This document shows positions 1 to 64,000 of a stretch of 64,000 bases of DNA, piece by piece. The stretch comes from Cognatilysobacter tabacisoli (lineage in GTDB: Bacteria > Pseudomonadota > Gammaproteobacteria > Xanthomonadales > Xanthomonadaceae). The notes beneath the pieces were generated by a model. That model was not told the DNA's origin. It made no database searches and worked only from the letters and a program-made list of their open reading frames with translations. The first letter of the stretch is position 1, and each line of letters starts with the position of its first letter. The stretch covers positions 930,001 to 994,000 of the forward strand of contig NZ_QXJI01000001.1 of NCBI RefSeq assembly GCF_003586305.1, given 5' to 3'. The position numbers and the translations under genes are program-made.

Positions 1-480
1 GCGGTCACGTCGAACATCTGGAGCGCGAGCGGCATCGAGCAGTCGACCGACATGCACAACTTGGTGCGCTTCGAACGCAGCGGCTCGATCGTGCCGCAGC
101 GCGAGGGCACGACGTCGTCGATGACGGTGACCCGCGGCGCCGGCGGCGCGTTCACCGCGAACGCGAACCTCACCCCGGCCTACGGCACCAGCAGCCCGCC
201 GGTCAGTTCGTGGACGCGGCAGCTGCAGTTCGGCAACCGCCGGCTGACGGTCACCGACAGCTTCGCGCTGAACTCGGGCGTGACCGCGATCCACCAGACC
301 CATTCGCCGACCGCCCCGACCGTCAACGCCGCGGCGCGCGAGGTGACCACGCAGCGGATGCGGATGCGGGTGCTGTCGCCGGCGAACGCGACGATCTCGT
401 CGGTCTCTGTGCAGGGCCGCTACCGGATCGAGGTGCGCGGCGGCACCACCGGCTATCAGGTCGAGTACAGCGAGCTCTGA
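1..480 (+). CDS. C-terminal fragment of a possible heparinase II/III-like polysaccharide lyase (5' end outside window)
   Basis: The reading frame is open from the first base and ends at TGA 478-480, so at least 159 codons belong to a gene starting left of the window; the first internal ATG (52) is probably not the true start. The residues are rich in Thr, Ser and Val with alternating hydrophobics, as in a beta-sandwich. The pattern WTRQLQFGNRRLTVTDSF resembles the C-terminal beta domain of heparinase II/III-type lyases, which often sit in exopolysaccharide loci. No catalytic residues are visible in this piece, so the family is tentative. It is convergent with the glycosyltransferase ending at 517. 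Confidence 0.5.
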   Translation, partial: AVTSNIWSASGIEQSTDMHNLVRFERSGSIVPQREGTTSSMTVTRGAGGAFTANANLTPAYGTSSPPVSSWTRQLQFGNRRLTVTDSFALNSGVTAIHQTHSPTAPTVNAAAREVTTQRMRMRVLSPANATISSVSVQGRYRIEVRGGTTGYQVEYSEL

Positions 481-516
481 CCGCGACGCGCGGCGCCCGC
501 CAGCGGGCCCGCGCCG

Positions 517-1305
517 CTACTGGCGCTTGGCCAGCGCGTTGCCGGCGTACTGGGTGAAGTACCAGGCCGCGAGCGGCCACGACAGGCCCTCGACGTTGCG
601 GTAGATGTGCCACTGCCAGCGCGCCGCCTTCAGCTTGTCGGACGACAGCGAGCCGCTGCGCACGAGGTACCACGCCAGCGGCTCGTCGCTGGCGCACAGG
701 GCGCGGCCGGCGCGGCGGACGAGGTCCAGCCAGAACACGTAGTCCTCGTGGCCGACGCGCTGGAAGCGCGCCTCGCCGAGCGAGCGGTCGTACAGGCCGG
801 TCAGGTTGCCGATGCGGTTGCTGCGCAGCATGGCCGCGTGGTCGACCGACGCTGGAGGACGCACCGTCGACAGCACGTGGCCGGACTCGTCGACGCGCTG
901 GTACGCGGCGTAGCTGATCATCCCGCCGGTCTCCCGCAGGTGCGCGAGCTGGATGGCGACCTTGCGCGGGTGCCACCAGTCGTCGCTGTCGCAGAACGCC
1001 ACGTGGGTGCCGGTTGCCGCCTCGATCCCGGCGTTGCGCGCGGCGGCGACGCCGCCGTTGCGCGGCTGGCGGATTACGACCACGCGCGGGTCGAGCGCGG
1101 CATAGCACTCGGCGATCGCGACGGAGTCGTCGCGCGAGCCGTCGTCGACGGCGAGCAGCTCGACGTCCTCGTGGCTCTGCGCGAGCACCGACTCGATCGA
1201 GCGGCGCATCGTCGCCGCGGCGTTGTAGACCGGCATCACCACGCTGACGCGCTCGCTGCCGGGGCGACCGTGCCGCGGAACGAACGCGTCGGACATGCGG
1301 TTCAT
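517..1305 (-). CDS. Glycosyltransferase family 2
   Basis: About 262 residues. The N-terminal GT-A fold shows RVSVVMPVYNAAATMRRSI, the nucleotide-binding DDGSRDDS and the metal-binding CDSDDWW (DxD type), so it should transfer a sugar from a nucleotide donor to a growing lipid-linked glycan at the cytoplasmic face. The start ATG at 1305 overlaps the upstream stop (ATGA, 1302-1305); a second ATG at 1296 is an equally possible start. It is the last gene of the minus-strand exopolysaccharide operon. The acceptor and sugar cannot be told from sequence. Confidence 0.9.
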   Translation of the reverse strand: MNRMSDAFVPRHGRPGSERVSVVMPVYNAAATMRRSIESVLAQSHEDVELLAVDDGSRDDSVAIAECYAALDPRVVVIRQPRNGGVAAARNAGIEAATGTHVAFCDSDDWWHPRKVAIQLAHLRETGGMISYAAYQRVDESGHVLSTVRPPASVDHAAMLRSNRIGNLTGLYDRSLGEARFQRVGHEDYVFWLDLVRRAGRALCASDEPLAWYLVRSGSLSSDKLKAARWQWHIYRNVEGLSWPLAAWYFTQYAGNALAKRQ

Positions 1306-2486
1306 GCCCGCCCCCCGGCCCAGGACGCCCGCGGCGGCGGCAGCACGTAGTCGCGGTACTGCGACGGATCGCCGTCGAGCCCGGCCTCGGCGGCCTTGAT
1401 GATGTTGTAGACCTCGCGCGAGGTGACGTAGTGCAGCACGTGCCGCTGGCCGTCGTTGTACGCACGCTCGAGGTAGTCGTGCATGGCGTCGACCTGCGGG
1501 CCGAGCAGCGTGTCCATGTCCGTTTCCTGGGTGCCGTGCGTGTGGATCTTCACGAACACCCACTCCGGCCGCCCCTCGACGTGCACGCCCGCCCGCACCC
1601 AGCTGTCGACGCGGCTCGGCGTCGGCGGGCAACTGCGGCGAATATCGGAGTTCTCGATCCGCGGGACCAGGCCGAACTTGCGGTTGCGCCAGTCCAGCGC
1701 CAGCGGCCCCTGCACGATCATCAGGTCGCCGCTTGCGCGTCCCCCGGTGCGGACCGGCTCGCCGCGATCGTGCGACTTGGCGCGCTGCGGGTCGTCGGTG
1801 GCGTAGTAGATCGAGTTGATCGTCGCGGTCTGGGTGTCGCTCGGCGCCGACGGCAGGGTGAAGTCGGCGTAGCAGCCCAGTTCGCGCAGCAGCACCAGCT
1901 CGTTGTTCAAGCCGCACCAGCGGCCGTCCGGCCGCGAGTTGTCCAGGCACCAGTTGCCGTGGATGAAGCCGAACTGCAGCTCGCCGCTGGCCGGGTGCCG
2001 CGGCAGCGCGCCGTGGCGCTCGTGCAGCACCTTGCAGAAGCGGGCGATCGACTCGCGGAAGTTCGCCTCGGTGTCGTTGTCGTGGTGCAGGTGCACCTCG
2101 ATCTCGCCGTAGCCGTCGCTGCACAGCGACGAGAGCTTGTCGAGGTGTTCCTCGGCGTACTCCTCCTCCGGGTAGAAAAAGGTGTGCTGCGGCGGGCGGC
2201 CGTCGGCGTCGCGGTGGCGGCCGGCGAGCTCTCGGTAGCCGCTGCACCAGCGGTCGACGCGGCGGCGCTGCGCGGCCAGGTCGCCGCCGTGCCACATCGG
2301 CTCGAAGTGGTCGACGAAGCAGAACATCACGTGCACCGGTCCGTTGGTCCTGGCCGGGCGCTTGCGGCGGACGTGCTCGCCGATCCAGATGTGCGCATTG
2401 CGGCTGCGCAGCATCTGGTAGCCGCCCACCGCGACGGCGGTCGGCACCAGCAACAGCAGCCACGGCAGCAGGGCCAGCGCCGTCAT
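1302..2486 (-). CDS. Membrane-anchored polysaccharide-deacetylase-like protein
   Basis: 394 residues. An N-terminal hydrophobic segment (about residues 3-20) suggests a membrane anchor or uncleaved signal. The body lacks the canonical TFDDG block but has FCFVDHFEP, TFFYPEEEY and EIEVHLHHDNDT, a layout seen in divergent CE4-like proteins of glycan loci. VFVKIHTHGT follows near the C terminus and may add another metal or substrate site. It probably acts on the glycan at or outside the membrane. It ends in an ATGA overlap with the GT2 gene. The annotation rests on motif resemblance and gene context; enzymatic activity is not assured because the usual first Asp motif is altered. Confidence 0.65.
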   Translation of the reverse strand: MTALALLPWLLLLVPTAVAVGGYQMLRSRNAHIWIGEHVRRKRPARTNGPVHVMFCFVDHFEPMWHGGDLAAQRRRVDRWCSGYRELAGRHRDADGRPPQHTFFYPEEEYAEEHLDKLSSLCSDGYGEIEVHLHHDNDTEANFRESIARFCKVLHERHGALPRHPASGELQFGFIHGNWCLDNSRPDGRWCGLNNELVLLRELGCYADFTLPSAPSDTQTATINSIYYATDDPQRAKSHDRGEPVRTGGRASGDLMIVQGPLALDWRNRKFGLVPRIENSDIRRSCPPTPSRVDSWVRAGVHVEGRPEWVFVKIHTHGTQETDMDTLLGPQVDAMHDYLERAYNDGQRHVLHYVTSREVYNIIKAAEAGLDGDPSQYRDYVLPPPRASWAGGRA

Positions 2487-2519
2487 GCCGGGGCTCCGAC
2501 GCGGGTCATCGAACGGACG

Positions 2520-3158
2520 TCACGCATGGAGCGGCAGCGCCTCGAACCGGAACCCCTGCGCGCGCCACGCCGGCAGCATCGCCTGCAGGTACGCCAGCGA
2601 CAGCGGGCCGTCGTCGTGCATCAGGATCACGTCGCCAGGCTGCGGCGGATGGCGGCGCGCCGTTTCGAGCAGCGCCTGCGCGTCCCCGCGCGCGTAGTCG
2701 AGGCTGTCGTAGGACCAGTACGCGACCGGGACGCGGCGGCGGATGCAGTGCCACAGCATCCGCCAGCCCATCTCGCCGCGCGGCGGCCGGAACGCGTGGC
2801 GGTCGCGGCCGTCGAACGGCGCCAGCACGGCATCCGCGCGCGCCACCTCGTCGAGCTGCCCGGCGAGCGTCAGCCGGCCGAACTGCGGGTGGGTCTGCGA
2901 GTGGTTGCCGAGCAGGTGGCCCTCTTCGACGATGCGCCGCACCAGCTCCGGGTGCGCCGCGGCTTCGCGGCCGATCGTGAAGAACGACGCGCGCGCCTCA
3001 TGGCGTGCGAGCAGTTCCAGCAGCGCCGGCGTGTGCTCGGGGTGGGGGCCGTCGTCGAAGGTCAGGTACAGCGTGCGTTCGCGGCGGCGGGCCGTGGTGA
3101 TAACCCAGCGGCGCGGGAGCAGCCCGAGCAGCCGCATCTTGCGCGAGCGCGGGTTCAT
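2520..3158 (-). CDS. Polysaccharide deacetylase (NodB homology domain, CE4)
   Basis: 212 residues, nearly all NodB domain. Motif 1 is TFDDGPHPEHT, motif 2 is GNHSQTHPQF (metal-binding His pair) and motif 3 is FRPPRGE, all intact; the late LMHDDG matches motif 5. It should remove N- or O-acetyl groups from a polysaccharide or a glycan intermediate using a divalent metal. There is no signal peptide, so export or a cytoplasmic/lipid-linked substrate is unresolved. It lies 33 bases upstream of the deacetylase-like gene on the same strand. Confidence 0.92.
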   Translation of the reverse strand: MNPRSRKMRLLGLLPRRWVITTARRRERTLYLTFDDGPHPEHTPALLELLARHEARASFFTIGREAAAHPELVRRIVEEGHLLGNHSQTHPQFGRLTLAGQLDEVARADAVLAPFDGRDRHAFRPPRGEMGWRMLWHCIRRRVPVAYWSYDSLDYARGDAQALLETARRHPPQPGDVILMHDDGPLSLAYLQAMLPAWRAQGFRFEALPLHA

Positions 3159-3288
3159 CGGCGGCGGCCCCGGGACGGAGCGTGGTTGGGCAGTGCGAGC
3201 ATCGAGGTTCCCCGTGGGCCGGTCGCGAATCGCCGCGACGCGCGGCCCGTGTGTGATCCAACGCGAAACACGCCGGGGCGAGGACGCC

Positions 3289-4404
3289 CTAGGCGCCGCC
3301 GGCGGCCGCCGCGTAGACCCTCAGGTAGCGCCCGCTCATGGCCTCGAGCGAGCCCTCGCGCAGCACCCACTCGCGTCCGGCCGAGCCCATCCGCTGCGCG
3401 CGCGCCGGGTCGGCCAGCAGCCGCTCGAGCGTCGCGGCCAGCGCGCCCGGGTCGCCGGCGGCCACGAGGTCGCCGTTGAACCCCTGCCGCACGATCTCGC
3501 GGTTGCCGCCGACGTCGGTGGCGACCACCGGCAACCCGGCGGCGCAGGCCTCGAGCAGGGCGATCGAATAGCCCTCGCTGCGCGACGGCAGCACGAACAC
3601 GTCGAGCCCGGGCAGCAGCCGCTCCACGTCGCCGCGGTCGCCAAGGAAGCGGACCTGCGCGGCGATGCCGAGGTCGCCGGCCAGCTGCTCGAGTTCGCCG
3701 CGCAGCGGCCCGTCGCCTACGATCACCAGGCCCGTGGCCGGAACGCCGGCATGCAGCCGCCGGAACGCGCGGATCAGGCCGGCCTGGTCCTTGACCGGGT
3801 TCAATCGGCCCACCGTGCCGAGCAGCCGGGTGCCCCGGTCAAACCCGAGCTCCTCCACCAGCCGCGCACGGTGCTGCGGCGTCGACGCCTCGAAGCGTTC
3901 GACCCGGATCCCGTTCGGCACGACCTGCACGCCGCGCCGCGGCCCGAGCCCGTGGCGCTGCAGGTGCGATCGCGCCGCCTCGCACACCGCCACGACCGCG
4001 TCGGTGCGGCGCATCGACCAGCGGTACAGCCGCTCGCGGCGGCTGCGCGGGTCCGGCGTGCCCATGCCGTGGCGGGTGTTCACCACGCAAGGCAGCGGCA
4101 GCCCCGCCGACGCGAGCGCGCCGTGGTAGTGCGCGGCGGCGTTGTGGGTGTGCAGCACGCTGTCCGGCTCGGCCTTCAGCAGGGCGCGCAGCCGGCGCAG
4201 CGCGGCGATGTCGAGGCCGTCGCGCTTGCCGCAGGCCTGCACGTCGACGCCGAGCGACTGCAGCTGGCCGGCCAGTGCTCCCGGTTCGAACAGGCAGATC
4301 ACCCGGCACTCGTGCCCGGCCCCGCGCTGCGCCCCGGCCAGGTCGATGACGACGCGCTCCAGCCCGCCGCGCTCGAGGTTCTCGACCAGGTGGGTGATCC
4401 TCAT
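3289..4404 (-). CDS. Glycosyltransferase group 1 (GT4)
   Basis: 371 residues with the GT-B layout. The N-terminal acceptor half starts MRITHLVENLERGGLERVV, and the C-terminal donor half contains VPNGI, GTVGRLNPVKDQ and the EX7E-type region SRSEGYSIALLEACAAG. The GGLE opening and PVKDQ motif resemble sugar transferases associated with EpsH/exosortase glycan loci. The ATG at 4404 overlaps the upstream TGA (ATGA). It is expected to add a sugar to the lipid-linked repeat unit; the donor is unknown. Confidence 0.92.
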   Translation of the reverse strand: MRITHLVENLERGGLERVVIDLAGAQRGAGHECRVICLFEPGALAGQLQSLGVDVQACGKRDGLDIAALRRLRALLKAEPDSVLHTHNAAAHYHGALASAGLPLPCVVNTRHGMGTPDPRSRRERLYRWSMRRTDAVVAVCEAARSHLQRHGLGPRRGVQVVPNGIRVERFEASTPQHRARLVEELGFDRGTRLLGTVGRLNPVKDQAGLIRAFRRLHAGVPATGLVIVGDGPLRGELEQLAGDLGIAAQVRFLGDRGDVERLLPGLDVFVLPSRSEGYSIALLEACAAGLPVVATDVGGNREIVRQGFNGDLVAAGDPGALAATLERLLADPARAQRMGSAGREWVLREGSLEAMSGRYLRVYAAAAGGA

Positions 4405-5747
4405 GCGAGCTCCGAGACGGTGACGCGGTGCTTGCCGGTGGGCGTCAGCGGGATGTCGTCGACGAGCTCGAAGTCCAGCGCCACCGCGTCGCCGACCGAC
4501 TTGGCGAGCTCCCGGCGCAGGTGGTCCTGCACCGACGGATCGTAGTCGGCATCGGGGACCAGCAGCACGTCGAACTTCTCGAGGCTGCGCTGCACCACCT
4601 GGTAGCGCTTGATGCCGGGGGCATTGAGGAACATGTAGACGATGAACTCGCCCGGCACGTAGTGGCCGGCGGCGGTGCGCAGCGCGTCGAGGCGACGCCC
4701 GTCGACGCGCGCGAGCAGCGGCAGGCCGCGTCCGCACGTGCAGCGGTGCGACGACGGAGTCGCCAGGTCGCCGTTGACGTAGCGCAGCAGCGGCATGCCG
4801 TCGTTGTGCAGGTCGCTGACGATGACCTCGCGCGGACCGCCGGCCGGCCCGACCGCTTCACCGAGCTCCACCTTCAGGTGGTCGGCGTTGACGTGCAGGC
4901 CTTCCCGATGCGTGCATTCGGCCGCGACCAGCATGAACTCGCGGCAGCCGTAGGTGTTGTACGCCGGGCAGCCGAACGCGGACTCGATCACCGCGCGCTG
5001 CGGTTCGTGCAGCGCCTCGGCCGCGCTCAGCACCAGCCGGGGCCGGTGCAGCTCTCTCCCGTTGGCGCGTGCCCAGTCGGCTAGCTTCACGATCGGGGCG
5101 ACGTACGACACGATCACCTCGGGCTTGAACGCATTGAGCGCGTCGACGTACTCGCCCATCCGCTCCTCGCTCATCACGAACGCGTTGAGGAACAGGCGGT
5201 TGAAGGCGCCGTGGTACAGCCGGTCCTTCCAGCGCGGTAGCAGCGGCTGCTCGATCGAGGCGCCCCACAGGTACAGGGTGCGCTGGCCGAGCCGCGCGCC
5301 GGCCCAGCCGTAGCCGCGGAACATCGCCGCGATGCGGCGCTCGTAGCTCTCGCGGGTGTAGCCGAACCGCAGCGGCTCGCCGGTCGAGCCGCCGGTGGTC
5401 TTGAACATCAGGCCGGCGCGGTGGGACGGCGCGATCAGCTGCTCGAAGTGGGCGCGCACGTCGCCCTTGGTCAGCAGCGGCAGCCGCGCGTAGTCGGCGG
5501 GCGTGGCGATGTCCTCGGGCGCGGACACGCCGGCCGACCGCCAGCGCTCGCGGTAGTACGGCACCTCGTCCCAGCAGTGGCGGACCATCCGGGTGAGCTT
5601 GCGCCACTGCAGCTGCTCGAGCTGTTCGGCCGGCAGCCACTGGCTTCGCTCGTACTCGCGCAGGTAGCCGAGCGTGCCGCGCCGGCGCAGCCCGCCCTCG
5701 TAGGCCGGGAACAGCACGTGGCGGAACAGCGTTTCGTACGCACTCAT
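4401..5747 (-). CDS. PaaK/CapK-like adenylate-forming enzyme
   Basis: 448 residues. The ATP/AMP motif KTTGGSTGEPLRF lies near residues 115-127, followed by a C-terminal region with NDGMPLLRYVNGD, a CTCGRG cysteine pair and TPTGKHRV near the end, as in phenylacetate-CoA ligase/CapK proteins of capsule loci. Family members activate a carboxylic acid as acyl-AMP. In capsule clusters the substrate is usually unknown, so a role in decorating the glycan is inference. The gene is coupled by ATGA overlaps to the flippase upstream and the GT4 gene downstream. Confidence 0.85.
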   Translation of the reverse strand: MSAYETLFRHVLFPAYEGGLRRRGTLGYLREYERSQWLPAEQLEQLQWRKLTRMVRHCWDEVPYYRERWRSAGVSAPEDIATPADYARLPLLTKGDVRAHFEQLIAPSHRAGLMFKTTGGSTGEPLRFGYTRESYERRIAAMFRGYGWAGARLGQRTLYLWGASIEQPLLPRWKDRLYHGAFNRLFLNAFVMSEERMGEYVDALNAFKPEVIVSYVAPIVKLADWARANGRELHRPRLVLSAAEALHEPQRAVIESAFGCPAYNTYGCREFMLVAAECTHREGLHVNADHLKVELGEAVGPAGGPREVIVSDLHNDGMPLLRYVNGDLATPSSHRCTCGRGLPLLARVDGRRLDALRTAAGHYVPGEFIVYMFLNAPGIKRYQVVQRSLEKFDVLLVPDADYDPSVQDHLRRELAKSVGDAVALDFELVDDIPLTPTGKHRVTVSELA

Positions 5748-7321
5748 GTCTGCGCCTCCCGCTCGGTGCGCGCCAGCGCCCACTGCAGCAGGCGCGCGCC
5801 GGCGCGCGGCCGGCTCGCGCCGAAGCGCTGGTGCAGGTGCTGCATGTGCTCGATGTCGCCCGCGTTCCAGCACCCCAGCAGCAGCGACAGCGGCAGGTAC
5901 ACGGCGACCAGCACCACGCCGCCGACCAGCACGGCGGCCACCGGTGCCAGCTGCACGTGCAGCGGCCACGCGGCGAGCCCTGCCAGCGATGCCGCCACGA
6001 CGATCCGCGCCAGGCGCCCCCACTCCGGCGACGCGCCGCTGGTGCGGACCGCCAGCCAGACGATGGCCGCCGTGTCGACGAGGGTCACCGTGACGTACGC
6101 CGCGGCCGCGCCGTTCAGGCCGAAGCGCGCGATCAGCACGGCGTCGAGCACGACCTTCAGCACCGCGCAGGCCGACACGATCAGCAGGATCGCGCGCTGG
6201 CGGTCGGCGCTGACCAGCAGGCTCGACGCGCCCTGCGCCGAGGTCATGATCGAGAACGACACCAGGCACACCGCGAACACCCACCCCGCGTCGGCGTAGC
6301 GGTCGCCGTACAGCACGGTGATCAGGTCGTTGCAGAACACCACGCCGAAGGCCATCAGCGGCGCCGAGAGCAGCAGCAGGTAGCTGGTCGAGCGCGAGAA
6401 CCGGCGCCCGGCGACCTCGCGGCCGCGGCTGAGCGCGCTGGCCATCATCGGCAGCATCAGCGCGCCGAACACGCCCGGCACCAGCGCCGCCGCGCCGGTC
6501 GACAGCTGGTAGGCGACCTTGAAGATGCCGGCCGCGTCGGGCAGCCCGTTGAGGTTGAGGAACATCACCTCGACCTCGCTGGCGGCGATGAAGCCCACCG
6601 TCACCGTCATCGCGCTGTACAGCATGTGCCGGCGGACGCGCGCCGACAGCTCCGGGGGCAGCGCGACGATCGCCTCGTGGCGCGGCACGATGGCGGCCAG
6701 CTGCTGGCGCGACATTAGGTAGAACACGACGCTCGACGCGGTGAACACGGCCAGCAGCAGCTCTTCGCCGCCGTCCATCCACCACGCGGCGACGAACACC
6801 AGCAGCACGTTCAGCGGCGCGGCGACCAGTGCCACCAGCGCGGTCGCGCGGAAGTTCTCGTAGCCCTTGGCCACGCTGATGTTGAACATGTAGCCGGCGC
6901 GCAGCGGCACGGTCACGACCAGGAACGCGATCAACACCCAGTGCTCCAGCTCGGGGGCGAAGTGCTGCCGGCCGAAGTGCAGCGTGGCCACCCCGGCCAG
7001 CACCACCACCAGCAGGAACATCCGCTGGGCACGGCGCAGGTAGGCCAGCAACGCCGGCACCATCGCCTCGCGCTCGGCACCGCGCAGCTCGGCGACGAAC
7101 TTGATCGCGGCGCTGGCGGTGCCGGAGTTGACCATGGCGATGCCCAGCGCCACCAGCCAGATCACCGCGCTGTACGCGCCGAAGCCGTCGGGGCCGAGGT
7201 GGCGGGCGATCAGGATCGACGCGAGCATGCCGAGGGCGTACTCGGTGTACACGCCGACCGACGAGAACGCGGTGTTCAGCAGCGTGGTGTTGCGCAGCGC
7301 GCGGGAGCGTTCGGCGGTCAC
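5744..7321 (-). CDS. Oligosaccharide flippase, Wzx/RfbX-like (MOP superfamily)
   Basis: 525 residues with roughly 12-14 hydrophobic helices and no soluble domain. The opening LNTAFSSVGVYTEYALGMLAS and the later pattern YGDRYADAGWVF are typical of polysaccharide flippases. It should move the undecaprenyl-linked repeat unit from the inner to the outer leaflet of the cytoplasmic membrane. The GTG start at 7321 is chosen because it overlaps the upstream stop (GTGA, 7318-7321); longer versions of the frame run through the upstream gene. It pairs with the ligase/polymerase-like gene directly upstream. Confidence 0.88.
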   Translation of the reverse strand: MTAERSRALRNTTLLNTAFSSVGVYTEYALGMLASILIARHLGPDGFGAYSAVIWLVALGIAMVNSGTASAAIKFVAELRGAEREAMVPALLAYLRRAQRMFLLVVVLAGVATLHFGRQHFAPELEHWVLIAFLVVTVPLRAGYMFNISVAKGYENFRATALVALVAAPLNVLLVFVAAWWMDGGEELLLAVFTASSVVFYLMSRQQLAAIVPRHEAIVALPPELSARVRRHMLYSAMTVTVGFIAASEVEVMFLNLNGLPDAAGIFKVAYQLSTGAAALVPGVFGALMLPMMASALSRGREVAGRRFSRSTSYLLLLSAPLMAFGVVFCNDLITVLYGDRYADAGWVFAVCLVSFSIMTSAQGASSLLVSADRQRAILLIVSACAVLKVVLDAVLIARFGLNGAAAAYVTVTLVDTAAIVWLAVRTSGASPEWGRLARIVVAASLAGLAAWPLHVQLAPVAAVLVGGVVLVAVYLPLSLLLGCWNAGDIEHMQHLHQRFGASRPRAGARLLQWALARTEREAQT

Positions 7322-8613
7322 ATCGTCACCAGCAGCACCTTGACGGTGACATAGAGCCCGACCGCCCCGGCCATCGCCACCAGCGGCCACAGCCACAGGT
7401 CGCGGCCGAGCCGGAACGCCGGCAGCGTCGGCCACCGCCGGCGCAGTTCGAGGTAGTGGCCGACGACCAGCGCCGCCAGCAGATACAGGATGATCACGTA
7501 GCTGCGGCTGAGGAAGAACGCCGCGGTGAAGAAGCCGATCAGCGACAGCAGCAGCGCGGTCGAGGCGGCGCGATCGTCGTGCCACTGGGCCTCGACCGCC
7601 GGGTTCGGCTCGGCTTCCGGCAGCGCGCCCGGCACGCGGCCGCGAACGCCGCGCACGGCCAGCATCATCCGGAAGCCATAGCCGACGAACGCCAGCCACA
7701 CCATGAAGCCGAGGATGCCGGTTTCGGCCAGCACCAGCACGTACGAGTTGTGCGCGGTCAGGTTGTGCAGTTCGGAGAAGTTGTCCGCGCCGACGCCGAA
7801 AACCGGGTCGCCGACGAACATCTGGATGCCCTCGTACCACGCGTCGACGCGGCCGGCGGCGGACGCCTCGGACGCGTCCAGCTCCTGCATTCGCGACGGC
7901 AGCATCATCAGCCCGCCCAGGGCGAGCGATCCCATCACCCCGGCCGCGACCAGCCCGAAGCGCATCCACACGTACACGCCGAGCACCACCAGCAGCGCCA
8001 GTAGCGTGCCGCGTGAGTCGGTCAGGTAGATGCCATAGACCAGCACGCCCGCCAGCGTGAGCCAGAACGCCCTGCGCAGCAGCCCCGCCCCGCCGGCATG
8101 GGCGAGGAAGAACGCCATCGGCACGCACATCACGAACAGCATGCCCAGGTCGTTGGGGTCGTTGAAGATGCCGACGTACTGGATCCGCGTGCCCTGCGAC
8201 AGCTCGATGCCGGTCCAGCCGACGCCGGCCTCGACCTGCTCGATGCCGTGCGCCGCCAGCACCACCGCGCACAGCACGAACACCGCCATCGTGCGGTGCA
8301 CGCGCTGCGGGCTGGTCATCGCGTTGGACAGCACGCAGAACGCGATCACCGCGGGCGCGAATTTGGTCAGCTGGACCAGCGCCCCGCCCATCCAGCCGTT
8401 CACGACGCTCGAGAACATCAGCACCAGCAGGAACACGCCGATCAGCGCGTACTGCGGGGCGGCGAAGGTCTTGCGCGGCGACACCGCCCACAGCAGGCCG
8501 GCCCCGACCAGCGCGAGCTGCTGCCACGGGATCGCGTCCTCGGCGACGAAGTCCGGGTAGTCCTGGGGCCGGATCAGCACCAGCAGCAGGTAGACGACGA
8601 TCAGCAGGTACAT
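7318..8613 (-). CDS. O-antigen ligase/polymerase-like membrane protein (Wzy/WaaL family)
   Basis: 431 residues with about 11-12 membrane helices. A periplasmic loop in the C-terminal half carries GVGADNFSELHNLTAHNSYV, in which the HNSY motif is the hallmark of O-antigen ligase/Wzy-C proteins, and an upstream SRGT motif is also present. Wzx and this gene are adjacent, so polymerisation of flipped repeat units in the periplasm is the likely job; attachment to another acceptor cannot be excluded. The ATG at 8613 lies 10 bases after the stop of the deacetylase gene. Confidence 0.87.
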   Translation of the reverse strand: MYLLIVVYLLLVLIRPQDYPDFVAEDAIPWQQLALVGAGLLWAVSPRKTFAAPQYALIGVFLLVLMFSSVVNGWMGGALVQLTKFAPAVIAFCVLSNAMTSPQRVHRTMAVFVLCAVVLAAHGIEQVEAGVGWTGIELSQGTRIQYVGIFNDPNDLGMLFVMCVPMAFFLAHAGGAGLLRRAFWLTLAGVLVYGIYLTDSRGTLLALLVVLGVYVWMRFGLVAAGVMGSLALGGLMMLPSRMQELDASEASAAGRVDAWYEGIQMFVGDPVFGVGADNFSELHNLTAHNSYVLVLAETGILGFMVWLAFVGYGFRMMLAVRGVRGRVPGALPEAEPNPAVEAQWHDDRAASTALLLSLIGFFTAAFFLSRSYVIILYLLAALVVGHYLELRRRWPTLPAFRLGRDLWLWPLVAMAGAVGLYVTVKVLLVTM

Positions 8614-8623
8614 CGTGGCGCTC

Positions 8624-9718
8624 TCAGCCCGCGTGGTTCGGCAGGCGGCGGCGCGAGCGGTGCATGAACAGCTCCGGCAGCGCGACCACGGCCTCGAACC
8701 ACGCCTGGTCCATGTCGCGTTCGATCGGCAGCCGGCGCAGCGAGAACAGCGTGTCCGGGCCGGGCCGGCTCGTGCCGGCGACGTAGCTGCACGCCATCTC
8801 GTAGCCGGCGGCGCGCGCGGCGGTTTCGACCTCGCGGTTGAACGCGTCGTGGCCACCGACCGGGTACGACACCACCTGCGCCGGCCGCCCGAGCTCGACG
8901 CCGATCCGGCGCCGCGATTCGACCAGCTCCGCCTTCATCAGCGCCGGCGGCAGCTTGGCCAGCATGCGGTGGTTGACCCCGTGCGAGCCGACCTCCATGC
9001 CGTTGTCCTGCATTTCGCGCAGCTGCGCCCACGTCATCGGCCGGCAGTCGGCGTGGCGATGCGGGATCGGCAGCCGCCACTCGCGCGCGAGCCGCGCGAT
9101 GATCCGCGCCTGGCTGCCTTCGTCCAGCCCCTTGAGGCGGTCGAGCACGTTCGCGGCGACGACACGGCGCTTGCCCAGGTCCGGCGGTAGCGCGCACGCG
9201 ATTTGCAGCTCCGGCAGCGACAGCGTGTCGGCCTCGGTCACGCACAGCATGTGCACCAGCCAGTCGTACGAGTACGGCACGCCGCTGTCGATGTGGCCGG
9301 TGGAGACGAAGAACATCGCCGACACGCCGAGGTCGTGCAGGATCGGATACGCCACGCGGTAGTTGTCGTCGTAGCCGTCGTCGAACGTCACCAGCACCGC
9401 GTTCCGGGGCAGGCGGCGGCCGGCGTACAGGCAGGCCAGCACCTCATCGAAGCGCATCGGATGGAAGCGGCGGCGGACCAGCGCCATCTGTTCGCGGAAG
9501 GACTCCGCCCACGCGCTGACCAGTTCGAGGTCGAAGCTGAAGCCCGGCGGCAGCGGCTCGAGCACGCGGTGGTAGGCGAGGATGCGCAGGTCGTCGCGCA
9601 GCATCGCGCGCGCCTGCGCCAGCGGCGGCAGCAAGCCGGCGCGGTGGCTGATACGCGCCAGCGCCTGCCGGCGTCCGCTGCTGGTGTGGATGGTCGTCGC
9701 CGGCGTGTCGTGGCGCAT
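8624..9718 (-). CDS. Polysaccharide deacetylase family protein (CE4)
   Basis: 364 residues. Domain order: an LAYHRV opening, the catalytic TFDDGYDDNY, GSHGVNHRML (metal-binding H-x3-H), and SYPVGGHDAFN near the C terminus. An insertion between motifs 1 and 2 carries a Trp-containing segment (SYDWLVHML), as in exopolysaccharide-locus deacetylases. The start at 9718 is preferred over an ATG 36 bases upstream because it gives the usual short N terminus. It is the first gene of the minus-strand operon; its promoter must lie in 9719-9955, shared with the divergent methyltransferase. Confidence 0.88.
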   Translation of the reverse strand: MRHDTPATTIHTSSGRRQALARISHRAGLLPPLAQARAMLRDDLRILAYHRVLEPLPPGFSFDLELVSAWAESFREQMALVRRRFHPMRFDEVLACLYAGRRLPRNAVLVTFDDGYDDNYRVAYPILHDLGVSAMFFVSTGHIDSGVPYSYDWLVHMLCVTEADTLSLPELQIACALPPDLGKRRVVAANVLDRLKGLDEGSQARIIARLAREWRLPIPHRHADCRPMTWAQLREMQDNGMEVGSHGVNHRMLAKLPPALMKAELVESRRRIGVELGRPAQVVSYPVGGHDAFNREVETAARAAGYEMACSYVAGTSRPGPDTLFSLRRLPIERDMDQAWFEAVVALPELFMHRSRRRLPNHAG

Positions 9719-9955
9719 GGTGTTCCGTATCGAAGGCCCCTGACCCGGACGCACGTCCGGCCCTGCCCGCCACGTCGCGCCTGGCGGGGCATGCGATGTC
9801 GCGGGTCACTGCAATGAACGCGAACGGGCACGGCGACAGGACGCCGAGGCCGGATTGCCGCAGCGACTGCGTTCTCTGCAGCACAGGGCGGTTCGACCGG
9901 GTGCACGCGACGCAGCGGGCGCGACGACGCCCGGCCACCGCCATCTGGGGATCCC

Positions 9956-10567
9956 GTGTTCGAGACATTCGGCCAACAGCTGACCAAGGCACGGCGCCGC
10001 CTGTGGATGAAGTACGCCCTGCGCGGCGTCGGCGGCAGCGACAACCACGCCCGGCTCGACCTCGCGTACAGCGTCGAGGACCCGTGGAACATGGCGTCCG
10101 AACTCGAGCGCGCGCGCTTCGAGGCCACCAACCGGGTGATCGAACGCGCGTTCGGCCGGGTCGGCTCGGTGCTCGAGCTCGGCTGTGGCGAAGGCCACCA
10201 GACCGAGTACCTCGCGCGGCTGAGCGACGCGCAGTACGGCGTCGACGTCAGCCAGCAGGCGGTCGAGCGCGCGCGCCGGCGCTTGCCGGGCGCCCAGTTC
10301 GCCGCGACCGACGTCTTCGGCCAGCCGTGGGGCGACGACGCCGGGCGCTTCGACCTGGTCACCGCGTGCGAGGTCCTCTACTACCTCAGCGATCCGGCGG
10401 CGACGCTCGAGCGCATGCGCCACCTCGGCCGCGCCGGGCTGGTGACGTTCTTTGCCCCGGCCGCACGCCGCGTCGGCCCGCACCTGGACGCGATCCCGGG
10501 CGTGCAGAAGGACTGGATGTGCCACGGCGGCACCGCGTGGCTGGTCGGCTGGTGGCGCAATGGCTGA
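9956..10567 (+). CDS. SAM-dependent methyltransferase, NodS-like
   Basis: 203 residues from a GTG start. The SAM-binding motif I is VLELGCGEGHQTEYL, with an acidic DV after strand 2 and FDLVTACEVLYYL as motif IV/post-I. The phrase YSVEDPWNMAS upstream resembles NodS-type methyltransferases that act on amino sugars. It is the first gene of a plus-strand operon and overlaps the next gene by 8 bases (10560-10567). A role in N- or O-methylating a glycan sugar is inferred from context. Confidence 0.85.
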   Translation: MFETFGQQLTKARRRLWMKYALRGVGGSDNHARLDLAYSVEDPWNMASELERARFEATNRVIERAFGRVGSVLELGCGEGHQTEYLARLSDAQYGVDVSQQAVERARRRLPGAQFAATDVFGQPWGDDAGRFDLVTACEVLYYLSDPAATLERMRHLGRAGLVTFFAPAARRVGPHLDAIPGVQKDWMCHGGTAWLVGWWRNG

Positions 10568-11765
10568 CCGGCGCGACAGCCTCGTCGGCTGCGGCGTGGT
10601 GTATTTCGGCAACGACTGGCACGCCGAGAACCGCACCAGCAGCCACCACGTCGCGCTGCGGCTGTCGGCGACGATGCCGGTGCTGTACGTCGACTCGCCG
10701 GGCATGCGCGCGCCCGGCGGCTCCGGACGCGACCTGCGCAAGGCCATGCGCAAGCTCGCCGCGAGCCTGCGCCCGCCGCAGCACGTCGGCGGCAACCTGT
10801 GGCGCTGCACGGTCCCGCAGCTGCCGTTCCGGCGGGTGCCGGGCGTCGCGCTGTTCAACCGGCTGTTCTCGCGCTGGGCGGTGCGCCGCGCGATGCGCCA
10901 CGTCGGGATCGGCCGGTGCCTGTCGTGGTTCGTCGTGCCGCACCCGGGCTTCCTCGCCGGCCACCTCGGCGAGGACCTGTGCGTCTACTACTGCATCGAC
11001 GACTACGCGGCCCACCCCGGCGTCGATGCCGACGCGATCGCCGCGTGCGACCTGGCGCTGACCCGCGCCGCCGACCTGGTGTTCGTGGCGCCGCCGGCCC
11101 TGGTGGCCGGCAAGCAGCGACTCAATCCGCACACCGTGTTCGCCCCGCACGGCGTCGACGCGGCGCTGTTCGCGCAGGCGCAGTCGCCCGCCACGCCGGT
11201 GCCGGACGAGGCGCTCGCCTTGGACGGGCCCGTCGTCGGCTACTTCGGCTCGATCCACGACTGGATCGACATCGAGCTGATCGACTGGCTCGCCGCACAG
11301 CGCCCGCAATGGAGCTTCCTGCTGGTCGGCCACTGCGCCACCGACGTGTCCGCGCTGCGCGCGCGCCCCAACGTGCACCTCGCCGGTGCCCGCCCCTACC
11401 CCACGCTGCCCCAGTGGGCCAAGCGTTTCGACGTCGCCATGATCCCCTACCGCCTCAACCGCCAGGTCGCCCATGCCAATCCCCTCAAGCTGCGCGAGTA
11501 CCTCGCGACCGGAAAGCCGGTCGTGAGCGTCCGCAACCCCGAGATCGACAAGTTCGCCGGCCTCGTCCACGTGGTCGAGGGGCGCGACGCATTCCTCGCC
11601 GCGCTCGAGCGCGCGATCGCCGTCGACAGCGCCAGCGCGATCGCCGCGCGCATGGCCGCCGTCGCCGAACAGACCTGGGAGCGTCGGGTCGACGACGTAC
11701 TCGACACCGTCGCCCGCGCGCTGCCGGCCCCTGCTCCGGCCCCGCTCGCCGAGGCCGTTCGATGA
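10560..11765 (+). CDS. Glycosyltransferase (GT4-like, TuaH-type)
   Basis: 401 residues. It begins with VVYFGNDWHAENRTSSHH and VLYVDSPGMRAP, then has a GT-B C-terminal half with VFAPHGVD, VGYFGSIHDW and AMIPYRLN followed by NPLKLREYLATGKPVV, the donor-site loop of group 1 transferases. The layout matches TuaH-like enzymes. The ATG sits inside the end of the methyltransferase gene, so translation is probably coupled. The longer frame upstream is an out-of-register extension and was not used. Confidence 0.85.
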   Translation: MADRRDSLVGCGVVYFGNDWHAENRTSSHHVALRLSATMPVLYVDSPGMRAPGGSGRDLRKAMRKLAASLRPPQHVGGNLWRCTVPQLPFRRVPGVALFNRLFSRWAVRRAMRHVGIGRCLSWFVVPHPGFLAGHLGEDLCVYYCIDDYAAHPGVDADAIAACDLALTRAADLVFVAPPALVAGKQRLNPHTVFAPHGVDAALFAQAQSPATPVPDEALALDGPVVGYFGSIHDWIDIELIDWLAAQRPQWSFLLVGHCATDVSALRARPNVHLAGARPYPTLPQWAKRFDVAMIPYRLNRQVAHANPLKLREYLATGKPVVSVRNPEIDKFAGLVHVVEGRDAFLAALERAIAVDSASAIAARMAAVAEQTWERRVDDVLDTVARALPAPAPAPLAEAVR

Positions 11766-13900
11766 GCGCGGTCGTGGCCGACAGCGCGCGCCCGCGCCTG
11801 CGCGCGGCGGTGATCGGCGCCGGCTACGTCGCCTCGCACCACCTCGCTGCGCTGAAGGCGCTGGACTTCGTCGACATCGTCGGCGTCTGCGACACCAACC
11901 TCGACGCCGCCCGCGCGTTGGCCGCGAAGTTCGGTGGCCAGGCCGTGGCGCGGGCCGCCGAGCTCGAATCGCTGCACCCGGACCTCGTCCACGTGCTGAC
12001 CCCGCCGTCGAGCCACGCTGCGCTGGCGATCCAGGCGCTGGCGATGGGCGCGCACGTGCTGGTCGAGAAGCCGATGGCCGACACGGTCGCCGACTGCGAG
12101 GCGATGATCGCCGCGGCCCGCACCGCCGGGCGCACCCTCGGCGTCAACCACTCGGACCTGTTCGACCCGGTCGTCGAGCAGGCGCTGGAGGCCGTCCGCG
12201 CCGGGCGGATCGGCGAGGTCGTGTCGGTCGACATCGTGCGCAATTCCGACTACCCGCCGTACGCCGGCGGTCCGCTGCCGGGCACGGTCGCGCAGGGTTC
12301 GTACCCCTTTCGCGACCTCGGCGTGCACGGCCTCTACACGCTCGAGGCCTTCCTCGGCCGGCTGTCGGCACCGCAGGTCACCTACCAGGCCAGCGGCCGC
12401 GACCCGAACCTGCCGTTCGACGAATGGCAGGCGGTGGTGGTCGGTGCGCGCGGCGTCGGCCGGCTGCTGCTGTCGTGGAACGCGCGGCCGATGGAGAACC
12501 GGCTGGTCGTGCGCGGCACCGAGGGCATCATCGAGGTCGACCGCTTCCTGCAGACCTGCAGCGTCCGGCGCGTGCTGCCGGGACCGAAGTTCGTCGGCAT
12601 CGTCGCCGGCGCGTTCCTGGCTGCCGCGCGCGGCGTGGTGCAGATCCCGCTGAGCGTGCTGCGCTTCGCGACCGGCCGCCTGAAGCCGTCGCCGGGCATC
12701 CGCCGCGGCGCCGCCGAGTTCGCGATGGCGGTCCGCGACGGCCGCCCTGCGCCGTTCGGCGCCGACGACGCGCTGCGCATCGCCGCGCTGCTCGCGCCCG
12801 CCTGCGAGACGCCCGACCGCGAACGCAGCGCGCAGCTGCAGGCGCGGCTGGCGCCGCTGCCGCCGGCGGACGTGCTCGTCACCGGCGCCGGCGGATTCCT
12901 CGGCCGCGCGGTCGTCGCGGCCCTGCGCGGGCGCGGCCAGCGCGTGCGCGTGCTTGTTCGCCGGCCGCTGGCCGAATACGCCAAGGCCGGCGACATGCAG
13001 GTCGTCGTCGGCGACCTCGGCGATCCGGCGATCGTCGACCACGCGGTCGCCGGGGTCGGCACCGTCTACCACGTTGGCGCCGCGATGCGCGGCGGCCCGC
13101 GCGAGTTCGAGGCCGGCACGGTCTGGGGCACGCGCAACGTCGTCGACGCGTGCCTGGCGCACGGCACCCAGCGGCTGGTCCACGTCAGCTCGCTGAGCGT
13201 GCTCGACCACGCCGGCCGCGACCCGGCCACGCCGGTCACCGAGGCGTCGGCCCTCGAACCCCACCCGGACTGGCGCGGCGCGTACACGCAGACCAAGGGC
13301 ACCGCCGAAGCGTGCGTCCTGTCGGCGATCGAACGCCGCGGCCTGCCGGCCACGGTCGTGCGCCCCGGCCAGATCTTCGGGCCCGGCGCCGAGCGCAGCA
13401 CGCCGAATGGCACGCTGGCGCTGGCCGGCCGCTGGGTGGCGGTCGGCCCGACGTCGCGGACGATCCCGCTGGTGTACGTCGACGACGTGGTCGACGCCGT
13501 GCTGCTGGCCGGGACGCGCCCCGAGGCGCTCGGCCGCGTATTCAACGTGGTCGATCCGACCCCGATCGCGCAGCGCGACTACCTCGCCGCCTGCCAGCGG
13601 CGGTTCGGGCCGGAGTTGCGGCTCGTGCACGCGCCGACGTGGGTGTTCCTCGCGCTGGCGACCGCCGTCGAGCTGCTCGGCAAGGCGCTCAACCGCGCCG
13701 TGCCGCTGACCCGCTACCGCGTGCGCTCGCTGCGGCCGCTGGCGAACTTCGACCTCACCGCAGCGCGCGACGTGCTCGGCTGGCAGCCGCGCATCGGCGT
13801 GCGGCGCGGCATGGAGCGCACGTTCGGCAACCAGCCGCCGCGGCAGGCGACCGCCCCGGCGGCGGCCGCGGCCTCAGGCCGGCCGGGGATTGATGCCTGA
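11762..13900 (+). CDS. Bifunctional Gfo/Idh/MocA oxidoreductase - NAD-dependent epimerase (SDR) fusion
   Basis: 712 residues in one uninterrupted frame. Residues about 12-360 form a Gfo/Idh/MocA unit: Rossmann motif VIGAGYVASHHL, catalytic EKPMADT and a C-terminal alpha/beta domain. From about residue 370 a second Rossmann fold begins (VLVTGAGGFLGRAVV), with HVSSLSVLD and the YTQTK (YxxxK) catalytic pair of extended SDRs. Both halves keep their cofactor motifs, so a two-step oxidation/epimerisation or reduction of a nucleotide sugar is plausible. The ATG overlaps the upstream stop (ATGA). The last 27 bases overlap the convergent methyltransferase gene. Confidence 0.9.
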   Translation: MSAVVADSARPRLRAAVIGAGYVASHHLAALKALDFVDIVGVCDTNLDAARALAAKFGGQAVARAAELESLHPDLVHVLTPPSSHAALAIQALAMGAHVLVEKPMADTVADCEAMIAAARTAGRTLGVNHSDLFDPVVEQALEAVRAGRIGEVVSVDIVRNSDYPPYAGGPLPGTVAQGSYPFRDLGVHGLYTLEAFLGRLSAPQVTYQASGRDPNLPFDEWQAVVVGARGVGRLLLSWNARPMENRLVVRGTEGIIEVDRFLQTCSVRRVLPGPKFVGIVAGAFLAAARGVVQIPLSVLRFATGRLKPSPGIRRGAAEFAMAVRDGRPAPFGADDALRIAALLAPACETPDRERSAQLQARLAPLPPADVLVTGAGGFLGRAVVAALRGRGQRVRVLVRRPLAEYAKAGDMQVVVGDLGDPAIVDHAVAGVGTVYHVGAAMRGGPREFEAGTVWGTRNVVDACLAHGTQRLVHVSSLSVLDHAGRDPATPVTEASALEPHPDWRGAYTQTKGTAEACVLSAIERRGLPATVVRPGQIFGPGAERSTPNGTLALAGRWVAVGPTSRTIPLVYVDDVVDAVLLAGTRPEALGRVFNVVDPTPIAQRDYLAACQRRFGPELRLVHAPTWVFLALATAVELLGKALNRAVPLTRYRVRSLRPLANFDLTAARDVLGWQPRIGVRRGMERTFGNQPPRQATAPAAAAASGRPGIDA

Positions 13901-14704
13901 CGCCGGCCCGTACTGCGCCGGGCGACGCACGAGGTACTGCTGCCACGGCAGCAGGTAGCGGGCGACCGGCGCGGCCCACGCCACGCGACGCAGCAGCGGG
14001 TGCCGCTCGAACCGCTGCCGCGCCAGCGGCGCCTCGGCGTTACCGTCGCGCAGCGTGCGCAGCGCCGGCGACCACGGCGGGCTCGACCACGGGTAGCCCG
14101 GCGTGCGGCGGATGTCGCCCGCCCAGCGGCGCGAGTGGTACTCGCGCAGCCGGAACGGGCTCGGCGTGGCGACGAACACGTGGCCGCCGGGCCGCACCAG
14201 CCGCAGCAGCTCGCCGATGAAGCGCTGGCGCGACGCGCCGGCCGAGATGAACTCGAGCACCGACACGCAGGTGACGAGGTCGAACGTCGCGTCGGCGAAC
14301 GGCAGCAGCGCGCCGGGGACGACCGGGCGGAACTGGATGCGGTCCTCGCCCAGCCCGTGGGCCTGCGCGCGCACGCGCGCGGCGCGCAGGGTGGTCTCGT
14401 TGATGTCGACGCCGACGACCCGCGCAGGCTCCAGTCCCGACGTGGCCAGCGCCACCGCGGTGCCGCCGGTGCCGCAGCCGACGTCGAGGATGCTGCCGAC
14501 CTGGCCGACGTGCGGCTCGAGCAGCGCGCACAGGCCGCGACGGTGCAGTTCGACCCGGTGGATCTCGCGTTCGACGAAGCGCGGGGCGACCGCCGCGGGC
14601 TGTTCGGAGTCGTAGCTGCCCAGGTGGGCGGAATCGTGGATGTCGCGGGCGCCGGCGCCCTGCCCGAGCAGGGCGACGAACTGGCTGAGGTAAGGCTCCT
14701 GCAT
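13874..14704 (-). CDS. SAM-dependent methyltransferase
   Basis: 276 residues. SAM motif I is ILDVGCGTGGTAVAL, followed by VVGVDINE and the post-motif FDLVTCVSVLEFI, then LLRLVRPGGHVFVATPSP as in class I Methyltransf_11 proteins. The substrate is unknown; the setting among glycan genes suggests sugar or lipid-carrier methylation. Its end overlaps the end of the convergent fusion gene by 27 bases. The acyltransferase gene lies on the same strand downstream. Confidence 0.85.
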   Translation of the reverse strand: MQEPYLSQFVALLGQGAGARDIHDSAHLGSYDSEQPAAVAPRFVEREIHRVELHRRGLCALLEPHVGQVGSILDVGCGTGGTAVALATSGLEPARVVGVDINETTLRAARVRAQAHGLGEDRIQFRPVVPGALLPFADATFDLVTCVSVLEFISAGASRQRFIGELLRLVRPGGHVFVATPSPFRLREYHSRRWAGDIRRTPGYPWSSPPWSPALRTLRDGNAEAPLARQRFERHPLLRRVAWAAPVARYLLPWQQYLVRRPAQYGPASGINPRPA

Positions 14705-14746
14705 GACGCGTGCACTCCAGGGTTCAACGCACCGGCCCGCTCCGGC

Positions 14747-15790
14747 TCACGCATCGGCCCCCGAGGCTGCGGGTTCCAGCGCGGTCCGTGACCGCGCCTG
14801 CCACGATGTACGGATCAGCTGCAGCGCCGGGCGCTCGACCAGCCGGTTCAATGCGGTCGCCAGCCCGAACATCACCGCGACCGTCAGTACCACCGCGAGC
14901 ACCGGGGCCACGCCGTGGTGCTCGAGCCAGTGGATCAGCACGAACCCGATCGACTGGTGCAGCAGGTACAGCGCGTACGAGATCGCGCCCAGCCACGCCA
15001 GCGGCGCCAGCCGCAGCCAGCGCAGCCGGCCGGCGACGAACAGGGCGAAGATCGCCGTGCACACGGCGGCGACGAGGAAGTACTTGGGCGGGTATGCCAC
15101 CGCGATGGCCAGCAGGCACAGGCCGAGCATCGCGACGTCACGACGGTCCTGCCCGTCGGTGGCGTGCAGCCGGTAGAACAGGATCCCGATCGCGAAGAAC
15201 GGGATGTGGCGCAGGATCAGCACCTCGCGCGCCAGGTACGAGAAGTGCAGCCCGAGCTTGGTGCACAGCCCGTACGCGACCGCCAGCGCCAGCCAACCGG
15301 CGATGATCAGCCGGATCCGCTTCAGCTGGCCCAGCGCGAACCACGCCAGCATCTGCGCGTAGAACAGCAGCTCGACCTCGAGCGTCCAGTACGAACCGTC
15401 GAGCTGCTCGGCGCCGAGCAGGTCCTGCACCATCGTCAGGTCCAGCAGCAGGTCGCGCAGCGGCAGGCGCTGGCCCGGCAGGCCGATGGTGTAGACCACG
15501 GCCGCGGTGACGGCCATTGCCGCCCAGTACGCCGGGAACAGCCGCGAGAAGCGCGAGACGACGAAATCCATGGCCGTGCGCGTGCGCTGCAGGGTCATGA
15601 AGATCACGAACCCGCTGATCAGGAAGAACAGGTGCACGCCGTAGTTGCCGACCGGAAAGCCGACGCCCAGCGGCTGCACGTGGCCGACCTGTGCTTCGTA
15701 GTGCGTCGTGTAGTGGAACGCCACGACCGCCAGCGCCGCCAAGCCGCGCAGCGCGTCCAGTTCCACCACCCTTCCCGCCGATGACTGCAT
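14747..15790 (-). CDS. Acyltransferase family 3 (membrane O-acyltransferase)
   Basis: 347 residues with about ten membrane helices. The opening LDALRGLAALAVVAFHYTTHY carries the family's catalytic R/H signature, and FSRLFPAYW is the RxxRxxPxYW-type motif. Members transfer acetyl or other acyl groups to surface sugars at the cytoplasmic membrane. It is probably responsible for O-acylation of the glycan. The ATG at 15790 is the first in-frame start consistent with the family N terminus; a divergent glycosyltransferase begins 162 bases away. Confidence 0.9.
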   Translation of the reverse strand: MQSSAGRVVELDALRGLAALAVVAFHYTTHYEAQVGHVQPLGVGFPVGNYGVHLFFLISGFVIFMTLQRTRTAMDFVVSRFSRLFPAYWAAMAVTAAVVYTIGLPGQRLPLRDLLLDLTMVQDLLGAEQLDGSYWTLEVELLFYAQMLAWFALGQLKRIRLIIAGWLALAVAYGLCTKLGLHFSYLAREVLILRHIPFFAIGILFYRLHATDGQDRRDVAMLGLCLLAIAVAYPPKYFLVAAVCTAIFALFVAGRLRWLRLAPLAWLGAISYALYLLHQSIGFVLIHWLEHHGVAPVLAVVLTVAVMFGLATALNRLVERPALQLIRTSWQARSRTALEPAASGADA

Positions 15791-15952
15791 GCCCGACACG
15801 CGCCCCACCCGACCCCGACGCCGCGCCGGCGCCCATGCCGCGATACAACGCGGGGCCGCATCCAATCCGGGCATCCCTCGCGCGGGTGAACCCGAACCGT
15901 TAAGCCCGCACCCGGGGTACCTTTCGTGCCGACGCATCCGGGAGGGCGGCGC

Positions 15953-17131
15953 GTGCGGATCCTGGTGGTGACCTCGCAGTTCCCGATCGCCGGCGAGCCG
16001 ACCCGCGGCCGGCCGATCCACCAGACCGTGCGCGAACTGTCGCAGCTGGCCGAGGTCCGCGTGGTCAGCCCGGTGGCCCGCTACCCGGCGTGGGCGCAGC
16101 CGCGCAGCTACCTGTTCCGCAGCGCCGAGCCGCTCGCCGTCGAGGGCTGCGAAGTCGAGTACGTCGCCTACCCCGCGCTGCCGGTGGTCTCGCGCCCGTT
16201 CAACGGGGCGCTGTGCGCCCGCGCGATCGCCGGACCGATGGCGCGCTTCGCCCCGGACGTGGTGCTGTCGTACTGGCTCTACCCCGACGCGTACGGGGCG
16301 ATGCACGCGGCCGAACGACAGGGGCTGCCGTGGGTGGCCGGCGCGCGCGGCTCGGACATCCGCGTGCGCGATCCGCTGAGCCGGCACCTGACCCGGCGCG
16401 TCGTCGCACGCGCGCACCGGCTGCTGGTCGTCAGCGACGACCTGCGCCGGCTCGCGATCGCGCAGTACGGCGCCGATCCGGCCCGCACCCATGCGATTCC
16501 GAACGGCTGCAACGCCGCGATCTTCCACCCAGCCGACCGCGCCGCGGCGCGCCAGCAGCTCGGGATTCCGGCCGACGCCCAGCTGGTGCTCTATGTCGGC
16601 CGGCTGGTGCCGGAGAAGGGCCTGCGCGAGCTGTTCGACGCGGCCGACGCGATGGCCGCCACCCACCCGGACCTGCAGCTCGCGCTGGTCGGCGACGGTC
16701 CGATGCGCGGCGAGCTTGAACAGCGCGCCGCCAGCGCCGCGCTCCCGGTCCTGCTCCCGGGGGCGCAATCGGCCACCGACGTGGCCACGTGGATGAGCGC
16801 GGCGGACGTCGTCACCCTGCCGAGCTATTCGGAAGGCCACCCGAACGTGCTCGTCGAAGCCCTCGCGTGCGGGCGCCCGGTGGTCGCCACCGACGTCGGC
16901 GGCATCCCGGAGGTGGTCGATGCCGGCTGCGGCGAGCTCGTCCCTCCGCGCGATGCCCACGCGCTCGCGCTCGCGCTCGGCAGCGTGCTGTCGCGGTCGT
17001 GGGATGCGAACGCGCTCGCGGCGCGCTTTTCGCGCGACTGGCGCAGCGTCGCGCGCGAGACGCTGCGCGTCTGCGAGGACGCGCGGGCGCGCCCCGCTGG
17101 CCGTCTGGCGGCCTCCTCCACGTTCTCCTGA
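15953..17131 (+). CDS. Glycosyltransferase group 1 (GT4)
   Basis: About 392 residues. It starts VRILVVTSQFPIAGEPTRGRP, followed by GARGSDIRV, VSDDLRRLA, IPNGCN, YVGRLVPEKGL and the EX7E-type PSYSEGHPNVLVEALACG. The GTG at 15953 is chosen because GGAGGG at 15941-15946 stands 6 bases before it; another GTG at 15926 would place that sequence inside the gene. It is expected to use a nucleotide-sugar donor in assembly of the repeat unit. AsnB-like and methyltransferase genes follow on the same strand. Confidence 0.9.
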   Translation: MRILVVTSQFPIAGEPTRGRPIHQTVRELSQLAEVRVVSPVARYPAWAQPRSYLFRSAEPLAVEGCEVEYVAYPALPVVSRPFNGALCARAIAGPMARFAPDVVLSYWLYPDAYGAMHAAERQGLPWVAGARGSDIRVRDPLSRHLTRRVVARAHRLLVVSDDLRRLAIAQYGADPARTHAIPNGCNAAIFHPADRAAARQQLGIPADAQLVLYVGRLVPEKGLRELFDAADAMAATHPDLQLALVGDGPMRGELEQRAASAALPVLLPGAQSATDVATWMSAADVVTLPSYSEGHPNVLVEALACGRPVVATDVGGIPEVVDAGCGELVPPRDAHALALALGSVLSRSWDANALAARFSRDWRSVARETLRVCEDARARPAGRLAASSTFS

Positions 17132-17199
17132 GTCGATCGGCCGGTACGCCGCGCCGACACGCGGCCACCGGCCGCACGAACCCAGGGAGCGGTACGAAC

Positions 17200-19191
17200 G
17201 TGTGTGGAATCGCCGGCTTCACAGGACCCGACGTCGCGCCCGACCGCGCGCGCCCGCTGCTGGAGCGGATGATCCGCACGCTGGCCCACCGCGGCCCGGA
17301 CGGTTACGGCTTCCATACCGAGCCGGGCATCGGCCTGGCCCACGCGCGCCTGTCGATCATCGACCTGGCCACCGGCGACCAGCCGATCCACAACCCGCGC
17401 CGCACCGTGTGGACAGTGTTCAACGGCGAGATCTTCAACTTCGTCGAGCTGCGCGACGCGCTCGAGGCCGACGGCGCCGTGTTCTACACGCGCTCGGACA
17501 CCGAGGTCATCGTCCACCTGTACGACCGCTACGGCGACGCGTTCGTCGAGCACCTCAACGGCCAGTTCGCGATTGCGCTGTGGGACGGCGAGCGCCGCCG
17601 GCTGGTGCTCGCCCGCGACCGCGCCGGCATCCGCCCGCTGTACTTCACCCGCGAGGGCGGCCGCACGTGGTTCGCGTCCGAGGTCAAGGCGCTGCAGGCG
17701 GTCGTGCCGCAGACGGCGACGCTGGACCCGCTCGGCATCGCGCAGACGCTGACCTACTGGGCGCCCGCCGATCCGGACACGGTGTACGCCGGCGTGCGCA
17801 GCCTGCCGCCGGGCTGCGTGATGGCGATCGAGGCCGACGGCCGCGAACACACGCACCGTTACTGGGACTGGGAGTTCCCCGACGCGGCGGACACGTCGCC
17901 CGCGACCTTCCGCAGCGTCGAGCACGCCGCCGCCGAGCTGCGCGAACTGCTGATCGACGCAGTGCGCCTGCAGCTGCGCGCCGACGTGCCGGTCGGCGCG
18001 TACCTCAGCGGCGGATTGGACTCGTCGGGCATCGTCGCGCTGATCCGCGGATTCACTGACACGCCGGTGCGCACGTTCTCGGTCGCGTTCGAGGACGCCG
18101 AGTTCGACGAGAGCGCGCACCAGCAGCAGATGGTGCGGCATCTCGGCACCGAGCACACGACCCTGCACTGCACCGCGCGCGACATCGGCGAGGCGTTTCC
18201 GCGCTTCGTCCGACACGCCGAGGTGCCGGTGCTGCGCACCGCGCCGGTGCCGCTGATGCTGCTGGCCGGCGACGTGCGCCGCGCCGGCTACAAGGTCGTG
18301 CTGACCGGCGAAGGCGCCGACGAGGTGTTCGGCGGCTACGACCTGTTCAAGGAAGCCAAGGTCCGCCGGTTCTGGGCGCGCCAGCCGGATTCGACGTGGC
18401 GCCCGCGCCTGCTCGAACGCCTGTACGGCTACCTCGGCAACTCGCCGGTGCGCAGCCCGGCGTTCGCGCAGTCGTTCTTCGGCCAGGGCCGCGAGTACCT
18501 CGACCGCCCGGTGTTCGCGCACGTGCCGCGCTGGACCACATCGATGCGCGCGCTCGGACTGCTGTCGCCGGACGTCCGTGCGCAGCTGCGCGACTGGAAC
18601 CCGTTCGACGCCTACGAGGCGACGCTGCCGGCCGGGATCATGGGCTGGAGCCCGATCGCGCGCGACCAGTACGTCGAAGCGAAGTCGCTGCTGGCCGGAT
18701 ACCTGCTGGCCGCGCAGGGCGACCGCGTGGCGATGGCCAACTCGATCGAGGGCCGTTTCCCATACCTGGACCACCGCCTGATCGAATTCGCCGCCAAGCT
18801 CCCGCCGAGCTACAAGATCCGCGGCCTCGACGAAAAATACCTGCTCCGCCGCGCGCTCGTCGGCCTGCTGCCGGCCGACATCCTGCAGCGGACCAAGCAG
18901 CCGTACCGCGCGCCGGACAGCCGCAGCTTCTTCGTCGACGGCGCGCCGCTGGACTACGTCGCCGAGCTGATGGGCGCCGACGCGCTGCGCGAGGCCGGCC
19001 TGTTCGACGCCGCCGCGGTCGGCCGACTGTTCGACAAGTGCCGGAGCGGGCGCGCGACCGGCTTCGCCGACAACCAGGCCTTCGTCGGCGTGCTGTCGAC
19101 GATGCTGCTGCACCGCCAACTGCGCGACCGCGCCTCGCCCGCCGACGGCCCTGCCGTCGCGGCCGCGGTGCCGGCGCTGGCCGTCGCCTGA
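17200..19191 (+). CDS. Asparagine synthetase B-like amidotransferase of the glycan locus
   Basis: 663 residues from GTG at 17200, preceded by AGGGAGC. After removal of Met, Cys2 (VCGIAGF) is the Ntn glutaminase nucleophile; AHRGPDGYG and FNGEIFN complete that domain. The synthetase domain has the PP-loop SGGLDSSG near residue 270 and GEGADEVFGGYD. The family transfers glutamine-derived ammonia to an adenylated carboxylate. Homologues in exosortase-type glycan loci are thought to amidate a uronic acid or similar sugar, which fits better here than asparagine biosynthesis, since a second AsnB lies at 50058-52001. The specific substrate is inference. Confidence 0.88.
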   Translation: MCGIAGFTGPDVAPDRARPLLERMIRTLAHRGPDGYGFHTEPGIGLAHARLSIIDLATGDQPIHNPRRTVWTVFNGEIFNFVELRDALEADGAVFYTRSDTEVIVHLYDRYGDAFVEHLNGQFAIALWDGERRRLVLARDRAGIRPLYFTREGGRTWFASEVKALQAVVPQTATLDPLGIAQTLTYWAPADPDTVYAGVRSLPPGCVMAIEADGREHTHRYWDWEFPDAADTSPATFRSVEHAAAELRELLIDAVRLQLRADVPVGAYLSGGLDSSGIVALIRGFTDTPVRTFSVAFEDAEFDESAHQQQMVRHLGTEHTTLHCTARDIGEAFPRFVRHAEVPVLRTAPVPLMLLAGDVRRAGYKVVLTGEGADEVFGGYDLFKEAKVRRFWARQPDSTWRPRLLERLYGYLGNSPVRSPAFAQSFFGQGREYLDRPVFAHVPRWTTSMRALGLLSPDVRAQLRDWNPFDAYEATLPAGIMGWSPIARDQYVEAKSLLAGYLLAAQGDRVAMANSIEGRFPYLDHRLIEFAAKLPPSYKIRGLDEKYLLRRALVGLLPADILQRTKQPYRAPDSRSFFVDGAPLDYVAELMGADALREAGLFDAAAVGRLFDKCRSGRATGFADNQAFVGVLSTMLLHRQLRDRASPADGPAVAAAVPALAVA

Positions 19192-19207
19192 CCGGGGCCG
19201 CGCGACG

Positions 19208-20137
19208 ATGCATTGGCAGCTCAAGGGACTGGTGCAGAAAGTGGTCGGCGCGATGCCGGCCGGCGTGACCCTCAACTACTGGCTGCAGCGGCGCTTCGGC
19301 GGGCTGCGCGATTTCCCCGGCGAGTTCGCCAGCAAGGTCGAGGACTGGACCATCATGACCCGGCACCTGCGCGATGCCGGGCGTTCGCTGACCGGTGCGC
19401 GGCTGCTGGAAATCGGCACCGGCTGGTACCCGACGTTTCCGCTGGCCTGCTACCTCGCCGGGGCGCGGCAGGTCAGCACGTTCGACCTCAACCGCCACCT
19501 GAAGCCGGAGCTGACGCGCGCGTGCATCGCGCTGCTCGGCGAGCATCTGCCCACCATCGCCGCCGAAGCGGGCGAGCCGCTGGCCGAGGTCGAGCGCCGC
19601 TACGCCGTCCTGGCCGCACACCCCGATCCGGCCGGCGACCCGACCGGCGCCACCGGCGGCGTCGTCCACTACCGCGCGCCGGCGGACGCCACGCGCACCG
19701 GGCTGCCGGCCGCGAGCGTCGACGTGGTGTTCTCCAACAGCGTGCTCGAGCACGTGCCGCCGGACGTGATCCGCGCGCTGTACGACGAGAGCCGCCGGGT
19801 GCTGTCACCGGGCGGGCTGATGTTCCACTCGGTCAACTGCGGCGACCACTACGCCTACGTCGACCGCCGGATCAACCAGCTCAACTACCTCCGGTACCCC
19901 GACCGCGCCTGGGCGTTCTGGAACAACCGGCTGCTGTACCAGAACCGCCTGCGCGCCCACCGGTTCGTCGACGACGCCGTCGACGCGGGCTTCGACATCG
20001 TGCTGAACACCGCGAATGCGCGGCCCGAGCGCCTGCAGCAGCTGCGCGCGCTGAAGATCGCCCCGCAGTTCGCCGCGATCGCGCCGGAGCAGCTGTGCAT
20101 CACCAGCGTCGACTTCATCGGCCGCGTGCCGGCCTGA
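19208..20137 (+). CDS. Class I SAM-dependent methyltransferase
   Basis: 309 residues. The SAM-binding motif is LLEIGTGWYPTFPL followed by TFDLNRHL, with post-motif VDVVFSNSVLEHVPPDVI and SRRVLSPGGLMFHSVN. The variant ExGTGW in place of ExGxGxG is seen in methyltransferases of polysaccharide loci. It starts 16 bases after the AsnB-like gene and is probably cotranscribed with it. The product methylates an unknown acceptor, plausibly a sugar of the glycan. Confidence 0.85.
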   Translation: MHWQLKGLVQKVVGAMPAGVTLNYWLQRRFGGLRDFPGEFASKVEDWTIMTRHLRDAGRSLTGARLLEIGTGWYPTFPLACYLAGARQVSTFDLNRHLKPELTRACIALLGEHLPTIAAEAGEPLAEVERRYAVLAAHPDPAGDPTGATGGVVHYRAPADATRTGLPAASVDVVFSNSVLEHVPPDVIRALYDESRRVLSPGGLMFHSVNCGDHYAYVDRRINQLNYLRYPDRAWAFWNNRLLYQNRLRAHRFVDDAVDAGFDIVLNTANARPERLQQLRALKIAPQFAAIAPEQLCITSVDFIGRVPA

Positions 20138-20158
20138 TCGCCTGCCGCTGCGGTCCGG

Positions 20159-21406
20159 TCAGCGCGCGGCCGCCTCGTCCCTGGCCGCCTTGTCCGGCGC
20201 CGCCCGGTGAGTCGCCGCCCCATCCACCACGGCCGCGGCCACCGGACCGAGCCGCAGCACCTTGCCGTCGGGCGCATCGGCATCGACCAGCAGGTACAGC
20301 GCGCGGTCCGGGCCCTCGCGCACGTCGCGGATGCGCTGCTTGCGCTCGCCGAGCAGGCGCTCCTCGCCGACGATGCGGTCGCCGTCGAGTTCGAGCCGGA
20401 TCAGCTCGTGCGTGGCCAGCGCGCCGAGGAACAGGTTGCCGCGCCACTGCGGCAGGGCCTCGCCGGTGTAGAACGCCATCCCGCTGAGGCCCGGCGACAC
20501 CGGCCACACGTGGTGCGGTGCCTCCATGCCGTCGGCGCTGGCGCCGACCGAGCCGGGCACCGCCGATCCGCTGTAGTCCTTGCCGTGGGTGATCACCGGC
20601 CAGCCGTAGTTGCGCCCGGCGTCGGGGATGTTCAGCTCGTCGCCGCCCATCGGCCCGTGCTCGCTGGTCCACAGCCGCCGCGTGACCGGGTGCAGCGCTG
20701 CACCCTGCATGTTGCGGTGGCCGTACGACCAGATTTCCGGCCGGGCGTCGTTGCCGACGAACGGGTTGTCGTCGGGCACGCCGCCGTCGGCGCGGATGCG
20801 CACGAGCTTGCCCTGCAGCTTGTCGAGCTGTTGCGCGGTCTCGGCCACGCGGTTGTCGCCCTGCGTCACCCACAGCAGGCCGCCGTCACCGAACACCAGC
20901 CGCGAACCGACGTGCGTGCCGCTCGACAGCTTCGGTTCCTGCCGGTAGATCACCTCCACCGACTCGAGCGCGTCGTCGCCCAGTCGCCCGCGCAGCACCG
21001 CGGTGCCGGCCTTGTTGCCGCGCAGGCTGGGCTCGGCGAACGACAGGTAGACGAGGCCATCGCGGGCGAAGTCGGGCGAAACGGCGACGTCGAGCAGGCC
21101 GGCCTGGCCGTCGACGAAGATCGACGGCAGGCCGCCCAGCGGCGCCGACACCGCGCCGTCGCGGATGCGGCGCAGGCGGCCCGGCCGCTCGGTGACCAGC
21201 ATCGAGCCGTCGGGCAGGAAGGCCAGGCTCCACGGGCGGTCCAGCCCGGTCACGACCTCGGTCAGCGCGACCGCTCCGAGCCGCGTCGCCACCTCCACCG
21301 GTGCCGTCGCGACCACGGTCGGCGCGGCGGCCGGCGCCGGCGGCGGCGCGTGGCGTTCGCAGCCGGCGGCGCATGCCGCGATGAGGATCCAGCCTGCCAG
21401 TCGCAT
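20159..21406 (-). CDS. PQQ-dependent sugar dehydrogenase family lipoprotein (YliI/Asd-like)
   Basis: 415 residues. An N-terminal signal with lipobox-like AACAAGC (Cys at about residue 16) predicts a lipid anchor. The body is a beta-propeller of the soluble aldose sugar dehydrogenase type: GLDRPWSLAFLPDG, ERPGRLRRI, GDGGLLWVTQGDN, SYGHRNMQG, and EHGPMGGDELN with GRNYGWP. Such enzymes oxidise aldoses in the periplasm with PQQ. It is convergent with the methyltransferase gene and divergent from the carrier-protein operon. Whether it acts on the locus glycan or simply lies here is unknown. Confidence 0.88.
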   Translation of the reverse strand: MRLAGWILIAACAAGCERHAPPPAPAAAPTVVATAPVEVATRLGAVALTEVVTGLDRPWSLAFLPDGSMLVTERPGRLRRIRDGAVSAPLGGLPSIFVDGQAGLLDVAVSPDFARDGLVYLSFAEPSLRGNKAGTAVLRGRLGDDALESVEVIYRQEPKLSSGTHVGSRLVFGDGGLLWVTQGDNRVAETAQQLDKLQGKLVRIRADGGVPDDNPFVGNDARPEIWSYGHRNMQGAALHPVTRRLWTSEHGPMGGDELNIPDAGRNYGWPVITHGKDYSGSAVPGSVGASADGMEAPHHVWPVSPGLSGMAFYTGEALPQWRGNLFLGALATHELIRLELDGDRIVGEERLLGERKQRIRDVREGPDRALYLLVDADAPDGKVLRLGPVAAAVVDGAATHRAAPDKAARDEAAAR

Positions 21407-21575
21407 GAACGGACTCCATTGGTTGGATGCGCGCGATGGTAGCGAAACCCCGGCGCGCCAGCGGTGCGCGGGTTACTCCGCGCGCGTGGGTGCTGTCCTG
21501 CAAACGCAGCCCGCCGCGTTTATCAGCCATGGGAGCGCGGCACCGTCCGCGCGTACAGGAATCGGGGCACGGACC

Positions 21576-21824
21576 ATGGACCAGCGCAAGCAGATCAAGA
21601 GCTACATCCTCACCAACTTCCTGTTCTCGGACGACGACAGCGCCATCGCCGACGGCGATTCGCTGATCCGCAATGGGGTCATCGATTCCACCGGCTTCGC
21701 CGAACTGGTCTTCCATCTCGAGGACGTGTTCGCGTTCTCAGTGACCGACGAGGAAATGATCCCGGCGAACTTCGATTCGATCGATTCGATCGACGCGTTC
21801 GTGGCGCGCAAGCGCGCCGGCTGA
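21576..21824 (+). CDS. Acyl carrier protein
   Basis: 82 residues, acidic and small. GVIDSTGFAELVFHLED contains the phosphopantetheine attachment Ser at about residue 38 (the usual DSL is DST here), followed by the recognition helix. The gene is not the fatty-acid acpP: it has no fab neighbours and opens a four-gene operon with an AMP-ligase, an NadE-like protein and a GNAT-like protein. It most likely carries a dedicated acyl or aminoacyl group loaded by the ligase 9 bases downstream. Confidence 0.9.
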   Translation: MDQRKQIKSYILTNFLFSDDDSAIADGDSLIRNGVIDSTGFAELVFHLEDVFAFSVTDEEMIPANFDSIDSIDAFVARKRAG

Positions 21825-21832
21825 GCGGCGGC

Positions 21833-23332
21833 ATGGCCACCCTGGCCTCCCGGGTTGCGCAGGTCGTCGCCGACGGCGCCGACCGCATCGCGATTGCCGA
21901 CGGCGAACGGCGCTGCAGCTACGGCCAATTCTGGGCGCAGGCGCGCACGCTCGCCGCGCAGTTGCGGTCGGCCGGGCTGACGCCGGGCGACCGGGTCGCG
22001 ATCGTGCTGCCGAACCGGATCGAAGCGGCCACCGCGGTGTACGGCACCTGGCTGGCCGGGGGCGTGGCCGTGCCGCTGAACGCACAGGCGCGCGCACGCG
22101 ACTTCGCCCCGTGGCTGCGGCACTGCGACGCGCGCGTGATCGTTCACGAACACGACAACGTCGACGTCGCCAAGGCGCTGCAGGCCCTCGACGCGCCGCC
22201 GCACGCGATCGCGCTCGAGGCCGACAGCGGCTTCGTCGACCGGCTCGGCGACAGCCACGGCGTGCGCACCCCGGACGACCCGGCCGCCGTCGCGCTGATC
22301 CTCTACACGTCCGGCACCACGGGCGCGCCGAAGGGCGTCACGCTGAGCCACGGCAACCTGCTCGCGAACGCCGAGGCGGTGGTCGGCTACCTCGGTCTCG
22401 GGCCCGACGACAGCGTGCTCGACGTGCTCCCGTTCTACTACGCGTACGGCGCGTCGGTGCTGCACACGCACCTGATGTGCGGCGCGCGCGTCGTGTTGGC
22501 GCCGAGCATGCTGTTCCCACACCTGGTCGTCGACGCGCTGCGGCGCGAACGGGTGACTGGCTTTTCGGCGGTACCGTCGACATTTGCGCTGCTGCTCGAC
22601 CGAGGCCATCTCGACGCGCTCAAGGCACCGGCGCTGCGCTACCTGACCCAAGCCGGCGGCGCGATGAGCCCGGCGCTGACCCGTCGCGTGCGCGACGCCC
22701 TGCCCGGGCCGCGGCTGTTCGTGATGTACGGGCAGACCGAAGCCACGTCGCGGCTGACCTACCTGTCGCCCGAGCGGCTCGACGACAAGCCGGGCTCGGT
22801 GGGGCGGGCGCTCACCGGCGTCGAGATCGCGGTGCTGCGCGAAGACGGACGACCCGCTTCGATCGACGAAGAAGGCGAAGTCTGCGCGCGCGGGCCCAAC
22901 GTCATGCTCGGCTACTGGCACAGCCCCGACGCGACCGCCGCCGCGCTGCGCGACGGCTGGCTGCACACCGGCGACCTTGGCCGGCTCGACGCCGACGGCG
23001 ACCTGTTCTTGGCCGGCCGGCGCAGCGACATGATCAAGACCGGCGCGCACCGGGTGAACCCGGCCGACGTCGAGGAAGCCATCGCCGAGCTGCCGTGGGT
23101 GATCGAGGCGGCCGTCGTCGGCATCGACGACGCGGTCCTCGGCCAGGTCATCATGGCGTGCGTCGTGGTCAGCGACCTGCCCGACCGCGCCGACGATCGC
23201 ATCCGCGCGCACTGCCGCGCCCAGCTGGCGCCGTACAAGGTGCCCAAGTTCGTCCAGTTCATCGATGCCCTGCCGCGCACCGCGTCCGGCAAGGTTCGCC
23301 GCATCCAGTTGACGGAAACCCAACTCCCATGA
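21833..23332 (+). CDS. AMP-dependent acyl-CoA/acyl-ACP ligase
   Basis: 499 residues, full length for the adenylate-forming family. Core motif A3 is LILYTSGTTGAPKGVTLSH at about 156-174; VMYGQTEAT is A5, HTGDLGRLD is A7, and the C-terminal TASGKVRR carries the catalytic Lys. It should activate a carboxylic acid as the adenylate and pass it to CoA or, given the adjacent carrier protein, to phosphopantetheine. It resembles ligases associated with exosortase A loci. The stop overlaps the next start (ATGA). Confidence 0.9.
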   Translation: MATLASRVAQVVADGADRIAIADGERRCSYGQFWAQARTLAAQLRSAGLTPGDRVAIVLPNRIEAATAVYGTWLAGGVAVPLNAQARARDFAPWLRHCDARVIVHEHDNVDVAKALQALDAPPHAIALEADSGFVDRLGDSHGVRTPDDPAAVALILYTSGTTGAPKGVTLSHGNLLANAEAVVGYLGLGPDDSVLDVLPFYYAYGASVLHTHLMCGARVVLAPSMLFPHLVVDALRRERVTGFSAVPSTFALLLDRGHLDALKAPALRYLTQAGGAMSPALTRRVRDALPGPRLFVMYGQTEATSRLTYLSPERLDDKPGSVGRALTGVEIAVLREDGRPASIDEEGEVCARGPNVMLGYWHSPDATAAALRDGWLHTGDLGRLDADGDLFLAGRRSDMIKTGAHRVNPADVEEAIAELPWVIEAAVVGIDDAVLGQVIMACVVVSDLPDRADDRIRAHCRAQLAPYKVPKFVQFIDALPRTASGKVRRIQLTETQLP

Positions 23333-24339
23333 GCGCCGTTCCCATGCCCCCGTCCCGCCCGTTCGACCGCACCGTCCTCGACCTCGACTACGCCGCCGCG
23401 GCCGACCGCATCTGCGAGCGCCTGCGCGAGATCACCGCGCGCCAGCTGCACCGTCGCGGGCTTGTGGTGGCGATTTCCGGCGGCATCGACAGCTCGGTCA
23501 GCTGCGCGCTGGCCGTGCGCGCGCTCGGGCCCGAGAGGGTGTTCACCCTGATCCTGCCTGAGCGCGACTCATCCGATGACAGCGCCCAGCGGGCGCACAT
23601 CCTCGCCGAGCACCTCGGCGTGCGCACCGAGACCGTCGACATCGCGCCGGCGCTGGAGGCGATCGGCTGCTACCGCGCGCGCGACGCCGCGGTGCGCGCG
23701 ACCCTGCCCGAGTACGGCGACGGCTGGCGGTTCAAGATCGTCATCGACGGCGGGCTCGAGGGGCGCTTCAACCGGTTCAAGCTCGTCGCCGAGGACCCGT
23801 CCGGCGAGACGGTCGTGCGCAACCTCGGCCTCAACGAGTACCTGACCATCGTCGCGGCGACCAACTTCAAGCAGCGCCTGCGCAAGACGCTCGAGTACTT
23901 CCACGCCGACCGGCTGAACTATGCCGTGGTCGGCACGCCGAACCGGCTCGAGTACGACCAGGGGTTTTTCGTCAAGAACGGCGACGGCTCGGCCGACGTC
24001 AAGCCGATTGCGCACCTGTACAAGTCGCAGGTCTACGGCATGGCGCGGTTCCTCGGCCTGCCCGCGCGCGTGTGCGACGCCACGCCGACCACCGACACCT
24101 ACAGCCTCAGCCAGGGCCAGGACGAGTTCTACTTCGCCCTGCCGTACGCGCAGATGGACCTGGCGCTGTGGGCGCTGAACCACGACGTGCCGGCCGCGGA
24201 GCTGGCGCGCGAGCTCGGCATCACCGAGTCGCAGGCGCAGGGCGTCTACGACGACATCGCGAACAAACGCCGCACGACGCGCTACCTGCACGCCGCGCCG
24301 GTGCTGGTCGAGCCGGTGACGGAGCTCGCGCACGCATGA
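23329..24339 (+). CDS. NAD synthetase-like (NadE-like) PP-loop amide ligase
   Basis: 336 residues without a glutaminase/nitrilase domain, so it would use free ammonia or ammonia from another source. The PP-loop is SGGIDSS at 50-56; GTPNRLEYDQGFF at about 202-214 and KNGDGSADVKPI match the NadE GTxNxxE and GDG..D..PI motifs. Between these blocks (about 118-172) there is extra sequence that I do not recognise from classical NadE. The gene is locked by ATGA overlaps between the ACP ligase and the GNAT-like gene, so it may amidate an activated acid other than deamido-NAD. True NAD synthesis remains possible. Confidence 0.8.
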   Translation: MSAVPMPPSRPFDRTVLDLDYAAAADRICERLREITARQLHRRGLVVAISGGIDSSVSCALAVRALGPERVFTLILPERDSSDDSAQRAHILAEHLGVRTETVDIAPALEAIGCYRARDAAVRATLPEYGDGWRFKIVIDGGLEGRFNRFKLVAEDPSGETVVRNLGLNEYLTIVAATNFKQRLRKTLEYFHADRLNYAVVGTPNRLEYDQGFFVKNGDGSADVKPIAHLYKSQVYGMARFLGLPARVCDATPTTDTYSLSQGQDEFYFALPYAQMDLALWALNHDVPAAELARELGITESQAQGVYDDIANKRRTTRYLHAAPVLVEPVTELAHA

Positions 24340-25394
24340 ACGCGGCGGCCCCGCCGCCCACCTACTCGATCCACGAGGGCAACGCCCTGCTGGACCGCAG
24401 TTCGGTGCTGGCGATCTGGGACGGCAGCCTCGGCCAGGCCGAGCGCATGCGCGCCAAGTACGACTGGTTCTACCTGCACGCGCCCGGCGGCCCGCCGCTG
24501 ATGCAGCTGCTGCGCCACGAGCCCGACGAGAGTTGGGTTGGCACCTGCGCGGCCGGCCGGCGCCGCATGCTCTGGCGCGGACGCGAGATCCAGGCGGGCG
24601 TGCTCGTCGACCTCGCCGTCAGCGCCGCGCACCGCTCGCTCGGACCGGCGCTGATGCTGCAGCAGCGCCTGATCGCCGCGGCCCGGAGCGAACTCGACGT
24701 GCTGTACGGGTTCCCCAACCCGAAGGCCGCGCCGGTGTTCAAGCGCATCGGCTACCGCCCGTTCGGCGACCTGGTCCGCTTCGCCCGCGTGCTGCGGCAC
24801 CGCCGCTACCTCGAGCTGCGCCTGCCCCCATGGCTGGCGGCTCCTGCCGGCGCGTTGCTCGATGCCGCGTTCGCGCTGCGCGACGGCGTGCGACGCTGGA
24901 CCGGTCCGGCGCTGCGGTCGCGCTGGAGCGCAGAGGCCGATCCGCGCATGGACACGCTGTGGAACGCCTCCGCGCCCGAGGACGCGCTGACCGCGGTGCG
25001 CGACGCGCGCCACGTGCGCTGGCGCTTCGACCACGCGCCGATCGCGACCACCCGACACCTGCTCGTGACCGACCGCGACGACCGCCACCTGCTGGCCTGG
25101 TTCGCGACGCAGGTCGAAGGCGACGCGCTGCTGGTCCGCGACTTCTGGTCCGAGGACGCCTCCGCTGCGGTCGGCATGCACTACGTCGACGCGCTGCTGC
25201 AGGCCGCGCGCAAGGCCGGCCACGCCTCGGTGTCTGTCGAGATCGCCGCGCGCGAGTCGCGCCTGGCCACGTGGCGCGCCCGCGGCTTCGTCCTGCGCAG
25301 CCGTCGCACCGTGTTCGGCATGCAGCGCGACGAGGCGGACCACCCGATTGCCCACGACGACCTCTACCTGACCGCCGCCGACGAAGACGAGTAG
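24336..25394 (+). CDS. GNAT-like N-acyltransferase of the ACP cassette
   Basis: 352 residues. The N-terminal half resembles a GNAT fold: VLVDLAVSAAHRSLGPALMLQQRLI (acyl-CoA-binding R/QxxGx-like loop) and YGFPNPKAAPVFKRIGYRP. The C-terminal half looks like a second, weaker GNAT repeat (LLVTDRDDRHLLAWFATQ and VSVEIAARESRLATWRARGF), so a two-domain arrangement as in some FemAB/GNAT relatives is possible. The start overlaps the NadE-like stop (ATGA). Transfer of the carrier-bound acyl group to an amino sugar is a reasonable inference. Confidence 0.7.
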   Translation: MNAAAPPPTYSIHEGNALLDRSSVLAIWDGSLGQAERMRAKYDWFYLHAPGGPPLMQLLRHEPDESWVGTCAAGRRRMLWRGREIQAGVLVDLAVSAAHRSLGPALMLQQRLIAAARSELDVLYGFPNPKAAPVFKRIGYRPFGDLVRFARVLRHRRYLELRLPPWLAAPAGALLDAAFALRDGVRRWTGPALRSRWSAEADPRMDTLWNASAPEDALTAVRDARHVRWRFDHAPIATTRHLLVTDRDDRHLLAWFATQVEGDALLVRDFWSEDASAAVGMHYVDALLQAARKAGHASVSVEIAARESRLATWRARGFVLRSRRTVFGMQRDEADHPIAHDDLYLTAADEDE

Positions 25395-25424
25395 CCGCGG
25401 CGGGAACCGGACCCCAGTGGCTCC

Positions 25425-26444
25425 TCACGCGAGGACGCGTCGCTCCTTGCGGAACAGGTACAGCGCCAGTCGCTCCGGCCGGAAATGACCCGCCGCGTCG
25501 GCGATCGTCCGCGTGTCGAAGCCGGTCCGCCCAAGCAGCCAGCCGGGTCGCGGCGCGACCGGATTCAGCACCGGCACGCTGGTGAACGCCAGCGCATAGC
25601 CGGATGCGCGCGCGCGTTCGGCGATCGCACGGTCGTGCGCCCCGTGCGGGAACGACAGCGTGTCGCCGGCGGGCGCGTCGGCGCCGAGGTGCGCCGCCAG
25701 CGCGGTGCGTGCGCCGACCAGTTCGCTGTCGAGGTCGGGCGCCCGCGTCATCGGCGTGTGGGTCTTGCCGTGCAGGCCGAGCGCCACGCCGTGTGCCTGG
25801 AGGCGGCGCAGGTCGTGGGCGTCGACCATGTGCTGGAGCCCGTCGTCCAGCTGCGCCGCAAACGCACCCAGCAGGCGATCGCGCGCAGCCACGTCGAGGG
25901 CCTCGATGCGCGCGATGACGGCCCGCAGGGCGCCCTCGTCGCTGCCCGTTTCACTGGCGTCCACGCCCAGCGCCCGGAGCTCGGCGACCAGGTCGTCCAC
26001 GCCGATCGCCCCGCGCCGCCAGGCCGCGTAGATGCGCTCCTGGTAGAACGGCTGCCGCGCGCCGACCGCGTCGGCCACGACGAACAGCAGCGCCGGCAGG
26101 CCCGCCTGCCGAAGCGCCGGCAGCGCGTACTGGGCGTTGTCGGACCAGCCGTCGTCGAAGGTGATCAGCAGCGGCCGCGGCGGCAGCGGCGTGCCGTCCC
26201 GGCGGGCGCGCAGCACCTCGTCGGCCGACACCACGCTGTAGTGGCGCCGCAGGAATGCGAGCGAGCGCGCGAACAGGTCGACCGACAGCGTGTAGTCCGG
26301 ATCGCAGGTGCCCCATCGTGCGTCTCGCGGGTCGAGCACGCGGTGGAACATCACCACGGTCAGCTGGTGGCGGTTGCGCAGGCGGTGGTACAGCCCGAGT
26401 GCGCCGCTAGAATAGAGCGCACGCTTGGCAAGGTCAGACAGCAT
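25425..26444 (-). CDS. Polysaccharide deacetylase (CE4)
   Basis: 339 residues if started at ATG 26444. Motif 1 is LLITFDDGWSDN, motif 2 is LHGKTHTPM (H-x3-H variant HGKTH), and FPHGAHD is motif 3; VVMFHRVLD is the usual family opening. The start codon overlaps that of the divergent GT2 gene within CATG (26442-26445). The Shine-Dalgarno signal upstream is weak, and in-frame ATGs further upstream would lie inside the GT2 gene, so the start is uncertain. It is the fourth deacetylase-like gene in the locus. Confidence 0.85.
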   Translation of the reverse strand: MLSDLAKRALYSSGALGLYHRLRNRHQLTVVMFHRVLDPRDARWGTCDPDYTLSVDLFARSLAFLRRHYSVVSADEVLRARRDGTPLPPRPLLITFDDGWSDNAQYALPALRQAGLPALLFVVADAVGARQPFYQERIYAAWRRGAIGVDDLVAELRALGVDASETGSDEGALRAVIARIEALDVAARDRLLGAFAAQLDDGLQHMVDAHDLRRLQAHGVALGLHGKTHTPMTRAPDLDSELVGARTALAAHLGADAPAGDTLSFPHGAHDRAIAERARASGYALAFTSVPVLNPVAPRPGWLLGRTGFDTRTIADAAGHFRPERLALYLFRKERRVLA

Positions 26445-27369
26445 GGCGCAGCCCATCGAAGTGTCGGTGATCATTCCGACGTACAACCGTCGGGACCTGC
26501 TGCCGCAGGCGCTGGATTCGGTGATTGCGCAGACGCGCCAGGCCGACGAGGTCATCGTCATCGACGACGGCTCCCGCGACGGCACGGGCGACATGCTCGA
26601 GGAGCGCTACCGCCCGCAGCTGGGCGAGCGCCTGCGCTACGTGTGGCAGGCGAACACCGGCGTATCCGGCGCGCGCAACCACGGCATGCGGCTGGCGCGC
26701 GGCCGCTACTTCGCGCTGCTGGACAGCGACGACGTGTGGCTGCCGGAGAAGACCGCCCGCCAGGTCGACTGGCTGCAGGCGCGCCCCGACTACGGCATGT
26801 GCCTGTGCGACGTCGCCCGCGTGGACGAGACTGGGCGCCCGATCGACGTGTTCCACCGCCGCGACGTCATCGCCGAGGACGGCTGGATCCTGCGCTGGGT
26901 ATTGCACAACCCCTCGCTGGTGCCGGCCTCGGTGATGATGCGCCGCGAAGTGTTCGACGACGTCGGCGGGTTCGACGAATCGCTGCGCACCGCCGAGGAC
27001 ATCGACTACCACCTGCGGATCGCGCGGCGCTGGCCGATCGGAGTGGTGGCCGAGCCCCTCGTCCGCGCCATGCGCGGCCACGAGGGACTCTCGGCCACCA
27101 GCAGCACCTACGACGACTACGTCGCCGTGATGGAGCGCGCCGTGCGGGACGCGGCCGGCGCGGTCGACGACGCCGAACGCCATCACGCGCTCGCCTCCGC
27201 GTACATCCGCAACGCCCGCGGCATGCTGCTGCGGGGCCGCTGGCGCGACGGCGCGCGACTGGCCGCGCGGGCCTGGGCCACCAGCCCCCACGCGCAGGTG
27301 CGACGCGGCGTGCTGGCGCTGGTGCCGTTTGCCGCCCGCCGCGCCGTGCGCAGCGCGATGCCGGGGTGA
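26443..27369 (+). CDS. Glycosyltransferase family 2
   Basis: 308 residues from ATG 26443. GT-A motifs: VSVIIPTYNRRDLLPQALDS, VIVIDDGSRDGTG, RNHGMRLARG and LLDSDDVWLP (DxD type). A C-terminal segment with alternating Arg and Ala helices follows. AAGG at 26430-26433 stands 9 bases before the ATG, supporting it over the in-frame TTG at 26425. It belongs to the glycan locus; donor and acceptor are not predictable. Confidence 0.9.
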   Translation: MAQPIEVSVIIPTYNRRDLLPQALDSVIAQTRQADEVIVIDDGSRDGTGDMLEERYRPQLGERLRYVWQANTGVSGARNHGMRLARGRYFALLDSDDVWLPEKTARQVDWLQARPDYGMCLCDVARVDETGRPIDVFHRRDVIAEDGWILRWVLHNPSLVPASVMMRREVFDDVGGFDESLRTAEDIDYHLRIARRWPIGVVAEPLVRAMRGHEGLSATSSTYDDYVAVMERAVRDAAGAVDDAERHHALASAYIRNARGMLLRGRWRDGARLAARAWATSPHAQVRRGVLALVPFAARRAVRSAMPG

Positions 27370-27403
27370 CGCGGGTCGTTCTGCAGGCACCGCACGCTCC
27401 CGG

Positions 27404-28798
27404 TCAACGCGAACCGCGCTGGAACAGGACCACTTCGACCGTCTGCATCAGGATCATCAGGTCGAACACGAGGCCGTGGTTCTTGACGTAGAACAGGTCG
27501 AACTTGAGCTTCTCTTCGGCATCGCGGACCGACGCCCCGTACGGGTAGCGCACCTGCGCCCAGCCCGTGAGCCCCGGCTTGATGCTGTGGCGGACGTTGT
27601 AGTAGCGCACTTCCTGCGCCAGCATGCCGACGAACTGGGGGCGCTCCGGGCGCGGGCCGACGAAGCTCATCTCGCCGCGCAGCACGTTGAACAGCTGCGG
27701 CAGCTCGTCCAGGCGCGTGCGCCGGATGAACCGGCCCACGCGGGTGCTGCGGTCGTCGCCGACGGTCGCCCAGCGCGCCACGCCGTCGGACTCGGCATCC
27801 ACACGCATGCTGCGGAACTTGACCAGTTCGAACTCCTCGCCGAACTCGCCGACGCGGCACTGTCGGTAGAGCATCGGGCCGGGCGACTCGAGCTTCACGC
27901 AGACCGCCACGATCAGCATCACCGGCCAGGCCATCAGCAGCAGCAGGCTGGCCGCGGCGAGATCGAAGAAGCGTTTGCTGAGCCGCCGCGGCAGCGAATG
28001 GTCGAAGCCGCCGGAAAACACTAGCCACGACGGGTCGGCGATGCTGAGCGTGACGACGCCCGCCTCGCGCTCGAAGAACGACGACAGGTCGGTGACCTGG
28101 ATGCCGCGCTGGGCGCAGATCAGCATTTCCTCCATCGGCATCGCGCCGCGGCGCTCGTCCGGGGCGACGACGATCTCGGCGACGTTCAGCGACTCGGCCA
28201 GCGCCGCGAGCCCGTCGATCGGCTGCCTGATCAGGTGCGCGTCGACGGTCACCGGCTGCGTGCCGATCGGGACGAAGCCGACGATCGCGAACGCGCTGCG
28301 GTCGCTGGTGCGCCGCAGCCGCTCGTTGATCAGGTTGGCGTTGCCGCCAGCGCCGAGGACCAGGATGCGGCGCTTGAACGCCTCGCTGCGCACCATCCGC
28401 TGGGCCAGCACCCGGATGGCGACAATGGCCACCATCGACAGGCCCAGCGCCATCGCGAGCACGCCGCGTCCGATGTAGGCCGGCGGGAACGCGTAGTACA
28501 CGACCAGCAGCGCGCTGCCGCCGAACGCGAACGACAGCCCGACGCGCAGCAGCAGGTCCGCCAGCCGGTAGCGCAGCGTGGACTGGTACAGCCCGAACAG
28601 CGACATCGCCGTGGTCAGGGCCGCCGCAACCAGCAGCGCGCGCAGTGCCGCCGTCTCGAGGAAGGCCGTGTGTCCTTCCGGGTCTTCGAGGAAGCGCAGG
28701 TTCGCCGCGGCGGTGACCGCCAGGACGATCAGCACCAGGTCGATGCACAGCAGCACGCGCATCGGCGTGAGCCAGCGATTGGTCTTGCCGCGCTTCAT
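27404..28798 (-). CDS. Undecaprenyl-phosphate sugar phosphotransferase (EpsB/WcaJ family)
   Basis: 464 residues. Several N-terminal membrane helices are followed by a nucleotide-binding-like domain (ILVLGAGGNANLINERL) and a C-terminal bacterial sugar transferase domain: SKRFFDLAAASLLLL, LVKFRSMRVDAE, RRTRLDELPQLFNVL, MSFVGPRPERP and PGLTGWAQV. It should start the repeat unit by placing a hexose-1-phosphate on undecaprenyl phosphate. The build matches polyisoprenyl-transferases linked to PEP-CTERM/exosortase loci. The ATG at 28798 has GGAG about 10 bases upstream and removes a 19-residue extension. Confidence 0.92.
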   Translation of the reverse strand: MKRGKTNRWLTPMRVLLCIDLVLIVLAVTAAANLRFLEDPEGHTAFLETAALRALLVAAALTTAMSLFGLYQSTLRYRLADLLLRVGLSFAFGGSALLVVYYAFPPAYIGRGVLAMALGLSMVAIVAIRVLAQRMVRSEAFKRRILVLGAGGNANLINERLRRTSDRSAFAIVGFVPIGTQPVTVDAHLIRQPIDGLAALAESLNVAEIVVAPDERRGAMPMEEMLICAQRGIQVTDLSSFFEREAGVVTLSIADPSWLVFSGGFDHSLPRRLSKRFFDLAAASLLLLMAWPVMLIVAVCVKLESPGPMLYRQCRVGEFGEEFELVKFRSMRVDAESDGVARWATVGDDRSTRVGRFIRRTRLDELPQLFNVLRGEMSFVGPRPERPQFVGMLAQEVRYYNVRHSIKPGLTGWAQVRYPYGASVRDAEEKLKFDLFYVKNHGLVFDLMILMQTVEVVLFQRGSR

Positions 28799-29213
28799 CG
28801 TGCCGCCACTCCCGGACCGGACTCGGAGTCGCCGCGCAGGGGGCACGGTGTCCACGCGCAGGCGCTAAGCCCCGCGCCGCGAAGTGCCGGCATGGCGGAT
28901 CCCCGATCACCGCCCGAGGGCGGCCTGTGCAGCAGTTAACGCAGCGTCACGCACCGGGCGGCCACGTGTCGCCCCGAAAGCCACGCACTGGCCGGGGCGC
29001 AGACCATCGCATCGCCTCGCGCACGTCCGCGCCGTCCCGCGCGCGCGGCCACGGCCCCGCGCGGCGAGCCGTCCGCGCTGGTCAACGCCGCCGGCTTTGC
29101 TGTACACTTCGCCGCCGCAGCGCCGGGTCAAGGCGCCGCGACCGCGGCCCACGTGGCATGCGGCACCGACGGTTCGACGCGTCCCGCGCGGGACGTGAAC
29201 CGACGGAAACCCC
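28799..29213. other. 415-base intergenic region between the sugar transferase gene and tRNA-Val
   Basis: No coding region is convincing here. The left part must hold the leader and promoter of the minus-strand sugar transferase. Near 29101-29108 the sequence TGTACACT resembles an extended -10 element for the plus-strand tRNA-Val, but there is no good -35 partner and it would leave a leader of about 100 bases. The rest is GC-rich with short local inverted repeats (for example around 29183-29192) and no clear function. Confidence 0.4.
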
Positions 29214-29288
29214 GGGCGGTTAGCTCAGCGGTAGAGCATTGCCTTCACACGGCAAGGGTCGCAGGTTCGAACCCTGCACCGCCCACCA
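29214..29288 (+). tRNA. tRNA-Val (anticodon CAC)
   Basis: A complete cloverleaf: acceptor GGGCGGT pairs with ACCGCCC, D stem GCTC/GAGC, anticodon stem TTGCC/GGCAA around loop TTCACAC, and T stem GCAGG/CCTGC around TTCGAAC. The anticodon CAC reads GTG valine codons. The 3' CCA is encoded (29286-29288). A terminator follows 10 bases later. Confidence 0.97.
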
Positions 29289-29297
29289 GTTCGATCG

Positions 29298-29323
29298 AAG
29301 GCCGGCCCAGCGCCGGCCTTTTT
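29298..29323 (+). terminator. Rho-independent terminator after tRNA-Val
   Basis: A 9-bp perfect stem AAGGCCGGC/GCCGGCCTT with a CCAGC loop is followed by a T run (29319-29323). It ends tRNA-Val transcription just before the ArsC-family gene. Confidence 0.9.
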
Positions 29324-29364
29324 CGTTCCGGGACCGCGACCGGAACCGACCTGCGGAGCGCGCG

Positions 29365-29721
29365 ATGACCCCGTCCCGACTGTTCCACAACCCGCGCTGC
29401 TCGAAGTCGCGCGAGGCGCTCGCCCTGCTCGAGGCCCGCGGCGTCCAACCGGTGGTCGTCCCGTACCTGGAGCAGCCGCCGTCGGCGGCGGAACTGCGCG
29501 AACTGCTCGTGCTGCTCGGGCGGCCGGTGCGCGACCTCCTGCGCCGGGGCGAGCCGGAGTTCGACGCGCTCGGGCTGGACGACCCCGCGCTGACCGACGA
29601 CGCGCTGATCGACGCGATGGCGGCGCATCCGCGGCTGATCGAGCGTCCCATCTTCGTCTTCGGCGGTCGCGCGGTGATCGGCCGACCGCCCGAGCGCGTG
29701 CTGGAACTGCTGCCCCCCTAG
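29365..29721 (+). CDS. Arsenate reductase (ArsC)-family protein
   Basis: 118 residues with a thioredoxin-like fold. The N-terminal LFHNPRCSKSREALALL contains the active Cys of the ArsC family (HNPxCSKS), and IERPIFVFGGRAVIGRPPE is the conserved C-terminal block. In this glutaredoxin-linked family the product reduces arsenate or, in YfgD-like members, has an unknown role. No ars operon partners (arsR, arsB) are nearby, so a housekeeping YfgD-like function is at least as likely as arsenic resistance. Confidence 0.9.
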   Translation: MTPSRLFHNPRCSKSREALALLEARGVQPVVVPYLEQPPSAAELRELLVLLGRPVRDLLRRGEPEFDALGLDDPALTDDALIDAMAAHPRLIERPIFVFGGRAVIGRPPERVLELLPP

Positions 29722-29736
29722 CCCGCGCCGGGCGCG

Positions 29737-31362
29737 CTACAGCGACTTGCTGTCGGCCCTGGCCCGCATGCGCGGCGGCGGCGCGAACGCGTCGCTGCGG
29801 GCCTCGCGCCAGTACGAACGGAACACCGCGTGGTCCGGCACCGTGTCGCCCAGCAGGTCGCCGGGCTCGAGGAACCGGTACAGCGCCGCGAGCGAGCGCA
29901 CCTCGGTCGGCGAGACCCGGCGCAGGATGTGCTCCGGCCCGAGCTGGCCCGGGTGTTCGAGGCCGGCCGCGCACAGCAGGTCGCGCAGCGCCTTCAGCGT
30001 GTTCTGGTGGAACTGGGCCACGCGGGCCGCCTTGTCCGGCACGTCGAGCTTGCGCCAGCGCGACGCGTCCTGCGTGGCCAAGCCGGTCGGGCAGCGGTCG
30101 GTGTGGCAGCTCTGGGCCTGGATGCAGCCGATCGCGAACATGAAGCCGCGCGCCGCATTGCACCAGTCCGCGCCCATGGCCAGCGTGCGCGCGATGTCGA
30201 ACGCGCTGGTGATCCGCCCGGCGGCGCCGATCCGGATGCGGTCCCGCAGCCCGAGACCCACGAGGGTGTTGTGCACGAGCATCAGCGCTTCGTGCATTGG
30301 CACGCCGACGTGGTCGATGAATTCCGCCGGCGCGGCGCCCGTGCCGCCCTCGGCGCCGTCCACGACGATGAAGTCCGGCAGCACGTCGGTTTCCTGCATG
30401 GCCTTGGCGATGCCGAACCACTCCCACGGGTGGCCGATCGCGAGCTTGAACCCGGTCGGCTTGCCGCCCGACAGCTCGCGCAGCTGCGCGACGAAGTCGA
30501 GCAGCCCGCGCGGCGTGTCGAAGGCGCTGTGCCACGCCGGCGATACGCAGTCCTCGCCCATCGGCACGCCGCGGGTGGCGGCGATCTCGGCCGACACCTT
30601 CGCCGCCGGCAGGACGCCGCCGTGGCCCGGTTTGGCGCCCTGCGAGAGTTTCAGCTCGATCATCCGGACCTGCGGGTCGACGGCCGCGCGTGCGAAGCGC
30701 GCCGGATCGAATCGTCCTTGCGCGTCGCGACAGCCGAAATAGCCCGAGCCGATCTCCCACACGAGGTCGCCGCCGTGCTCGCGGTGGTACGGGGAGATCG
30801 AGCCCTCGCCGGTGTCGTGGTAGAAGCCGCCACGGCGCGCGCCGGCGTTGAGCGCGCGGATCGCATTGGGCGAGAGCGAGCCGAAGCTCATCGCCGAGAT
30901 GTTGAACACGCTGGCGTCGTACGGTTGCGCCGCATCGGCACCGATGCGGATGCGGAAATCGTGCGAACGGTGCTCGCTCGGCCGCATCGAGTGGTTGATC
31001 CACTCGTAGTCGACGCCATAGACGTCCTGCAGCGAACCGAACGGGCGCACGTCGTTGATCGACTTGGCGCGCTGGTACACCAGCGCGCGCTGCTCGCGCG
31101 AGTACGGCACCTCGGCGGTGTCGGCCTCGATGAAGTACTGCCGCATCTCCGGACCGATCGACTCCAGTCCGAAGCGGAAATGGGCCAGCACCGGGTAGTT
31201 GCGCCGCAGCGTGCTGCGCGTCTGCAGCAGGTCGACCGTGCCGAGCAGCGCGACGGCGGCCGCCGGGACGAGCAGGAACAGCGCATCGGTGTCGACCAGC
31301 AGCCAGGCGGCAGCCAGCAGGGACAGGACCACGCTGGCCGCGTACACGGCGTAGCGGCTCAC
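29737..31362 (-). CDS. Membrane-anchored FMN-binding glutamate synthase-family protein
   Basis: 541 residues from GTG 31362, which has GGAG 8 bases upstream; longer in-frame starts add only low-complexity residues. Two hydrophobic N-terminal segments (AVYAASVVLSLLAAAWLLV and LFLLVPAAAVALL) anchor it. The body is the alpha/beta barrel of the GltB FMN domain: FNISAMSFGSLSPNAI, GEGSISPYH, KLSQGAKPGHGG, VDGAEGGTGAAPAEF and the Cys-rich CIQAQSCHTDRCPTGLATQ. The amidotransferase and GXGXG domains of true glutamate synthase are absent, so the reaction is unknown. It is convergent with the ArsC-family gene. Confidence 0.88.
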   Translation of the reverse strand: MSRYAVYAASVVLSLLAAAWLLVDTDALFLLVPAAAVALLGTVDLLQTRSTLRRNYPVLAHFRFGLESIGPEMRQYFIEADTAEVPYSREQRALVYQRAKSINDVRPFGSLQDVYGVDYEWINHSMRPSEHRSHDFRIRIGADAAQPYDASVFNISAMSFGSLSPNAIRALNAGARRGGFYHDTGEGSISPYHREHGGDLVWEIGSGYFGCRDAQGRFDPARFARAAVDPQVRMIELKLSQGAKPGHGGVLPAAKVSAEIAATRGVPMGEDCVSPAWHSAFDTPRGLLDFVAQLRELSGGKPTGFKLAIGHPWEWFGIAKAMQETDVLPDFIVVDGAEGGTGAAPAEFIDHVGVPMHEALMLVHNTLVGLGLRDRIRIGAAGRITSAFDIARTLAMGADWCNAARGFMFAIGCIQAQSCHTDRCPTGLATQDASRWRKLDVPDKAARVAQFHQNTLKALRDLLCAAGLEHPGQLGPEHILRRVSPTEVRSLAALYRFLEPGDLLGDTVPDHAVFRSYWREARSDAFAPPPRMRARADSKSL

Positions 31363-31555
31363 GGCCCCCGCTCCGGCGCGGTACCGCAAGGCGCCCGATG
31401 CGCCGGTCGACCCGTCACCTGCGACCACGAGGCCACGCGCCGCCGCGGAATGCGCGGGGCGTGGAGCGGCTCGAATGGTGCGCATCGCATCTGGGGCATG
31501 ACGTCCCTCGCCGGGCACGCGCGGAAGGCCGGCATGCGGTGGTCGCGACGACCGG

Positions 31556-31642
31556 TGGTGCCCGGGGCCGGACTCGAACCGGCATAGCCTTGCGGCTGGC
31601 GGATTTTAAGTCCGCTGCGGCTACCGATTTCGCCACCCGGGC
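31556..31642 (-). tRNA. tRNA-Leu (anticodon TAA)
   Basis: 87 bases on the minus strand, class II with a long variable arm. Acceptor GCCCGGG pairs with CCCGGGC, anticodon stem GCGGA/TCCGC encloses CTTAAAA, T loop is TTCGAGT, and CCA is encoded (31556-31558). The anticodon TAA reads leucine TTA/TTG codons. It is the last of a three-tRNA array but lies beyond the terminator that follows tRNA-Cys, so it depends on read-through or its own promoter. Confidence 0.96.
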
Positions 31643-31703
31643 CGAACGTCGTCGCGCCGCCACTTTACGCCACGGCGCCGGGTCCGCACGCAGGCAGCGA
31701 GGC

Positions 31704-31728
31704 AAAAAAAACCCCGCCGGAGCGGGGT
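31704..31728 (-). terminator. Rho-independent terminator after tRNA-Cys
   Basis: On the minus strand a 7-bp stem ACCCCGC/GCGGGGT with a 4-base loop is followed by a run of eight T. It lies 8 bases past the tRNA-Cys 3' end. Confidence 0.9.
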
Positions 31729-31735
31729 CTGTAAC

Positions 31736-31809
31736 TGGAGGCCGAGGTCGGAATTGAACCGGCGTACGCGGATTTGCAGTCCGCTGCATAACCACTCTGC
31801 CACCCGGCC
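31736..31809 (-). tRNA. tRNA-Cys (anticodon GCA)
   Basis: 74 bases on the minus strand. Acceptor GGCCGGG pairs with CTCGGCC (one G-T), anticodon stem GCGGA/TCCGC encloses CTGCAAA, T loop is TTCAATT, and CCA is encoded. The anticodon GCA reads cysteine codons. Confidence 0.96.
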
Positions 31810-31872
31810 GGTGACGCGTTGCGTGCAAGCATACCGCTTGCGCCAGGCGATGCGCACAGGTGCGATCGCCGG

Positions 31873-31906
31873 AAAAAACAAAACCCCGCGAGCGGGGCTT
31901 TGTTTG
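31873..31906 (-). terminator. Terminator hairpin between tRNA-Gly and tRNA-Cys
   Basis: CCCCGC/GCGGGG forms the core stem, flanked by complementary A-rich and T-rich arms (AAACAAA and TTTGTTT). On the minus strand it ends in a T-rich tract (TTTTGTTTTTT). The symmetry means it could work in both directions. Confidence 0.8.
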
Positions 31907-31910
31907 AAAC

Positions 31911-31986
<76 letters not shown>

Positions 31987-31998
31987 AGAGGAACCGAT

Positions 31999-32026
31999 AT
32001 TTTAGGCATGGACGCGAATGTGTCAA
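31999..32026 (-). promoter_or_regulatory. Sigma70 promoter of the tRNA Gly-Cys-Leu array
   Basis: On the minus strand, TTGACA (32026-32021) and TAAAAT (32004-31999) are separated by 16 bases. The tRNA-Gly 5' end is 12 bases past the -10 box, leaving room for a very short leader. This is the best consensus promoter I found in the window. Confidence 0.85.
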
Positions 32027-32139
32027 CACCTTTTGACCATCTCGACCGGGTTCCGCGGGGCTCGTGGCCATCGGTCCGGTCGACTTGCCACAGCGGGTCA
32101 GCTGCGGCGAGGACGGGCCAGCAGGCCCGTCGAACGACG

Positions 32140-32715
32140 CTATTTTAGCGGAGTACCTGCGTCCTCGCGCAAGGCCGGCCACGCCGCGCGAAGGTAGGCC
32201 AGCCCCGACCACAGCGTCAGCAATGCGGCCGCTGCCAGCAGCCACTCGCCGATCAGGAAGATGTTCAGGCCCATCAGCGGCTCCCGGTAAAGCAGGAAGG
32301 TCAGCGCCACCATCTGCACGATGGTCTTGATCTTGCCGATCGCCGCGACCTTGACCTTCGCGCGCTGCCCGAGTTCGGCCATCCACTCGCGCAGCGCCGA
32401 CACGGCGATCTCGCGGCCGATGATGACCGCCGCCCACAGCGCCATCCACACCGTGTGGTGCTGCTGGACGGTGATGACCAGCGCGGTGGCGACCATCAGC
32501 TTGTCGGCGACCGGATCGAGGAATGCGCCGAAGTTGGAGTGCATGTTGTAGCGCCGCGCGATCCAGCCATCGAGCCAGTCGGTCGCCGAGGCGAACGCGA
32601 AGATCAGCGCTGCGGCGAAGTTGGTCCACTTGAACGGCAGGTAGAACACCAGCACCAGCACCGGGATCAGCACGATGCGCAGCAGCGTCAGTAGCGTGGG
32701 CACGGTCAACTTCAT
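32140..32715 (-). CDS. pgsA: CDP-diacylglycerol--glycerol-3-phosphate 3-phosphatidyltransferase
   Basis: 191 residues with about four to six membrane helices. The CDP-alcohol phosphotransferase signature is intact: ATDWLDGWIARRYN then GAFLDPVADK (DGxxAR...GxxxDxxxD). It forms phosphatidylglycerol phosphate from CDP-diacylglycerol and glycerol-3-phosphate in the inner membrane. The start overlaps the uvrC stop (ATGA), and the tRNA-Gly array follows, the same uvrC-pgsA-glyW-cysT-leuZ order known from Escherichia coli. Confidence 0.95.
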   Translation of the reverse strand: MKLTVPTLLTLLRIVLIPVLVLVFYLPFKWTNFAAALIFAFASATDWLDGWIARRYNMHSNFGAFLDPVADKLMVATALVITVQQHHTVWMALWAAVIIGREIAVSALREWMAELGQRAKVKVAAIGKIKTIVQMVALTFLLYREPLMGLNIFLIGEWLLAAAALLTLWSGLAYLRAAWPALREDAGTPLK

Positions 32716-34598
32716 TCGTCGCTCCGCGCTGCGGTCATGTCGGGTCTGCTCATTCCGGGAGTATCGAGTCCGTGCAGCGTCGCGTAGATGCGCTCGGCGA
32801 GCGCCTGGTTGACGCCCTCGACCCGGGAGATCTCCTCGACCCCCGCCGCCTTGAGACCGCCCAGCCCCCCGAAGTGCCGCAACAGATTAGCGCGCCGGCG
32901 CGGGCCGATGCCGGGGATATCCTCCAGCCGGCTGCTGTTGCGCGCCTTCTGCCGTCGCCCGCGGTGACCAGTGATCGCGAACCGGTGCGCCTCGTCACGG
33001 ACCTGCTGGACCAGCTGCAGCGCGGGCGACTCGGCCCCGGGGCGCACCGTTCGGCCGTCGGGAAGCAGCAGCTCCTCGTCGCCGGGGCGCCGGGCGGGCC
33101 CCTTCGCGACGCCCACCAGCGCCAGCCCGGCGACGCCGAGCGCATCGAGCGCGGCCCGGGCCTGCGCGACCTGGCCGGCGCCACCGTCGATCAGCAGCAC
33201 GTCCGGCACCACCCCGCCCTCTTCGACCGCCTTGCGGAAGCGCCGTTCGATCGCCTGGTTCATTGCCGCGTAGTCGTCGCCGCCGGTGATCCCGGTGATG
33301 TTGTAGCGGCGGTACTGGCCACGCACCGGGCCGTCGGCATCGAACACCACGCACGAGGCGACCGTGGCCTCGCCCATCGTGTGGCTGATGTCGAAGCACT
33401 CGATGCGCGCGGCGAGCTCCGGCAGCCCGAGCAGGTCGCGCAGCGCCTCGGCCCGCAGCCGCTGGGCCGCGTGGCTGGTGCGCTCGGCGGCCAGCGCCAC
33501 TGCGGCATTGCGCGCGGCCATGTCGACATAGCCGGCGCGTTCGCTGCGCACGCTGGTCTTGATCCGCACCTTGCGTTCGCCAGCGGCGGACAGCGCGTGC
33601 TCGAGCAGCTCGCGGTCGGGGATGTCGCGGTCGAGCACGATCTCCGCCGGCGGCACCTGCTCGCCGTAGTACTGCGAGACGAACGCGGCCAGCACTTCGT
33701 CGGCGCTGTCGCTGCCGTTGGTCTTCGGGAAGAACGACCGCGTGCCCAGGTTGCGGCCGTCGCGGAACGCGAGCAGCACCACGCACGCCGACACGCCCTC
33801 CATCGCGACGGCGAGGACGTCCAGGTCGGCCGCACGCCCGTCGACGTACTGGCGCGCCTGCATCGTCCGGATCGAACCGATCAGGTCGCGCAGGCGCGCG
33901 GCCTCCTCGAAGTCGAGGCGCTGGCTGGCCGACTCCATCGCGCGGCCGAGTTCGTCGGTCAGCTCGTCACTGCGGCCGTCGAGCAGCAGCGAGGCACGGC
34001 GCACCGCCTCAGCGTAGTCGCGCGCAGGCACCATGCCGACGCACGGCGCGCTGCAGCGTCCGATCTGGTGCTGCAGGCACGGTCGCGAGCGGTTGCGGAA
34101 CACGCTGTCCTCGCAGCTGCGCAGCCGGAACAGCTTGTGGATCAGGTTCAGCGTCTCGCGCACCGCCCCGACGCTGGCGTACGGGCCGAAGTAGCGGCCG
34201 GGCACCGAGCGCGGCCCGCGGTGCATCGCGATCCGAGGCCACGGCTCCTGCGTCATCAGCACGTACGGGTAGCTCTTGTCGTCGCGCAGCAGCACGTTGT
34301 AGCGCGGCTTCAGCGACTTGATCAGCTGGTTCTCGAGGATCAGCGCCTCGGCCTCGGTGCGGGTGACCGTGACCTCCATCCGAACCGTGTGCGCCAGCAT
34401 CGTGCCGATTCGCGGCGACTTCGGCGTCGCGTTGAAGTAGCTGGCGACGCGGTGCTTGAGCGCACTGGCCTTGCCGACATACAGCACGGCGTCGTCGGCG
34501 CCGATCATCCGGTACACGCCCGGCGCGGTGCTGAGGGTGCGGACGAAATCCTTGCCGTCGAACGGCGCGGCCGGGCCTGCGCCCTGGGATGCACTCAT
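32712..34598 (-). CDS. uvrC: Excinuclease ABC subunit C
   Basis: 628 residues, normal length. N-terminal GIY-YIG nuclease (GVYRMIGADDAVLYVGKASAL), then a cysteine-containing stretch CLQHQIGRCSAPCVG, a UVR motif near residue 215 (MESASQRLDFEEAARLRDLI), an RNase H-like endonuclease domain (IECFDISHTMGEATVAS, LLIDGGAGQV) and C-terminal helix-hairpin-helix repeats (LEDIPGIGPRRRANLL). It makes the dual incisions of nucleotide excision repair with UvrA and UvrB. It is cotranscribed with pgsA. Confidence 0.97.
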   Translation of the reverse strand: MSASQGAGPAAPFDGKDFVRTLSTAPGVYRMIGADDAVLYVGKASALKHRVASYFNATPKSPRIGTMLAHTVRMEVTVTRTEAEALILENQLIKSLKPRYNVLLRDDKSYPYVLMTQEPWPRIAMHRGPRSVPGRYFGPYASVGAVRETLNLIHKLFRLRSCEDSVFRNRSRPCLQHQIGRCSAPCVGMVPARDYAEAVRRASLLLDGRSDELTDELGRAMESASQRLDFEEAARLRDLIGSIRTMQARQYVDGRAADLDVLAVAMEGVSACVVLLAFRDGRNLGTRSFFPKTNGSDSADEVLAAFVSQYYGEQVPPAEIVLDRDIPDRELLEHALSAAGERKVRIKTSVRSERAGYVDMAARNAAVALAAERTSHAAQRLRAEALRDLLGLPELAARIECFDISHTMGEATVASCVVFDADGPVRGQYRRYNITGITGGDDYAAMNQAIERRFRKAVEEGGVVPDVLLIDGGAGQVAQARAALDALGVAGLALVGVAKGPARRPGDEELLLPDGRTVRPGAESPALQLVQQVRDEAHRFAITGHRGRRQKARNSSRLEDIPGIGPRRRANLLRHFGGLGGLKAAGVEEISRVEGVNQALAERIYATLHGLDTPGMSRPDMTAARSDE

Positions 34599-34713
34599 GC
34601 GCGCCTACCCACGCGGACGCGCGTGCCGGCGCGGAACGGCGCGGTGGGGCTTGGATACGAGGGCGCGTGCGGAGCGTGCATCGGCGAACGACATGGGGCC
34701 GAGTATGCCCCGG

Positions 34714-35202
34714 TCAAGGCGAGCGCCGCGGCGCGGCGGCCGATTCAGCCAGGAGGCGGGCCACGACGCCGTCGGCGGCGGCGTCGAGCAGCGCCCAGAC
34801 CCGCTCGAACGCGCGTTCGTCACCGGTGTACGGATCGGGAACGTCGGCGGCAGCGATGCCCGCCCATACGAGCAGCCGCTCGGCGCGGGGATGACAGGAC
34901 GGATCGATGCGACGACGCACCGCATCCAGGTTGTCGCCGTCGGCGCACAGCAGCCAGTCGAACCGCTCGCCGTCGGCCGCGACGAGCTCGCGGGCCCGCT
35001 GCCCGCCGATTTCGATGCCGTGCCGTCGAGCCGTCGAGATCGCGCGCCGATCCGGCGGCTGGCCCACGTGCCAGTCCCCGGTGCCGGCCGAATCGACGTC
35101 GACGCGGCCCCGCAGCGGCGACGCCTCGATCCGCGCGCGGATCAGGCCCTCCGCCATCGGCGACCGGCAGATGTTGCCGAGGCAGACGACCAGCAGCCGC
35201 AT
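34714..35202 (-). CDS. Low-molecular-weight protein-tyrosine phosphatase
   Basis: 162 residues. The P-loop VCLGNICRSPMAEG (CX5R) is at the N terminus and the general-acid motif DPYTGD near residue 125. Such enzymes dephosphorylate tyrosine kinases that control polysaccharide export, or other phosphotyrosine proteins. It is the last gene of the envelope run, 7 bases after kdsB; no BY-kinase gene is nearby. Confidence 0.92.
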   Translation of the reverse strand: MRLLVVCLGNICRSPMAEGLIRARIEASPLRGRVDVDSAGTGDWHVGQPPDRRAISTARRHGIEIGGQRARELVAADGERFDWLLCADGDNLDAVRRRIDPSCHPRAERLLVWAGIAAADVPDPYTGDERAFERVWALLDAAADGVVARLLAESAAAPRRSP

Positions 35203-35209
35203 CGGCGCC

Positions 35210-35980
35210 TCAGGCGCTCCCGGCCGCGATGCGCGCCTCGGCGCGCGCGAGGTCCTCGGGCGTGTCGACGCCCGGCGGGAACGGCGCCGGCGTCGTCGCG
35301 ATCGCGATGCGGAAGCCCGCTTCGAGCACGCGGAGCTGTTCGAGCGATTCCACCTGCTCCAGCCGTCCGGCGGGCATCGCCGCGAAGCGCTGCAGGAAGC
35401 CGGCACGGTACGCGTAGATTCCGATATGGCGCAGCCACTCGCCGGGCGGCAGCACGCTGCGGTCGTGGGCGAACGCATCGCGCGGCCAAGGGACTGGCGC
35501 GCGGCTGAAGTACAGGGCGTCGCCGCTGGCGGCACGCACCGCCTTGACCGCGTTCGGATTGAACAGGGTGTCGGCGTCGTCGATCGGCGCGGCCAGCGTG
35601 GCCATCTCGGCGCCGCTGTCGCGCAACAGCGCGGCCACCGCGCGGATGCCTGCGGGCGGGGCGAACGGCTCGTCGCCCTGCAGGTTCACCACCAGCGTGT
35701 CGTCCGGCCAGCCGGCGATGCGCGCGCATTCCGCCAGCCGATCGGTGCCGGACGCGTGCGTCGTCGCGGTCATCGCCACGCGCACCGGGCAGCCGGCAAG
35801 GGCCTCGACGATGCGCTCGTCGTCCGCCGCGACCCACACCTCACGCGCGCCGGCGTCGAGCGCGCGGCGCGCGACGTGCAGCACCAGCGGCTCACCGGCC
35901 AACAGCCGCAGCGGCTTGCCCGGCAGGCGCGAGGCGGCATGGCGGGCAGGAATGGCGACGACGAATTCGGGAGTGCTCAT
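35210..35980 (-). CDS. kdsB: 3-deoxy-manno-octulosonate cytidylyltransferase
   Basis: 256 residues. Nucleotidyltransferase motifs: [27 protein letters not shown] (metal site), and [13 protein letters not shown]. It activates Kdo as CMP-Kdo for lipopolysaccharide inner-core synthesis in the cytoplasm. The ATG at 35980 overlaps the lpxK stop (ATGA). Confidence 0.96.
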
Positions 35981-36996
35981 GCGGACGCCGGGTCGGCCGG
36001 CGCAGCGCCGGGTTTGGGCAGGCGGTCGAGCAGCGACACCCAGAACGCCTCCGGCAGTTCGGCGCGAACCGGCACGCTGTAGTGGAGGTCGCCGGCGAAA
36101 TCGGCGCACTTGACCGCGTCCTTCTCGGTCATCAGCACCGGCAGCGGGCTGCCGAACTGGAAATCGGACGGCTGGTAGCGGTGGTGGTCGGCGAACGCGT
36201 GCGGCACCACGGCGATGCCCATCGCCCGCAGCATCGCGAAGAACCGCTCCGGGTCGCCGATGCCGGCGACCGCGTGCACGCGCAGGCCGTTGAACGACGA
36301 CAGCGCGCGCGGGCGCCCGCCGGTCAGCGGCAGCGCTTGGTCCGCCAGCAGGCGCATCGACCACTCGCCGAACCCCGCGTCGCCGCCGTTGACCACGCGG
36401 AAGTCGCACTGCGCGCCGCGCTCGGGGAGCTCGCGCAGCGGCCCCGCCGGCAGCAGCCGGCCGTTGCCGTAGCGGCGCCGGCCGTCGATCACTTCAATCT
36501 CCAGGTCGCGCGCGAGGCGGTAGTGCTGCAGACCGTCGTCGCAGACGACGATGTCGCAACCGGCGTCGGCGAGCGCTCGCGCCGCCGCGGCGCGGTCGCG
36601 ATCGACGCGCACCTTGGCATTCGTGCGCCGGGCGATCAGCGCCGGCTCGTCGCCCGCGAGCACCGGGTCGGTGTCGCGGTCGATCCACAGCGCCAGTGAT
36701 CCGTTGTCGCGGCCGTAGCCGCGCGTCGCGACGCCCGGATTCCAGCCCTCGGCGCGCAGCCGCTGGACGAGTGCGATCGTCAGCGGCGTCTTGCCCGCGC
36801 CGCCAGCGGTGATGTTGCCGACCACCAGCACCGGCACGCCCGGATGGCGGCGCCGGAACCACCCCTTCCGGTACAGGCGGCGCCGCAGCGAGGTGACGCC
36901 CGCGTACAGCGCCGACAGCCACTGCGCGATCACCGGCACCGGCGCATCGGCGTACCAGTACGACGGCGAGCGCGCCCCGCCCTTGCCGGACGCCAC
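35977..36996 (-). CDS. lpxK: Tetraacyldisaccharide 4'-kinase
   Basis: 339 residues from a GTG start at 36996. The Walker A-like [16 protein letters not shown] (family NxTxGGxGKTP) and [18 protein letters not shown] are diagnostic. It phosphorylates the 4' position of the lipid A disaccharide at the inner membrane. Its first base overlaps the msbA stop codon by one base, and its stop overlaps kdsB. Confidence 0.95.
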
Positions 36997-38744
36997 TAGT
37001 CGGGCTCCCGGAACTGCATGCGGTGCAGCCGCGCGTACAGGCCGCCGTGGGCCAGCAGCTCGGCATGCGTCCCGCGTTCGACGATGCGGCCGTGGTCGAG
37101 CACCAGCACTTGGTCGGCATGTTCGATCGTCGACAGGCGGTGGGCGATGACCAGCGTCGTGCGGTCCGGCATCAGCCGTTCGAGGGCGTCCTGCACCAGC
37201 CGCTCGGACTCGGCGTCGAGCGCGGCGGTGGCCTCGTCGAGGATCAGGATCGGGGCGTCCTTCAGCATCGCGCGCGCGATTGCCAGGCGTTGGCGCTGGC
37301 CGCCGGACAGGCGCCCGCCCTCGCTGCCGATCGGCGTGTCGAGCCCGGCCGGCAGCCGCTCGACGAACTCCATCGCGTTCGCGCCGCGCACCGCGCGCTC
37401 CAGCGCCTCCGGCATCGCCTGGTGCATTTCACCGTACGCGACGTTGGCTGCGACCGTGCCGTCGAACAGCATCACCTGCTGGCCCACCAGCGCGATCTGA
37501 CGGCGCAGGTCCGCCAGCCGGTATTCCTGCACCGGGTGGCCATCGAGCAGGATCGCGCCGTGCTCGAGCTCGTAGAAGCGCGGGATCAGCTTGATCAGCG
37601 TCGACTTGCCGCTGCCCGAGCGGCCGACGATCGCGGTGACCGTGCCCGGCTCGGCGCGGAAGCTGACGTCGGCGAGCGCCGGTTCGGACTGCCCGGGGTA
37701 GCGCGCGGACACGTGGCTGAATTCGAGCACGCCGCGCGCGCGCGAGAGAGGACGCGTGCCGGTGTCGGGTTCGTCCGGCGCGTCGAGCACGTCGAACAGG
37801 CGCTCGGCCGATGCCACGCCCCGCTGCAGCATCCCCTGCACGTTGGTGAGCTGCTTCAGCGCGGGGATGATCGCCAGCATCGAGACCATCAGCTTGACGA
37901 AGTCGCCTGCGGTCAGCCGCCCCTGCATCGCCTCGCGCCCCGCGAAGAACAGCAGCAGCGCCAGTCCGACCGCGCCCATCAGCTGCACCACCGCGGACGA
38001 AATGCTGCGCGTCGATTCGACCTTCAGGCTGAGCTTGAGGTGGTGGTCGGCCTGCGCGGTGTAGCGCGCCATCTCGACCGCCTGCGCGCCGTAGACCTTC
38101 ACTTCCTGGTGACTCGACAGCGCCTGGTCGGCGGTCTGCAGCAGCTGCGCACCGCTCTCCTGGATGCGGTGTCCGATGCGCCGGTAGCGGCGGCCGACCG
38201 TGTCCATCATCCATGCCAGCAGCGGGCCGAGCAGCAGGATCGCCAGCGTGACCCGCCAGCTGGTCCATAGCATCACGCCCAGCATTGCCAGCACCTGCAG
38301 CGACTGCTGCAGCATCACCTTGGCCGCGTCGATCGCCGCCTGCGCGACCTGGTCGCTGTCGGAGCCGAGCTTGGTCAGCATCGACGGCACCGGCTCGTTG
38401 TCGAACCGCAGGCCCGGCAGGCGCAGGTACTTGGCGAGCACCGACACGCGCAGGTCGCGGGCGATGCTGCGCGCCGAACGCGCCATGAAGGTGTCGGTCA
38501 GGTAGCCCGCCACGCCGCGCGCGAGGAAGATCCCGACGATCGCCAGCGGCAGCCACACCACGACCGCGTCGTTGCGCTTGATGAAGGTCTCGTCGACCAC
38601 CGGCTTCATCAGCGCGGTGAAGCCGGCGGCCGCGGCCGCCTCGATCAGCATGCCGACCAGCGCGACCGCGAGCAGCAGGCGGTACGGGCGGGCGAACCCG
38701 ACCAGCCGCCGGTACGTCTGCCAGGGCGACGGCGCCTCGCTCAC
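36996..38744 (-). CDS. msbA: Lipid A export ATP-binding/permease protein
   Basis: 582 residues. Six membrane helices lie in the N-terminal half (ABC_membrane), then a nucleotide-binding domain with Walker [10 protein letters not shown], signature [13 protein letters not shown], Walker [12 protein letters not shown] and the H-loop [12 protein letters not shown]. It flips lipid A-core across the inner membrane. It is coupled to exbD upstream by ATGA and to lpxK downstream, the usual xanthomonad order. Confidence 0.95.
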
Positions 38745-39190
38745 CGGCGCGCGCCCTCGGCCGGCGCCGCGGCGCGCGTCTCCGGTGCGGTCGCGATCAT
38801 CACCCGCTGGAAACCGAGCTGGCCGAGCGCGTCGTAGGCGGTGACCACGGCCTGGTGCGGGGTGCGCGCATCGGCGCGCAGCAGGACCGGGCGATCGCGG
38901 TCGGTGCCGGCGACCTCCGACAGCGTGGCCTTCAGCGATTCGAGGTCGTCACGCAGCACCTCGCGATCGTCGACGAAGTAGCGCCCGTCGGCGTTGACCA
39001 GCACGCTGAGCGCCTTGCTCGTGTCGCTGGCCGCCTCGCCGGTGGCGCGCGGCAGCTCGAGCTTCAGCACCGAGCGGGCGTCGAACGTGGCGGTGACGAC
39101 GAAGAAGATGATCAGCACCAGGATGACGTCGATCAGCGGGACCAGGTTGATCTCCGGTTCGTCGTCCTTGCGGTGGTCGCGGATGCGCAT
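38741..39190 (-). CDS. exbD: Biopolymer transport protein ExbD/TolR
   Basis: 149 residues. After a short cytoplasmic N terminus there is one membrane helix, INLVPLIDVILVLIIFFVVTATF, with the functional Asp (PLIDVIL); a periplasmic domain follows. With ExbB it forms a proton-driven motor that energises TonB-type transport. It lies 16 bases after exbB and overlaps msbA. Confidence 0.93.
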   Translation of the reverse strand: MRIRDHRKDDEPEINLVPLIDVILVLIIFFVVTATFDARSVLKLELPRATGEAASDTSKALSVLVNADGRYFVDDREVLRDDLESLKATLSEVAGTDRDRPVLLRADARTPHQAVVTAYDALGQLGFQRVMIATAPETRAAAPAEGARR

Positions 39191-39206
39191 GCGCGGCCGG
39201 CCCGGC

Positions 39207-39881
39207 TCAGGTGCCGCTGACGGCGGGGGTGATGCCGTGCGTGCCGGGGGCGACCTTGACCGCGGCCGGACGCAGGCCCGAGGACGCGTCGAGCGTGTCG
39301 ATCAGCTGGATCGCCTCGTGCTCCATCGCGACGATGTACTCGGCGATGCGGCCGCGGAACCAGCGGTGCGCGATCAGCGCCGGGATCGCGACGATCATGC
39401 CCGCCGCCGTGCACACCAGCGCCTTGCCGATGCCGCCGGCGAGCTGGTTCACGTCGCCGATGCCGCTGTCGAGGATGCCGAGGAACATCTGGATCATGCC
39501 GACAACGGTGCCGAACAGGCCCAGCAGCGGGCCGGCGGCGGAAATCGTGCCGAGCGTGTTGAGGAACTTCTCCATCCGGTGGACGAGGTGCCGGCCGACG
39601 TCCTCGATGCGTTCGCGGATCTGGTCGCGCGGGCGGTTGCGCACGTCGAGCGCGGCGGCCAGCAGTTCGCCGAGCGGCGAAGTCGCGCGCAGCGATTCGA
39701 TGTGCGCCGGGTCGAGCTTGCCGCGGCCGGCCCACGCGCGGACTTCCTTGCCCAGGCCCGGGGGCAGGACCGTCGCGCGCCGCAGCGTCCAGGCGCGCTC
39801 GACGATGATCGCCAGCGCCAGGGCGGACAGCATCAGCAACGGAATCATCGGCCACCCGCCGGCCTTGACCAGTTCCAGCAC
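39207..39881 (-). CDS. exbB: MotA/TolQ/ExbB proton channel family protein
   Basis: About 224 residues with three membrane helices. The first is LVKAGGWPMIPLLMLSALALAIIVERAW; the conserved block is LGTISAAGPLLGLFGTVVGMIQMF, then LVCTAAGMIVAIPALIAHRWF. The GTG at 39881 is preferred because CCGGGAG stands about 9 bases before it; a GTG at 39890 would touch that sequence. It forms the pentameric channel of the ExbBD complex. A 65-base gap separates it from comEC upstream. Confidence 0.92.
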   Translation of the reverse strand: MLELVKAGGWPMIPLLMLSALALAIIVERAWTLRRATVLPPGLGKEVRAWAGRGKLDPAHIESLRATSPLGELLAAALDVRNRPRDQIRERIEDVGRHLVHRMEKFLNTLGTISAAGPLLGLFGTVVGMIQMFLGILDSGIGDVNQLAGGIGKALVCTAAGMIVAIPALIAHRWFRGRIAEYIVAMEHEAIQLIDTLDASSGLRPAAVKVAPGTHGITPAVSGT

Positions 39882-39946
39882 CTGCAACACTCCCGGCCCG
39901 TGGCCGCGTCGATCCGGCCGGTAGGATAGCCCAGACGTTGCGCGGC

Positions 39947-42280
39947 CTAGCGGCGGCCGGCGTCCCACAGCCGCGGCTGTGCGGCGCGTCGCGTTTCGAT
40001 CGCCGGCCCGCCCGGCTGCAGCCGCACGGTGATCGCGCCGCTGGTGGCGGTGTCGTGCACCTGCGCACCCGCGCGGATCCAGCGGTCGACCACCTCCGCG
40101 CGCGGGTGGCCGAAGCGGTTGCCGAATCCCGACGCGACCAGCGCGAACCTGGCGCCCGTCGCCGCGACCCATTCAGCCGACGACGATCCGCTGCTGCCGT
40201 GGTGCGCGACAAGCATGACGTCGGCGCGAACGTCGGCGGCAGAACGCGCCAGCAGGCGCTGTTCGATCACGTCGCCGATATCGCCGGTCAGCAGGACGCT
40301 GCCGTATGCGCTGTCGATCCGCAGCACGCAGCTCGACTCGTTGCGCAGGTACGGAAAGTGATCCGCGGGGTGCAGGTAGCGGAACCGCACCCCGTCCCAT
40401 TGCCAGCCGTCACCGGCGCGGCAGGGCGCCGCCGATGCGGTCGGCGCGCCCGGCGGGGTCTCCACGCGCCCGACCGGCAGCGCGGCGCGGACCGCCTCCC
40501 ACCCGCCGGCATGGTCGTTGTCGCCGTGGCTGACGACGGCCCGGTCCAGTCGCCTCACGCCGCGTGCGCGCAGCGCCGGCACGACCGCGCGCTCCCCCGC
40601 GTCGAAGCCTTCCTCGATGGCCGGCCCCATGTCGTAGAGCAGCGCGTGGCGCGAGGTGCGGACCAGCACCGACAGGCCCTGTCCGACGTCGATCACGTCG
40701 AGCGCCACCTCGCCCTGCGACGGCAGGCGGCGGTCGGGCAGCAGCAGCGGCAGCCACAGCAGCGGCGCGAGCCACTTGGCCGGCACGCCGCGCGGCAAGA
40801 GCAGCCAGAACGCACCGAGCAGCGCCATAGGCAGCGCGAACCAGCGCGGCTCCGGCAGCCACCACAGCGCCAGCGGGCTGTCGCCGAGGCGCTCGAACAG
40901 GGGCCACGACCGTTCGAACGCCCAGCCCGACGCGCGCCACGCCCATACGCCGGCGCCGTCCGCGACCGCCTCCAAGCCTGTCCCCACCAGGGCCAGCGGC
41001 ACCACGACGAGGCTCCACCATGGCACTGCGACCAGGTTGGCCAGCGGCCCGGCCAGCGACGCCTCGCCGAACATCACCACGCCGACAGGGAGCAAGCCGA
41101 TCGTCGCCACGCCCTGCGCGGACAGGAAGTCCCGCAGCGGCCGCGCCGGTCCGTGCGGCAGGCACCACACCAGCCACGCGACGCCGGCGAAGCTCAGCCA
41201 GAACCCCGCCGACAGCAGCGCCAGCGGATCGACCAGCACGATCGCGACGGCCGCCAGCGCGAGCGACTCGGCGATGCGCAGCGGCCGACGCGCCATGCGC
41301 GCGCCGGCGACGACCGCGATCATCAGCGCGGTGCGCAGCGTCGGCAGCGCGAAACCCGCGACCGCGGCGTAAACGACCGCGCCAATGACCGCCGCGCCCG
41401 CCGCGCCGACCGGCGCCGGCACCCGCCGCCCCCAGCCGGGCAGCAGCCACCACAGCCCTCGAGCCAAGAGCGCGAAGAATCCCGCGACCAGGCCCACGTG
41501 GAAGCCGGAAATCGCAACGAGGTGGGTCAGGCCGTTGGCGCGCAGGGTGTTCCAGTCGGCGTCATCCAGCCCGCGGGTGTCGCCGAGCGCCAGCGCGCGG
41601 ACGAAGCGTGCACCCTGCCCTGGCACGCGCGCGGCGATGCGGTCGGACACGGTCTCCCGCCACGCCGCCAGGCCGCGCGCCGGCGCCAGTCGCCGTGCAC
41701 TGCCGGGATCGGCCAGGTAGCCGGTGCCGGTGAGGCGCTGGGCCAGCGCGTGCTGCTCGGCATCGACACCACCGGGGTTGCGCAGGCCACGGGGGGCACG
41801 CACGCGCACGGCGAACCGCCAGCGCTCGCCGGCGCGCAGCGCGTGGCGCCGCAGCGGCCCACCCGTTGCGGCATCGGCCTCGTACCACGCCAGGCGGAGC
41901 GTGCGGCCGGGGGCAAGGCCTTCGGGCCTGGCACCGTAGATGGATTCGATCCGCACGTGGAACCGCGTGCGTCGCGGCTCGTGCACCGGCAGGTCGACGA
42001 CGGTCGCGATGAGCGTCGCGTCGGTGCGGTCCCAGGACGGGGGCAGGTGCAGCGACAGCGCATACGCGGCATGCAGGCCGGCGAGCGCGAAGCCGGCGAC
42101 GGTGGCGCCGACCCAGCGCCATCGGTGCGGCTGCCGCCACAGGGCCACGCCGACGGCAAGCAGGGCCAGCGACAGCGGCCACGGCGCCAGCCACGGCAGT
42201 CGCAGGCAGGCCAGCGCGCCGGCCAGCAGCCCGAGTGCCGGGGCGATTGCGAAGGGCGGCGTCCGTGCCGCGGGTGGCAT
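39947..42280 (-). CDS. comEC: DNA internalisation-related competence protein ComEC/Rec2
   Basis: 777 residues. An N-terminal hydrophobic and OB-like region, a central multi-helix competence domain (LVAISGFHVGLVAGFFALL), and a C-terminal metallo-beta-lactamase-like domain with VSHGDNDHAGG and VAHHGSSGSS. It forms the inner-membrane channel for single-stranded DNA uptake, with the lactamase-like domain thought to degrade the second strand. It starts 4 bases after lolD. Confidence 0.94.
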   Translation of the reverse strand: MPPAARTPPFAIAPALGLLAGALACLRLPWLAPWPLSLALLAVGVALWRQPHRWRWVGATVAGFALAGLHAAYALSLHLPPSWDRTDATLIATVVDLPVHEPRRTRFHVRIESIYGARPEGLAPGRTLRLAWYEADAATGGPLRRHALRAGERWRFAVRVRAPRGLRNPGGVDAEQHALAQRLTGTGYLADPGSARRLAPARGLAAWRETVSDRIAARVPGQGARFVRALALGDTRGLDDADWNTLRANGLTHLVAISGFHVGLVAGFFALLARGLWWLLPGWGRRVPAPVGAAGAAVIGAVVYAAVAGFALPTLRTALMIAVVAGARMARRPLRIAESLALAAVAIVLVDPLALLSAGFWLSFAGVAWLVWCLPHGPARPLRDFLSAQGVATIGLLPVGVVMFGEASLAGPLANLVAVPWWSLVVVPLALVGTGLEAVADGAGVWAWRASGWAFERSWPLFERLGDSPLALWWLPEPRWFALPMALLGAFWLLLPRGVPAKWLAPLLWLPLLLPDRRLPSQGEVALDVIDVGQGLSVLVRTSRHALLYDMGPAIEEGFDAGERAVVPALRARGVRRLDRAVVSHGDNDHAGGWEAVRAALPVGRVETPPGAPTASAAPCRAGDGWQWDGVRFRYLHPADHFPYLRNESSCVLRIDSAYGSVLLTGDIGDVIEQRLLARSAADVRADVMLVAHHGSSGSSSAEWVAATGARFALVASGFGNRFGHPRAEVVDRWIRAGAQVHDTATSGAITVRLQPGGPAIETRRAAQPRLWDAGRR

Positions 42281-42284
42281 CGCG

Positions 42285-42981
<697 letters not shown>

Positions 42982-42989
<8 letters not shown>

Positions 42990-44223
42990 AGCGCAGCGCC
43001 TCCGCCGGCGCCGTGCGCGCTGCGCGCCAGGCCGGGTAGATCGTCGCGACGAACGCCATCGCCAGCGCCACCAGCGCGATCGTCGTGACGTCGCTGGCCT
43101 GGAGTTCGGTCGGCAGGCCGGTGATGTAGTAGACGTCCTCGGGCAGCAGCTGGACGCTGAGCACCGCCTCGATCGCCTTGAGGATGTGCTCCAGGTTGAG
43201 GGTCAGCGTGATGCCGCCGACCACCCCGAGCACGGTGCCGATGACCCCGATCAACGTGCCCTGCACCATGAACACCTGCATCACCGCGCGCGGCGTCAGG
43301 CCGAGCGTGCGCAGGATGGCGATGTCGGCTTGCTTGTCGGTCACCAGCATCACCTGCGACGACACCAGGTTGAACGCGCCCATCGCGATGATCAGCGACA
43401 GCAGGATCGCCATGATGGTCTTCTCCATCTTCAGCGCGCGGAACATGTTCGCGTTCTCGCTGGTCCAGTCGCTGACCTGGTAGGTGCCCAGGCTCACGGC
43501 CAGGTCGCGCGCGACTTCCCACGCACGGTCCATGTCGTGCAGCCGCAGCCGCACGCCGGTGACCCCCTCGCCCATCCGCAGCACCCGCTGCAGGTCGCCC
43601 ATGTGCACGACGGCCAGGCCCTTGTCGAACTCGTTGTAGCCGGCCTCGAAGATTCCGCTGACGGTGAACCGCTTGAGCTGCGGCAGCGCGCCGACGGGCG
43701 TGCTGCGGATGTCGGACGTGGTCACCACGACGCTGTCGCCGACGCCGACGCCGAGCCAGAGCGCGAGCTCCTTGCCGAGCACGATGTTGAAGGCGCCCGG
43801 GCGCAGGTCCGTCAGCTTGCCCTGCACCATCTTGTCGGCCAGCACCGACACCCGCGCCTCGTCGGCGGGCACGACGCCGCGCACCAGCGCCGGCTGGTTG
43901 CGGAGGCCGGAGATCAGCGCCTCCTTCTCGACGTACGGGGCGGCGCCCGCGACGCGCTTGTCGACGAGCGCCTTCGCGACCGCGTCGGGCCAGTCCGTCA
44001 GGGGTTCCCCGTACCCGCTGACGGTGGCGTGCGCGGCCATCTGCAGCATGCGGTCGCGGATCTCGCGCTGGAAGCCGCTCATCACCGCGAGCGTCGTGAT
44101 CAGCGCCGCGACGCCCAAGGCGATGCCGAGGATGGACGCCAGCGAGATGAAGGAAATGAAGCCGTTCCGGCGCTTGGCCCGGAGATAGCGCAGGCCGATG
44201 GCCACGGGGATGGGTTTGAACAT
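42982..44223 (-). CDS. lolC: Lipoprotein-releasing ABC transporter permease (LolC/E family)
   Basis: 413 residues. Four membrane helices with the MacB/FtsX topology: one near residue 25, a long periplasmic domain, then three C-terminal helices including [20 protein letters not shown]. The opening [26 protein letters not shown] is typical of LolC/E. As only one permease gene is present, it may act as a homodimer (LolF-like arrangement); that is inference. It starts 6 bases after ygfX. Confidence 0.93.
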
Positions 44224-44229
44224 AGGCCG

Positions 44230-44685
44230 CTATGGTGCCATCGATGCCGTGGGCCGCGCAGGCTGGCGTGCACGCCATGCCAGCCGGAGTTCACGGCGCA
44301 TGCAGGCGTCGATGCAGTCCGGCAGGCCGACGCGCGCGAAGCGGCGGCCGCCAGCGTCGACCCCGCGGAGCACGAGCAACGGTCCCCGCCACGCGAGCGT
44401 GAGTCCGGCGGCCTGCCCGCCGTCCACCAGTGCAGGGCGCAGCGCGTCGTGCGGCAGCACGAGCGCGAGAGGCGGCGCCGAGGCCAGGCTCGTCGCCAGC
44501 CGCATCGACCACAGAAGCGCCGCGGCGGCGAGCGGCAGCGACGCCCCCCAGTCCAGCTGGGAGTTCAGCGGCGCCAGCGCCGCGAGCCCGCCGGCGATGC
44601 GCACCAGCCACGCGAACGCCGGCGAAGCGCACCACTCAAGGCGGCAGACGGCGGATGTGTTCGACCAGCTGCTGGAGTTCGTCAT
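44230..44685 (-). CDS. YgfX/CptA-like inner-membrane protein
   Basis: At most 151 residues, overlapping the end of sdhE by 50 bases if begun at the only upstream ATG. The recognisable part starts [13 protein letters not shown], followed by two hydrophobic segments and a C-terminal [14 protein letters not shown]...LLVLRG...[13 protein letters not shown], which matches the short YgfX layout (two helices plus a small cytoplasmic domain). Partnership with SdhE (YgfY) is conserved in many proteobacteria. Sequence identity is modest, so the name rests partly on position. Confidence 0.65.
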
Positions 44686-44902
44686 CGGAAGACCGCTCGT
44701 AGCCCATGAACCATTGCCACAGCTTGTCGTCCTCGCAGGCCAGCAGTCGTAGGAATACGCCGCGCTCTTCGCTCGGCGCCTGCCGCCACGCGCGGTCCAG
44801 GTAGCGCTCCATGAGCTGGTCGAGCTCGCGCATCCCGCGCCGGCAGCGCCAGCGCAGGCGGCGCAGCTCGGCGGCGTCGGCGTCGTGGACGGGATCGGTC
44901 AT
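44636..44902 (-). CDS. sdhE: FAD assembly factor SdhE
   Basis: 88 residues. [22 protein letters not shown] contains the family RGxxE motif (RGMRELD), and [24 protein letters not shown] the conserved W-W/F-MG block. SdhE promotes covalent FAD attachment to SdhA. It sits between a MAPEG gene and ygfX, about 600 bases from sdhB, which supports the call. Confidence 0.93.
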
Positions 44903-44910
44903 CGCCGCGC

Positions 44911-45333
44911 TCAGCCGCTCAACAGGCCCACGGCCAGGTACGCCCACAGCAGCCACAGCACCATGCCGCCGGCCACATAGACGGCAAACCGGTGCATCAC
45001 CTTGTTGTAGGTGACGTGGATCCAGCTGTGCGCCACCCGCAGGGCCACGAAGGCCCAGCTCAGCGCCAGGCTGACGCCGTCGACCATCCCGATCTGCGCG
45101 GCCACGACGAGCGCCACGTAGAACAGCACCGGCAGTTCGAACAGGTTGCTGAAGTTGTCGGCGGCCCGGCTGTCGGTCAGCAGCGCCGAGGCCTGCGCGG
45201 ACGTGGCCACCTTCTGCGGGTGGATGCGCTCGCGCTTCATCTGGCCGATGCGCATGAAGTACATCCGCCACCACACCGCGAACGTCAGGCCGGCCATCGC
45301 CAGCGCGGGAAGGTAGATCGATCTGGCATCCAT
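44911..45333 (-). CDS. MAPEG family protein
   Basis: 140 residues with about four membrane helices. The family pattern is visible in [18 protein letters not shown] and [20 protein letters not shown] (RxxHSxIH). Bacterial members are glutathione-dependent membrane enzymes or have unknown roles. Its ATG at 45333 follows the sdhB-distal hairpin; sdhE begins 8 bases downstream. Confidence 0.88.
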
Positions 45334-45414
45334 CAGCGGTTTCCTGCGGCGGCACGCGGTCCGGGTGCCCGGTCGCGAGTGTAGCCGGCGCCGCGAACGG
45401 CAGGCCCGATGCGA

Positions 45415-45439
45415 CCGGGCCCGCGCGAGGCGGGCCCGG
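45415..45439 (-). terminator. Strong hairpin downstream of sdhB
   Basis: A perfect 10-bp stem CCGGGCCCGC/GCGGGCCCGG with a 5-base loop lies 25 bases past the sdhB stop and before the MAPEG gene. No T tract follows on the minus strand, so it may be an mRNA-stabilising hairpin or a weak terminator. Confidence 0.45.
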
Positions 45440-45463
45440 AAGTGCACTCGCCGCCCGTTGGCA

Positions 45464-46246
45464 TCAGGCGCGGCGCGCGAGCATCAGCTTCTTGATCTCG
45501 CCGATCGCCTGTGCGGGATTCAGCCCCTTCGGGCAGGTCCGCGCGCAGTTCATGATCGTGTGGCAGCGGTAGAGCTTGAACGGGTCCTCGAGGTCGTCCA
45601 GCCGCGCGCCGGTGTCCTCATCGCGGCTGTCGACGATCCAGCGGTAGGCCTGCAGCAGCACGGCCGGGCCGAGGTAGCGGTCGCCGTTCCACCAGTAGCT
45701 CGGGCAGCTGGTCGAGCAGCACGCGCACAGGATGCACTCGTACAGGCCGTCGAGCTTCTTGCGATCCTCCGGCGACTGCAGCCGCTCGCGGTCCGACGGC
45801 TGCGGGCTCTGCGTGCGCAGCCACGGCTTGATCGACGCGTACTGCGCGTAGAAGTGGCTCAGGTCGGGAACCAGGTCCTTGACCACCGGCATGTGCGGCA
45901 GCGGGTAGACCGGGATCTCGCCGGCGCCGCAGTCGGCGATCGCCTTCGTGCAGGCCAGCGTGTTGGTGCCGTCGATGTTCATCGCGCACGAGCCGCAGAT
46001 GCCCTCGCGGCACGAACGCCGGAACGTCAGCGTCGGGTCGATCTCGTTCTTGATCTTGATCAGCGCGTCCAGGACCATCGGACCGCACGCCGCCATGTCC
46101 ACCTCGTAGGTGTCCACGCGCGGGTTCATGCCGTCGTCGGGGTTCCAGCGGTAGACCTTGAAGGTGCGCGCCTGCTTCGCGCCCGGCGCGTCGAAGTGAC
46201 GGCCCTTCTGGATCTGCGAGTTCTTCGGGAGGGTGAATTCAGCCAC
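45464..46246 (-). CDS. sdhB: Succinate dehydrogenase iron-sulfur subunit
   Basis: 260 residues. The [2Fe-2S] ligands are in [10 protein letters not shown] and NTLAC; the [4Fe-4S]/[3Fe-4S] ligands are in [16 protein letters not shown] and [17 protein letters not shown]. It carries electrons from SdhA flavin to ubiquinone. It starts 14 bases after sdhA and is the last gene of the operon. Confidence 0.97.
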
Positions 46247-46260
46247 GTGCTCGCTCCAGG

Positions 46261-48054
46261 TCAGTAGACGCGCTTCTTCGGCGGCACCACGCCCACGTCG
46301 TCGCTCAACGTGTACATGTGGACCGGCCGGTAGTCGATCGCGGTGTTGCCCGCGTCATCGACCGCGCACAGCGTGTGCTTCATCCAGCTGGCGTCGTCGC
46401 GCTCCGGGAAATCCTCGCGCGCGTGCGCGCCGCGGGACTCGGTGCGGTTCTCGGCCGACACGATCGTCGCCAGCGCCTGGCCGAGCAGGTTCGAGACCTC
46501 GTAGGTCTCGACCAGGTCGGAGTTCCAGATCAGCGAACGGTCGCTCACGCGGACGTCCTGGAACGAGGCGTGGATCTCGCGCATCTTGCGCACGCCGTCG
46601 GCCAGCGTCTCGCCGGTGCGGAACACCGCGGCGTCGGCCTGCATCGTGCGCTGCATCTTGTCGCGGATGACCGACGTCGGCGTGCCGCCGTTGGCGTTGC
46701 GCAGCTTGTCCAGCCGCGCCAGCGCCTCGTCGCAGGCGTCGCCGGCGAGCTTGGCGTGCTTGCCGTCGACCTTGACGGTCTCGGCGGCGCGGTTGGCCAC
46801 CGCGCGACCGAACACGACCAGGTCCAGCAGCGAGTTCGAGCCCAGGCGGTTGGCGCCGTGCACCGACACGCAGGCCGCCTCGCCGATCGCGTACAGGCCC
46901 GGCACGACCGCGTCCGGGTTGCCGTTGCGCAGCTGCACGACTTCGCCGTGGTAGTTGGTCGGGATGCCGCCCATGTTGTAGTGGACGGTCGGGATCACCG
47001 GGATCGGCTGCTTCTCGACGTCGACATTGGCGAAGATGCGCGCCGACTCGGCGATGCCGGGCAGCTTTTCGTGGATCACTTCCGGCCCGAGGTGGGTCAG
47101 GTCGAGCAGGATGTGGTCCTTGTGCTCGCCGACGCCGCGGCCCTCGCGGACCTCCATCGTCATCGCGCGGCTGACCATGTCGCGCGGCGCGAGGTCCTTG
47201 ACGCTCGGCGCGTAGCGCTCCATGAAGCGCTCGCCCTGCGCATTGCGCAGGATGCCGCCTTCGCCGCGCACGCCCTCGGTGATAAGGCAGCCGGCGCCGT
47301 AGATGCCGGTCGGGTGGAACTGCACGAACTCCATGTCCTGCAGCGCCAGGCCGGCGCGCAGCGCCATGCCGCCGCCGTCGCCGGTGCAGGTGTGCGCCGA
47401 GGTCGCGGAGAAATACGCGCGGCCGTAGCCGCCGGTCGCCAGCACCGTGCCCTGCGCCTTGAACAGGTGCAGCGTGCCCTCGGCCATGTCGAGCGCGAGC
47501 ACGCCGCGGCAGGCACCGTCGGCGTCCATGATCAGGTCGAGCGCGAAGTACTCGATGAAGAACTGCGCGTCGTGCGCGAGCGACTGCTGGTACAGCGTGT
47601 GCAGGATCGCGTGGCCGGTGCGGTCGGCCGCGGCGCAGGTGCGCTGGGCCGGCGGACCTTCGCCGAAGCGCGTGGTCATGCCGCCGAACGGGCGCTGGTA
47701 GATCCGGCCGTCCTCGGTGCGCGAGAACGGCACGCCGTAGTGCTCCAGCTCGATGATCGCGGGGATCGCCTCGCGGCACATGTACTCGATCGCGTCCTGG
47801 TCGCCCAGCCAGTCCGAGCCCTTGACGGTGTCGAAGAAGTGGTAGCGCCAGTCGTCCTCGCCCATGTTGGCCAGCGCCGCGGCGACGCCGCCCTGTGCGG
47901 CCACGGTGTGCGAGCGGGTCGGGAACACCTTGCTGATGCACGCGGTCTTCAGCCCCTTCTGGGCCAGGCCGAACGTGGCGCGCAGGCCGGCGCCGCCGGC
48001 GCCGACGACGACCATGTCGAAGGTGTGTTCGTGGATCTGGTAGGCAGCGGGCAT
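46261..48054 (-). CDS. sdhA: Succinate dehydrogenase flavoprotein subunit
   Basis: 597 residues. FAD-binding [13 protein letters not shown]; the covalent flavin His lies in [10 protein letters not shown]; active-site region [23 protein letters not shown]-terminal dicarboxylate-binding blocks and the end [12 protein letters not shown] are all present. It oxidises succinate to fumarate in complex II and the TCA cycle. Covalent FAD loading probably uses SdhE (44636-44902) and the SdhAF4-like product (48956-49162). Confidence 0.98.
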
Positions 48055-48087
48055 CTCTCGATTCCTGTTATGGACCGCCGACCGAGG

Positions 48088-48483
48088 TCAGACGGCACCC
48101 AGCGCGATACGGACGACGGCGAGCACGCTGGCGATGGCCGCGAGAGCGCAGATGAAGCGCACCGCCAGTTGGGCGGCGATCGCCAGCCCGTGGGCGTGCA
48201 CGTAGTCCTCGATGATCACCTGCAGGCCGAGCTGGGCGTGCCAGAACATCGCGATGAGGAAGGCCACCAGGGCGACGGCATGGAACGGCCTGGCGATCGC
48301 GGCGCGGACCGTGCCGTAGTCGTCGCCAGCGAGCGACACCACCAGCCACAGCACGTACAGCGCGAGGAACACGAGTGCGACCGCGGTGATGCGCTGGGCG
48401 ATCCAGTGACCGGTGCCGTCCTTCGCCGAGCCGAGGCCGCGGGCGGTCTTGAGCGGATTGCGCAGGCGGTTTGAGCGGTTCAT
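48088..48483 (-). CDS. sdhD: Succinate dehydrogenase membrane anchor subunit
   Basis: 131 residues with three membrane helices. GTGHWIAQRITAVALVF and FWHAQLGLQVIIEDYVHAHG contain the conserved His and the DYVH quinone/heme region. It anchors complex II with SdhC. The start overlaps the sdhC stop (ATGA). Confidence 0.93.
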   Translation of the reverse strand: MNRSNRLRNPLKTARGLGSAKDGTGHWIAQRITAVALVFLALYVLWLVVSLAGDDYGTVRAAIARPFHAVALVAFLIAMFWHAQLGLQVIIEDYVHAHGLAIAAQLAVRFICALAAIASVLAVVRIALGAV

Positions 48484-48875
48484 GCGGCACCCCGCTGGGT
48501 CATCGCGACCAGCCAGATCAGCGCGGTGACGACCAGGCTGCCGACCACGCTGAACCAGCTGTTGCGCACGAAGTCGTCGACCTTGTACGCGTAGCCGGCG
48601 TCCTGCACGAGGTGGCGGATGCCGTTGATCAGGTGGTACGACAGCGCCCAGCTCCAGCCAAACAGGACCAGGAAGCCGAAGCCCGACCCGGCAATGGAAT
48701 TGAAGTGCGCCCAGCGGTCAGGCCCGGCGGCAAGCGAGACCAGCCCCCAGACGACCAGCAGGCTGCCGACGGCGAGGATCACGCCGGTGGCGCGGTGGAG
48801 GATCGACGTCACCATCTGTACCTGCCAGCGGTAGACCTGCAGGTGCGGTGACAAGGGGCGTTCGCGGTTCGCCAT
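48480..48875 (-). CDS. sdhC: Succinate dehydrogenase cytochrome b556 subunit
   Basis: 131 residues with three membrane helices. The N-terminal RPLSPHLQVYRWQVQMVTSILHRATG (Ser/Arg quinone-site region) and SYHLINGIRHL, with the heme-ligating His, are diagnostic. It is the first structural gene of sdhCDAB, 80 bases after the SdhAF4-like gene on the same strand. Confidence 0.95.
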   Translation of the reverse strand: MANRERPLSPHLQVYRWQVQMVTSILHRATGVILAVGSLLVVWGLVSLAAGPDRWAHFNSIAGSGFGFLVLFGWSWALSYHLINGIRHLVQDAGYAYKVDDFVRNSWFSVVGSLVVTALIWLVAMTQRGAA

Positions 48876-48955
48876 GACGATGGCAGTCCAGTCGGGGCGG
48901 CAGGGCCGCGGGGCGGAATGACGCTCGGGAGACGCGGTGCAGGTACGTGATGAAG

Positions 48956-49162
48956 CTAGAAATCGATGCAGCGTCCGTTCTTTTCCCAGTCGCCGTATCG
49001 CGTGGGCTCCAGCCCCTCGCGGCCACCCACCTCGGGTGGCAGGACCGCGGCCTCGCCCTGCGCACCGCCCGGTTTGGACGTCGCAGGCTCGACAGCCGCG
49101 CGCTCCAGCGGGGCGTCGGCGGCCGGCGTGGCAGGGGCGTCCGGTGGGCTCTGGCCTATCAT
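48956..49162 (-). CDS. Succinate dehydrogenase assembly factor 4-like protein (DUF1674)
   Basis: 68 residues. A low-complexity Ala/Pro-rich half precedes the conserved C-terminal block GLEPTRYGDWEKNGRCIDF, the hallmark of DUF1674/SDHAF4. In eukaryotes SDHAF4 binds flavinated SdhA and aids assembly of complex II; the bacterial role is inferred. The ATG at 49162 gives the usual short N terminus. It lies directly upstream of sdhC, same strand, and only 29 bases separate its start from the divergent ygfZ. Confidence 0.9.
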   Translation of the reverse strand: MIGQSPPDAPATPAADAPLERAAVEPATSKPGGAQGEAAVLPPEVGGREGLEPTRYGDWEKNGRCIDF

Positions 49163-49191
49163 CACGATCCCGAATTTTATGCCCCGCCCCC

Positions 49192-50061
49192 ATGCATGAC
49201 AACCCGCAAGCCCCGTCCGATCGGGCATTCGCCCTCGACGACCATGCCGTGATCGAGTTTGCGGGGGCCGACGCGGTCGCGTTCGCGCAGGCGCAGTTCA
49301 TGAGCGACCTGACGGCGATCGCGGCGGGGCAATGGCAATGGAGCGGCTGGCTGACGCCCAAGGGCCGGGTCGTTGCGCTGTTCATGCTGCTGCGGCTCGC
49401 CGACGACCGCTTGTGGCTGGTGCTGCCCGATGTGGACGCCGGAACATTCGCCGCCGCGCTGTCGAGGTTCGTCTTCCGCAGCAAGGTCAAGGTGGCGGTG
49501 CGCACCGAACTGCGCGTCGCCGGAATCCTCGCATCCGACCGTCCCGGCGACGCGCGCATCGTCGGCGAGCCCGGAGGCGTCGTCGCGATCGATCGGAGCG
49601 ACGTCGACCAGCCGCGAACGCTGCTCGTCTCGAGCGAACGCAGCGACGCGGACGCAGATAGATCGACGCAGTGGCGCGCCGCCGACCTGCTTGCCGGCAT
49701 TCCGCGGCTGGGCGCTTCGCAGCGCGAACAGTGGACGCCGCAGCAGCTCTCGCTCGAGCGCCTGCAGGCCTTCAGCGTGAAGAAGGGCTGCTACCCCGGG
49801 CAGGAAATCGTGGCGCGCACCCATTTCCTCGGCAAGGCCAAGCGCGGCCTGCTGCTGGTCGAAGCCGATGCACCGCTGCAGGAGGGCGGCGCGCTGGTGG
49901 CGGGCGACGCCGACGTGGGTACGGTGATCGCAACCGCGGCACAAGCCGGACGCCACCTCGGCCTCGCCGTGGCGACGCTGGACCGCGATGCCTCCCTGCA
50001 GCATTCGGTGGACGGCGTGCCGGTGGCCGAAATGCCCCTGCGCCGTCCCTTGGCGCCCTAG
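49192..50061 (+). CDS. ygfZ: tRNA-modifying/iron-sulfur maturation protein YgfZ (GcvT-like)
   Basis: 289 residues. The folate-binding GcvT-like fold ends in the YgfZ signature FSVKKGCYPGQEIVARTHFLGK (KGCYxGQE with the reactive Cys). It supports maturation or repair of certain Fe-S enzymes, including succinate dehydrogenase in some organisms. It is divergent from the SdhAF4-like/sdh genes and its last 4 bases overlap the convergent asnB. Confidence 0.92.
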   Translation: MHDNPQAPSDRAFALDDHAVIEFAGADAVAFAQAQFMSDLTAIAAGQWQWSGWLTPKGRVVALFMLLRLADDRLWLVLPDVDAGTFAAALSRFVFRSKVKVAVRTELRVAGILASDRPGDARIVGEPGGVVAIDRSDVDQPRTLLVSSERSDADADRSTQWRAADLLAGIPRLGASQREQWTPQQLSLERLQAFSVKKGCYPGQEIVARTHFLGKAKRGLLLVEADAPLQEGGALVAGDADVGTVIATAAQAGRHLGLAVATLDRDASLQHSVDGVPVAEMPLRRPLAP

Positions 50062-52001
50062 CCGCCGGTGACCGCGGCGCGCTCGGCAAGCCAGTGCTCG
50101 CGCCAGGCCTGGAACATCAGCACGTTCCACAGGTGGGTGTGCCATTTGCGCTCGCCGGCGCCGAACCGCTGCCACAGCCCGTCGACCGCGTCGGGATCGA
50201 ACACGCGCTCGCGGTGCAGCCGGTCGCGGGCCAGCAGGTCGTCCGCCCACTCGCGCAGGTCGCCTCGCAGCCACTGCGTGACGGGTGCCCCGAAACCGCG
50301 CTTGCCGCGATCGACCATCGCGTCGGGCAGGTAGCGACGCAGCACCTGCTTCAGCAGGTACTTGTTGCCGCGTTCGTGGCGCTTGAGCGCGAGCGGCAGC
50401 GACCAGGCGAACTCCGCCACCCGCGTATCGAGCAGCGGCGCGCGCGCTTCCAGCCCGACCGCCATCGTGGTCCGGTCGACCTTGCACAGCAGGTCGTCCG
50501 GAAGGTACGCGAGATAGTCAGCCAGCATCATCGCGTCGGCCGGCGTGCCGAGCCCGTGCAGCGGCTCGGCCTCGTCGTAGACGACCGGCGGGGTGTGCGC
50601 ACCGGGCAGCACCGCGTCCGGGTCCCGCCAGCGCAGCACGCGCTGCCGGTAGACGTCGCCGATCCCGCGCGCGCCCATCTCCGCGGCGAGCGCGGCGAAG
50701 CCGCCGGCCCGTGAGTCCTCGCCGTGGCCGCGGGCGCTGCGCGCCAGCAGGCGCCGGACGGGAGCCGGCACGCGACGCTGCCAGCGCAGGTTGCGCAGCG
50801 CGCGTTCGTAGCGCTTGTAGCCGAAGAACAGCTCGTCGCCGCCGTCGCCGGACAGCACGACCGTGACCGCACTGCGCGCCAGCCGCGCGACCAGCGCGGT
50901 TGGCACCTGCGAGGCGTCGGCGAACGGCTCGTCGAACATCGCCGGCAGGGTCGGCACCACGGCCAGCGCATCCGCGCCGGTCACGTACAGCTCGGTGTGG
51001 TCGGCGTGCAGGTGGTCGGCCACTTCGCGCGCCAACGGCGCCTCGTCGTGGTGCGAACCCTCGAATCCAATGGTGAAACTGCGCACGGGATGGGCGCTCT
51101 GCGCCTGCATCAACGCGGTGACTACCGACGAATCGGTGCCGCCGGACAGGAACACCCCGACCGGCACGTCCGCGACCATGCGCTCGGCCACCGCGGCGCG
51201 CAGCAGCGCGTCGAGCTGCTGCTCGGCCTCGCGCGCGTCGCCGTCGAAGCCGCTGCGCAGCGCCGCCGCCATCCGCTCGCGCGCGTTCCAGTAACGGTGC
51301 TGGTCGCGGTGCGGGTCGTGCGCGCCGGCTCCGGCAGCCACGGTCGCGGCATCGAAGCGCAGCAGGGTGCCCGGCTGGAGCTTGAAGCAGCGCTCGTGGA
51401 TCGCGTGCGGCGCCGGAATGTAATCGAGCTTCAGCAGCAGGCCCAGTGCATTGCGGTCGACGTCGTTGTCGAACGCCGGGTGCCGCCACAGCGCCTTGAG
51501 CTCGGAGCCGAACACCAGCGTGTCGCCGGCCCAGCCGTAGTACAGCGGCTTCTTGCCGACCCGGTCGCGGGCCAGCCACAGGCACCGCTGCGTGCGATCC
51601 CATAGCGCAATCGCGAACATGCCGTGGCACTGGGCGATCGCCTGCTCGACGCCCCACTCCACCACGGCCGCGAGCAGCACCTCGGTGTCCGAGTGCCCGC
51701 GGAAGGCGTGGCCGCGAGCCACCAGCACCTCGCGCAGCGCGTGGAAGTTGTAGACCTCGCCGTTGAACGCGATCACGTAGCGACCATCGGCCGACGCCAT
51801 CGGCTGGTGGCCGAGCGGCGACAGGTCCTGGATGCTCAGGCGCCGGTGCGCCAGCGCGACGCCTGCCTCCGCGTCGGCCCACACGCCGCGATCGTCCGGC
51901 CCGCGGTGCGCGAGCCGGTCGCCCATCGCGCCGGCCAGCGCGAGCAGCGCCGCTTCGCCCGTGTCGGGGGTCGCGCGCAGCAGGCCGGCCAGTCCGCACA
52001 T
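50058..52001 (-). CDS. asnB: Asparagine synthase (glutamine-hydrolysing)
   Basis: 647 residues. Cys2 (MCGLAGLL) is the glutaminase nucleophile; AHRGPDDRG and FNGEVYNFHALRE follow. The synthetase domain has SGGTDSSVVTAL near residue 283 and LSGDGGDELFFGYKRY. It starts 6 bases after the E1 dehydrogenase gene, so the two are probably cotranscribed. It could make asparagine or, as in many asnB-like genes of glycan loci, amidate a sugar acid; the location in a housekeeping region favours the former. Confidence 0.88.
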   Translation of the reverse strand: MCGLAGLLRATPDTGEAALLALAGAMGDRLAHRGPDDRGVWADAEAGVALAHRRLSIQDLSPLGHQPMASADGRYVIAFNGEVYNFHALREVLVARGHAFRGHSDTEVLLAAVVEWGVEQAIAQCHGMFAIALWDRTQRCLWLARDRVGKKPLYYGWAGDTLVFGSELKALWRHPAFDNDVDRNALGLLLKLDYIPAPHAIHERCFKLQPGTLLRFDAATVAAGAGAHDPHRDQHRYWNARERMAAALRSGFDGDAREAEQQLDALLRAAVAERMVADVPVGVFLSGGTDSSVVTALMQAQSAHPVRSFTIGFEGSHHDEAPLAREVADHLHADHTELYVTGADALAVVPTLPAMFDEPFADASQVPTALVARLARSAVTVVLSGDGGDELFFGYKRYERALRNLRWQRRVPAPVRRLLARSARGHGEDSRAGGFAALAAEMGARGIGDVYRQRVLRWRDPDAVLPGAHTPPVVYDEAEPLHGLGTPADAMMLADYLAYLPDDLLCKVDRTTMAVGLEARAPLLDTRVAEFAWSLPLALKRHERGNKYLLKQVLRRYLPDAMVDRGKRGFGAPVTQWLRGDLREWADDLLARDRLHRERVFDPDAVDGLWQRFGAGERKWHTHLWNVLMFQAWREHWLAERAAVTGG

Positions 52002-52007
52002 GGCGCG

Positions 52008-54284
52008 TTACGCCAGCCGCGACGCGGCGGCGACGATGTCGTCTTCCGCCGGAATGACCAGGAAGGCCGCACCGGCCAGCGGCGTGTAGGTGTCGACGCC
52101 GACGACGCGCTGGAACGGCCGGCCGCCGAAGCCCCCCTCGGCGATCGCGGTGATCACGCCCTCGCCGACGCCGGCGCTGTGGCGCCCCTCGTCGACGATC
52201 AGGATACGCTTGGCCGTGGCGGCCTGCGCCACGATGTAGGCCTCGTTCAACGGCACCAGCCAGCGCAGGTCGACCACGCGGCATCGCCAACCGTGCGCCG
52301 CCTCGATCTGCCGCGCCGCGCGCAGGCTCATCGGCACGCCGTTGCCGTAGGTGAAGATCACCAGGTCATCGGCGCCCTCCCCGTAGACGCGGCCCTCGCC
52401 GAGCGGCATCGCCTGGTCCGGCGCCGGGTACGTCGTCAGCCACTGGCCGTCGCCCGGTTCGTACAGGTCCTTGGTCATGTACAGCGCGATCGGCTCGAGG
52501 AACACGCTGACGCGGCCGTCGACCTTGGCCAGCGCGGTGAGCGTGCGCAGCATCGTTGCCGCGTCGTCGCCGCGCGACGGGCAGCCGACCACCAGGCCCG
52601 GAATGTCGCGCAGCGCCGTGATCGAGTTGTCGTTGTGGAAGTGCCCGCCGAAGCCGCGCTGGTAGCCGAGGCCGGCGATGCGCACGACCATCGGGTTGGC
52701 GTACTGGTTGTTGCTGAAGAACTGCAGCGAGGCCGCTTCGCCGCGGATCTGGTCGCAGGCGTTGTGGAAATACGCCAGGTACTGGATCTCCGGGATCGGC
52801 AGCAGGCCGACATTGGCGAAGCCCTGGGCCATGCCGAGGATCATCGTCTCGTCGAGCAGCGTGTTGAACACGCGGCGCGGACCGAACGCCTTCTGCAGGC
52901 CCTTGGTGACCGTGTAGACGCCGCCCTTCTGCGCCACGTCCTCGCCGAACAGCAGCGTCTCCGGGTACTTGGCGAACAGGTCGTGCAGCGCGTTGTTGAT
53001 CTGGATCGCCAGGTGGCGCGGCGGCTGGTTCTCCGGCAGCTTGGCCTCGCCGCCGAACACCTCGAGCCGGCGATCGGCATGGTCCGCGCGCGACGCCTCG
53101 GCGGCGACGGCCGCCGGCGTGTAAGGGGCCAGCGGCGCGATCACGTCGGCCAGCGCAGTGATCTTGGGGCGGCGATCGGCTTCCTCGGCCGCGGCAAAGC
53201 AGCGCTTGCGCGTGGCCTCGTACAGCTCCAGGACCTCGTCCTTCGACATCAGCCCCGACTCGAGCGCGATCGTCGCCGAGCGCAGCAGAGGGTCGCTGGC
53301 CTCGACCGCGCACAGCTCCTCGACCGGGCGCCACTCGATCTCGAAGTCGGTGCCGGCGTGGCCCATGATCCGGGTCGTGCGCAGGTGCAGGAACGTCGGG
53401 CGCCGGGTCGTGCGGCAGTGCTCGACCGCGCGCTGCACGTCGGCGTAGCCGGCGGCGAGGTCCAACCCGTCGGCGGCGAAATAGTCCAGCCCGTCCATGT
53501 GGCGGAAGCGGTTGCCGATCCAGCCGCCGGGCGTCTTGACCGAGATGCCGATGCCGTTGTCCTCGCAGACGAACAGCACCGGCGCTGGCAGCTTCTGGTA
53601 GGCCGTCCACGCCGCCGCGTTGAACGCGGTCTGCGCGGTCGCGTGGTTGGCCGAGGCGTCGCCGAAACTGCAGATCGCGATGCTGTCGTCCGGGATCGGC
53701 AGCGCGTGGCCCAGGCGCTTGCCGGTCTCGATCGCGATCGCGGTGCCCAGCGCCTTCGGCAGGTGCGAGGCGATCGTCGAGGTCTGCGGCAGCACCCACA
53801 GCGGCTTGCTGCCCCACACCTTGTGGCGGCCGCCGGATGCCGGGTCGTCCTGGCTGGCGGCGAAGCTCAGCGCCGAGTCCATCACCGGGTCCATGCCCGG
53901 TAGCTTGCGGAAGCGCTCGGCCATGAAGCCGCCGGAGCGGTAGTGCAGGAACCCCGGATCGGTGTGGCGCGTGAGCCGCGCGACCATCGCATTGCCTTCG
54001 TGCCCGCTCGAGCCGATCGTGTAGAAGACCTTGTTCTGCACGCGCAGCACGCGCGCCATCAGGTCGAGGTGCCGCGAGATCAGCTGCGACTCGAACAGCT
54101 CACGGAAGCCGCGCGCGTCGAGCGCGCTGCCGTCGAGGATCGCCTCGCCGGGTGCCGGACGCGCGTCGGCACGGCCGCTCCACTGGCGCACGAACTCGCT
54201 GAAGTTCACGTCGCAGATCTCGGCGCGGTTCAAGCCCTTCATGCGCGCGGGGATCGGGTTCGGGATCGGGGCAAACTGGGACAT
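52008..54284 (-). CDS. Fused E1 alpha/beta 2-oxoacid dehydrogenase (branched-chain type)
   Basis: 758 residues from ATG 54284, which has GGAG 8 bases upstream. The alpha half contains the thiamine-diphosphate region CSFGDASANHATAQTAFN ending in FVCEDN (GDA replaces the usual GDG). The beta half has LLFGEDVAQKGGVYTVTKGL, RVFNTLLDETMILGMAQGFA and HYSAGVGEG-like RHSAGVGEGVI. It should decarboxylate a 2-oxoacid and pass the acyl group to an E2 lipoyl domain. No E2 or E3 gene lies nearby, so partners must be encoded elsewhere. Confidence 0.87.
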   Translation of the reverse strand: MSQFAPIPNPIPARMKGLNRAEICDVNFSEFVRQWSGRADARPAPGEAILDGSALDARGFRELFESQLISRHLDLMARVLRVQNKVFYTIGSSGHEGNAMVARLTRHTDPGFLHYRSGGFMAERFRKLPGMDPVMDSALSFAASQDDPASGGRHKVWGSKPLWVLPQTSTIASHLPKALGTAIAIETGKRLGHALPIPDDSIAICSFGDASANHATAQTAFNAAAWTAYQKLPAPVLFVCEDNGIGISVKTPGGWIGNRFRHMDGLDYFAADGLDLAAGYADVQRAVEHCRTTRRPTFLHLRTTRIMGHAGTDFEIEWRPVEELCAVEASDPLLRSATIALESGLMSKDEVLELYEATRKRCFAAAEEADRRPKITALADVIAPLAPYTPAAVAAEASRADHADRRLEVFGGEAKLPENQPPRHLAIQINNALHDLFAKYPETLLFGEDVAQKGGVYTVTKGLQKAFGPRRVFNTLLDETMILGMAQGFANVGLLPIPEIQYLAYFHNACDQIRGEAASLQFFSNNQYANPMVVRIAGLGYQRGFGGHFHNDNSITALRDIPGLVVGCPSRGDDAATMLRTLTALAKVDGRVSVFLEPIALYMTKDLYEPGDGQWLTTYPAPDQAMPLGEGRVYGEGADDLVIFTYGNGVPMSLRAARQIEAAHGWRCRVVDLRWLVPLNEAYIVAQAATAKRILIVDEGRHSAGVGEGVITAIAEGGFGGRPFQRVVGVDTYTPLAGAAFLVIPAEDDIVAAASRLA

Positions 54285-54336
54285 CAAGGGCGCTCCGCCG
54301 TTCCCGTGGGACACGGCTCGAAGTGGGGAAATGTGC

Positions 54337-54978
54337 TCAGGAAGACGCGGCGATCAGCGCCGCGGCGTTCGGATCGGGGTCGGGCATCGCGACGAAGCGC
54401 GGGGTGCGGCGGACGCGCTCGAGCCAGTCGCCGATCGCCGGGTAGCCGGCAAGGTCGATGCCGCCGTGCGGCGCGACGCCGGTGTAGGCGAACAGCGCGA
54501 TGTCGGCGATGCCGTACGCGTCACCGGTGAACCACGGGTGCTGCGCGAGGTGCCGCTCCATCACCGCGAGCGCCTGGTGGCCGCGCTCGCGCAGTCGCGG
54601 CAGGTCGGCACGGCGAGGCGAGTCGATCGGTGTCCAGCCACTGATGAAGCGGGCCACGGCGATGTAGGTCTCGTGGCTGTACTGCTCGAAGAACATCCAG
54701 CTCAGCGCCTGCGCGCGCGCCCACGGATCGTGCGGCAGGAAGGCGGTGCCTTCGGCCAGCCAGCACAGGATCGCGTTCGACTCGACCAGCACGCGGCCGT
54801 CGTCGAGTTCGAGCATCGGCACCTTGCCGTTCGGGTTCTTCGCCAGGTAGGCAGGCGAGCGCGTCGCGCCGCGCGCGCTGTCGGTCTCGATCCAGCGGTA
54901 ATCGCGACCGAGCTGCTCAAGCAGCAGCCGCACCTTGTGGCAGTTGCCGGAAGGCGAGAAGCCGTGGACGGTGATCAC
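54337..54978 (-). CDS. Glutathione S-transferase family protein
   Basis: 213 residues from GTG 54978. Thioredoxin-like N domain: FSPSGNCHKVRLLLEQLG, with NGKVPMLELDDGRVLVESNAI (cis-Pro and glutathione-binding ES). The helical C domain has DAYGIADIALFAY. A Ser-containing SGN motif suggests a beta/nu-like class. The start overlaps the upstream GNAT stop (GTGA). Confidence 0.92.
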   Translation of the reverse strand: MITVHGFSPSGNCHKVRLLLEQLGRDYRWIETDSARGATRSPAYLAKNPNGKVPMLELDDGRVLVESNAILCWLAEGTAFLPHDPWARAQALSWMFFEQYSHETYIAVARFISGWTPIDSPRRADLPRLRERGHQALAVMERHLAQHPWFTGDAYGIADIALFAYTGVAPHGGIDLAGYPAIGDWLERVRRTPRFVAMPDPDPNAAALIAASS

Positions 54979-55526
54979 GCCGGGGCTCCCGCACGGCGCG
55001 CGCGCCACTCGTCCCGGGTCTGGCCCCACAGGTCGATCGGGTGCTGGTCGAGCGGCGCCGGCAGCTTCGCCGGCCCCCGGTAGCGCGAGCCGAGGCGCTG
55101 GGCGACCGCGATGGAGGCGGCGTTGCCCGGGGCGATCGAGTGGATCACGTCGGTCCAGCCCAGCGCGTCGAACGCCCAGTCCATCGCAGCGGTGCAGGCC
55201 TCGGTCGCGTAGCCCTGCCCGGTCGCGTCGGGATGGAACGCGTACCCGACTTCCGTCCCCGGCCAGCCGTCCGGCTGCCACGGCCCGGCCTGCCCGATCC
55301 AGCGGCCGCTCGCCTTCTCGATGACGGCGAACATCGCGAACCCCTGCAGCAGCCACGCACCCGGCATCTGCAGGAATCGCCGCCACGCGTCCCCGCGGGT
55401 CATCGGCCCGCCGATGAAGCGCGAGTGGTCCGAGCCGAACAGCTCGGCGAAGCGGTCGAAGTCCCCCACCCGCGGCACGCGCAGCAGCAGGCGTTCGGTT
55501 TCCAGCTCGATGTCGGGGACGGCCAC
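54975..55526 (-). CDS. GNAT family N-acetyltransferase (RimJ/RimL type)
   Basis: About 183 residues. IELETERLLLRVPRVGDFDRFAEL is the RimJ/RimL-like opening; EVGYAFHPDATGQGYATEA carries the acetyl-CoA-binding Q/RxxGxG-type loop, and GNAASIAVAQRLG the conserved GNxxSxxvaeklG. The GTG at 55526 is preferred because AGGAG stands 5 bases before it; a GTG at 55544 is the alternative. The substrate is unknown. Confidence 0.87.
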   Translation of the reverse strand: MAVPDIELETERLLLRVPRVGDFDRFAELFGSDHSRFIGGPMTRGDAWRRFLQMPGAWLLQGFAMFAVIEKASGRWIGQAGPWQPDGWPGTEVGYAFHPDATGQGYATEACTAAMDWAFDALGWTDVIHSIAPGNAASIAVAQRLGSRYRGPAKLPAPLDQHPIDLWGQTRDEWRARRAGAPA

Positions 55527-55624
55527 GTCGACTCCTGTAGGCACCGCGCCGGATCCTGCGAAGCGGCGGCGTGCCGCACCCGGGCGCTTTCACGGGGCAC
55601 CGGGCGGCGAGCGCCCGGCGACGG

Positions 55625-56788
55625 TCAGAACGCGTTGAGGCCCGTCAGCTCGCGGCCGACCACCAGCTGGTGCACGGTCTCGGTGCCTTCGTAGGTGATG
55701 ACCGACTCGAGGTTCAGCGCGTGGCGGATCGGGCAGTGCTCGGTGGTGATGCCGGCGCCGCCGAGCAGGTCGCGCGCCTCGCGGGCGATGTCGATCGCCA
55801 TGCGCACGTTGTTCCACTTGGCCAGCGACACCTGGGTCGGCTGCATCGTGCCGGCATCCTTCAGCCGGCCGAGCTGCAGCGACAGCAGCTGCGCCATCGT
55901 GATGCGCCGGCCCATGTCGGCCAGCTTCAACTGCACCGCCTGGTTGGCGGCGACCGGGCGGTCGAACAGGATCCGCTCCTTGGTGTAGCGCAGCGCCTCG
56001 TCGAGGCACGCGATCGCTGCGCCGATCGGACCCCAGGTGATGCCGTAGCGCGCCTGCGTCAGGCAGCCCAGCGGGCCCTTCAGTCCCTTGACGTTCGGCA
56101 GGCGGTTGGCCTCCGGCACGCGCACGTTGTCGAAGTACAGCGCGCTGGTCACCGACGCGCGCAGGCTCATCTTGTGCTTGATCTCCTGGGCGGCGAAGCC
56201 GGGCATGCCCTTCTCCACCAGGAAGCCCTGGATGCCGTCGTCGGTCATCGCCCAGACGATCGCCACGTCGGCCAGGTTGCCGTTGGTGATCCACATCTTG
56301 GCGCCGTTGATGACCCAGTGGCCGCCGTCCTTGCGCGCGTGGGTCTTCATGTTGGCCGGGTCGGAACCGCCGTGCGGTTCGGTCAGGCCGAAGCAGCCGA
56401 TCGCCTTGCCGGCGGCCATGTCCGGCAGCCAGCGCTCGCGCTGCTCCTCTGTGCCGTACGCATAGATCGGGTACATGCACAGCGACGACTGCACGCTGAC
56501 GAAGCTGCGGATGCCGCTGTCGCCGCGTTCGAGCTCCTGGCAGATCAGACCGTAGCTGACCGAGTTGAGACCGGCACAGCCGTACTTCTCCGGCAGCGAC
56601 GAGCCGAGCAGGCCGAGCTCGGCGATCTCCGGGACCAGCTCCTTCGGGAACCGGCCTTCGTCGAACGCGTGGCCGATGATCGGCAGCACCCGCTCGTCGG
56701 TGAACCGCGCGACCGTGTCCTGGACGGCGCGCTCCTCGTCGGTCAGGAGCGAGCGGACGTCGTACAGGTCATACGGATTCAGGGCCAT
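55625..56788 (-). CDS. Acyl-CoA dehydrogenase, glutaryl-CoA dehydrogenase type
   Basis: 387 residues. Flavin-site motifs: IGCFGLTEPHGGSDPANM and WITNGNLADVAIVWA; the catalytic Glu lies in VITYEGTETVHQLVVGRELTGLNAF, a C-terminal pattern characteristic of glutaryl-CoA dehydrogenase, which oxidatively decarboxylates glutaryl-CoA to crotonyl-CoA in lysine/tryptophan degradation. No lysine-degradation neighbours are visible, so substrate assignment relies on the family pattern. Confidence 0.9.
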   Translation of the reverse strand: MALNPYDLYDVRSLLTDEERAVQDTVARFTDERVLPIIGHAFDEGRFPKELVPEIAELGLLGSSLPEKYGCAGLNSVSYGLICQELERGDSGIRSFVSVQSSLCMYPIYAYGTEEQRERWLPDMAAGKAIGCFGLTEPHGGSDPANMKTHARKDGGHWVINGAKMWITNGNLADVAIVWAMTDDGIQGFLVEKGMPGFAAQEIKHKMSLRASVTSALYFDNVRVPEANRLPNVKGLKGPLGCLTQARYGITWGPIGAAIACLDEALRYTKERILFDRPVAANQAVQLKLADMGRRITMAQLLSLQLGRLKDAGTMQPTQVSLAKWNNVRMAIDIAREARDLLGGAGITTEHCPIRHALNLESVITYEGTETVHQLVVGRELTGLNAF

Positions 56789-56894
56789 GGCGCGCTCGGC
56801 GGTCGGGGGAGGAAGTTCGCCATTGTAGCGACCGCACCCGGGCCGCTGAACCCCGTCGGCCCGTGCCCGCCCCTTGGGCATTCGCGCAAACGAA

Positions 56895-56920
56895 GACGGG
56901 GCCGGATGTCCGGCCCCGTC
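56895..56920 (-). terminator. Terminator hairpin after the glycine-zipper gene
   Basis: A perfect 11-bp stem GACGGGGCCGG/CCGGCCCCGTC with loop ATGT lies 38 bases past the stop at 56959. On the minus strand it is followed by TTCGTTTG, moderately T-rich. Confidence 0.75.
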
Positions 56921-56958
56921 GGGGAACGCAGTGCTTCGGGCGCGGCGCGCCCGCTGGG

Positions 56959-57768
56959 TCAGCCCTGGGTCGCGTCGCCGGCGACGCTGGCGGTCTGGGT
57001 CACGACCTCGCCATTGATGACCGGCAGGCGGTTGCCCTCCGGACGCTCGTCGAGGCGCACAGTCTGCTCCTGGCCCTGGTAGCGGTAGGTCACGTCGTAA
57101 CCGACCACCTGGTCTTCCTTGCCCAGCAGGATGCGGCTGCCCGGCTTGCTGTCGGTACGCATCGAACCGGTCGTGCCGTCCGGGTTGCGGTAGGTCACGT
57201 TGTAGCCGACCACGCGCGAGGACTGCGACGTGCTCGACACGGTCCGGCACTGGCGATCGGTGCGGCTCACGACCTGACCACCGACGTGGTTGCGGTCGAC
57301 GCGGTTGCCGATATAGCCACCGGCGACCGCACCAGCGGCGGTCGCGGCCTTGCGCCCGCTGCCGTCGCCGATCTGGTTGCCGACGAGGCCGCCAATCAGC
57401 GCGCCGGCCACGGTGCCGCCGACATTGCCGTCGCGCTCCGGCGCGCGCTCCTGCACGACGACGTCTTCGCACACTTCGCGCGGGGTCGACTGGGTGCTGG
57501 TCTCGCGCACGGCCTCGGTGCCGAGGACGGTGGCGTACAGCGACTGCGGCTCGGTGATCGGCTTGACGTTGGTCACGTCGGCGAACTCCACGCTGTTGGC
57601 GTCGATGGCGCCGCTGGCGGCCAAGTCGGCGCCCAGCGCGCCTTCGGCCGTCGCACCCACCAGGGCCGCGTCCTGCGCGTCGTTCCCGCGGAAGCTGTTG
57701 TAGGCCGCAACGGCGACGCCGCCGACCAGCAGCGACGCCAGCGCCACAGCGAGCATGTTCTTGTTCAT
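56959..57768 (-). CDS. Glycine-zipper 2TM domain envelope protein
   Basis: 269 residues. The N terminus MNKNMLAVALASLLVGGVAVAAY is a signal peptide or membrane anchor. A central glycine zipper, VGGTVAGALIGGLVGNQIG and AGAVAGGYIGNRV, matches the 17 kDa surface-antigen/2TM family; the C-terminal part has two copies of a VVGYNVTYR/VVGYDVTYR pattern that looks like an internal repeat. A very strong AGGAGG precedes the ATG by 6 bases. It is likely an outer-membrane or periplasmic structural protein. Confidence 0.87.
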   Translation of the reverse strand: MNKNMLAVALASLLVGGVAVAAYNSFRGNDAQDAALVGATAEGALGADLAASGAIDANSVEFADVTNVKPITEPQSLYATVLGTEAVRETSTQSTPREVCEDVVVQERAPERDGNVGGTVAGALIGGLVGNQIGDGSGRKAATAAGAVAGGYIGNRVDRNHVGGQVVSRTDRQCRTVSSTSQSSRVVGYNVTYRNPDGTTGSMRTDSKPGSRILLGKEDQVVGYDVTYRYQGQEQTVRLDERPEGNRLPVINGEVVTQTASVAGDATQG

Positions 57769-57937
57769 CAGGTGCCTCCTGCTTGCGGGTTTCTGCCCGC
57801 CGTTGTTGGACGCAGGCATTCGACCACCGGAAAGCTGAACGGCCGCCGATTTTTTAACGACCGCCTTGCGCAAGTGTGAACGGTGCACGCCCCGTGCTAG
57901 CGTCGTTTCGACCCGGACCGCCCGCAGGAACGTCGCC

Positions 57938-58168
57938 TTGGCCAACCCGCTGCTACTTCCGTTGCTGAACTGGGCGCGCAAACTGCGCTACCCGACCCTG
58001 TTCAAGCTCACGGCCTTCCTGTTCGCGCTGAGCTTCCTGTGGCCGTTCGATCCGATCCCGCTGGTCGACGAAATCGTGCTGGGCCTGGGGACGCTGCTGC
58101 TGGCGAACTGGAAGCGGCGCGGCAGCGACACCCTCGATCGCCCGCCCACGCCGAATGCTGATCGATAG
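57938..58168 (+). CDS. Small membrane protein (DUF6116-like)
   Basis: 76 residues from TTG 57938, which has AGGAA 7 bases upstream; an ATG at 57866 would add a poor Arg/Thr-rich extension. LFKLTAFLFALSFLWPFDPIPLVDEIVLGLGTLLLANW forms one or two helices around a WPFDPIPLVDE turn, a pattern shared by short xanthomonad proteins of unknown function. It overlaps tatD by 14 bases, so the two are coupled. Confidence 0.8.
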   Translation: MANPLLLPLLNWARKLRYPTLFKLTAFLFALSFLWPFDPIPLVDEIVLGLGTLLLANWKRRGSDTLDRPPTPNADR

Positions 58169-58919
58169 CCACTGCCACCTCGACGCGCCGGAGTTCGACG
58201 CCGATCGAGTGGCGGTGGTCGAACGCGCCCGCGCCCAGGGCATCGCGCACCAGATCATTCCCGCGGTCGACGCCGCCGGCTGGCCGAAACTGCGCCAGGT
58301 CTGCGCCGATGCGCCGGGCCTGCACCCCGCGTACGGCCTGCATCCGATGTACCTGGACCATCATCGCGACAAGCACCTCGCCGAACTCGGCGAGTGGATA
58401 GCGCGGGAGCGGCCGGTCGCGGTCGGCGAATGCGGGCTGGACTACTACGTCGACGGATTGGACCCAGCGCGGCAAGCGCACTTCTTCGAGGCGCAACTCG
58501 CCCTGGCGCGCGATGTGGGCTTGCCGGTGATCGTGCATGCGCGACGCGCGGTCGATGCGGTGATCGCATCGATCAGGCGGATCGGCCCGCTGCGCGGTGT
58601 CGTCCACAGTTTCTCGGGAAGCGCGCAGCAGGCCGCGCAGCTGTTCGACCTGGGGTTCCTGATCGGACTCGGCGGGCCGGTGACGTACGAGCGCGCCAAC
58701 CGGCTGCGTAGCCTCGCCGCGACGGTGCCGCTCGAAGGCGTCCTGCTGGAGACTGACGCGCCGGACCAGCCCGACTCGCAGATCCGCGGCCAACGCAACG
58801 AGCCCTCGCGCCTGACCGTGGTGCTCGAAACGATCGCCGACCTGCGCGGCGTCGACGCCGAAGTGATCGCCGCGGCAACGACCGACAACGCCCGCCGCCT
58901 GTTCGCGCTGCCGGCCTAG
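58155..58919 (+). CDS. tatD: TatD family metal-dependent hydrolase/DNase
   Basis: 254 residues. Metal ligands: LIDSHCHLD at the start, VGECGLDYY (Glu), IVHAR, VVHSFSG and LLETDAPDQP (Asp). The family contains 3'-5' exonucleases acting on DNA, including damaged ends. Whether it is TatD, YcfH or YjjV cannot be decided here. It is convergent with tcdA. Confidence 0.9.
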   Translation: MLIDSHCHLDAPEFDADRVAVVERARAQGIAHQIIPAVDAAGWPKLRQVCADAPGLHPAYGLHPMYLDHHRDKHLAELGEWIARERPVAVGECGLDYYVDGLDPARQAHFFEAQLALARDVGLPVIVHARRAVDAVIASIRRIGPLRGVVHSFSGSAQQAAQLFDLGFLIGLGGPVTYERANRLRSLAATVPLEGVLLETDAPDQPDSQIRGQRNEPSRLTVVLETIADLRGVDAEVIAAATTDNARRLFALPA

Positions 58920-58929
58920 GCGCTGCGCT

Positions 58930-59763
58930 TCACTCCGACTGCTGGCGCTCGACCGTCCGCGCGCCGCGCTTGCGCAGCAGCTCGAGGGCCCGGCCCACCG
59001 CGGCAAACGCGAAGGTCCCGGTGATGTGGGTGGCCGCACCGAGGCCGCCGCCGCAGTCCAGCTTCAGCGCGGCGTCGCCGCTGACCTGCGGCCGCACGCC
59101 GCACACCGTGCCGTCGGGCTGCGGGTACTGCACGTTCTCCAGCGAGTACACCGCCGACACGCCGAAGTAGCGATCGCGGTTCTTCGGGAAGTTGAACTCG
59201 CTGCGCAGCTTCTTGCGGATCAGCGCCAGCATCGCGTCGTGCTCGGTCCGCGACAGGTCGCGCACGCGCACCATCGTCGGGTCTGTGCGCCCACCCGCCG
59301 CGCCGACGACCACGAGCGGCAGCTTGCGGCGGCGGCACCATGCGATCAGCTCGACCTTGCTGCGGAAGCTGTCGCAAGCGTCGAGCACCAGATCGAAGCC
59401 GCGATCCAGCAGTTCGTCCTGGTTGGCCGGGGTCACGAACGCGGTCACCGCGTGCACGTCGACCGCCGGGTTAATCGCGCGGCAGCGCTCGGCCATCGCG
59501 GCGACCTTGGCGCGGCCGAACTGCCCGGCCATCGCCGGCAGCTGCCGGTTGCTGTTCGACACGCAGATGTCGTCGGCATCGATGAGGGTCAGGTGGCCGA
59601 CCCCGCTGCGGACCAGCGCCTCCACCGCCCACGTGCCGACACCGCCCATGCCGACGACGGCGACGCGACTGGCGGCGAAGGTTTCCAGGGCGCCGGCGCC
59701 GTACAGCCGGTCGATGCCTCCGAACCGCTCGCGCCAGCCCGGATCGAGGGGAGATTGGGTCAT
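58930..59763 (-). CDS. tcdA: tRNA threonylcarbamoyladenosine dehydratase
   Basis: 277 residues. E1-like ThiF fold: RFGGIDRLYGAGALETF, VAVVGMGGVGTWAVEALVRSGVG (ATP-binding), DADDICVSNSNRQ, and LDACDSFRSKVELIAWCRR. It activates t6A37 in tRNA to form cyclic t6A using ATP. The ATG at 59763 removes a 37-residue extension without homology. Confidence 0.94.
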   Translation of the reverse strand: MTQSPLDPGWRERFGGIDRLYGAGALETFAASRVAVVGMGGVGTWAVEALVRSGVGHLTLIDADDICVSNSNRQLPAMAGQFGRAKVAAMAERCRAINPAVDVHAVTAFVTPANQDELLDRGFDLVLDACDSFRSKVELIAWCRRRKLPLVVVGAAGGRTDPTMVRVRDLSRTEHDAMLALIRKKLRSEFNFPKNRDRYFGVSAVYSLENVQYPQPDGTVCGVRPQVSGDAALKLDCGGGLGAATHITGTFAFAAVGRALELLRKRGARTVERQQSE

Positions 59764-59839
59764 CGACACAGTGTAATCGCCCGGCCGGAAGGCCCGAGGC
59801 TGCATGCTATGGTTCGGCAACTTCGAAGGAGGCGATGCC

Positions 59840-60286
59840 ATGAGCGATCCGAATCCGGCCGCGACGACGCGCACCAGCGCCGGCAGCCGCTACCTGTTCT
59901 TGTTCCTGATCGGCCTGGTGGTCGGCGCGGTGGCGACAGTGATGGCGGTGCGCGCGATCGATGCGCGCAAGGACCATTTCCCCGACAGCGTCATGACGGT
60001 CCAGCAGTGGCATCTCGGACAGCTCGGCGACAACGTCAAGAACAACCGCTGTGCGGCGACCGACACCCTGCCGCACCTGCAGGCGCTGCGGGTGATGGCC
60101 AACAACGCCGAGCCGGCATTCCCGGACCTGCGCGACGACGAGCGATTCACCCGGCACGCCAGCAAGCTGCGGGCCGAAATCGACGCGACACTCGCCTCGC
60201 CGCCGCTCAACTGCCAAGGTGTCGGCGCAGCGGCGGCGAAGATCGGCGAGGCGTGCAAGGCCTGCCACCAGGACTTCCGCGGCTGA
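59840..60286 (+). CDS. Membrane-anchored c-type cytochrome (cytochrome c'-like)
   Basis: 148 residues. One N-terminal helix (YLFLFLIGLVVGAVATVMAVRAI) anchors a periplasmic helical domain. A single heme motif, EACKACHQDFRG, lies at the extreme C terminus, as in cytochrome c' (class II). AAGGAGG stands about 8 bases before the ATG. The redox partner is unknown. Confidence 0.8.
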   Translation: MSDPNPAATTRTSAGSRYLFLFLIGLVVGAVATVMAVRAIDARKDHFPDSVMTVQQWHLGQLGDNVKNNRCAATDTLPHLQALRVMANNAEPAFPDLRDDERFTRHASKLRAEIDATLASPPLNCQGVGAAAAKIGEACKACHQDFRG

Positions 60287-60420
60287 CGCGAGCGGACGCG
60301 TGTCCAACCCCGCTGCGGGATGAACGATCCCGCCGCGGTTGCCGCCTCGTTCACACCTGCGGTCCTAGCGTGGCCCTGCGTGGCATCGGCCACGACGCAT
60401 CCGCCCCGCAGGAGATCCGC

Positions 60421-60906
60421 ATGAACACTCGCAATGAATTCCGACTGCTTGGCCTCGCGGCGGTCGCTACGTTCGCTCTCGCCGGCTGCGCCACCGGCCC
60501 CGGCTACTACGGCGGCAACTCGTCGCCGTCGCCTGGCTACGGCAGCAGCACCGCAAGCTGCTACGACTGCGGCACCGTAACCCGCATCGAGCAGGTGTCC
60601 GGCACCGCGTCGACCGGCACCGCCGGCGCCGTCCTCGGTGGCCTGGTCGGAGCGGCCGCGGCCCGCGAAATCGCCAAGAACCAGACCGACAGCGAGGGCC
60701 GCCAGAACACCGCCACCGTCGCCGGTGCCGTCGGTGGCGCCGTGGCCGGGCGTGCGATCCAGCGCAACGTGTCCGGTGGCGCCAACTACAACGTCTATGT
60801 CCGCATGAACGATGGCCGCACCACGGTCGTCAGCCAGAGCGACCTCAACGGGATCCGCGAAGGCAGCTACGTCCGCGTCTACAACGGGCGCGCCTGGGCG
60901 CAGTAA
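60421..60906 (+). CDS. Glycine-zipper outer-membrane lipoprotein (SlyB/Pcp-like)
   Basis: 161 residues. Signal with lipobox FALAGC (lipid-modified Cys at about residue 23). The glycine zipper GTAGAVLGGLVGAAAAREI and AGAVGGAVAGRAIQRN is followed by a small C-terminal domain (YNVYVRMNDGRTTVVSQSD, GSYVRVYNGRAW). It resembles the SlyB/Pcp lipoproteins linked to envelope integrity and PhoPQ in enterobacteria. A hairpin terminator follows. Confidence 0.9.
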   Translation: MNTRNEFRLLGLAAVATFALAGCATGPGYYGGNSSPSPGYGSSTASCYDCGTVTRIEQVSGTASTGTAGAVLGGLVGAAAAREIAKNQTDSEGRQNTATVAGAVGGAVAGRAIQRNVSGGANYNVYVRMNDGRTTVVSQSDLNGIREGSYVRVYNGRAWAQ

Positions 60907-60933
60907 TCAGCCGAGTCGATCGCTTCGAACGAA

Positions 60934-60959
60934 GAAGGCCCGCAGCGATGCGGGCCTTC
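60934..60959. terminator. Bidirectional terminator between the lipoprotein gene and pilE
   Basis: GAAGGCCCGCA/TGCGGGCCTTC forms an 11-bp stem with a GCGA loop. T-rich bases follow on the plus strand (CTCGTTTC) and on the minus strand (TTCGTTC), so it can serve both converging genes. Confidence 0.8.
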
Positions 60960-60988
60960 CTCGTTTCAGGCAAGCGATCGCCGCCTCG

Positions 60989-61408
60989 CTACCAGCACCG
61001 GTAGCCCTCGGGCGGCGTGCCGCTCTGCCCGCGCGCGCCGACGTGGGTCAGCGTCAGCGTGCCGCAGCGCGTATCGGAGGTCGCCTGGCCGCGCTGCGGC
61101 ACGGCCTGCAGCGTGTAGGTGGTCGCGGTCATCGCGCTGGCGCTGACCTGGTACCACCCCGACTCCGACGTCATGCTCGCCACGCCCGTGCATCCGGCAG
61201 CGTTGTAGGCGTTGAACCGGGTGAAGCAGCGCTCCAGCCGCTGCGACACTTCGTTCAGCGCCGCCTTGCCTTCGGCGCGACGGCCCTTGCGCATCTGCTC
61301 CTCGTAGGACGGATACGCGATCGCGGCGAGAATCGCGACGATGGCGACCGCGATCATCAGCTCGATCAGAGTGAATCCGCCCGCCCGACGATGCTTCCTG
61401 GTGGTCAT
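60989..61408 (-). CDS. pilE: Type IV pilin PilE
   Basis: 139 residues. The prepilin leader ends GG before FTLIELMIAVAIVAILAAIAYPSY, with the N-methylated Phe and Glu+5 of class IVa pilins; a Cys pair is likely between RCFTRF and the C-terminal GYRCW. PilD should cleave after Gly. The start overlaps the end of the pilY1 frame (ATGA, 61405-61408), matching the usual pilY1-pilE order of minor-pilin clusters. Confidence 0.93.
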   Translation of the reverse strand: MTTRKHRRAGGFTLIELMIAVAIVAILAAIAYPSYEEQMRKGRRAEGKAALNEVSQRLERCFTRFNAYNAAGCTGVASMTSESGWYQVSASAMTATTYTLQAVPQRGQATSDTRCGTLTLTHVGARGQSGTPPEGYRCW

Positions 61409-61932
61409 GGCCACAGCTGCCTCCACGAGGTGCGTCCGCGCGGGAGCGCATCGCGCTCGCCGACTTCCTGGGTGTTGCCGGTGGCGCCGGACATGATCTT
61501 GTTCTGCCGGCCCTGCCCCGGGATGTTGATGATCGTCGGCGTCTGCAAGCCGCCGACGGTCGATTTGACGCCGGACGGCGCGACCTGCTGGCCGCCGTTC
61601 GTGACGGTGTCGCCCTGCGTAGTGCCGGTGGTCACGGTGAACAGCCCGTCGCCATTGATGTCGAGGATCGGCGCGTCGAATCGCGAGCCGTCGCGTGCCT
61701 GCAGCTCCATCAGCCAGCCGTCCGACCCGCCGCTGCAGGGGTCGCCCGGGAACAGCGTCGTGAAGATGATGCGCCCGCCCTGCAGGATCGGGTCGGCGAT
61801 CACGCGCTCGCCCTGGAAGCCGAGCAGCGGCGAGACGAGGTTGATGAACCAGCCCGGCTGGTTGCCCAGCGCGTTGTTCGACGTGACGCGGTACGTCCCG
61901 TAGTTGGTCAGCGTGACCTCGTCGAGGATGCT
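61405..61932 (-). pseudogene. pilY1: 3' remnant of pilY1 after an in-frame amber codon
   Basis: The same reading frame as the upstream pilY1 part continues after TAG (minus strand, 61935-61933) with SILDEVTLTNYGTYRVTS, GWFINLVSPLLGFQGERV and ends with GRTSWRQLW, the conserved PilY1 C-terminal block. An ATG at 61803 could start a 132-residue product alone, but that would lack the propeller. Its stop overlaps the pilE start. Sense CAG (Gln) in place of TAG would restore a continuous protein, so this looks like a point nonsense mutation or a sequencing error. Confidence 0.8.
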
Positions 61933-64000
61933 CTACTGCAGCAGCGCATTGCGCCCGGCCACCGGCGTGCCGGCCGCGTTGTTGTCGTCGAATACCGCGT
62001 AGAAGCTCTGCACCGGCCCGCTGCCGGTGACCTGGTTGTCGCCGTCCTCGAAGAACTTGCCGGTGCCGAAGTACACGGTCTGGCCGGCCGCCTGCGGGCC
62101 GCGGCCAACGACCGGCCGCACCGTGATCGGCTGGCGGCTGGCCGCGGGGCAGGCATAGATCCCGTTGACGTTGCCCGAGGCGCATACGGTGATCAAGGGA
62201 CGCGGGGCCGCGCCCTGGCGGTGGCGGACGCCCCACTGCGCCGGCAGCGCGTTGTTGACGTCGAAGCGCCACATGTTCCCGTACAGGTCGCCGGCGTAGA
62301 CCATGTCGATGATGGCGTCGCCGTTGATGTCGACCGGATACGGCGCCGACAGCCCGTTGACCGTGCCCAGCGGCACGGCCGGATCGGTGTCGATGCGGCG
62401 GACCAGGTTGCCGGTCTCGATGTCGACGATGTACAGCTTGGCCGAGCCGGCCTGGCCGTACCCGTTGCCGAAGATCGCGGCCCAGCGGCCGTTGGCCATG
62501 CGCTGGATGCTCGGCTGGCCGGTGATGGTGCCGATTCCCGGGTCGTCGGACGGGTCGAACTCCCACAGCAGCTCCGGCGCCGCCGGGTCGGTGATGTCCA
62601 TCGCCACGACCGATCGGCCGCCCGCGCCCATCGGCGTGACCAGCACCGTGTGCCACGCGCCATCGAAGTAGGCGTCGCCCGCGACGGGCTGTCCGTCGAC
62701 GTAGTACCGGTGCGCGTAGTCGCTGCGCGGCAGCTGCGCGATCGCCGGCGACGGTGCGGCCAGCGAGGTGGCGAGGAACTCCGACGGAATGAACGCCCAC
62801 TGCTCGATGCCGGTCTCGGCATCGAACGCATGCAGCATGCCGTCGTTGGCGCCGACGTAGACCATCGGCTGGCGATCCGCCTTGTCCAATCTAAACGCGG
62901 TGTAGGCATCGCGCCCCGCGGCCCCGGCCGGCAGGCGGTCGTAGCCGAAGTTCTCGGTGCCGACGTAGCGCGGACTCGAATTGACGATGTCGCCGAGCGC
63001 AGTCGCGCGATCGCGAAGCTTCTGCCCGCCGGCCAGCGCCTGCGCCGACGCGTCCCCGCGCAGCCAGCGCACGCGCCGCTCGCCGAGGTTGTCGGTCAGC
63101 GCCGGAGCGGCCGGATTGAGGTTCAGCGCCAGCTGCTGCGCGGCCGACAGGTTGCCCCACTCGAAGTCGCGCAGCTGGCTGCCGGCGGCGAAGTAGATCT
63201 CGCGCGCCCCGTGCGCAGGCATCGCGGTGGCCGCATTCCAATTGAGCGCGCCGACGCTGCCGCCGGGGGTGATCTGGAACGCCAGCAGCTCGCCGGTCCA
63301 CTGGGTCGAATTGAACCGGGCCTGGAACAGCTGGGTGCCGCCGCCGGCGCGAGTGGACGACGACGCCGTGCGCGAGCCCGACCCGCCGGCGCTGTTGAGG
63401 ATCGACCCGAGCGCCTGCGACAGCCGCGCCGTGAGCTCGGTGCTCGAACGGGCGTTGAGCATTTCGCCGCGGCCGTTGACCGACGCGTGGTAGAGGTCGT
63501 CGACCTGCACCGGGCTGCGTTCGGCGGTCGGGTTCACCCATGCCGGCGGGTTGGCGTAGGCGTCGGCCACGCGCTCGTGCGTGACCCCGAAGACGTTGCC
63601 CTGCGCGCCGAGCGTGATGCTGTAGTGGTTGATGTGCGGGTTGCGATTGCAGTCGAGCTGCGGGTCCGGATTGGCGGCCGAGCACCCGGCCGGCACCGGC
63701 ACCTGCCCGCCGGCCAGGTCGGGCCGGATGCGCAGGTAGTTGCGCATCGCGATGTCGGCGATCGTGTTGCTGTACGCGTCGGCATACGGCACGCCGCGGG
63801 TGTTGTCGACGCCGCCGACGTTGTTGCTGGTGTCCGGGAACGAGAAGCCGTCGGTGAACTGCAGAACGAAGTTCTTCTGGCAGACGTGGGTGACGATCGG
63901 CGCGGTGGCCGAGTTCGCCGCGCCGTTGCGGTTGTACTGGTCGCCGGCGAACTTCAGTGCCTCGCGGTTCGGGGTGCCGCCGCCGTTGCCGCCGATGCCG
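61933..64000 (-). CDS. pilY1: Type IV pilus assembly/adhesion protein PilY1, 5' end outside window and truncated by amber codon
   Basis: At least 688 residues, open at the right edge. The N-terminal part seen includes THVCQKNFVLQFTDGFS (VWA-like region) and SVNGRGEMLNARSSTELTARLSQAL. The C-terminal beta-propeller has VYVGANDGMLHAFDAETGIEQWAFIPSEF, DITDPAAPELLWEFD and VDINGDAIIDMVYAGDLYGNMWRFDV (calcium-site DxNGD). PilY1 supports pilus extension and surface sensing. The frame stops at TAG (61935-61933) about 176 codons before the natural end. Confidence 0.92.
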   Translation of the reverse strand, partial: GIGGNGGGTPNREALKFAGDQYNRNGAANSATAPIVTHVCQKNFVLQFTDGFSFPDTSNNVGGVDNTRGVPYADAYSNTIADIAMRNYLRIRPDLAGGQVPVPAGCSAANPDPQLDCNRNPHINHYSITLGAQGNVFGVTHERVADAYANPPAWVNPTAERSPVQVDDLYHASVNGRGEMLNARSSTELTARLSQALGSILNSAGGSGSRTASSSTRAGGGTQLFQARFNSTQWTGELLAFQITPGGSVGALNWNAATAMPAHGAREIYFAAGSQLRDFEWGNLSAAQQLALNLNPAAPALTDNLGERRVRWLRGDASAQALAGGQKLRDRATALGDIVNSSPRYVGTENFGYDRLPAGAAGRDAYTAFRLDKADRQPMVYVGANDGMLHAFDAETGIEQWAFIPSEFLATSLAAPSPAIAQLPRSDYAHRYYVDGQPVAGDAYFDGAWHTVLVTPMGAGGRSVVAMDITDPAAPELLWEFDPSDDPGIGTITGQPSIQRMANGRWAAIFGNGYGQAGSAKLYIVDIETGNLVRRIDTDPAVPLGTVNGLSAPYPVDINGDAIIDMVYAGDLYGNMWRFDVNNALPAQWGVRHRQGAAPRPLITVCASGNVNGIYACPAASRQPITVRPVVGRGPQAAGQTVYFGTGKFFEDGDNQVTGSGPVQSFYAVFDDNNAAGTPVAGRNALLQ

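Follow-up and report, generated by a model that had tools for sequence, protein, structure and literature searches.

A NadE-like family encoded with a dedicated acyl carrier protein in a possible polysaccharide-decorating cassette

Introduction

In DltA-DltC D-alanylation, a stand-alone adenylating enzyme and a dedicated carrier protein feed an envelope polymer. The acyl module of XrtA/PEP-CTERM exopolysaccharide (EPS) loci, as we take it, comprises a TIGR03098 ligase, an acyl carrier protein (ACP), a TIGR03099 PLP decarboxylase, TIGR03100/03101 hydrolases and a TIGR03108 amidotransferase. WbpS-type uronamide-forming amidotransferases are described for the P. aeruginosa O-antigen, and a homologue in R. 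gelatinosus influences growth mode and colony form (excerpted text of PMC3684757).

Here we analyse a cassette found in a 64,000-nucleotide stretch of the Cognatilysobacter tabacisoli genome (hereafter the window), which encodes a dedicated ACP, an AMP-forming acyl ligase, a NadE-like PP-loop enzyme and a GNAT-fold protein. As in DltA-DltC, a separate adenylating enzyme comes with its own carrier protein and an envelope polymer is the presumed destination; the cassette adds amide-forming enzymes. Like WbpS, the cassette AsnB is a glutamine amidotransferase of the AsnB-like type encoded in a glycan locus, whereas the excerpted text of PMC3684757 names no NadE-like, ACP or ligase partner for WbpS.

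We did not find a description of the gene set in the open-licence literature, subscription papers and preprints being outside the scope of the search. The available text of two papers on floc formation (PMC9850573, PMC4784049) contains neither NAD nor acyl carrier terms. S. meliloti asnO was considered as the cassette asnB and rejected, AsnO being placed in N-acetylglutaminylglutamine synthesis in the excerpted text of PMC7078487.

Results

Organization of the cassette

The genes for the ACP (21576..21824, + strand; 82 aa) and the ligase (21833..23332, +; 499 aa) are followed by those for the NadE-like enzyme (23329..24339, +; 336 aa) and the GNAT-fold protein (24336..25394, +; 352 aa). The two ATGA overlaps given in the preliminary description, at 23329 between ligase and NadE-like genes and at 24336 between NadE-like and GNAT-like genes, are exact; its ACP-ligase gap of 9 bases measures 8 (21825-21832). 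The AsnB-like glutamine amidotransferase, a conserved cassette partner with a GTG start, is encoded 2.4 kb upstream (17200..19191, +). It is adjoined by a SAM-dependent methyltransferase (19208..20137, +), which may be a lineage-specific partner and occurs in 9 of the 64 full-flank loci when the window is counted.

Ser38 of the ACP lies in a DSTG motif, and D37, S38 and G40 are invariant in an alignment of 14 ACP sequences; this phosphopantetheine serine in a DS motif marks the protein as an acyl carrier protein. It has no Pfam match at E 0.01, and its best NCBIfam matches, NF052616 and NF058660 (ACP models only), are both under cut-off. The ligase matches PF00501 and PF13193. In the PDB its closest relative is an oxalate-CoA ligase; an NRPS subunit and a malonyl-CoA synthetase, among others, come next. 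We rejected reading the ligase's acid off these relatives, which do not settle the choice.

The GNAT-like protein gives two weak Pfam matches only, both below cut-off, and no NCBIfam match; it is assigned mainly because its AlphaFold model (pLDDT 93.9) matches GNAT-fold transferases. N-myristoyltransferases and the acetyltransferases 3n7z, 2hv2 and 2i00, all of which presumably hold two GNAT domains, align with the model over roughly its full length. Judging from the model, the protein, which carries an R100-x-x-G103-x-A105 motif, is probably a tandem GNAT with two folds per chain.

Conservation of the gene set

Partners near NadE were counted in 62 full-flank loci (6.5 kb on both sides), leaving out the window and one duplicate contig. 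The ACP was present in all 62, AsnB in 57, the ligase in 54 and GNAT in 27. Without the close kin L055-L071 the counts were 49/49, 45/49, 41/49 and 14/49, respectively, and in a class sample chosen independently of the window, with 16 intact loci that exceed the family cut-off, they were 16, 14, 13 and 1. Where no ligase is nearby (8/62), the ACP remains beside NadE. Gene-order counts cover 96 loci, with the window left out because the gene caller dropped its NadE; tblastn counts are independent of the gene caller. An HMM-based neighbourhood count was left unused, as its overlap filter lost NadE in L059, L068, L071, L112 and L117, and the ACP in L173.

The gene grouping exceeds chance, as the block is found again in other classes and phyla. 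The conserved core is AsnB-ACP-ligase-NadE, and GNAT is a frequent, not universal, cassette partner. The four genes of the preliminary description, namely ACP, ligase, NadE-like and GNAT-like, are conserved together elsewhere, as its reading required, but its list missed AsnB and included GNAT, and over half of the loci have no GNAT homologue nearby. This absence, and that of the ligase near 8 of the 62, counts against the pathway proposed below. Some alphaproteobacterial records have a different family nearby, one that similarity links to GNAT.

The asnB-ACP-ligase-nadE block is carried on plasmids of Sinorhizobium, Mesorhizobium and Shinella, with the S. meliloti four-gene block on pSymB. 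The four genes are consecutive, as annotated, in S. medicae, M. ciceri, S. meliloti, Shinella and Roseateles, and the order in Azospirillum is ACP-ligase-AsnB-NadE-GNAT.

The NadE-like enzyme compared with NAD synthetases

The NadE-like protein matches PF02540 and exceeds the cut-off of its family model NF002048 (PRK00876; 475.6 vs 313 bits), which one of 14 control genomes also passes. The model carries the NCBI name 'NAD(+) synthase', and that the window's sequence still passes it is an observation counting against the pathway. NAD synthetases, enzymes that amidate using ammonia, give the top structural matches (Z 28.0 to 2e18). The protein has the PP-loop fold with SGGxDS and the catalytic ATP positions of NadE; positions in common with presumed canonical NadE are SGGxDS, R183, R185, G202-T203, E208, K216, GDG, D223, K232 and D265-E266.

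Fold, P-loop and most ATP and catalytic positions are those of NH3-dependent NadE, whereas the cassette enzyme differs in its linkage to an ACP, in about 50 extra residues (family-specific stretch at about residues 114-171) and in a loop where the canonical residues G-L-W become D-T-Y. A C-terminal His-Lys pair, which we take to be a deamido-NAD contact of NAD synthetases, is present in 8/8 presumed canonical NadE compared and is not seen in the NadE-like family, where the alignment is loose and the commonest residues at positions 318-319 are R (0.45) and Y (0.86). The family seems to have dropped the pair, as far as the loose alignment indicates, and its own K313, R314 and (nearly conserved) H321, near the same site, could replace it.

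The preliminary description had considered that the NadE-like gene might be the only NAD synthetase of its genome; this was not seen, as the window genome encodes a separate glutamine-dependent NAD synthetase (G000:C2:825243-826868). A glutamine-dependent NadE match was found in 17/17 carriers tested, over cut-off in 16 and below it in one; one of the 17 has an internal stop.

The neighbours of NadE also bear on its product. Of 97 loci, 17 encode a PrmC-like methyltransferase at NadE; the protein has an NPPY motif in 14 of these 17, and all 11 tested genomes with a cassette copy have a second PrmC-family match over cut-off elsewhere. Its position beside NadE hints at a carboxamide product. The window genome has no cassette PrmC, which counts against the pathway.

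An unlikely alternative is that the NadE-like protein uses an amine (an amino sugar or an amino acid, for example) in place of ammonia and couples it to a carrier-bound acid, the GNAT then doing a separate acylation. The switched positions and loop and the large added stretch are consistent with such coupling, as is the absence of GNAT near many loci, which means that another enzyme may do the transfer. Nevertheless, the PrmC-like enzyme better suits a primary carboxamide, and the closest structures are those of NAD synthetases, a family of ammonia users.

Glycan context and relation to the XrtA module

Recurrent non-core neighbours include glycosyltransferases, deacetylases and XrtA-type EPS genes, the last being found beside some cassettes. 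An exosortase was found in 11/17 carriers compared to 10/37 comparison genomes (p=0.015). The comparison genomes are handles at steps of ten and include four TIGR03099 carriers (G213, G223, G303 and G323), all with an exosortase; without these four, p=0.0017. No exosortase was found in the window genome at 1e-8, which again counts against the pathway.

The likeness to the XrtA module extends to single genes: TIGR03098 is the best NCBIfam match of the cassette ligase and TIGR03108 the second of AsnB, relatives of hydr2 and hydr1 come after the typed cassette L041, and XrtA deacetylase, tyrosine kinase and FemAB genes are found beside other cassettes. Yet both proteins are under the XrtA cut-offs in L041 and in the window (ligase, 377.7 vs 592.35 bits; AsnB, 443.3 vs 816.9 bits), and the cassette adds the NadE-like enzyme and is without the PLP decarboxylase. 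No NadE-like match was found in the 20 TIGR03099 loci examined (of 36), and TIGR03099 has no match in the window genome at 1e-60. Only 1/17 carriers, G301, has TIGR03099 over cut-off, about 39 kb from the cassette. We dropped the idea that the NadE-like gene and the PLP decarboxylase exclude each other: of 369 genomes, 17 are over cut-off for the former and 36 for the latter, and the overlap of 1 against about 1.7 expected by chance allows no such claim.

The block of S. meliloti, like that of S. medicae, adjoins minCDE and a sugar ABC transporter, outside a glycan cluster, and this placement counts against the pathway. It is among the points for a further alternative, that the product of the module is a small metabolite, diffusible or lipid-linked, and that some lineages place the module in EPS loci by habit. 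The nearest models of the ACP, carriers of the ornithine-lipid and cispentacin pathways (below cut-off), and a KAS III-like gene in 6 loci point the same way. We consider this reading improbable, given the glycan-related recurrent neighbours and the genes about 10 kb from the S. medicae block, which encode a GNAT, a methyltransferase, a lipopolysaccharide biosynthesis protein and a GumC-family member.

Discussion

We propose, with a probability of roughly 40%, that the cassette produces an acyl group which is bound to the carrier, contains an amide and is attached to a surface polysaccharide precursor. The AMP-ligase would adenylate a carboxylic acid and load it onto the ACP phosphopantetheine, as its family and adjacency suggest. 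The NadE-like enzyme, linked to the ACP and with its ATP positions kept, would then adenylate a free carboxylate on the acyl group held by the ACP, converting this carboxylate to a carboxamide. In some lineages the adjacent PrmC/HemK-like enzyme may N-methylate this carboxamide, and the GNAT-fold protein would transfer the acyl group from the ACP to an amino sugar. AsnB may supply ammonia, or it may amidate another glycan carboxylate in the way that WbpS acts on uronic acids. The carrier-bound, perhaps amidated acyl decoration of the preliminary description fits the EPS genes, AsnB and the PrmC-like neighbours, with the correction that its core lacked AsnB.

That the NadE-like protein is instead a genuine second NH3-dependent NAD synthetase, as a chance passenger or local NAD supply, is the least probable reading: the NF002048 score over cut-off, a cut-off that one control genome also passes, the fold match and the retained catalytic positions favour it, but the invariable ACP, the glutamine-dependent NadE of the carriers, the unseen His-Lys pair and the switched loop do not.

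Still more tentatively than the decoration pathway itself, we suggest that NF002048 is mainly an amide synthetase for ACP-bound acids. It would belong to a mobile module, with AsnB, the ligase, a GNAT-fold transferase and, in some cases, a PrmC-like enzyme that methylates the amide, and this module decorates polysaccharides with (N-methyl-)carboxamide acyl groups, in root-nodule symbionts included.

If the decoration pathway is true, a family annotated in many species as a central NAD enzyme would be misnamed, and the NAD synthetase fold would have a carrier-protein-dependent use that is apparently undescribed. XrtA-type exopolysaccharides matter in flocs and biofilms, and glycan chemists would have a definite modification to seek in them. 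A route to amidated acyl groups on envelope polysaccharides could also be tested in tractable hosts, Sinorhizobium meliloti among them.

Gene arrangement and NAD synthetase redundancy

The four cassette genes lie on the forward strand and encode an ACP (21576-21824), an AMP-ligase (21833-23332), a NadE-like protein (23329-24339) and a GNAT-like protein (24336-25394). Both ATGA overlaps reported in the preliminary description are exact, and the ACP-ligase gap, given there as 9 bases, is corrected to 8. Upstream of the ACP are genes for an AsnB-like amidotransferase (17200-19191, GTG start) and a SAM-dependent methyltransferase (19208-20137). All that separates this pair from the ACP in the window is a single opposite-strand gene (20159-21406) of the glucose/sorbosone dehydrogenase family (PF07995). 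A gene-called family whose proteins have about 404 residues, possibly the counterpart of this gene, is present in 15 of 96 loci, all from close kin, usually three genes 5′ of NadE. The same polysaccharide region also holds a further adenylating-type enzyme (4401-5747, reverse strand), nearest to PaaK-like CoA ligases, with every match below cut-off.

The preliminary description would have given up its acyl-decoration pathway had the NadE-like gene been the sole NAD synthetase; a glutamine-dependent NAD synthetase is in fact encoded elsewhere in the genome. Such a match occurs in all 17 carriers, the genomes whose NadE-like protein passes the cut-off of the NCBIfam model NF002048, and exceeds the curated cut-off in 16. 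The match in genome G072 (213 bits) is below it, and that in G301 contains one stop.

Conservation of the cassette

In a class sample of 369 genomes drawn without regard to the window, 17, including its own genome, pass the cut-off of NF002048, the model matched by the window protein, as does 1 of 14 control genomes. The 16 sample loci besides the window have near NadE an ACP (16/16), AsnB (14/16) and ligase (13/16); a homologue of the window GNAT is found in 1/16. One of the two loci without AsnB (L045) stops at a contig end. We left out locus L054 (genome G137), whose truncated NadE-like copy (9510-10025) contains a stop and scores below cut-off; no partner genes were detected beside it.

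A one-genome-per-species scan returned at least 589 stretches, at least 562 of them encoding a relative. We kept the best 80 loci among these relatives, a choice that weights the set towards close kin (Pseudoxanthomonas and Luteimonas, for example); Myxococcota- and Chloroflexi-named MAG records also occur among those 80. With the sample and the window this gave 97 loci, two contigs being represented twice (L084/L043 and L085/L039). Flanks of 6.5 kb on either side of NadE are present in 64 of the 97, or 62 after removal of the window and a duplicate. These 62 contain ACP in 62, AsnB in 57, ligase in 54 and GNAT in 27; with the close kin L055-L071 also removed, the counts in 49 loci are 49, 45, 41 and 14.

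ACP (88), ligase (83), AsnB (77) and GNAT (39) are likewise the commonest families near NadE in the 96 gene-called loci, a set that excludes the window, followed by a deacetylase (22), glycosyltransferases (20 and 18), a second deacetylase (17) and a PrmC-like family (16). Immediately 5′ of NadE lies the ligase in 62 loci and the ACP in 15; AsnB occupies this place once and other genes 18 times. GNAT lies directly 3′ in 32/96, with a stop/start overlap in 16 of these 32.

Five loci (L083, L087, L096, L101, L111) have no ligase inside 6.5 kb, and a PrmC-like gene separates ACP from NadE; L083 carries a further ligase-ACP pair some 7 kb off. A KAS III-like (beta-ketoacyl-ACP synthase III-like) gene occurs with the cassette in six loci (L109, L118, L107, L093, L108, L119), five named as Burkholderiales or genera thereof and one as Pseudoxanthomonas; the sole one typed, from L109, is below cut-off. 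A small protein of L120 (3394-3825) resembles methylmalonyl-CoA epimerase, below cut-off; its family is near NadE in five loci and directly 3′ in three.

Plasmid copies

Searched against 72,556 plasmid records, the window NadE-like protein matched 116, every one below 60% identity (Sinorhizobium 76, Azospirillum 12, Ensifer 9, Shinella 8, Mesorhizobium 7 and four others). The four-gene stretch of S. medicae matched 97 plasmid records, S. meliloti included, 88 of them across at least 80% of its length. Eight regions were taken, and in all five that are annotated asnB, acyl carrier protein, AMP-ligase and nadE are consecutive.

In Shinella and Roseateles a 358-369-residue protein lies 5′ of asnB, with 41-44% identity to a GNAT-annotated S. 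medicae protein and to S. meliloti and Mesorhizobium proteins. Pfam scores for this group are weak or absent, and scores against the A4 profile are low, just eight sequences receiving an E-value. The group is therefore called GNAT on the strength of its resemblance to the annotated S. medicae protein. In Mesorhizobium a protein of this group is encoded directly 3′ of nadE and forms a pair with a HemK/PrmC family gene; S. medicae has a comparable pair about 10 kb from the block. In Azospirillum brasilense the order is ACP-ligase-AsnB-NadE, with a GNAT scoring 87 bits against the window's family. The complete four-gene block of S. meliloti pSymB (locus L172, 12001-16807) lies beside minCDE; no functional study of it was found in the open-licence literature searched.

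Substrate side of the NadE-like enzyme

The predicted NadE-like model (58 sequences; pLDDT 91.7, pTM 0.90) has the NAD synthetase fold (2e18_A, Z 28.0, 251 residues, rmsd 3.4). ATP and catalytic positions are shared with eight presumed canonical NadE proteins, and the substrate side is changed relative to them: M186K, L189E, T215V, loop residues G-L-W to D-T-Y, and about 50 extra residues between residues 114 and 171. The canonical H-K at 318-319 is not seen in the NadE-like family. This loss is possibly just apparent, since the family conserves K313, R314 and nearly H321. The GNAT-like model (pLDDT 93.9) matches N-myristoyltransferases by E-value, and acetyltransferases (among them 3n7z, 2hv2 and 2i00) with TM up to 0.64.

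A PrmC-like partner

A PrmC/HemK family gene accompanies NadE in 17 of 97 loci, 15 times 5′ and twice 3′, and is absent from the cassette in the window's genome. In L103 the PrmC-like gene and NadE are separated by a ligase fragment call. The NPPY motif is present in 14/17, and the two members typed with NCBIfam (L042, L087) pass the HemK family cut-off and narrowly miss PrmC proper. The cassette gene is thus an extra copy: each of the 11 genomes tested among those that have it shows a further PrmC-family match, at another site, that exceeds the cut-off. The substrate of PrmC proper is the side-chain amide of glutamine, which it methylates, and for this reason we read the cassette product as a putative carboxamide.

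Polysaccharide setting

Neighbouring deacetylase, tyrosine kinase and FemAB families (17, 11 and 9 of 96 loci) each have one typed member over its XrtA cut-off: TIGR03006 (L085), TIGR03018 (L038; 231.3 against 230.65) and TIGR03019 (L100). An outer-membrane neighbour scores below the TIGR03016 cut-off. Exosortase PF09721 is present in 11/17 carriers compared to 10/37 comparison genomes (p = 0.015), in five carriers about 11-15 kb from the cassette on the same contig; it was not found in the window's genome.

The known XrtA acyl module pairs a TIGR03098 ligase with a PLP decarboxylase. Among 20 PLP decarboxylase loci examined (36 over cut-off), a ligase relative turned up at 16 and a NadE-like match at none. 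The two modules show no statistical mutual exclusion. One study (PMC3684757) reports altered growth mode and colony form when an AsnB-like WbpS homologue is mutated; the gene belongs to an EPS locus that also carries PEP-CTERM-type genes.

Proposed pathway

The observations themselves are this frequent EPS setting, co-location of the genes, an invariant carrier serine, kept ATP positions with a changed substrate side, and NadE redundancy. The chief fact against polysaccharide as final acceptor is that the S. meliloti copy lies outside any glycan cluster. Our main reading rests on the ACP linkage; neither the exosortase association nor the His-Lys comparison carried it. The ACP would be loaded with an acyl group, the acid would be amidated while on the carrier, and the resulting amide may be methylated. 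The GNAT-like enzyme would then transfer the acyl group, with surface polysaccharide as the putative final acceptor.
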